A DNA stretch of 22,382 nt, taken from positions 1 through 22,382 of IMG/VR virus record IMGVR_UViG_3300008448_000729. One strand, given 5' to 3'. Below are positions 1-22,382 of this stretch, piece after piece; the stretch's first letter is position 1, and every line of letters starts with the position of its first letter. The notes under the pieces were generated by a model. The model saw nothing but the letters and a program-made list of their open reading frames with translations. It did no database searches and was not told the DNA's origin. Made by a program: the position numbers and the translations under genes. The stretch is from a virus.

Positions 1-294
1 ACCTAATACTTCTAATCTACCAACTTCTCTCTGGAATTCTGTTTGGGTCATATTCAGAGATATGCTATTATATGTCTTATCGTATTCTTTTTTAGCCTCT
101 TCTATATTAAAGTCGCCTTGTTTAGCTTTCTTATAATAAGGCATCTTAACTATAAAGTGGTTATAAGTAAGCATAGAAAGGCCGCCCTTTTCTTTTGCAT
201 TGTTTGCAATCTTCTCTGCACCCTTCATCCTGGTCTCTGCAAACTCTATGAAAGACTCTTTGATCTCTTTTAAAATGTCTAGAAGCTTTGTCAT
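1..294 (-). CDS. Partial phage protein (N-terminal 98 residues), function unknown
   Basis: An open frame starts at the ATG at 294-292 and runs off the left edge of the window, so only the N-terminus is visible. It begins MTKLLDILKEIKESF, an amphipathic helix, and continues as a charged, mostly helical protein with many K and E residues (for example KMPYYKKAKQGDFNIEEAKK). No catalytic motif is visible. The first ten residues end in L-K-E, like the N-terminal peptide of the P-loop kinase gene at 4976-5761; such peptides resemble T4 capsid-targeting sequences (inference). An ATATTTAT element lies 6 nt upstream of the start. It is the most downstream gene seen in the minus-strand block. The reading frame is well supported; the function is not recognised. 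Confidence 0.7.
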   Translation of the reverse strand, partial: MTKLLDILKEIKESFIEFAETRMKGAEKIANNAKEKGGLSMLTYNHFIVKMPYYKKAKQGDFNIEEAKKEYDKTYNSISLNMTQTEFQREVGRLEVLG

Positions 295-300
295 ATGAAT

Positions 301-308
301 ATAAATAT
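301..308 (-). promoter_or_regulatory. ATATTTAT element upstream of the gene starting at 294
   Basis: On the minus strand ATATTTAT ends 6 nt before the ATG at 294. The same octamer, in the same orientation relative to the gene, precedes five other start codons in the window. It could be a phage late promoter -10 element or a translation-initiation element; the sequence alone does not decide. Confidence 0.35.
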
Positions 309-309
309 C

Positions 310-930
310 TTAGTTTCCACTTTGATTTATATCGTAATAATAAGAGTCAGAATCCTCAGATACCCATCTATCTGAAACAGATTCCACATTTAATAGTTCA
401 GTATCTACTTTAATCATTTTAGGGTCTACTGGGAAGTCTTTAGTTATCCAATTAGAATCCTTCCAGTATATTCTATTATTAGGCATGCAAAGTAAATAGC
501 CATCATCGGCTACTAAGATATGACCGCATTTGTAGTCTGAGGGTTCATTTGAATAGGTATTATTCTGCCAATCTATTGTCATTAGATATGTTGCCCAGAC
601 AGTAGTTTTGTCTCTAAGTATAACTTTACATCTCTTGTCTCTCAAAAAGTCATACTTAATAACAGCAGCATCTGAGCCAAAACAATCCCAAAGCTGTTTA
701 AAATAGTAGGGTATATCTTTTGTTGGAGGCGTTATGTATATTTCAGACAGAGGAACTCTAGATCTGAGCATTCCATAATCTGTCATTACATGAAAGGTTA
801 GTATCTTAGAATCTACTGACTGTACTCCGAAAGCATAACAATTATGAAATGTATTATTATCTTTAGGATTTTTAGTAAAGTAAGATTGCTTTACAAGGCA
901 TTTAAATCCTTCTATATTATAATTTAGCAT
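310..930 (-). CDS. Conserved-looking phage protein of unknown function, 206 aa
   Basis: The ATG start at 930 follows the neighbouring gene's stop by 7 nt. The protein is rich in aromatic and polar residues (many Y, W, N, D) and looks like an all-beta soluble protein with no signal peptide or membrane segment. Visible features are a central segment with W-A-T-Y and T-I-D-W-Q, and an acidic tail (SEDSDSYYYDINQSGN). Cysteines are scattered without CxxC pairing. I do not recognise a family. Its place among genes for small basic or zinc-containing proteins suggests an accessory or virion-associated role, but this is only context. Confidence 0.7.
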   Translation of the reverse strand: MLNYNIEGFKCLVKQSYFTKNPKDNNTFHNCYAFGVQSVDSKILTFHVMTDYGMLRSRVPLSEIYITPPTKDIPYYFKQLWDCFGSDAAVIKYDFLRDKRCKVILRDKTTVWATYLMTIDWQNNTYSNEPSDYKCGHILVADDGYLLCMPNNRIYWKDSNWITKDFPVDPKMIKVDTELLNVESVSDRWVSEDSDSYYYDINQSGN

Positions 931-937
931 ATTATAT

Positions 938-1513
938 TTACCACTTTCTACAAGACCAATATCTGGCTTTCCATCTTGGTCCTGGATTAGTGTCGCAATG
1001 GTGTCTTGCTCTGAAACTCTTCCTACGAGCAGGAATGTTCTTTTTTATCTTCATGTTAGGGTCACCAAAGTTAACCTTAACAACGTTTCCCTTGTCATTC
1101 TTTACATAAACCTTGAACTTCTTAACGTCACCTCTCATAGGTTTACCTAGAGGCACTTTACGACCTTTATATTCTGCTTCTTGTAAAGAGTTGATATGCT
1201 CTCTTATATACTGAGCCAAACATTGTGGGCAGAATTCACCTTCGTTTAAATTCTCAATTGGCTTGTTATCATTTCCACATTTATGACAAATATATGGATC
1301 TTTTCCACCTTCTGAAACTTTCCAATCCCATCCACAATTTTTACAATGCACCACTTCTTCCTCTTCTAAACCAGCCTTAGCTAGTTTGTCATAGTATTTA
1401 GGGTCTTCTTTAATATGATCCATAGCTATCTTCAAAGCCAATTTAGGATCATCAGTATGTTCCATCTCGACTTCTATGCCTTTCTTTATTTGTTTAAGTA
1501 AGGCCTTATCCAT
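938..1513 (-). CDS. Zinc-finger phage protein with DUF5661-like N-terminus and conserved basic C-terminal domain
   Basis: Three parts are visible in 191 aa. Residues 1-50 form a short helical domain (EMEHTDD...ALKIAMDHIKEDPKYYDKLAKAG) that resembles the small phage family DUF5661 (from memory). Residues 56-98 hold zinc ligands C57/C60, C76/C79 and another CxxC at C95/C98. Residues 113-191 form a strongly basic domain starting EYKGRKVPLGKPMRGDVKKF and ending in RARHHCD...ARYWSCRKW, which I recognise as widespread in myovirus genomes without a known function. The border before this domain reads L110-Q-E112|A113, a T4 prohead-protease-like site; another, L-N-E91|G92, lies between the zinc fingers. 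The start codon overlaps the previous gene's stop as TAATG, suggesting coupled translation. The basic tail suggests nucleic-acid binding or a head-internal protein (inference). Confidence 0.85.
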   Translation of the reverse strand: MDKALLKQIKKGIEVEMEHTDDPKLALKIAMDHIKEDPKYYDKLAKAGLEEEEVVHCKNCGWDWKVSEGGKDPYICHKCGNDNKPIENLNEGEFCPQCLAQYIREHINSLQEAEYKGRKVPLGKPMRGDVKKFKVYVKNDKGNVVKVNFGDPNMKIKKNIPARRKSFRARHHCDTNPGPRWKARYWSCRKW

Positions 1514-1875
1514 TATTTCAAGAATTTAAGCTTATATTTAGTAGACTCAACAAGATTAACTACGTTGTCAATCTCATTCTGAATATATGAATCTTGTGGT
1601 ACTTTTGTCCTGATTGTCTCTACAAATTTAGAAAGTCCTTCAAAATACATAAGAGCATTATCGTCTTCTTTTATAGTGCCTTCCATTCTATATCCTTTCA
1701 AGATACCATAACGTCCTTGATAAGACTCAACTAGGCCGTCAATCAAATCTACGATCTCTTCATAATACTCTTGCAAAGCTTTGTGAGCAGCAAAAGAGTT
1801 TGTCTGTAAATGATAAACATGAGCCTGGTTGCGGCTTTGCATCAATGTGCCAATGAATAAAGCGTATGGGTCCAT
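1513..1875 (-). CDS. Dps/ferritin-like mini-protein (DUF5856-like), 120 aa
   Basis: A small helical protein whose first half reads like a Dps signature: AHVYHLQTNSFAAHKALQEY followed by a long acidic helix. H19, H31, D46 and E50 have the spacing 12, 15 and 4, identical to the ferroxidase ligands H31, H43, D58 and E62 of Listeria innocua Dps. The fifth ligand position (Dps D47) is Q35 here. At 120 aa it is shorter than typical Dps (about 150-170 aa). The second half, with FVETIRTKVPQDSYIQNEID, is a plausible further helix pair. In Dps proteins this site oxidises Fe(II) with peroxide and the dodecamer protects DNA. Phage homologues are, from memory, annotated only as DUF5856. Both ends overlap neighbours as TAATG, so it sits inside a translationally coupled string. 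Iron chemistry here is inferred. Confidence 0.8.
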   Translation of the reverse strand: MDPYALFIGTLMQSRNQAHVYHLQTNSFAAHKALQEYYEEIVDLIDGLVESYQGRYGILKGYRMEGTIKEDDNALMYFEGLSKFVETIRTKVPQDSYIQNEIDNVVNLVESTKYKLKFLK

Positions 1876-2504
1876 TATTTCTCTTTTTTATCTTCTTTCT
1901 TATCTTCTACTTTCTCAACGTTCTTTTTGCTCTTCTCGATCTTTTCCATTTTGCTCATAAGATCATCAATCTGAGCAGCGATCTTAGCAATATGTTCTTT
2001 ATGTTTAGAAGCACTCTTAGGATCTTCTTTAGCCATATCAACATGCTCTTTACGCTTCTTCTCAAGTTGGTCGATAGCCTTTTTCAACTTATCGCCTACT
2101 TTTCCTTTCTTCTCTTCAAGCTGGAAAGCTTCATCCATGCAAGATTTATATGCTTCAGCAGCAATTTCTTGCGCGTCTTCTGCAGTCGCATATACTGAAT
2201 GTACATCTTCCATACCTATGTTCAAAGGTTGAATTCCTTCTAGTGGATTAAATTCCATTACAAGATCAGCCTCTTTCATGTCAGCATGAGGCTTACGAAC
2301 AACATACATAGAAGCTATTTCTTTCTTTACTTTCTTAGGAAGACCTTTATGCTTAGTTGCAGCAAATGCTGTTACATCTTTAGGATCCATTGATTTAGCC
2401 ATAGATTTAGCTGCTTTCGAAGCTTCACCTGGCTTAACTGTACCTTTTTGTAGGGCGTGAACAAGCCCCATCAATTTTTGCTGCTGTTTAGATTTTGCTG
2501 GCAT
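1875..2504 (-). CDS. DUF3008-like small basic protein with charged coiled-coil tail, 209 aa
   Basis: The N-terminus MPAKSKQQQKLMGLVHALQK, followed by AAKSMAKSM and AATKHKGLPKKV, matches the DUF3008 family found in phages and bacteria, whose function is unknown. I chose the ATG at 2504 because the family signature begins exactly there; a TTG at 2534 would overlap the upstream gene and add non-conserved residues. Residues from about 135 on are extremely K/E-rich and form a likely long coiled coil ending in KKEDKKEK. A site reading M-K-E|A-D lies in the middle. An ATATTTAT element sits 19 nt upstream, overlapping the previous stop. Its high charge and its neighbours suggest a DNA- or capsid-associated protein, but this is inference. 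Confidence 0.85.
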   Translation of the reverse strand: MPAKSKQQQKLMGLVHALQKGTVKPGEASKAAKSMAKSMDPKDVTAFAATKHKGLPKKVKKEIASMYVVRKPHADMKEADLVMEFNPLEGIQPLNIGMEDVHSVYATAEDAQEIAAEAYKSCMDEAFQLEEKKGKVGDKLKKAIDQLEKKRKEHVDMAKEDPKSASKHKEHIAKIAAQIDDLMSKMEKIEKSKKNVEKVEDKKEDKKEK

Positions 2505-2520
2505 ATACTCTAACGATTTA

Positions 2521-3099
2521 CTAATAAATATCAAACTTTTTCCATTCCTCGATTCTGTCTTTTAGCTCTTTATAAATAGTACTCTTATCTCCACCAGACC
2601 AGTTTTCTATATCACCTTGTTCAGAAACATAAGTATCCTTCTCTTCAAGCCAGGATTCAAGAGCTCTTTCAAAGTCTTCTAGGCTAGCATTCTTGTTAGA
2701 GTTTAGGATATTTTTCTGGTATTCGTCAAACTTACCTTCAATTTTGAGTTTAGCCTCCATCTCAATAACACAGTCTAAACACATTTTATGTATAGAATAC
2801 ATCTTCTTATTGAGCTCATCAGACTTCATAGGCTTTTTGCAACATGGACAAGTAAGTGGAAGACTAATCAAATGTTTAAACTTGTCTAGCTTTGTAATAG
2901 ACTGTTTAATGCCATTCTTTATAGTCCAAGGTTTACCACCCTCTTCCCAGATATCACCTTCTTTATGATCTTGATTTTGTTTTTCGTATCCTGCTTGGAT
3001 TTGAGTTCTATCACCAGTTTTACCAGTGATAATGTTTCTCATCCTTTGAACGTCTTTTTTTGAAAACTCTTTCTTTAACGTAGACTCTTTTGGTACCAT
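2521..3099 (-). CDS. Conserved phage protein with a central zinc ribbon, 192 aa
   Basis: It begins MVPKESTLKKEFSKKDVQRM, continues MRNIITGKTGD and WEEGGKPWTIKNGIKQSITK, and then has a four-cysteine zinc ribbon: C84/C87 and C107/C110, with H104 nearby. This arrangement is familiar from many large tailed-phage genomes, where it is annotated only as a hypothetical protein. The N-terminal third is basic and the C-terminal third (WLEEKDTYVSEQGDIENWSG) is acidic. The ATG at 3099 lies 12 nt after the stop of the upstream gene. A structural-metal or nucleic-acid-binding role is likely from the ribbon, but no enzyme motif is visible. Confidence 0.85.
   Translation of the reverse strand: MVPKESTLKKEFSKKDVQRMRNIITGKTGDRTQIQAGYEKQNQDHKEGDIWEEGGKPWTIKNGIKQSITKLDKFKHLISLPLTCPCCKKPMKSDELNKKMYSIHKMCLDCVIEMEAKLKIEGKFDEYQKNILNSNKNASLEDFERALESWLEEKDTYVSEQGDIENWSGGDKSTIYKELKDRIEEWKKFDIY
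2524..2531 (-). promoter_or_regulatory. ATATTTAT element upstream of the DUF3008-like gene
   Basis: The octamer overlaps the last codons of the upstream gene and ends 19 nt before the ATG at 2504. It belongs to the same recurring set as the other elements listed here. Confidence 0.3.
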
Positions 3100-3111
3100 A
3101 ACATTATTTTA

Positions 3112-4392
3112 TTATTCTATTTCAATCTTTTTTAATACTTCTGCATCGATATATCTAGGGAGTATTTGCTTGTATATTCTACTACGTTTTTCAGAAGTTC
3201 CTTTAATTACAATCTTATTTATATATTTTTTGTACTCGTAATAAAACTTATTAATTATACTAGACACTGTCTCAAGAATATTTTTAGCATCTCCTTTACC
3301 AGTCATTTGAAACGTATCTATTTTATGAAAGTCTCCTGCATCTAAACCAAATGATACTTCAAAATCTCCAGCCTTTTCCATTGAAGATATTTCAACTCTA
3401 TATTTGTTTTCTTTTGTTTTAAAAGTATACTCAACAGTTATTAAGCTGTTGTCTTCCTCATCACGCACAATGTCATATTTTGAAAATGGATAACTAACCT
3501 CATTTAATCTGAACTTACTTAATATATCTTTAGTTTTATCTATATCTTTATGCATGATTGCAATACCACCTAATGCTTTCCAAGGAGCTAGGTTTGGCCA
3601 ATAGTCGTCTATCAACATAGAGTTCTTTGGGTCTGCAGTCATCATGGAATGCTTATCTCCTGTCTGAGCAAATAATATCTTCTTAGGCTGAGGATTTAGA
3701 TTGTTCTTAATCCACTCTTGCTTTCCTTCTTTAGCGTATTTAAATTTACTAGGGCTAGTTAATATGTATGGCTTATACTTACCTATGATAGACCATAGTT
3801 CTTGGCCACCAGGCATCCATTTCATTTTGCTCCAAAATTCAATACCAGCTTCATTTACAGCGTCTTCAAATGCCTTTGCCCCTTTTTCTCCATAATATTC
3901 TCTAGGCATAACACCATAGAAGTGTTCGAACCTTTCATCAAAGTCACATAACACTCCGTCCATATCACAATAGATTTGTAGACCTCTACTATTCTCTACT
4001 TCATAAATCTGTTTAAGAGTAGGAAGTAGATGCTCGTAGATCATCTCATTGTTTTTACCAAAGTCTCGCATCATGATACCAGCTAGAGAATTAGCTTGAT
4101 TTTCTATATGTGAACCAGTCTTACCAGAATCTGGTTTTATCATATTGAGCTCTCTTTGTCTATGGTGAACTAGCTCATGACCTAATGTTCTAAGTATATC
4201 AGCTAAATTACGATTGCCTGTATACACTTCTATATTACCAGAGTCTGGATTATACTGTCCAAAGCTTTTTCTATCTACAGCCCAATCACGATCGTTTGTA
4301 AACCCTATTTGTGGTAGTTGATTTATATCTAGTTTCAATTTACAAAACTGTATAAACTCTTCTATTATATTATTTCTTTGTTCGAGTGTCAT
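3112..4392 (-). CDS. Three-module fusion: HExxH metalloprotease-like, 5'(3')-deoxyribonucleotidase-like HAD phosphatase, and phage C-terminal domain
   Basis: Module 1 (residues 1-125) has a zincin motif H72-E-L-V-H76 and a downstream E97 in ENQAN that could be the third zinc ligand; it resembles small SprT/wss-type metallopeptidases. Module 2 (about 138-290) is a HAD phosphatase of the NT5C type: D143-M-D145-G-V, T212 in ILTSP, K224 before EWIKNNL, and D262-D263 in LIDDYWPN, so all four HAD motifs are present. Such enzymes dephosphorylate (deoxy)nucleoside monophosphates. Module 3 (about 299-426) is an alpha/beta domain (YTFKTKENKYRVEI, KGDAKNILETVSSIINKF) recurring in phage proteins of unknown function. 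The linkers carry I129-Y-E131|V and L296-N-E298|V, prohead-protease-like sites. The gene overlaps its upstream neighbour as ATGA. Assignment of modules 1 and 2 is firm; their substrates are inferred. Confidence 0.85.
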   Translation of the reverse strand: MTLEQRNNIIEEFIQFCKLKLDINQLPQIGFTNDRDWAVDRKSFGQYNPDSGNIEVYTGNRNLADILRTLGHELVHHRQRELNMIKPDSGKTGSHIENQANSLAGIMMRDFGKNNEMIYEHLLPTLKQIYEVENSRGLQIYCDMDGVLCDFDERFEHFYGVMPREYYGEKGAKAFEDAVNEAGIEFWSKMKWMPGGQELWSIIGKYKPYILTSPSKFKYAKEGKQEWIKNNLNPQPKKILFAQTGDKHSMMTADPKNSMLIDDYWPNLAPWKALGGIAIMHKDIDKTKDILSKFRLNEVSYPFSKYDIVRDEEDNSLITVEYTFKTKENKYRVEISSMEKAGDFEVSFGLDAGDFHKIDTFQMTGKGDAKNILETVSSIINKFYYEYKKYINKIVIKGTSEKRSRIYKQILPRYIDAEVLKKIEIE

Positions 4393-4979
4393 TTTAATAT
4401 TTTCAATAGTCTACCAAATATATCTTTAGCCGCTCCTTTATTGTAAGCAGAATCAGGTATAAATTTAGCAAACTCCTCAAAGTTACCTGTCTTAATGGCT
4501 GCTCTCATTTGAGTGGCACTGATTCTACCAAACTGATTTGGTATTACTTCTTTTCTAACTCTGTTAGGGAACCTTTTTTGTATTGAATCAAAGTAACCTA
4601 TGCCTTCAACTTCTTCAGCTCCGCCTGCAACGTAGATTGGGTCAACATCTGGATTCTCTGCCATAAAAGTAAAAATGTCTTTTATAGGAGTTGATTCTTT
4701 AGATATACTAACTGATATTTTAGGATTAGGCTCTGCTTTAAGATACTCTTGCCATATATAAAGAGAGTCTTCAGGAGTGATACCATACTTAGTTACATTA
4801 GATATAATAACATAAACCTTATTGATATAAGGCTTGGATGCTAAATACTTTGCTGCTTCAAAATGTCCTTTGTGAGGTGGCTTAAATTTACCAGGGTAAA
4901 AGCAAGGTCCTACATCAGGAGACGCCTCTCTTAATAAGTCTTCTACTACTTGCCTACCTATTTTTTCTACGTCTATCAT
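4389..4979 (-). CDS. HxGH nucleotidyltransferase, NMN adenylyltransferase-like (NadM/NadR type)
   Basis: The 196-aa protein has the nucleotidyltransferase signature F-Y-P-G-K-F-K-P-P-H36-K-G-H39 near the start and the second motif I153-S-A-T-Q-M-R159 near the end. These are the alpha-phosphate and triphosphate binding motifs of the NMNAT/cytidylyltransferase superfamily. An NMN adenylyltransferase would make NAD+ from NMN and ATP. Other members (pantetheine-phosphate or glycerol-phosphate transferases) cannot be excluded. The first 18 residues form an amphipathic helix ending L16-R-E18|A19, before the core fold, and look like a removable capsid-targeting peptide (inference). It overlaps both neighbours by 4 nt (ATGA), so it is tightly co-expressed with the P-loop kinase and the phosphatase fusion. 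Confidence 0.85.
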   Translation of the reverse strand: MIDVEKIGRQVVEDLLREASPDVGPCFYPGKFKPPHKGHFEAAKYLASKPYINKVYVIISNVTKYGITPEDSLYIWQEYLKAEPNPKISVSISKESTPIKDIFTFMAENPDVDPIYVAGGAEEVEGIGYFDSIQKRFPNRVRKEVIPNQFGRISATQMRAAIKTGNFEEFAKFIPDSAYNKGAAKDIFGRLLKILK

Positions 4980-5761
4980 GATTTAATAAATGATTTTGCT
5001 TTGCTAACAACACTAGAAATGTCTTGTGATTTTAGTTGCGAAACCTGCTTCTCTATATCTCCAAACTGGTCAGATAATATATCGATTTGCTTATCTACTA
5101 AAGCTTTAGACTTGGCTATCTCTTCAGGAGTCTTTTGCTTGGTAGGGTCCTTTTTAAAAGTAGACTTAAACTGTCCTGATGATAAAAGCTGCTCAAAGAA
5201 CTCTTTTAACTTGCCAGACTTATAGGCATTTTCAAATTCACCTACCATCTTCGTCTCTTCATCAGAACCGCCTGTTTGTACCAAATAGAATTGATCTCCA
5301 AACATTTTCTTATATGTCTCAATGTTCTTGTATACATTGTTCCAACTAGAAAGAACTCCTACCGTTGGCACCCTTCTCTCTCTTTTAAAGTTACGAAGGA
5401 AGCTAACAATAGGATTAGTATATACCATGACCATCATTACATCATATCCATCATTTTTAATACCAGATATCCGGTCAACATTAGTTGCGGTAGTATCGTA
5501 CAAGAAGTTATTTCCTGATTTTATGGCATTAGGAAGGTCTTGCTTATCAATCTGAATAGATGCCTTTGCCAGATTGTTATACATAGGACTGTCTTTGTCC
5601 TCCACATATTTATCTGCATTAAGTTCTACCCAGTCATATTTTTGTAGGTCTGGTTTGATCTGTCTAACAAAAGTGGATTTGCCAGCACCGGCACCGCCGG
5701 CCATTATAATAGCCTTTTTGTCGAATTTGGCTTCCAATAATAAGTCTAGTAGCTTTATCAT
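4976..5761 (-). CDS. Zeta-toxin-like P-loop kinase, 261 aa
   Basis: A Walker A loop, A21-G-G-A-G-A-G-K28-S-T30, follows the first beta strand (KKAIIMAGG). N48-A-D50 downstream is in the position of the catalytic or substrate-binding acid of zeta-type kinases, and a basic lid-like stretch (RNFKRERRVP) lies at about 113-122. Zeta toxins phosphorylate UDP-N-acetylglucosamine; phage and other relatives phosphorylate nucleosides, sugars or polynucleotide ends, so the substrate is open. Residues 170-261 are a charged helical extension. The N-terminal MIKLLDLLLE|A ends in L-L-E|A, the T4 prohead-protease consensus. No antitoxin-like gene adjoins it, which argues against a toxin-antitoxin pair. It overlaps the next gene by 4 nt. 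Confidence 0.85.
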   Translation of the reverse strand: MIKLLDLLLEAKFDKKAIIMAGGAGAGKSTFVRQIKPDLQKYDWVELNADKYVEDKDSPMYNNLAKASIQIDKQDLPNAIKSGNNFLYDTTATNVDRISGIKNDGYDVMMVMVYTNPIVSFLRNFKRERRVPTVGVLSSWNNVYKNIETYKKMFGDQFYLVQTGGSDEETKMVGEFENAYKSGKLKEFFEQLLSSGQFKSTFKKDPTKQKTPEEIAKSKALVDKQIDILSDQFGDIEKQVSQLKSQDISSVVSKAKSFIKS

Positions 5762-5768
5762 ACTACTA

Positions 5769-5776
5769 ATAAATAT
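5769..5776 (-). promoter_or_regulatory. ATATTTAT element upstream of the P-loop kinase gene
   Basis: On the minus strand the octamer ends 7 nt before the ATG at 5761, and its first base is the last base of the upstream gene's TAA stop. It has the same orientation and a similar distance as the elements at 301-308 and 7500-7507. Confidence 0.35.
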
Positions 5777-6570
5777 TAATTACCAAGTTTAACAGTATTC
5801 GGAAGAGTGAGCAGTTCTATATCAGTTTCCGGATGCATGATCTTGTATGTCTCATATGTATGTATGAACATATCAAAGTACTCGTCTACAGTCTTCTTGC
5901 CTTCAATTATTTCCCAACCGGCTCCTTGCATTTTTTTGCCACTTTTGTCCGGACCTCGTTTTGTAGATTTAAGCCATATGATACCGTTACGATCCACTTT
6001 TTGGAGGTATTTTTCTTCATAGGCTTTAGTGTAGGCTGCCATTTGTAAGTAGTAGCTTTCATGAACTGAGTTTGATGTTTTGATATCTAATAGCCACTTC
6101 TCTCCATTTATATCAACTAAAAGGTCTAAGGTTCCAGAATACTTATGAGTATCAGAATACATAAACTCTTCCGATAAAAGAAGCGTAGGTTTATAAGTTG
6201 TCCAAAAATCTGTAAAGCCAAGGATCATCTTCCATACGTGGGTATGATAGTTTACCTTGCCATCTGATTCGATCCACCTGATCTCCTCACCTCGTAAGAA
6301 TTTTTCGACTGCTGTATGGACCTGAGTTCCCTCATCACCAGCGCGGCGCATAACAATATCAGCATTGTGCCCCATATCTTTAAGCCAAGTTTCAAAGAAG
6401 TATCCTTTAGGGAAATAGCTAAGGATAGTAGTGACTGACGGGTAAAAAACCCCTGGAGATCTTTGATAGAATCTTGAATCATGCAATGTGATTTGTCTTA
6501 GTTCAGGATCTGTTTCTACAATTCTTCTTAAGAACTTGTCTCTGTGTATGTTCTTATTTTGCTCGATCAT
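5776..6570 (-). CDS. PD-(D/E)XK nuclease (RecB/Cas4-like exonuclease), 264 aa
   Basis: Motifs of the RecB/Cas4 nuclease branch occur in order: H85 in the helix EGTQVHTAVEK, an acidic pair E134/E135, G-T-L-D149-L-L, then L-D162-I-K164-T, and Q176-M-A-A-Y180. The D, D-x-K and QxxxY residues form the metal-dependent nuclease site and its flanking motif. There is no four-cysteine cluster like that of classical Cas4, so an iron-sulfur centre is unlikely. Its placement directly downstream of the primase (ATGA overlap) suggests a job in phage DNA replication or recombination, or in host DNA breakdown. The family call is solid; whether it acts on 5' or 3' ends cannot be read from the sequence. Confidence 0.9.
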   Translation of the reverse strand: MIEQNKNIHRDKFLRRIVETDPELRQITLHDSRFYQRSPGVFYPSVTTILSYFPKGYFFETWLKDMGHNADIVMRRAGDEGTQVHTAVEKFLRGEEIRWIESDGKVNYHTHVWKMILGFTDFWTTYKPTLLLSEEFMYSDTHKYSGTLDLLVDINGEKWLLDIKTSNSVHESYYLQMAAYTKAYEEKYLQKVDRNGIIWLKSTKRGPDKSGKKMQGAGWEIIEGKKTVDEYFDMFIHTYETYKIMHPETDIELLTLPNTVKLGN

Positions 6571-7496
6571 ATTAGTTGTATTTTCTTGAGAAGTAGATCA
6601 CTAAATGATAGTGGCTTCGCATGATGTAGTAACTTAGTCATGTTTTCAAAACCAAGTTCAGAAGGATCTTTCCCTTCTAGTTCAATTAAGTATACTTCCT
6701 TCCCATGATTGAGAAGGTTTTGTGAATAATCTAATGCTTCTTTTAAAGCATCTTTGTCTAATGCCAAATATATAGTTTTTACTTCAGATTCTACTAATTT
6801 TAACATGAGTGATTTAGGAATAGTCTTACCAAATAAAGGTACAGCATTTCTACGAATAGCGATTGCATCAAATATACCTTCACATAATATTATAGGAACA
6901 GACCAATTAACAAAGTACTCTAGACCAATAAGTTCTGTTTTATTGCAACTAGGTGCATCGTATTTACGGCTTGGATCTGGTTCAAATGATCTAGCTATAA
7001 AATAGTTGACATTACCGTCTTTATCGTATGAAGGAACTATAATTCTATTTCTATACCTTCCTGCTTTACAATAACCTATATTGTATTTCTGTATCTCTTG
7101 AATAGAAATGTTTCTTTTTTTTAAATATGCAAGAGCATGTCTACATTCAAGTGATTTGTCTGGATTAAATAAAGAAATAAACTCTTCTGGTAGGGTTACC
7201 TTATTTGGTTTAACGGAATCAATCTTAGTATTATCTCCTTGAAAGTAATTCTTCATCTCGAGTATCTTCTCTGTAGGAGCGTCTACTTTCTTTAAAAGTG
7301 ATACCGGTGTTTTACCTTTAGTGGCAGGATGACAAGTCCAACAATTATATTGACCAGACTTTATATTAACTATGAGTTTAGGATTGTGGTGCTTACATAT
7401 TGGACAATAAAAGGCGTAGTCCATAGTTGTTTTAGAACCTTTGCCTTTTCCAAGTACTGTTTCCAATAAACCTAAAACGAGCATTTCTTTATCCAT
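6567..7496 (-). CDS. DNA primase (CHC2-type zinc finger plus TOPRIM), 309 aa
   Basis: The N-terminal zinc-binding domain shows C31/C34 and C52/C55 around HHNPKLIVNIKSGQYNCW. The primase core follows: RYRNRIIVPSYDKDGNVNYF, then TOPRIM motifs C-E206-G-I-F-D210 and L-A-L-D247-K-D249, the metal-binding acids. The protein would make RNA primers for lagging-strand synthesis, like T4 gp61, T7 gp4 N-terminal domain or DnaG. There is no fused helicase domain; a partner helicase should be encoded elsewhere. I chose the ATG at 7496 over a TTG at 7514 because the extra residues are not conserved-looking and the ATATTTAT element sits 3 nt upstream of this ATG. It is the first gene of the minus-strand block. 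Confidence 0.9.
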   Translation of the reverse strand: MDKEMLVLGLLETVLGKGKGSKTTMDYAFYCPICKHHNPKLIVNIKSGQYNCWTCHPATKGKTPVSLLKKVDAPTEKILEMKNYFQGDNTKIDSVKPNKVTLPEEFISLFNPDKSLECRHALAYLKKRNISIQEIQKYNIGYCKAGRYRNRIIVPSYDKDGNVNYFIARSFEPDPSRKYDAPSCNKTELIGLEYFVNWSVPIILCEGIFDAIAIRRNAVPLFGKTIPKSLMLKLVESEVKTIYLALDKDALKEALDYSQNLLNHGKEVYLIELEGKDPSELGFENMTKLLHHAKPLSFSDLLLKKIQLI

Positions 7497-7499
7497 TAC

Positions 7500-7507
7500 A
7501 TAAATAT
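7500..7507 (-). promoter_or_regulatory. ATATTTAT element upstream of the primase gene
   Basis: On the minus strand the octamer ends only 3 nt before the ATG at 7496. If it were a -10 promoter element, the transcript would be leaderless or nearly so. The spacing is the shortest in the set. Confidence 0.35.
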
Positions 7508-7592
7508 AAGACAAAAAAACGACATAAAAAAATATTTATTAAAAAAGATTTTTCTGTTTCAATAATTTGTTGTATATTAGTTGTATACTAAT
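7508..7592. promoter_or_regulatory. Divergent promoter region between the two gene blocks
   Basis: This very A/T-rich stretch holds no ORF. On the plus strand a TATACT -10-like hexamer at 7584-7589 would start transcription near 7596, just where the first predicted RNA stem begins; no good -35 sequence is at the expected distance. A short inverted repeat (ATTAG/CTAAT, 7576-7592) overlaps it. On the minus strand a TTGAAA-like hexamer near 7558-7563 followed by A/T-rich sequence could serve the primase block. Both promoter readings are tentative. Confidence 0.3.
7532..7539 (+). promoter_or_regulatory. ATATTTAT element on the plus strand of the divergent region
   Basis: The same octamer as before several start codons, here about 60 nt upstream of the predicted structured RNA and not next to any ORF. 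Read on the other strand it is ATAAATAT, so its direction is uncertain. Confidence 0.25.
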
Positions 7593-7780
7593 GCCATGTA
7601 CTCAGGCTCTATGCCATAGCTTGGTTAAATTCCATGAGTGAGTTTTAGAATGAGTAAACAACGCGGCTACCAGGAGCTAAGACTAAGTACAATGCTTCAG
7701 GTATACAAACATAGTTGACAGATAAATTTTAGAATAATATCGGCCATATCCGACGGTTTAGTCCGCTAAAGGGTTCTAAA
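7593..7780 (+). ncRNA. Candidate structured non-coding RNA or long structured 5' leader
   Basis: The region has no ORF longer than about 16 codons but can fold into several helices. Helix 1 pairs GC..TGTACT (7593-7602) with AGTACA..GC (7686-7695). Helix 2 pairs TAGCTTGGT (7617-7625) with ACCAGGAGCTA (7669-7679), nine pairs with one U-G and one bulged G. A second domain is closed by TTTAGAA (7728-7734) with TTCTAAA (7774-7780) and contains two hairpins: TCGG/CCGA (7740-7753) and TTTAG-tccg-CTAAA (7757-7770). Local GC content is visibly higher than in the flanks. I do not recognise an Rfam family; tRNA, tmRNA and group I intron do not fit. Pairings were found by eye and have no covariation support. 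Confidence 0.4.
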
Positions 7781-7821
7781 TATAAACTGTTAATGAACAA
7801 CAAAGTCAATTACACTCTAAA

Positions 7822-7849
7822 TAAAGGCTAAATACCTTTAAACTAGCCT
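7822..7849 (+). promoter_or_regulatory. Two mutually exclusive hairpins just before the first plus-strand gene
   Basis: TAAAGG (7822-7827) can pair with CCTTTA (7835-7840) over a 7-nt loop. Alternatively AGGCTA (7825-7830) can pair with TAGCCT (7844-7849) over a 13-nt loop. The two stems share bases 7825-7827 and cannot both form. The second ends 5 nt before the ATG at 7855, so it could hide the start. The arrangement resembles a translational switch, but this is inferred from pairing alone. Confidence 0.35.
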
Positions 7850-7854
7850 ATTGT

Positions 7855-8022
7855 ATGAATCTAGAAGATATTAAAATAGATGATAGCAAAATAACGGAAG
7901 AGCAATTAGAAGCTTTATATATATACCTATCAATGTCATATGATACTATGGATGAAGAAGAAAAAAAAGCTTGGTATTATATTATGAAAAAAATAGATAA
8001 AGAATTTTATGAACAAGATTAA
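7855..8022 (+). CDS. Small acidic helical protein, 55 aa, unknown function
   Basis: A short frame starts at the ATG at 7855 (MNLEDIKIDDSKITEEQLEA) and ends at the TAA at 8020-8022. The protein is acidic and helical, with an aromatic stretch (LYIYLSMSYD) and a charged end (KKAWYYIMKKIDKEFYEQD). Its last 14 nt overlap the start of the glutaredoxin-like gene, which suggests that both are translated from one message. It follows the alternative hairpins directly, so it may be the gene they control. No family is recognised; coding status rests on frame, overlap and position. Confidence 0.6.
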   Translation: MNLEDIKIDDSKITEEQLEALYIYLSMSYDTMDEEEKKAWYYIMKKIDKEFYEQD

Positions 8023-8329
8023 ATTGTTATTACTAGAAGGTTGTAGACGTTGTGATAAATTAAAAAAAGAGTTAGGTAAGAATTATATTCATTATGACTA
8101 CGAAATTTGTAAATCCGATAATATAATTTGTGACTCTATAGAAGATCTTATAGGATGCTCTACGTATCCTATAGTATTAAAAATGAGAACTAAAACAATA
8201 ATAGACGAAATTATATTTGTTACCGATAATTATGCCGATGTAGGTAAAAATCTAAACTATAATAATACAATAGTAGGAAAAGCATTCTACTCTATAGATA
8301 AATTGATAGAGTACGTAATAAAGTTGTAA
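8009..8329 (+). CDS. Glutaredoxin/thioredoxin-like protein, 106 aa
   Basis: The protein starts with a beta strand (MNKIKLLLLEG) running into an active site C12-R-R-C15, followed by a basic helix (DKLKKELGK). The cis-proline motif T52-Y-P54-I-V is in the expected place after an acidic segment (CDSIEDLIGC). These are the hallmarks of the glutaredoxin branch of the thioredoxin fold. Phage glutaredoxins usually supply electrons to ribonucleotide reductase; no reductase gene is in this window, so the partner is unknown. C50, just before the cis-proline loop, is an extra cysteine. The C-terminal part (residues 65-106) is longer and less typical than in minimal glutaredoxins. Confidence 0.8.
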   Translation: MNKIKLLLLEGCRRCDKLKKELGKNYIHYDYEICKSDNIICDSIEDLIGCSTYPIVLKMRTKTIIDEIIFVTDNYADVGKNLNYNNTIVGKAFYSIDKLIEYVIKL

Positions 8330-8338
8330 ATTAGCATT

Positions 8339-8515
8339 ATGAAATATAAACAATTAATACTAAGAAAGATATTTGAACTAAATAACTTCCTTAACGGTCA
8401 AGAAGCCTTATTATCAACTGGAAGATCTATTGATGAGCTAAGAGCTCAAATGGACAGAATTAGAGCTAAACTGCAAGAGATAGAAGTTCTTGTTAATAGT
8501 GAATCTGAACAATAA
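8339..8515 (+). CDS. Small helical coiled-coil protein, 58 aa, unknown function
   Basis: The frame runs from the ATG at 8339 to the TAA at 8513-8515. It encodes a basic, leucine-rich peptide starting MKYKQLILRKIFELNNFLNG and continuing with a heptad-like helix (LRAQMDRIRAKLQEIEVLV). Small proteins of this type, with a K-x-L-x-x-x-K-x-x-x-L-N start and a coiled-coil end, occur in other large phages as hypotheticals (recalled, not checked). It lies between the glutaredoxin-like and HD-domain genes with short gaps, consistent with one operon. No enzymatic motif is visible. Confidence 0.65.
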   Translation: MKYKQLILRKIFELNNFLNGQEALLSTGRSIDELRAQMDRIRAKLQEIEVLVNSESEQ

Positions 8516-8529
8516 AATAATAATAAGTT

Positions 8530-9153
8530 ATGAAAGAGTTATCTGCTGAACAGATTCAACAGAATCTAAATAGGTTCTATGAACTGATTAATAAGTATGT
8601 TACTGGAGATAGGAAAGACAAGCTACTTGACTTTTATAAGTCATTAGAAGAAGTTTTGGCTTTAGCTCCTGCTTCTACTAAGTTGGATCACCATAATTGT
8701 TTTCCTGGAGGTTATGTTGATCACGTAGTAAGAGTTATTGAAGCTAGTTTAGTACTTGAAAAGGTTTGGGATAAGTTTGGCCAGAAAAAAAACTATACAA
8801 CTGAAGAATTAGTTTTCTCAGCCATTAACCACGATCTTGGTAAGTTAGGAACTAAAGAGCAACCATTTTATGTACCAAACGATTCTCAGTGGCATATTGA
8901 AAAACAAGGTGCTTTATATAAGTATAATTCCAATATTACTCATATGAGAATATCAGATCGTAGTCTATTTTATCTTCAGCAACAAGGCATAGAGGTTACA
9001 GAAAATGAATATCTAGCTATTAAGCTTCATGATGGATTATATGAAGAAGGAAATAAACCGTACTTCATGACATATAATAAAGATACAGAACTAAAATCAA
9101 ACATAGTTTATATTTTACACCAAGCTGATTTGATGGCTAGTAAAGTCGAATAA
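8530..9153 (+). CDS. HD-domain phosphohydrolase, 207 aa
   Basis: Metal-binding residues of the HD superfamily occur in order: H65 in GGYVDHVVRV, H101-D102 in INHDLGK, H167 in IKLHDGLYEEGNK, and D200 in LHQADLMAS. This H...HD...H...D pattern is complete, so the enzyme should be active on a phosphoester, most likely a nucleotide or small signalling nucleotide. Sequence alone does not tell whether the substrate is a dNTP, an alarmone or a cyclic oligonucleotide. A short N-terminal helical region (1-50) precedes the catalytic domain, and the protein ends right after the last motif. It sits between small accessory genes and the late sigma factor. Confidence 0.85.
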   Translation: MKELSAEQIQQNLNRFYELINKYVTGDRKDKLLDFYKSLEEVLALAPASTKLDHHNCFPGGYVDHVVRVIEASLVLEKVWDKFGQKKNYTTEELVFSAINHDLGKLGTKEQPFYVPNDSQWHIEKQGALYKYNSNITHMRISDRSLFYLQQQGIEVTENEYLAIKLHDGLYEEGNKPYFMTYNKDTELKSNIVYILHQADLMASKVE

Positions 9154-9166
9154 TAAAAATTATAAT

Positions 9167-9439
9167 ATGATAACAACAATTATAGCAATATCTTTATGGA
9201 TTGCAACTGTAGTAGGTTGGGTTATTTTCAATCTATATACAAAAAATAGGAAATTAGAAAAAATGGTAGTTAATCAACAATCATTTATTGATGGCGTAAA
9301 AGGGTGTATGAAAGAAATTAACGAATGCGCAAATCAAATTGATTCTAAGTTGTGGGTTCAATCAGATCCAGAATTCTTAAGTCTGATGGAAAATGTTAAG
9401 CAAATGCAAGGTTCCATCAATAACTTTATAGAACAGTAA
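9167..9439 (+). CDS. Membrane-anchored small coiled-coil protein, 90 aa
   Basis: A single hydrophobic segment (TTIIAISLWIATVVGWVIF, residues 3-21) is followed by a positive patch (TKNRKLEK), which predicts an inner-membrane anchor with the rest in the cytoplasm. The remainder is a helical region with two cysteines (C47, C53) and an amphipathic end (MENVKQMQGSINNFIEQ). It has no lipobox and no cleavage motif. Short N-terminally anchored proteins like this are common in phages and may act in superinfection exclusion or lysis control, but nothing here singles out a role. The stop is followed at once by the sigma-factor start (1-nt gap). Confidence 0.65.
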   Translation: MITTIIAISLWIATVVGWVIFNLYTKNRKLEKMVVNQQSFIDGVKGCMKEINECANQIDSKLWVQSDPEFLSLMENVKQMQGSINNFIEQ

Positions 9440-9440
9440 A

Positions 9441-10193
9441 ATGGTAGATATTTTAGAAAAAGAGGAAGAGGTTCTTCTTACCAAGAAAGGCGAACCAAGA
9501 AAACGTAAGCCAAAGACAAAGAATAACTACTTTACTATAGAAACAGAAGAGGCTATTTTAGAGTATCGGAATACACCTAATCAAGCCAAAAGAAATAAAA
9601 TCTATAATGAAAGAATACACTATGGCTTTTACAAGCTAGTAGAGAACATTATTCACACCTTCAAATTTTACTATACAGAAGTTGAAAATATAGAGGATCT
9701 AAAGTATGAAGTAATTTCATTTCTATTACAAAAGATAGATCTGTATAATCAATCTAAAGGTAAAGCTTATTCTTATTTTGGTACAATTGCCAAAAGGTAT
9801 TTGATAATATATAACCAAAAGAATTACAAGAAGCTTGTATCTAAAACAGAAATTGGTGAACAACAAGACGACAATGCCCTTGTAAATAGCATCATTGTTA
9901 AAGAGCCAGAACCAGAGCTAGATAAGCTAGATATAGTCGAGCTTTTTATCAAATATGTAGATGACAATCTGTTCGAGCTATTTGACAAACCTGAGGATAT
10001 AAAGGTTGCTGACGCCATTCTGGAGATATTCAAGAAGAGGGAAAATATAGATATTTTCAATAAGAAGGCTGTCTTTATATATGTTAAAGAGATGACTGAT
10101 ACACAGTCTAATACTATCACCAAAGTGATTAAAAAGCTAAAAACTATCTATAAGACCATCCTTGACAACTATTTAGAAAATAGTGACTATTAA
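9441..10193 (+). CDS. Late-transcription sigma factor, T4 gp55-like, 250 aa
   Basis: After a basic, disordered N-terminus (residues 1-28, TKKGEPRKRKPKTKNN), the protein has a compact helical region (about 35-130) that resembles sigma region 2 of gp55: a helix with RNKIYNERIHYGFYKLVENI, then DLYNQSKGKAYSYFGTIAKR followed by Y-L-I. The K-A-Y-S-Y-F-G-T-I-A-K-R segment is the best family marker. In T4, gp55 replaces the host sigma factor and directs RNA polymerase to TATAAATA late promoters together with gp33 and the sliding clamp. The C-terminal half is acidic and then helical and lacks a clear region 4. Position directly before the tail genes suits a late regulator. The recurring ATATTTAT element is a candidate cognate site (inference). 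Confidence 0.8.
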   Translation: MVDILEKEEEVLLTKKGEPRKRKPKTKNNYFTIETEEAILEYRNTPNQAKRNKIYNERIHYGFYKLVENIIHTFKFYYTEVENIEDLKYEVISFLLQKIDLYNQSKGKAYSYFGTIAKRYLIIYNQKNYKKLVSKTEIGEQQDDNALVNSIIVKEPEPELDKLDIVELFIKYVDDNLFELFDKPEDIKVADAILEIFKKRENIDIFNKKAVFIYVKEMTDTQSNTITKVIKKLKTIYKTILDNYLENSDY

Positions 10194-10200
10194 TATTTAT
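10193..10200 (+). promoter_or_regulatory. ATATTTAT element at the start of the tail gene block
   Basis: The octamer begins at the last base of the sigma-factor stop codon and ends 11 nt before the ATG at 10212. It separates the regulatory genes from the structural genes, a sensible place for a late promoter. Confidence 0.4.
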
Positions 10201-10211
10201 TCTAAAAAGTC

Positions 10212-10574
10212 ATGGAACTTGATAAGGAAATATTCAAAGGAAAGACCGTTGCAGATCTAGTTGAAGAGGTGTATAATAAGCATAAGAATCAAGACTCATC
10301 TATAAAACAGGAGATCATGAGGCTTGCTGATATGATCGAAACTCCTGGAGACGCTATTGTTATTGTGCCTCTTTTAAAGGGGTTTATGGATTCTAGCCTT
10401 AAGAATGATGAGGTATTGATGAAACTTCTTGCCCTTTTCCAAAAGGCAGCTGCTGAATCTAAAAAAGGTGATACTGAGGATTCTGGCGTCCTTACAGAAA
10501 AGGATATTGAGCAGTTGTTTTCTGAAGTAAGCAATATTAAAATAAAAGATCCTAAACAACTACCTCAAGCATAA
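10212..10574 (+). CDS. Helical phage protein of unknown function, 120 aa, first gene of the tail block
   Basis: An acidic, mostly helical soluble protein: FKGKTVADLVEEVYNKHKN is followed by a hydrophobic middle (GDAIVIVPLLKGFMDSSLKN) and a helix with KLLALFQKAAAESKKG. There is no signal peptide, membrane segment, cysteine pair or catalytic motif. It ends in the TAATG junction with the gp5-like gene, so the two are likely made together. By position it could be a tail or baseplate assembly chaperone (T4 gp26/gp51 are similarly small and unconserved), but sequence evidence for this is absent. Confidence 0.7.
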   Translation: MELDKEIFKGKTVADLVEEVYNKHKNQDSSIKQEIMRLADMIETPGDAIVIVPLLKGFMDSSLKNDEVLMKLLALFQKAAAESKKGDTEDSGVLTEKDIEQLFSEVSNIKIKDPKQLPQA

Positions 10575-11482
10575 TGGCTAATGGATATATCTTTGGACCA
10601 AATTTTGATGCAAATGCCGGTCAAACTGGTGGGCAATACTTTCAGATTGGAAGGGTTAAGTCTATTATATTAGGTCCGTATAAAGGTAATACTAAAGAGG
10701 TAGATCCAGATTATGGAAGTCCTGTAGACATAGGAAAGATAAAATACGAGATATTGTATTCTACTTTAGGTACATCTAAGTCTCAAGAAGTATCTGAACC
10801 TGCTTGGCCTATCTTCAATTTTATTAGGCAATACCCTGTAGTTAATGAAATAGTTCTTATTATAGCAGGACCATCAGAGAAACTAAACGACAGAGCTTCT
10901 AATCAGCAGTTTTTCTACTTCCCTCCATACAGTTTATGGAATAGGTCTAATCATGGAGCCTTCCCAAATATGGGAGAGTATTCCGACTTTCTTAAACAGT
11001 ATAATAATATACAAGGATATTCTGGTAATGCCGTTACTGATGCATCGTTACCTTTAGGTTATACTTTCCAAGAGAATCAGCAGGTAAGAAACCTACAACC
11101 TTTTGAAGGTGATACTATAATTCAAGGACGTTTTGGTCAATCTGTAAGATTTGGATCCACAGTTCCGGTTATGAAGCAAGATAATACTTGGTCAAACTCT
11201 GGTAAAAATGGAGATCCTATTACTATCATAATAAATAGCCAGGCAGAGGCAAATCAAGCATTTAAATTTAACACCGCAGTTGAAAATATAAATAAAGATG
11301 GGTCGGCTATCTATATGACATCAACTCAAGAGATATTCTTAGAAGACGTAAACAATTTTCCTCTCAACTCATTCGACACTCCTATTACATCTATATCTCA
11401 ACCAGTTGTAAGAACGGTTACTCCTCCTTTGTCTAATGAAATTCTTTCACCTACTGAACAAGATAACGCAAATATAGGATAA
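10574..11482 (+). CDS. gp5-like baseplate hub/central spike protein (OB-fold type), 302 aa
   Basis: Residues 21-100 look like the OB-like barrel: a small beta domain starting YFQIGRVKSIILGPYKG. Residues 178-196 carry the marker E-G-D-T-I-I-Q-G-R-F-G-Q-S-V-R-F-G-S, and residues 212-220 G-D-P-I-T-I-I-I. DGSAIYMTSTQEIF (242-255) completes the set. I recognise this combination from gp5-like hub proteins of cyanophage and other T4-like phages. No lysozyme domain is inserted, unlike T4 gp5. The protein would sit at the tip of the tail tube under the spike. The tail (260-302) is proline/serine-rich. It is linked by TAATG overlaps to both neighbours, and the downstream gene supplies the spike tip. 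Confidence 0.75.
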   Translation: MANGYIFGPNFDANAGQTGGQYFQIGRVKSIILGPYKGNTKEVDPDYGSPVDIGKIKYEILYSTLGTSKSQEVSEPAWPIFNFIRQYPVVNEIVLIIAGPSEKLNDRASNQQFFYFPPYSLWNRSNHGAFPNMGEYSDFLKQYNNIQGYSGNAVTDASLPLGYTFQENQQVRNLQPFEGDTIIQGRFGQSVRFGSTVPVMKQDNTWSNSGKNGDPITIIINSQAEANQAFKFNTAVENINKDGSAIYMTSTQEIFLEDVNNFPLNSFDTPITSISQPVVRTVTPPLSNEILSPTEQDNANIG

Positions 11483-11919
11483 TGTATAAACCAGTATTTC
11501 CATATAAAGGCAATCAACTTATCTTGACTAGTGATAGAGTAACTCTTCATGCTAAGAATGACGCTATCTTTTTATTTGGAAAACAAGCTGTAGGATTGTC
11601 TTCTACAAATACAATTAATTTAGATGCAGTAAATAAAGTAGTTGTTGCTGCCCCGGTTATAGAGTTAGGAAATAAAGCACAGAATCTTGGTGAACCTGTG
11701 GTATTAGGAAATACGTTGAATCAAAAGCTGATAGCTTTATTAGAAGCTTTGGATGCTGTTGCTATACAATTAGCACAGGCTTCAACCTCTAAACCAGGGC
11801 AAACAGCACAATATATAAGTCAAGCAGGGACATATCTGTCTTCTCAAGTTAATGCATTAAAAGGCCAATTACAACCAGGCACTTCTGAGATATTATCTAA
11901 AAACACTTTTACTAGATAA
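11482..11919 (+). CDS. Baseplate spike tip/beta-helix protein, 145 aa
   Basis: Residues 11-64 are a run of short beta strands: NQLILTSDRVTLHAK, DAIFLFGKQAVGLSS, TINLDAVNKVVVAAP and VIELGNKAQNLGEPVVLG. This regular pattern matches the intertwined beta-helix of membrane-piercing spikes and the equivalent separate protein in other T4-like phages. After it comes a helix (TLNQKLIALLEALDAVAIQL) and a polar tail. It is probably trimeric and caps the gp5-like hub protein encoded just upstream. There is no metal-binding HxH motif of the P2 gpV or phi92 spike type, so the tip may be completed by another small protein. Confidence 0.75.
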   Translation: MYKPVFPYKGNQLILTSDRVTLHAKNDAIFLFGKQAVGLSSTNTINLDAVNKVVVAAPVIELGNKAQNLGEPVVLGNTLNQKLIALLEALDAVAIQLAQASTSKPGQTAQYISQAGTYLSSQVNALKGQLQPGTSEILSKNTFTR

Positions 11920-11921
11920 TC

Positions 11922-13946
11922 ATGGCATCTACATTTACATTAAGTCCTGAGTCAGTAAAGAATATCCAAGCTATAAATAAAGTTGGATTAGACAAATTTA
12001 ACAAAGGGTGGGTTAAGTTTGGTAATGATAAACTCAATATCAATACAACCTCGGCTGTAGGCTTAGAAAAAGCAATCGGAGTTGTTGCTAGATTCATGAT
12101 GAAAATCCAAGGTAATATTAATCAAATATTATATGGTAAATTCACATCTGGTAAAGAAAACACTAATTTAATAAGAAGACTATTAGATAAAGGTATTATT
12201 AATCTATTAGAAGGTATAGCCTCAATTGACTTTTGTAACATTCTAAACTATTCCTTAAATAACCTACCAGACGGTAAATTATTTGATCCAAATAATCCTC
12301 CTGAATCAACAGATGTTGTAGCTAGAAAAAAATGGGAATTACAGAAAAAGGCTTTCGATACCCAGCAATTTATCGATCAGTATTATAGAGAGTATGTAGA
12401 TACAAACAATCCTCAAAGTAGGATTGGTCTTCTTTTATTATTGCAGCAGATTAATGCAACTCTGACAACTGTTATCTCTAATACAAATACTGGATTAAAC
12501 GACCCTTTAATAAGAGAGAATTTTCCTCAAGTATCCACAGCTAGTAACTTCCTTCAAAATGCTGTTGGCGTATTTAATAGATATACAGATCTTAGGCAAG
12601 TATCAGTTCAAGAAATACAAAAGATTGTTAGCCTAGTAGATAGTGTAAGACAATATGCCATTATAATTCAAGGTTTAAACAATCCAAAAAATGCAATAGG
12701 ATTGATTGATAGCTCATTAAATGGTGCTATTCAAAAAGAATTATCAGATATATCTAGTCTTATATTACAACCACAAAAGGCGGCAACAATATTAAAAAGC
12801 ATAATTAAAACTGTTAATACAATTAATAGTATAGCCCAAAAGGTATTAGGCTTTATTAACACACTCCAGGTTATAACAAAAGTGTGCATATTATTAATCA
12901 AAATTTTTAATGTAGTAAGCTCTTTCTTTATAGCCCTACCTATACCTAATATGACCACTACTATAGGTATAACAAATAAGTTCTCTGATATATTACAAGA
13001 TAAAATAAAGGAAAAAGGTCAAAAAAAATTAATACTTAGATTAGAACAAATATCAGCAGTCTTAAATTTAACAGCAATAGTTGTTACTAGTTTATATGCC
13101 TCAATTCAAAATATTATAGACAGATTAAAATTAATACAACTTAATCTAGACAGCTGCCCTAATAAAAATGTAGATTTACTTAATGAAATAAATGATTCGA
13201 TTAACAATCTAACAAACACATCTGTTAAGTTAGGTAACTTTTTGAATCAATATAATGATCAACAAACAAAATCGGAAAGTCAATTTGGGAAATACGTTAT
13301 CAAAATTGTTACTGAGCAAGTAGTTGATGAAGGAATTAATTTAAGGAGAAGATATGGAATCGCTAGAGATTTAAATGGATATATCGTAGTTCAATCCACT
13401 CCTACATTTGCTTCACTTGATTTGATCATAATAAATGAAGTAAAATCCCTATTAGTATCTAAAGGCCTAGTTTCATCTAATTTATCAAGCCTATCATCAG
13501 AGGAACAAGTTACTGTACTAGAGGCAGCCAAATTTTTAGGAGAGGATGAAATAGGTTTAGACAATATAGAATTAAGCCTATCAGATATAGAAACTATAGA
13601 GCAACAAGATTCTGAATTAGGTATAGGTACATTTATAAATAACCTTCCTGGTGGCAGGGCCTTAAGAAAAAGGGTTCGAGATAAAATGGTAAAAAGTGCA
13701 AGTCAGCTAGGAAATAATTTAAAATCAACAGATCCAGGAGGAAAGTTCTCATCTGGACTGATAAAACAACAAGAGTCTCAAATTAACAAGCTAGAGATAC
13801 AAAATCTAGAAGATAGTATTTCTGGTTGGAAAAAAGAAGTGGCGGTGTCTGCAGCACAGGGAGTTGCTGGCTTAGCTATTTTAAGAGACAGGACCCAAAA
13901 AATAAAAGATGCGGAAAAGAAGATCCAGCAATTAAGACAAGGATAA
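11922..13946 (+). CDS. Large helical tail protein, possibly hub or tape-measure, 674 aa
   Basis: The protein is long, helical and rich in I, L, N and Q. A hydrophobic stretch at about residues 310-350 (FINTLQVITKVCILLIKIFN, then VVSSFFIALPIP) and a second near 380 (LNLTAIVVTSLYASI) could cross or lie on a membrane. The N-terminal region (1-110) is more globular. The C-terminus (600-674) has charged coiled-coil helices (KIKDAEKKIQQLRQG). Size and hydrophobic helices recall tail tape-measure proteins, and its position between spike and wedge genes suits a tail or hub component, but I see no family marker. Use of A/T-ending codons is stronger than in the neighbouring gp6-like gene. It follows the spike gene after 2 nt. 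Confidence 0.6.
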   Translation: MASTFTLSPESVKNIQAINKVGLDKFNKGWVKFGNDKLNINTTSAVGLEKAIGVVARFMMKIQGNINQILYGKFTSGKENTNLIRRLLDKGIINLLEGIASIDFCNILNYSLNNLPDGKLFDPNNPPESTDVVARKKWELQKKAFDTQQFIDQYYREYVDTNNPQSRIGLLLLLQQINATLTTVISNTNTGLNDPLIRENFPQVSTASNFLQNAVGVFNRYTDLRQVSVQEIQKIVSLVDSVRQYAIIIQGLNNPKNAIGLIDSSLNGAIQKELSDISSLILQPQKAATILKSIIKTVNTINSIAQKVLGFINTLQVITKVCILLIKIFNVVSSFFIALPIPNMTTTIGITNKFSDILQDKIKEKGQKKLILRLEQISAVLNLTAIVVTSLYASIQNIIDRLKLIQLNLDSCPNKNVDLLNEINDSINNLTNTSVKLGNFLNQYNDQQTKSESQFGKYVIKIVTEQVVDEGINLRRRYGIARDLNGYIVVQSTPTFASLDLIIINEVKSLLVSKGLVSSNLSSLSSEEQVTVLEAAKFLGEDEIGLDNIELSLSDIETIEQQDSELGIGTFINNLPGGRALRKRVRDKMVKSASQLGNNLKSTDPGGKFSSGLIKQQESQINKLEIQNLEDSISGWKKEVAVSAAQGVAGLAILRDRTQKIKDAEKKIQQLRQG

Positions 13947-13961
13947 AATACCCAGTATAAA

Positions 13962-13969
13962 ATATTTAT
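13962..13969 (+). promoter_or_regulatory. ATATTTAT element inside the tail block
   Basis: The octamer ends 5 nt before the ATG at 13975 in a 28-nt gap, one of the few real gaps in the tail gene block. It may start a second transcript covering the wedge genes. Confidence 0.4.
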
Positions 13970-13974
13970 AAGAT

Positions 13975-14418
13975 ATGGCACAAATAGATGCATTAAGAAA
14001 GTTAATTCGTGAGGAATTAAAAGCCGTCCTTAAAGAGGAGCTTCCTAAAATATTAAAGGAAAACCAAGCCCCTGTAATAAAGGATGGCAAAAAATCATTG
14101 CAAGAAGAGATAAAAGCTAAAATCCCAGGAACATTGAACACTCATGCAAGTAAACCTCAAATAAAGTTTACGTCTAACAATCCTATGGCAGCGTTCTTAA
14201 ATGATACCGCCAAAAATATGATAAATGAAGACTTCTCTATGACTTCAGCAGACGTTCATCCAGCTATGGCTTTCCAGCCTAACGAAGTGTCTGTAGGTTC
14301 TGTAGGAGGAATGCTAGGGACAGCTAGACCTAGCTCAAATATAAACGCAGTTCAAATTAATGAGGTTCCAGACTTTAGTGCTTTAATGGGCAAACTTAAA
14401 GAGAGGGGTGAAATCTAA
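13975..14418 (+). CDS. Phage structural-block protein with N-terminal charged coiled coil, 147 aa
   Basis: Residues 1-55 form a strongly charged helix (IDALRKLIREELKAVLKEEL, then PKILKEN). A mostly disordered middle follows (HASKPQIKFTSNNPMAAFLN), then a glycine-rich segment (GSVGGMLGTARPSS) and a short terminal helix (DFSALMGKLKERGEI). No fold or catalytic residues are evident. It is joined to the gp25-like gene by a TAATG overlap, so it is made together with baseplate wedge proteins and may be a small wedge or assembly factor such as gp53 or gp51. That role is only inferred from position. Confidence 0.65.
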   Translation: MAQIDALRKLIREELKAVLKEELPKILKENQAPVIKDGKKSLQEEIKAKIPGTLNTHASKPQIKFTSNNPMAAFLNDTAKNMINEDFSMTSADVHPAMAFQPNEVSVGSVGGMLGTARPSSNINAVQINEVPDFSALMGKLKERGEI

Positions 14419-14831
14419 TGGCATACGGGTTAAAGAAAATATCAGTAGTAGACTTAAAACCATCAATTGGAGTAGGAGTTAAAATTCCTTTTGATGCTGA
14501 TAACGTATTTTCTACCGTGTATACTACAAAGGATCAGACTAAGTATAACTTGATCAACTTCTTATTAACAGACCCAAGAGAGAGGCCATTTAATCCCACT
14601 TTTGGAGCGGGTCTTAGAGCAAGACTATTTGAACCAATAAATCAGGTTACATTTGATGATATCAAAGAATCGATCAGGACTCAGATAGAAGCTAACTTTC
14701 CAAATGTGCAGATTGTTAACTTAGACATTATAGGAAATCCTGACTACAATTCTATAAATATACAATTTAGTTACCGCCTATTAAGATCAAATGAGAATGA
14801 CTCTGTAACAATGACTATACAAAACTTCTAA
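14418..14831 (+). CDS. gp25-like baseplate wedge protein, 137 aa
   Basis: The gp25/GpW family marker is clear: L-L-T-D-P-R-E-R-P-F-N-P-T-F-G-A-G-L at residues 49-66, followed by a helix (TFDDIKESIRTQIEANFPNV) and a final beta hairpin (DYNSINIQFSYRLL). T4 gp25 is 132 aa, almost the same length. The protein binds the tail sheath initiator region and the gp6 dimer in the baseplate wedge; the same fold occurs in type VI secretion (TssE) and other contractile injection machines. It is translated by TAATG coupling and followed after 2 nt by the gp6-like gene, the order seen in many contractile tails. Confidence 0.92.
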   Translation: MAYGLKKISVVDLKPSIGVGVKIPFDADNVFSTVYTTKDQTKYNLINFLLTDPRERPFNPTFGAGLRARLFEPINQVTFDDIKESIRTQIEANFPNVQIVNLDIIGNPDYNSINIQFSYRLLRSNENDSVTMTIQNF

Positions 14832-14833
14832 AG

Positions 14834-16690
14834 ATGCCGAATCAAGTAGACATAAAATACCTTAATAAAGACTTTACTTCATTCAAGTCTGACTTGATAG
14901 AGTATGCAAAATCATACTATCCTACAGTATATAACGACTTCAACCAGGCTTCACCTGGTAGTATGTTTATTGAAATGGCTTCTTATGTAGGAGATGTTTT
15001 ATCATTCTATTTAGATAATCAGATTCAAGAAACATTCTTAGAATACTCTAAGCAAAAAGGTAACTTGTACTCTATGGCTTACATGTTAGGTTATAGACCA
15101 AAAGTTACATCTGCTGCAACAGTTGTATTGGATGTATATCAACAAGTTCCCTCTCTAACTATTAGCGGAAGTACTATACCAGATTTTTCATATGCTATGA
15201 TTATAGATCAAGGCATGCAAGTTAAATCTAATGTAGATAGCTCAGTATTGTTCTACGTACCACAAAAGGTAGACTTTACAACATCTTCTTCATACGATCC
15301 AACTACTGTAGAAGTATATACTATTAATGGATCAAATGTTCCTACATCTTACCTCTTAAAAAAGAGTGTTCAAGCATTATCAGGACAGGTTAAAACACAA
15401 ACGTTCTCTTTTGGTGCTGCTGAAAGATTTACTACAGTTAATTTACAAGACAATTCTATCATAACAATTCTTGAATCTAAAGATTCTAATGGTAATACAT
15501 GGTATGAAGTACCGTATCTGGCTCAAGATTATATTCTAAAACCTGTACAAAATACTGCTGCTAACTATCCTAGTTTATATCAGTATCAGAATCAAGTACC
15601 ATACATGATTCAAAAACTAATAGTGCCTAGAAGGTTTGTTTCAAGGTTTAAAGTTGATGGATCTTTAGACATAGAATTTGGCGCAGGTATAAATTCTGTA
15701 GCTGATACCGCTGTAATACCTAACCCTAATACGGTGAGCGTTGGTTTAACTGGTGGTGGATTGAGCACTTTGTCTAGTTCATTTGATCCTACTAACTTTG
15801 TAACCACACAAACTTATGGTCTAGCTCCAAAGAATACATCTATAACATTTCAATATCTTGTAGGTGGCGGTGCAAAAGCAAATGTATTATCAGGTCAGCT
15901 TACAGAAATAGTTTCATACTCAGTATCTGGTAATACCACATATCAAAACACTATAGTTATAAATAATACAGAACCAGCTGCTGGTGGTGGAGATGGAGAA
16001 TCTGTTGAAGAGTTAAGGTTTAATATAGCAGCAGAATTCCCAACGCAACTTCGTGCTGTTACACAACAAGATTATTTAGCGAGAACTCTTTCTATGCCTG
16101 CTCAATATGGTAAAGTGAGCAAAGCATATATAACAAAAGATGATGCTACTTTCAAGAATTATATGGATCAAGATCCAGGTCAGAGAGACTCTTTATTAAT
16201 TAGTTTATACATTCTAGGACTAAATAGCCAAGGACAATTAGATGTACCTTCTCCAGCTATACTTCAGAATATACAAACGTATCTTAAAGATTATAGAATG
16301 TTGACTGATTCTATCAATATTAAACCTGGATATATTATCAATATAGGTTGTGATTTTGAAATCATCATAAGACCAAACTATACGAGTCAAGATGTTATTG
16401 CTAGGTCTATATTAGCTCTTCAAGATTATTTTAATATAGACAACTGGCAGATTAATGAACCTATCATACTAGGAGATGTTTATTCAATACTAGATCAAGT
16501 AGAAGGTGTTCAAACTGTAAAAAAAGTAAACATCGTAAATAAAACAGGTGAAGAAAATGGATACTCTAAGTATTCCTACGACATTTCAGCAGGTACGCTA
16601 AATGGTGTAATATATCCTTCACTAGATCCTTCTATATTTGAAATAAAGTATTTAAATCAAGATATTCAAGGTCGTGTAGTAACAATATAA
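14834..16690 (+). CDS. gp6-like baseplate wedge protein (gpJ family), 618 aa
   Basis: The N-terminus contains the usual wedge-core signature: KYLNKDFTSFKSDLIEYAK, SPGSMFIEMASYVGDVLSFY, QIQETFLEYSKQKGN and YMLGYRPK. Near residues 397-430 the most conserved gp6/gpJ segment appears: R-A-V-T-Q-Q-D-Y-L-A-R-T-L, then QYGKVSKAYITKDD. The C-terminal third (IINIGCDFEIIIRPNYTSQD, LALQDYFNIDNWQINEPI) is also typical. Two copies per wedge form the inner ring of the baseplate in T4. The length is close to T4 gp6 (660 aa). Gly-Gly-Gly stretches around residues 310-400 mark flexible loops in the variable middle. It directly follows gp25. Confidence 0.92.
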   Translation: MPNQVDIKYLNKDFTSFKSDLIEYAKSYYPTVYNDFNQASPGSMFIEMASYVGDVLSFYLDNQIQETFLEYSKQKGNLYSMAYMLGYRPKVTSAATVVLDVYQQVPSLTISGSTIPDFSYAMIIDQGMQVKSNVDSSVLFYVPQKVDFTTSSSYDPTTVEVYTINGSNVPTSYLLKKSVQALSGQVKTQTFSFGAAERFTTVNLQDNSIITILESKDSNGNTWYEVPYLAQDYILKPVQNTAANYPSLYQYQNQVPYMIQKLIVPRRFVSRFKVDGSLDIEFGAGINSVADTAVIPNPNTVSVGLTGGGLSTLSSSFDPTNFVTTQTYGLAPKNTSITFQYLVGGGAKANVLSGQLTEIVSYSVSGNTTYQNTIVINNTEPAAGGGDGESVEELRFNIAAEFPTQLRAVTQQDYLARTLSMPAQYGKVSKAYITKDDATFKNYMDQDPGQRDSLLISLYILGLNSQGQLDVPSPAILQNIQTYLKDYRMLTDSINIKPGYIINIGCDFEIIIRPNYTSQDVIARSILALQDYFNIDNWQINEPIILGDVYSILDQVEGVQTVKKVNIVNKTGEENGYSKYSYDISAGTLNGVIYPSLDPSIFEIKYLNQDIQGRVVTI

Positions 16691-16700
16691 AAGTATAAAA

Positions 16701-17804
16701 ATGGCCGTATATAAAATATTTGCATCTGCTGACGCTTCGTTATATTCTAACCAACCTGCTAGAAACACAGGTTTAGATGAAATATTAGAGGTTAGTGTAA
16801 AAAATAGTTCTCAACCTCTTAACTTTTTTGTCGATCCTGTACCATCTGAACCATTATTGCAAGATGATATTAGAAGGTCTGTTATTTTATTTAGTCAAAC
16901 AGATTTAAATAAAATAAAAACATTTAGAACAGGTTCGTGGCAAACAAATCTAAGATTATACTTAGCAAATGCAGAAAACTTAACTACCACATATAATTTA
17001 GAGGTCGCGGCTGTATCCTCTTCTTGGTCAATGGGAACAGGTAAATTAATCGATAACCCGCAAACAAGAAATGGTGTGTGTTGGTATAATACAGGATCAT
17101 TTATTTCAGCATCTAGTAATTGGCCTAATGCATCATACTATTTAACTCCTGGTGGAGGTAACTGGTACGGTTCTTTTGTAAGCCAGTCTTTTGAATATAA
17201 TGTGAATAAAGATGTAGATGTTAATGTTACACCTATAGTTAATTCATGGTTTAGCGGATCTAATAATGCTGGTTTTATAATTAAGCATCCTCAAAGTATA
17301 GAGAACAATTCAAATACTTATATTGCTCTAAGTTTCTTCTCAGTTGATACTCATACAATATATCCTCCTACAATTGAAATGAAGTGGGATGATAGCTCGT
17401 ATTCTACAGGCAGCCTTAGTGTTATTAACAGTTCTAATACTGTAGTAACTTTAGCCAATAATACTAGTGTGTATAAATACGGAACAGATAAATATAAGTT
17501 TAGGATAAATGCCAGAGACCAATACCCAGTAAGAACGTTTACTACAGCATCGTTGTATACAGTTAATAAAGCACTTCCACAAACTTCATATTGGGCAGTC
17601 CAAGATGCAAAAACAGAGGATATGGTTATAAACTTTGACGATACGTATACAAAGATAAGCTGTGATGGTACAAGCAGTTATTTTAACATGTATATGAATG
17701 GTTTAGAACCAGAAAGATATTATAAAATACTTATCAAAACAGATTTGTCTGATGGTGAGTCTTATGAAATAGATAATAATCTCATTTTTAAAGTAGTTAG
17801 ATAA
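16701..17804 (+). CDS. Virion structural protein with DNRLRE/CBM96-like beta domain, 367 aa
   Basis: The first 215 residues resemble the DNRLRE/CBM96 beta-sandwich: KIFASADASLYSNQPARNTG and LDEILEVSV at the start, DIRRSVILFSQTDLNKI, a strand pair (NLRLYLANAENLTTTYNLEV), AAVSSSWSMGTGK, and DVNVTPIVNSWFSGSNNAG. In secreted bacterial proteins this fold often binds polysaccharides. Residues 240-367 form another beta-rich region (FRINARDQYPVRTFTTASLY, RYYKILIKTDLSDGESYEI). The position right after gp6 corresponds to gp7/gp8-type peripheral baseplate proteins. Glycan binding is suggested by the fold, not shown. The gene begins 10 nt after the gp6 stop with an A-rich leader and ends in a TAATG overlap. 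Confidence 0.65.
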   Translation: MAVYKIFASADASLYSNQPARNTGLDEILEVSVKNSSQPLNFFVDPVPSEPLLQDDIRRSVILFSQTDLNKIKTFRTGSWQTNLRLYLANAENLTTTYNLEVAAVSSSWSMGTGKLIDNPQTRNGVCWYNTGSFISASSNWPNASYYLTPGGGNWYGSFVSQSFEYNVNKDVDVNVTPIVNSWFSGSNNAGFIIKHPQSIENNSNTYIALSFFSVDTHTIYPPTIEMKWDDSSYSTGSLSVINSSNTVVTLANNTSVYKYGTDKYKFRINARDQYPVRTFTTASLYTVNKALPQTSYWAVQDAKTEDMVINFDDTYTKISCDGTSSYFNMYMNGLEPERYYKILIKTDLSDGESYEIDNNLIFKVVR

Positions 17805-18142
17805 TGGCGAATATAGATCTTGTTAAAGAGATATATGGTATAAACACGTACACAAAAGCTGTTGATACTCAATTTGAAGAGTTATTACAACCTCAAGTTG
17901 TAGAAACGGCTCCTACAGTTACTGTTGACCAGTTTTTTCAATATTATCAAGATCTCTTCTTTGAAATATCTGTATCTGGATCTATTAACTCTCATACATA
18001 TCTTGTTGAACAAAGCCAGCAATATATCGGAGGATCAGTTATAGATGCAGAAAAACAAGCACTCATTGAAGAGATTAACTCGCTTCGTCAACAATTGTTA
18101 GATTTGAATCAATCGTTTACAGATATTAATAGTTTAATATAA
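17804..18142 (+). CDS. Small tail-block protein with C-terminal coiled coil, 112 aa
   Basis: The N-terminal part (YGINTYTKAVDTQFEELLQP) leads into an aromatic middle (VDQFFQYYQDLFFEI), and the C-terminal 35 residues form a clear helix with a heptad pattern (EKQALIEEINSLRQQLLDLN). No known motif is visible. TAATG overlaps on both sides tie its translation to the DNRLRE-like protein and the 1410-aa protein, so it likely joins those two in the baseplate or tail-fibre attachment zone, perhaps as a trimeric connector or chaperone (inference). Confidence 0.7.
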   Translation: MANIDLVKEIYGINTYTKAVDTQFEELLQPQVVETAPTVTVDQFFQYYQDLFFEISVSGSINSHTYLVEQSQQYIGGSVIDAEKQALIEEINSLRQQLLDLNQSFTDINSLI

Positions 18143-21100
18143 TGGAATTAGTTAACATAGTATACTCTGGTGAAGGAAAGCAGCCTGTAGAATTAACGCC
18201 TCTAGATAAGTCGTTAGTTACATCTAATTTCATTAACTCTAGTTTTGGTGCTACTGATGACTATATAGAGTTATACATATATGATCAGCAAGGACAGTTG
18301 TTAACAGCAGATTATGACGCTTTTGATTATTATCCATTTCTATTAAACAATCCAAAGAACGATACATACTCGGCTTTAACTCTAGAACCAGAAAAAGATC
18401 TTCGTAGTAGAGGATTTAATAGAGGGAATTTAACAGTACAATATAACTTCTACAAAAAGTTACTTAACTCGCAATTTGGAACACAGTATTGGATAAAAGA
18501 AATCTCTCAAACTAGAAGAGAAATTAAGCTGTCGTCCCAAGTATTACCAGACTCAGTTATAAGAGATGGTTTTACCCAATATCAGGCTTATATATCTACT
18601 AAAAACTACTACCCAATATTCTATCTGAATTTTGGAAATAATACAGTTTTAACTGCTAATAACATTGCGTTAACAGAAGATGAAGAGGGTGTATACTTAC
18701 TTATTAAACTATACGAACCTCTTCCTACAGACTTTGATATCAAAACCCAGTTATGGATTGTAGATAAAGTAGCTGAATCTGTTAGCTTTGATGTTGATAT
18801 TCAAGTACAAGTAGATCCTCAACAAGATCTTAATGGGCTTCGTGGACCAAACTATAATGTTCGTATTAATACAAAGAATGGACAAACTACGCCATACTAT
18901 AACTATAACAACTTAATAGCTAGTCCTATAAGTTCATCTTTTCAAAAACTATCTAGCTATTATCAAGATAAGTCTGTAGATATAAACGTAGATTATACTA
19001 ACTTCTCTAACTTCATTCACTTCTCTAATGCAGAAGAAAGAGTTAGAAACTTTGTATACAAACTACAATTAATAGAGTCTAGCAGTTATGATTTGGCAAC
19101 CCAACAAGCTATTATAGGCGGATCTGGTAGTGCCCAAATTGTTTCTTCTACAGTAAGTTCTATTCAAAAATCTATAGATAATATTATCAGGAATTTTGAT
19201 ATATACGAATACTATCTATATTTTAATTCATCTAGTTGGGCTTGGCCAAAAAGAACTACTACACAACCGTATACTTTATATTCTGTATCCTCTTCTCAAG
19301 CAAGTAACTTCTTAGGAGGCGATAACACAATTCCAACAGCTACCACGCAATCATTGTTATTTAGTGCATCTTATTATGATTCAACTAATAAAGACGCTCT
19401 TAGAAATGTAATACCTCAGTATCTACTTGATGATCCAAATAACCAACCGTATGTCACTTTTATTGACATGATTGGACAACATTTTGACAACATATGGATA
19501 TACTATAAAGATGTATCTAACAGATATAATGCAACTAATAATCCAGATACCGGTATATCATTAGACCTCGTATCTGACGCATTACGCGGCTTTGGTATTC
19601 AGTTATATACAAACTCAAACGTATCTGATAACCTCTATTATACATTGTTTGGAATCAATCCAGATGGGTCCCTACTTCCTCCAACAGGTTCAGAGATTAT
19701 TACTAATTACGTTACTTCAAGTTTAACTACTCTGCCTGCCCAGACTATACAAGACGAGTTATACAAAAGATTATATCATAACTTACCTTATTTGTTAAAA
19801 ACAAAAGGAACAGAAAGAGGTGTTAAGGCATTGATATCTACATATGGTATACCAGAAAGTATATTAACTGTTAGGGAATTTGGTGGTAACCCTATCAATT
19901 CTGTAGATGGGATTTTTGATCTAGATTCATCAGAATATAAAATTTCAATTGCAACAGGAAGTAATGGAGACGTTACTGGTAGTTTAACTTTATCGTCTTC
20001 TTTACTTTCTCCATTTACAAGTATACAATACTATCAGAATAATAATAGAGTTAATACTACAGATATAGAAGTAGGATTCTCACCATCTGATACAATTAAT
20101 GCTAATATAAGTGCTTCTCAAGGATACTTCGATATAAATCAATTAATAGGATCTCCAGGGTATCAGTATTCTCAATCTTACCAACCTTTAGTAAGTGCAT
20201 CAAATGCGTATTTCTCTACATATACTGAACCTCATAGTATATGGGAATATATAAGACTTATCAAGTTTTATAACAACTCTCTTTTCAAAACGATTAAAGA
20301 CTTTGTACCAGCTAGAGCTAATCTCTCTACAGGTATTATAGTTAAATCTCATATGTTAGAGAGGAATAAATACGCAAGACATGAACCTATAGTGACTTTT
20401 AATGATTACTCTCAGTCTATTGATATCTTAACAATAGATGCAGGAGATGGCGGAGCTATATCAGGTTCTACTTATTGGGATGGCTTTGTTGTTACTCCTT
20501 TAGGAATGGCTTCTTATACTAGCTCACAAAATATAGAACTATATAATGGTGAATTTAGCGGCTCTGAAATAGTAGTTACTAATGGTGATGCTTTAAACCA
20601 AAAAGAAGCATCTAACTTGCCAGGAACTGGTTCAGGTTTTATTGAAGTGAATTTAGGAGCATTATATCAAAATGTAACTTCATCTGTAAGGTCTATTGAA
20701 TTATTTGATTTGGATTATAATTCTGATCAGTTACTTCCAGTTAACTATGGAATAGTAACGCAGTCTATTAATAATGCACAAATAAATAATTACGCAACAT
20801 ATACAAATCCTAACAGTCCATATGCTCAAGTTCAAGATTATAATTACAATTTAGAAAGGTCTGTTATACCAAGATATAGAGGATCACAAACAGTTAGTAG
20901 TGAGTATAATACAGAAAGTCCGTCTAATATTTCATATGGAGATACAGCTGCTATTGATAAGATAAAATATCAGTACGCGTATCTTGTAGACATATACTCA
21001 TCTTCTTTATTATTACCTAATAGATCTAATGCTCAAATAAAGTATATTATAGATAATAATCAAAATGTACTTGATCTTACTAAAGCGAATAAAAATATAT

Positions 21101-22374
21101 TTACAGTTCAAAACATATTTAAGTCCCAAGAGACTACAAATATATCTTTGTTTGATTATGATGAAGCAAATCCATATACTCAGCAGTTAGTAAACAATCC
21201 TAACTTACAAATATATGAAGGTGGTTGGAGATATCTCCCTATCTTACATAATCTCAGTGGATCACAAACATACCAAACATACGAACTATCTAATCCTGTA
21301 GAATTTACTGTAACTGCTAATGCTGGAGGCGGCGGCGTAATTCCACAAGAAGATGATCCTTGGGTACAATCGTCTAACTGGATTGTTAGTTTGTGGTCAT
21401 ACGAAAATGATCTAGGTAATGGGTCTAGTAATTTTCAACTATATGTATCTGCTTCTTTTATTGGAGGTACTTTCTTACCTCCTTATAATGTTACTATAGA
21501 TACAGTAAATTATTTAGATAATAATTTATACTCTGGCTGTTCAGCTGGACCAATGAATATTAGTGTTGCAATTTTATCTGGTTCTTCAAATGGAACTACA
21601 ATAGTTTATGATATCCAAGGATATTTAAGTGGGCTTACCTCAACAGGAAACGGTAGCGGATATAGTTCTAGTCCATCTAGTCCTTACTTTTCTGCGCCTA
21701 GTCATTGGCCTACTGTTTCTGTGCCTAATTGTGCAGTTACAATAACTGGATTTACTACTTCCGGAACAGGTGGTGGTGGCGGAGCAGGATCCTCTACTTC
21801 TACTTATTATACTTCATTTGTAACAAGTTCTCAAACATGTTTGTACTATATTAGTGAATCAAATCAACTAGTATTCAATTCAGAATTAGCATACTATTAT
21901 ACTAATGGAATTACTTATCAATCAATATCCGATCCTGCCTGGACAGCTTCTATATTAGATCCAGTTATACTTCCTTTTACATTAAATGTAGGAGACAGAA
22001 TATCATTCTATAACTCAGCTTCAAGACTTGGATGGAATGAAAGATTCGAGTATGTAATTAAAAATGTTATATTTACAGGATCAGGAGAGATAGATTCTAG
22101 AATATATACAGAATTAGATAGACCTGTTAACTTAGCCTTATTTACATCTGGATCAGTTGCAACAGAAAGTTTTTCCAGGTCTCCTTGGAGAGCGTGTAGA
22201 TATGTTGTATGGAAACATGTGCCAGATGAAACTAATATTATGCTAAGATACAATCCTAAAGATCAGAGTATAGTTGAAAATGGTTTACTATTCCCTCAGT
22301 ATATAGACCCAACAGTTAGAGAAAATTCAGGTAATGTAGTAAAAGCTTTAAAACAGCAAAACTTAATACAATAA
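18142..22374 (+). CDS. Very large tail/baseplate-periphery or adhesin protein, 1410 aa
   Basis: The protein is rich in S, T, Y, N and Q and beta-prone, like fibre and baseplate-rim proteins. Around residues 545-590 a P2 gpI/tail-protein-I-like segment appears: LYKRLYHNLPYLLKTKGTER, then GVKALISTYGIPES. Around 705-750, FKTIKDFVPARANLSTGIIV and KSHMLERNKYARHEPIV form a second marker familiar from large phage baseplate proteins. It may be the gp7 counterpart fused to peripheral domains. A module at about 1065-1210 is flanked by glycine runs (AGGGGV and TGGGGGAGSS) and contains two cysteines, suggesting an inserted domain. The C-terminal 200 residues resume the beta-rich style. It is coupled by TAATG to the gene before it and ends 8 nt before the window edge. 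Receptor binding is an inference. Confidence 0.8.
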   Translation: MELVNIVYSGEGKQPVELTPLDKSLVTSNFINSSFGATDDYIELYIYDQQGQLLTADYDAFDYYPFLLNNPKNDTYSALTLEPEKDLRSRGFNRGNLTVQYNFYKKLLNSQFGTQYWIKEISQTRREIKLSSQVLPDSVIRDGFTQYQAYISTKNYYPIFYLNFGNNTVLTANNIALTEDEEGVYLLIKLYEPLPTDFDIKTQLWIVDKVAESVSFDVDIQVQVDPQQDLNGLRGPNYNVRINTKNGQTTPYYNYNNLIASPISSSFQKLSSYYQDKSVDINVDYTNFSNFIHFSNAEERVRNFVYKLQLIESSSYDLATQQAIIGGSGSAQIVSSTVSSIQKSIDNIIRNFDIYEYYLYFNSSSWAWPKRTTTQPYTLYSVSSSQASNFLGGDNTIPTATTQSLLFSASYYDSTNKDALRNVIPQYLLDDPNNQPYVTFIDMIGQHFDNIWIYYKDVSNRYNATNNPDTGISLDLVSDALRGFGIQLYTNSNVSDNLYYTLFGINPDGSLLPPTGSEIITNYVTSSLTTLPAQTIQDELYKRLYHNLPYLLKTKGTERGVKALISTYGIPESILTVREFGGNPINSVDGIFDLDSSEYKISIATGSNGDVTGSLTLSSSLLSPFTSIQYYQNNNRVNTTDIEVGFSPSDTINANISASQGYFDINQLIGSPGYQYSQSYQPLVSASNAYFSTYTEPHSIWEYIRLIKFYNNSLFKTIKDFVPARANLSTGIIVKSHMLERNKYARHEPIVTFNDYSQSIDILTIDAGDGGAISGSTYWDGFVVTPLGMASYTSSQNIELYNGEFSGSEIVVTNGDALNQKEASNLPGTGSGFIEVNLGALYQNVTSSVRSIELFDLDYNSDQLLPVNYGIVTQSINNAQINNYATYTNPNSPYAQVQDYNYNLERSVIPRYRGSQTVSSEYNTESPSNISYGDTAAIDKIKYQYAYLVDIYSSSLLLPNRSNAQIKYIIDNNQNVLDLTKANKNIFTVQNIFKSQETTNISLFDYDEANPYTQQLVNNPNLQIYEGGWRYLPILHNLSGSQTYQTYELSNPVEFTVTANAGGGGVIPQEDDPWVQSSNWIVSLWSYENDLGNGSSNFQLYVSASFIGGTFLPPYNVTIDTVNYLDNNLYSGCSAGPMNISVAILSGSSNGTTIVYDIQGYLSGLTSTGNGSGYSSSPSSPYFSAPSHWPTVSVPNCAVTITGFTTSGTGGGGGAGSSTSTYYTSFVTSSQTCLYYISESNQLVFNSELAYYYTNGITYQSISDPAWTASILDPVILPFTLNVGDRISFYNSASRLGWNERFEYVIKNVIFTGSGEIDSRIYTELDRPVNLALFTSGSVATESFSRSPWRACRYVVWKHVPDETNIMLRYNPKDQSIVENGLLFPQYIDPTVRENSGNVVKALKQQNLIQ

Positions 22375-22382
22375 AAAGTCAA

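Follow-up and report, generated by a model that had tools for sequence, protein, structure and literature searches.

The window analysed here is an entire virus record of 22,382 bases (IMGVR_UViG_3300008448_000729), AT-rich and from a T4-like water phage. Its plus strand carries baseplate and tail genes, and a block on the minus strand holds a primase, a PD-(D/E)XK nuclease, and a cluster of genes, some of whose products bear short N-terminal leaders. Two enzymes of the minus strand overlap by four bases: a P-loop kinase of zeta-toxin/polynucleotide-kinase-like type (4976-5761, 261 amino acids) and a nucleotidyltransferase with a NadD/NMNAT-like fold (4389-4979, 196 amino acids).

Genes and leaders at the locus

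The kinase matched the Pfam family Zeta_toxin (E 2.9e-12; 46.9 bits, cut-off 22.3) and contains the Walker A motif GGAGAGKS. In Foldseek, the zeta type was also matched, and polynucleotide, seryl-tRNA, and adenylate kinases matched equally weakly (E around 1e-5, weak TM). For the nucleotidyltransferase, Foldseek retrieved the NaMN adenylyltransferase NadD (E 2.9e-8), and a phrog match pointed to a cytidyltransferase. It carries motifs of the (H/T)xGH and ISSTxxR types, HKGH and ISATQMR: among 20 aligned sequences, PPHKGH (residues 34-39) was invariant, and ISATQMR was near-invariant except in the three most distant ones. The enzyme is a predicted NadD/NMNAT-like nucleotidyltransferase, judging from its sequence and modelled fold.

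The first-pass annotation had described leaders at the start of both enzymes, and they are present as described. The kinase starts MIKLLDLLLE|AKFDKKAIIMAGGAGAGKST, a 10-residue leader (5732-5761, minus strand) with the core soon after. The nucleotidyltransferase has the 18-residue leader MIDVEKIGRQVVEDLLRE (4926-4979, minus strand), ending in LLRE and followed by ASPDVGPCFYPGKFKPPHKGH. We consider both to be putative capsid-targeting peptides. The truncated open reading frame at 1-294 (minus strand) was said to begin like the kinase, and it does: its 10-residue leader MTKLLDILKE (265-294, minus strand) resembles the kinase leader by BLOSUM score in the relatives' genomes and continues with I, the first residue of IKES. 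In relatives, this protein has 105 amino acids, with full-length homologues in G011 (17006-17323), G009 (31770-32087), and G001 (23646-23963).

Two neighbours on the minus strand show similar boundaries further inside the protein. In the 426-residue protein (3112-4392), an NT5C/HAD domain starts from KQIYE|VENSRG (E131, 4000-4002). A stand-alone homologue of this domain in G002 begins MIKLKELLEE|VENNKY, and the alignment starts exactly at E131, so IYE|VEN is possibly a candidate internal processing site at a related boundary. In the protein at 938-1513, a conserved RKSFRARH domain follows NSLQE|AEYKG, and HTVC008M gp131 (55% identity) has LPLEE|AEFQG at the same boundary. SLQE|AEY and its counterpart PLEE|AEF could be candidate processing sites after a long propeptide.

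Conservation of the leaders

We collected homologues in viral contigs at 80 loci for the kinase and 32 loci for the nucleotidyltransferase, confirmed by tblastn. Nearly all the kinases start with M[IV]KLxxLLxE or a close variant despite core divergence of up to 65%, and 3-6 residues separate the leader from the core strand in the relatives. For both enzymes, the leaders are kept in dozens of relatives across identities of about 35-97%.

Within the leaders, the conserved part is [LI]xE. The kinase E10 was invariant among 31 aligned relatives, with L or I at P3 and E at P1 in 31/31. In the nucleotidyltransferase, L16 and E18 were invariant in all 20 aligned relatives (P3 L or I and P1 E in 20/20), and the single early indel of the alignment directly follows E18. 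The annotation had given the ending as LxE|A. The [LI]xE stood for both families, and the nucleotidyltransferase has A or G at P1' in 16/20. For the kinase, LxE|A overstates the site, since alanine follows in 7 of the 31 sequences, the others having V (7), I (6), D (6), Q (4), and M (1), and P1' is not limited to the A, G, or S that the annotation had named.

The kinase leader is under selection as a peptide. The pN/pS ratio was 0.26 for residues 2-10, close to 0.30 for residues 16-40 of the core, and rose to 1.00 for residues 11-14 (5720-5731, minus strand), an unconstrained linker between leader and core. Synonymous divergence was equal in leader and core (pS of 0.57 vs. 0.59), and therefore the selection acts on the peptide and not on the DNA. 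AlphaFold predicted the leaders as helices of low confidence ahead of cores that mostly reached pLDDT values of about 85-98: a separate helix at residues 4-11 of the kinase (pLDDT 49 for residues 1-10) and a helix at residues 4-18 of the nucleotidyltransferase (pLDDT 54-58 for residues 1-20), whose core exceeded 90.

More distant homologues were mixed. The HTVC008M kinase, at 25% identity, retains LxE (MIPFILKE|G). A leader is missing from the sole cellular kinase homologue found, in an assembly of Acholeplasmataceae, which begins with the core strand. Homologues lacking the leader had been named as evidence against a targeting role, and this has partly come true for the nucleotidyltransferase: the G003 enzyme lacks the leader, and that of HTVC008M has a leader-like start without the E.

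A common tag and the prohead protease

The leader is not confined to the two enzymes. In the five larger genomes or contigs of relatives that we examined (G001, G002, G003, G009, and G011), it was found on the kinase, the neighbours of 105 and 181 amino acids, a YPPYR-type protein, the HAD nucleotidase (MIKLKELLEE|VEN), and GNAT-like and alpha/beta-hydrolase-like proteins, some of them far from the conserved gene cluster. Pfam matches for the other leader-bearing proteins were weak (HAD, CTP_transf_like, GNAT, and alpha/beta hydrolase). The gene that separates gp21 from gp22 in G003 begins MKLASIILE|A, and the kinases of the G003 relatives begin MKLSTIILE|D.

We compared N-terminal sites with the internal background, as the annotation proposed. 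The loose pattern [FLIM][LIMFV]xE, counted near the N-terminus with E at around residue 8-12, was 4-9 fold over background in the five relatives' contigs. A strict leader pattern, shaped after the kinase leader had been seen, was about 26-80 fold over internal background and occurred in 1/202 proteins of low-GC phage stretches without a T4 head. In an unsupervised test, pairs of unrelated proteins of the same genome shared similar N-terminal 10-mers 7 times in G001, 19 in G002, 3 in G003, and 6 in G009; at internal offsets, the count was 0-2. Leader-type pairs were prominent, and in G002 and G003 some pairs reflect repeated N-termini of other kinds.

A second leader-like type, KLAGLLTE|S, was observed on several proteins (G002 155607 and 99795; G009 44631), two of which adjoin gp21. 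Besides, an N-terminus like LRKLIREE recurs on several proteins (13975-14418 in the window; G002 40801; G003 50612).

No head genes were detected within the 22-kb window. Since it is a fragment without them, we infer gp21 from the relatives. A search for a gp21-like protease had been suggested at the outset, and of 13 contigs from relatives, 8 encode Peptidase_S77 gp21, among them G011 with its 97% identical kinase. The specificity of T4 gp21 is a glutamate with L or I at P3. In the relatives' genomes, [LI]xE also ends propeptide-like N-termini of gp21 itself and of the MCP. The N-terminus of gp21 in this clade reads M(S/N)KQLLIE|Y, and that of T4 gp21 MNEPQLLIE|T. In T4, self-cleavage removes nine N-terminal residues, as reported in PMC9958956; this nine-residue cut ends at LLIE|T, so T stands at P1'. 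P1' may thus not need to be small, as gp21's own site has Y or T there.

The arrangement is close to that of T4, where head proteins bear targeting propeptides of 10-20 residues (according to PMC5694885) and the capsid-targeting sequence of IPI-III and Alt was described by Mullaney and Black in 1996 (as cited in PMC9958956 and PMC5694885). As in IPI-III and Alt, a leader of 10-20 residues ending in [LI]xE occurs on unrelated proteins as a helix before the folded domain, and a gp21-family protease is encoded in this clade. The T4 gp24 start, MAKINELLRE|S, is close to the MIKLLDLLLE|A of the kinase. As a control, the loose pattern picked 7 of 54 T4 proteins: IPII, IPIII, gp21, gp22, gp24, gp2, and denV. 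There are differences as well. The cargo is here a P-loop kinase and a NadD-like transferase, whereas in T4 it consists of small inhibitors and an ADP-ribosyltransferase. The leader is here leucine-rich (KLxDLLxE), whereas that of T4 is aromatic (MKTYQEFIAE), and P1' is less restricted than in T4. Packaging is known for T4, whereas the present phage is known from sequence alone. SPN3US/phiKZ-like giant phages likewise process N-terminal propeptides on injected proteins with a prohead protease, but as described in PMC5694885 these propeptides mostly exceed 100 residues and the cargo is a virion RNA polymerase.

Although the unconstrained P1' of the kinase and the neutral drift of residues 11-14 would also fit leaders that target the head core and stay uncleaved, with [LI]xE as part of a docking helix, and such a helix alone would account for the sharing among unrelated proteins, we find this unlikely. 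The invariant E with L or I at P3 matches the specificity of T4 gp21, the same motif ends the gp21 and MCP propeptide-like N-termini, and gp21's own site has Y or T at P1'. Cleavage after [LI]xE by gp21 is likely.

Virion proteins and the proposed role

NMN adenylyltransferases and kinases were reported in purified virions of T4-like cyanophages, and several groups could not separate cargo from contamination. A homologous cytidylyl/NMN-adenylyltransferase was detected in virions of S-CREM2, S-SCSM1, and S-SZBM1 (reported in PMC10665884, PMC9602691, and PMC9146016). All three start with a leader of the kind seen on T4 internal proteins that ends in [LI]xE|A, as in our nucleotidyltransferase: MKNFSSFLTE|A in S-CREM2, MKSFLQFLKE|A in the S-SCSM1 NMNAT, and MRFRQFIIE|A in S-SZBM1. 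These virions were measured, whereas our phage and its close relatives are represented by sequence data. The nucleotidyltransferase of the window aligned with virion protein S-SZBM1_140 over most of the domain in a profile match; in a direct profile match to S-CREM2 gp154, it aligned in the C-terminal part only. Besides, S-SCSM1_93, listed among virion proteins, is homologous to a DUF3008 protein that the window cluster encodes at 1875-2504.

Among the non-structural proteins detected in S-CREM2 virions (Table 3 of PMC10665884), the SAM hydrolase begins MKDFDSFLEE and the kinase MKRFDAFLTE. A pattern derived from T4 IPII and IPIII, formulated with the S-CREM2 N-termini already known, had four matches in S-CREM2, including the cytidylyltransferase, the kinase, and the SAM hydrolase, and 4/4 were virion-detected vs. 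50/216 overall (P 0.003). The broad pattern ([FLIM][LIMFV]xE anywhere in the first 30 amino acids) did not separate virion from non-virion proteins of S-CREM2 (P 0.23), and in S-SCSM1 genome-wide leader enrichment among virion proteins was not seen (1/46 vs. 8/234, P 0.81). The S-CREM2 and S-SCSM1 authors considered both cargo and purification carry-over possible (as stated in PMC10665884 and PMC9602691). The available text of the S-CREM2, S-SCSM1, and S-SZBM1 papers names no targeting signal, and a literature search, mostly outside subscription journals, found no paper tying these enzymes to a targeting peptide.

S-CREM2 gp12 (OR473000, 7704-10313), annotated as Cas9 and virion-detected, has a stretch resembling a T4-type leader, FASFMAE|A, near its N-terminus.

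The T4-like capsid-targeting function proposed in the first-pass annotation gained support from gp21 in close relatives, the tag on unrelated proteins, and the homologous transferases in cyanophage virions. We consider it fairly likely, taking all steps together, that the leaders work as capsid-targeting sequences like those of T4 internal proteins and that the enzymes are packaged, cut by gp21 after [LI]xE, and injected. This would be a variation on the known T4 capsid-targeting system, here applied to metabolic enzymes. Targeting of the kinase and the nucleotidyltransferase to the prohead core is well supported, because of leader conservation, gp21 in relatives, the common tag, and virion-detected homologues. 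Because unrelated proteins in related phages bear this tag as well, both enzymes probably travel inside the particle and enter the cell together with the DNA, a last step that would follow by analogy with T4.

During assembly of the prohead core, each enzyme would be docked to it (to scaffold gp22 or core proteins) by its amphipathic N-terminal helix. In this way, the head would enclose the kinase and the NadD-like nucleotidyltransferase together with the products of several neighbouring genes. The gp21-family protease would then cut after [LI]xE and leave the folded enzyme free inside the head, from where it would exit with the DNA at infection. We infer the docking partner and the role of the enzymes in the new host.

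The leaders might instead be amphipathic helices that dock the enzymes within the cell, to a complex or a membrane, unrelated to the virion. Their helical moment is high, and the partners, encoded together in a conserved cluster, could assemble into a metabolic complex. However, leader-bearing genes are also found at a distance from this cluster, as well as between gp21 and gp22, and homologous transferases with T4-type leaders were found in cyanophage virions, so that we regard intracellular docking as quite improbable. Chance, N-terminal composition bias, or a translation-initiation constraint is very improbable, and the selection test has largely disproved it. In its favour are the frequency of short [LI]xE matches, the AT-rich initial codons, and the scant use of Shine-Dalgarno sites, but the leader amino acids are strongly constrained while synonymous sites are not, and the strict pattern far exceeds both the internal background and the low-GC control phage stretches. 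Translation initiation in particular was ruled out, because the kinase leader lacks synonymous constraint.

If capsid targeting holds, certain 'auxiliary metabolic genes' take effect at entry and not after phage gene expression. The targeting peptide can be read in the sequence, which makes cargo vs. contamination directly testable, and injected proteins become predictable from genomes and metagenomes via the leader. Tentatively, aquatic T4-like phages may load an enzyme cluster via a general, swappable tag, and so provide a metabolic kit at DNA entry, before phage gene expression. Equally doubtful, as a joint reading, is that this cluster consists of NAD and nucleotide enzymes, including NMN adenylyltransferase, P-loop kinase, and 5'-nucleotidase, which could for instance counter defences that deplete NAD. 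Phages are known to rebuild NAD against NAD-depleting systems (PMC12774641), and we can speculate on a supply of NAD or nucleotides at entry, perhaps versus such defences.

Putative promoter motif and translation starts

The motif ATATTTAT lies upstream of the kinase (5769-5776, minus strand) and of the truncated 105-residue-type gene (301-308, minus strand), and ATATTTAT(A) is also found upstream of 10212 and 13975 in the window. ATATTTAT(A) is the reverse complement of the T4 late -10 element. Ahead of genes in G001, G002, G009, and G011, its enrichment was about 9-13 fold, on the coding strand only, and TATTTATA was about 11 fold enriched upstream of genes in G003. The T4-like late promoter TATAAATA was little enriched upstream of genes in the relatives, whereas its reverse complement was strongly enriched. 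ATATTTAT mostly stands 3-50 nt before the start and precedes baseplate genes and the kinase alike; it may serve this clade as a late promoter.

Shine-Dalgarno-like sites upstream of called starts were at or below random level in the relatives and the window, with G002 slightly above (0.084 vs. 0.050), and these upstream regions are A-rich. Thus, the host or the phage may not rely on Shine-Dalgarno initiation.
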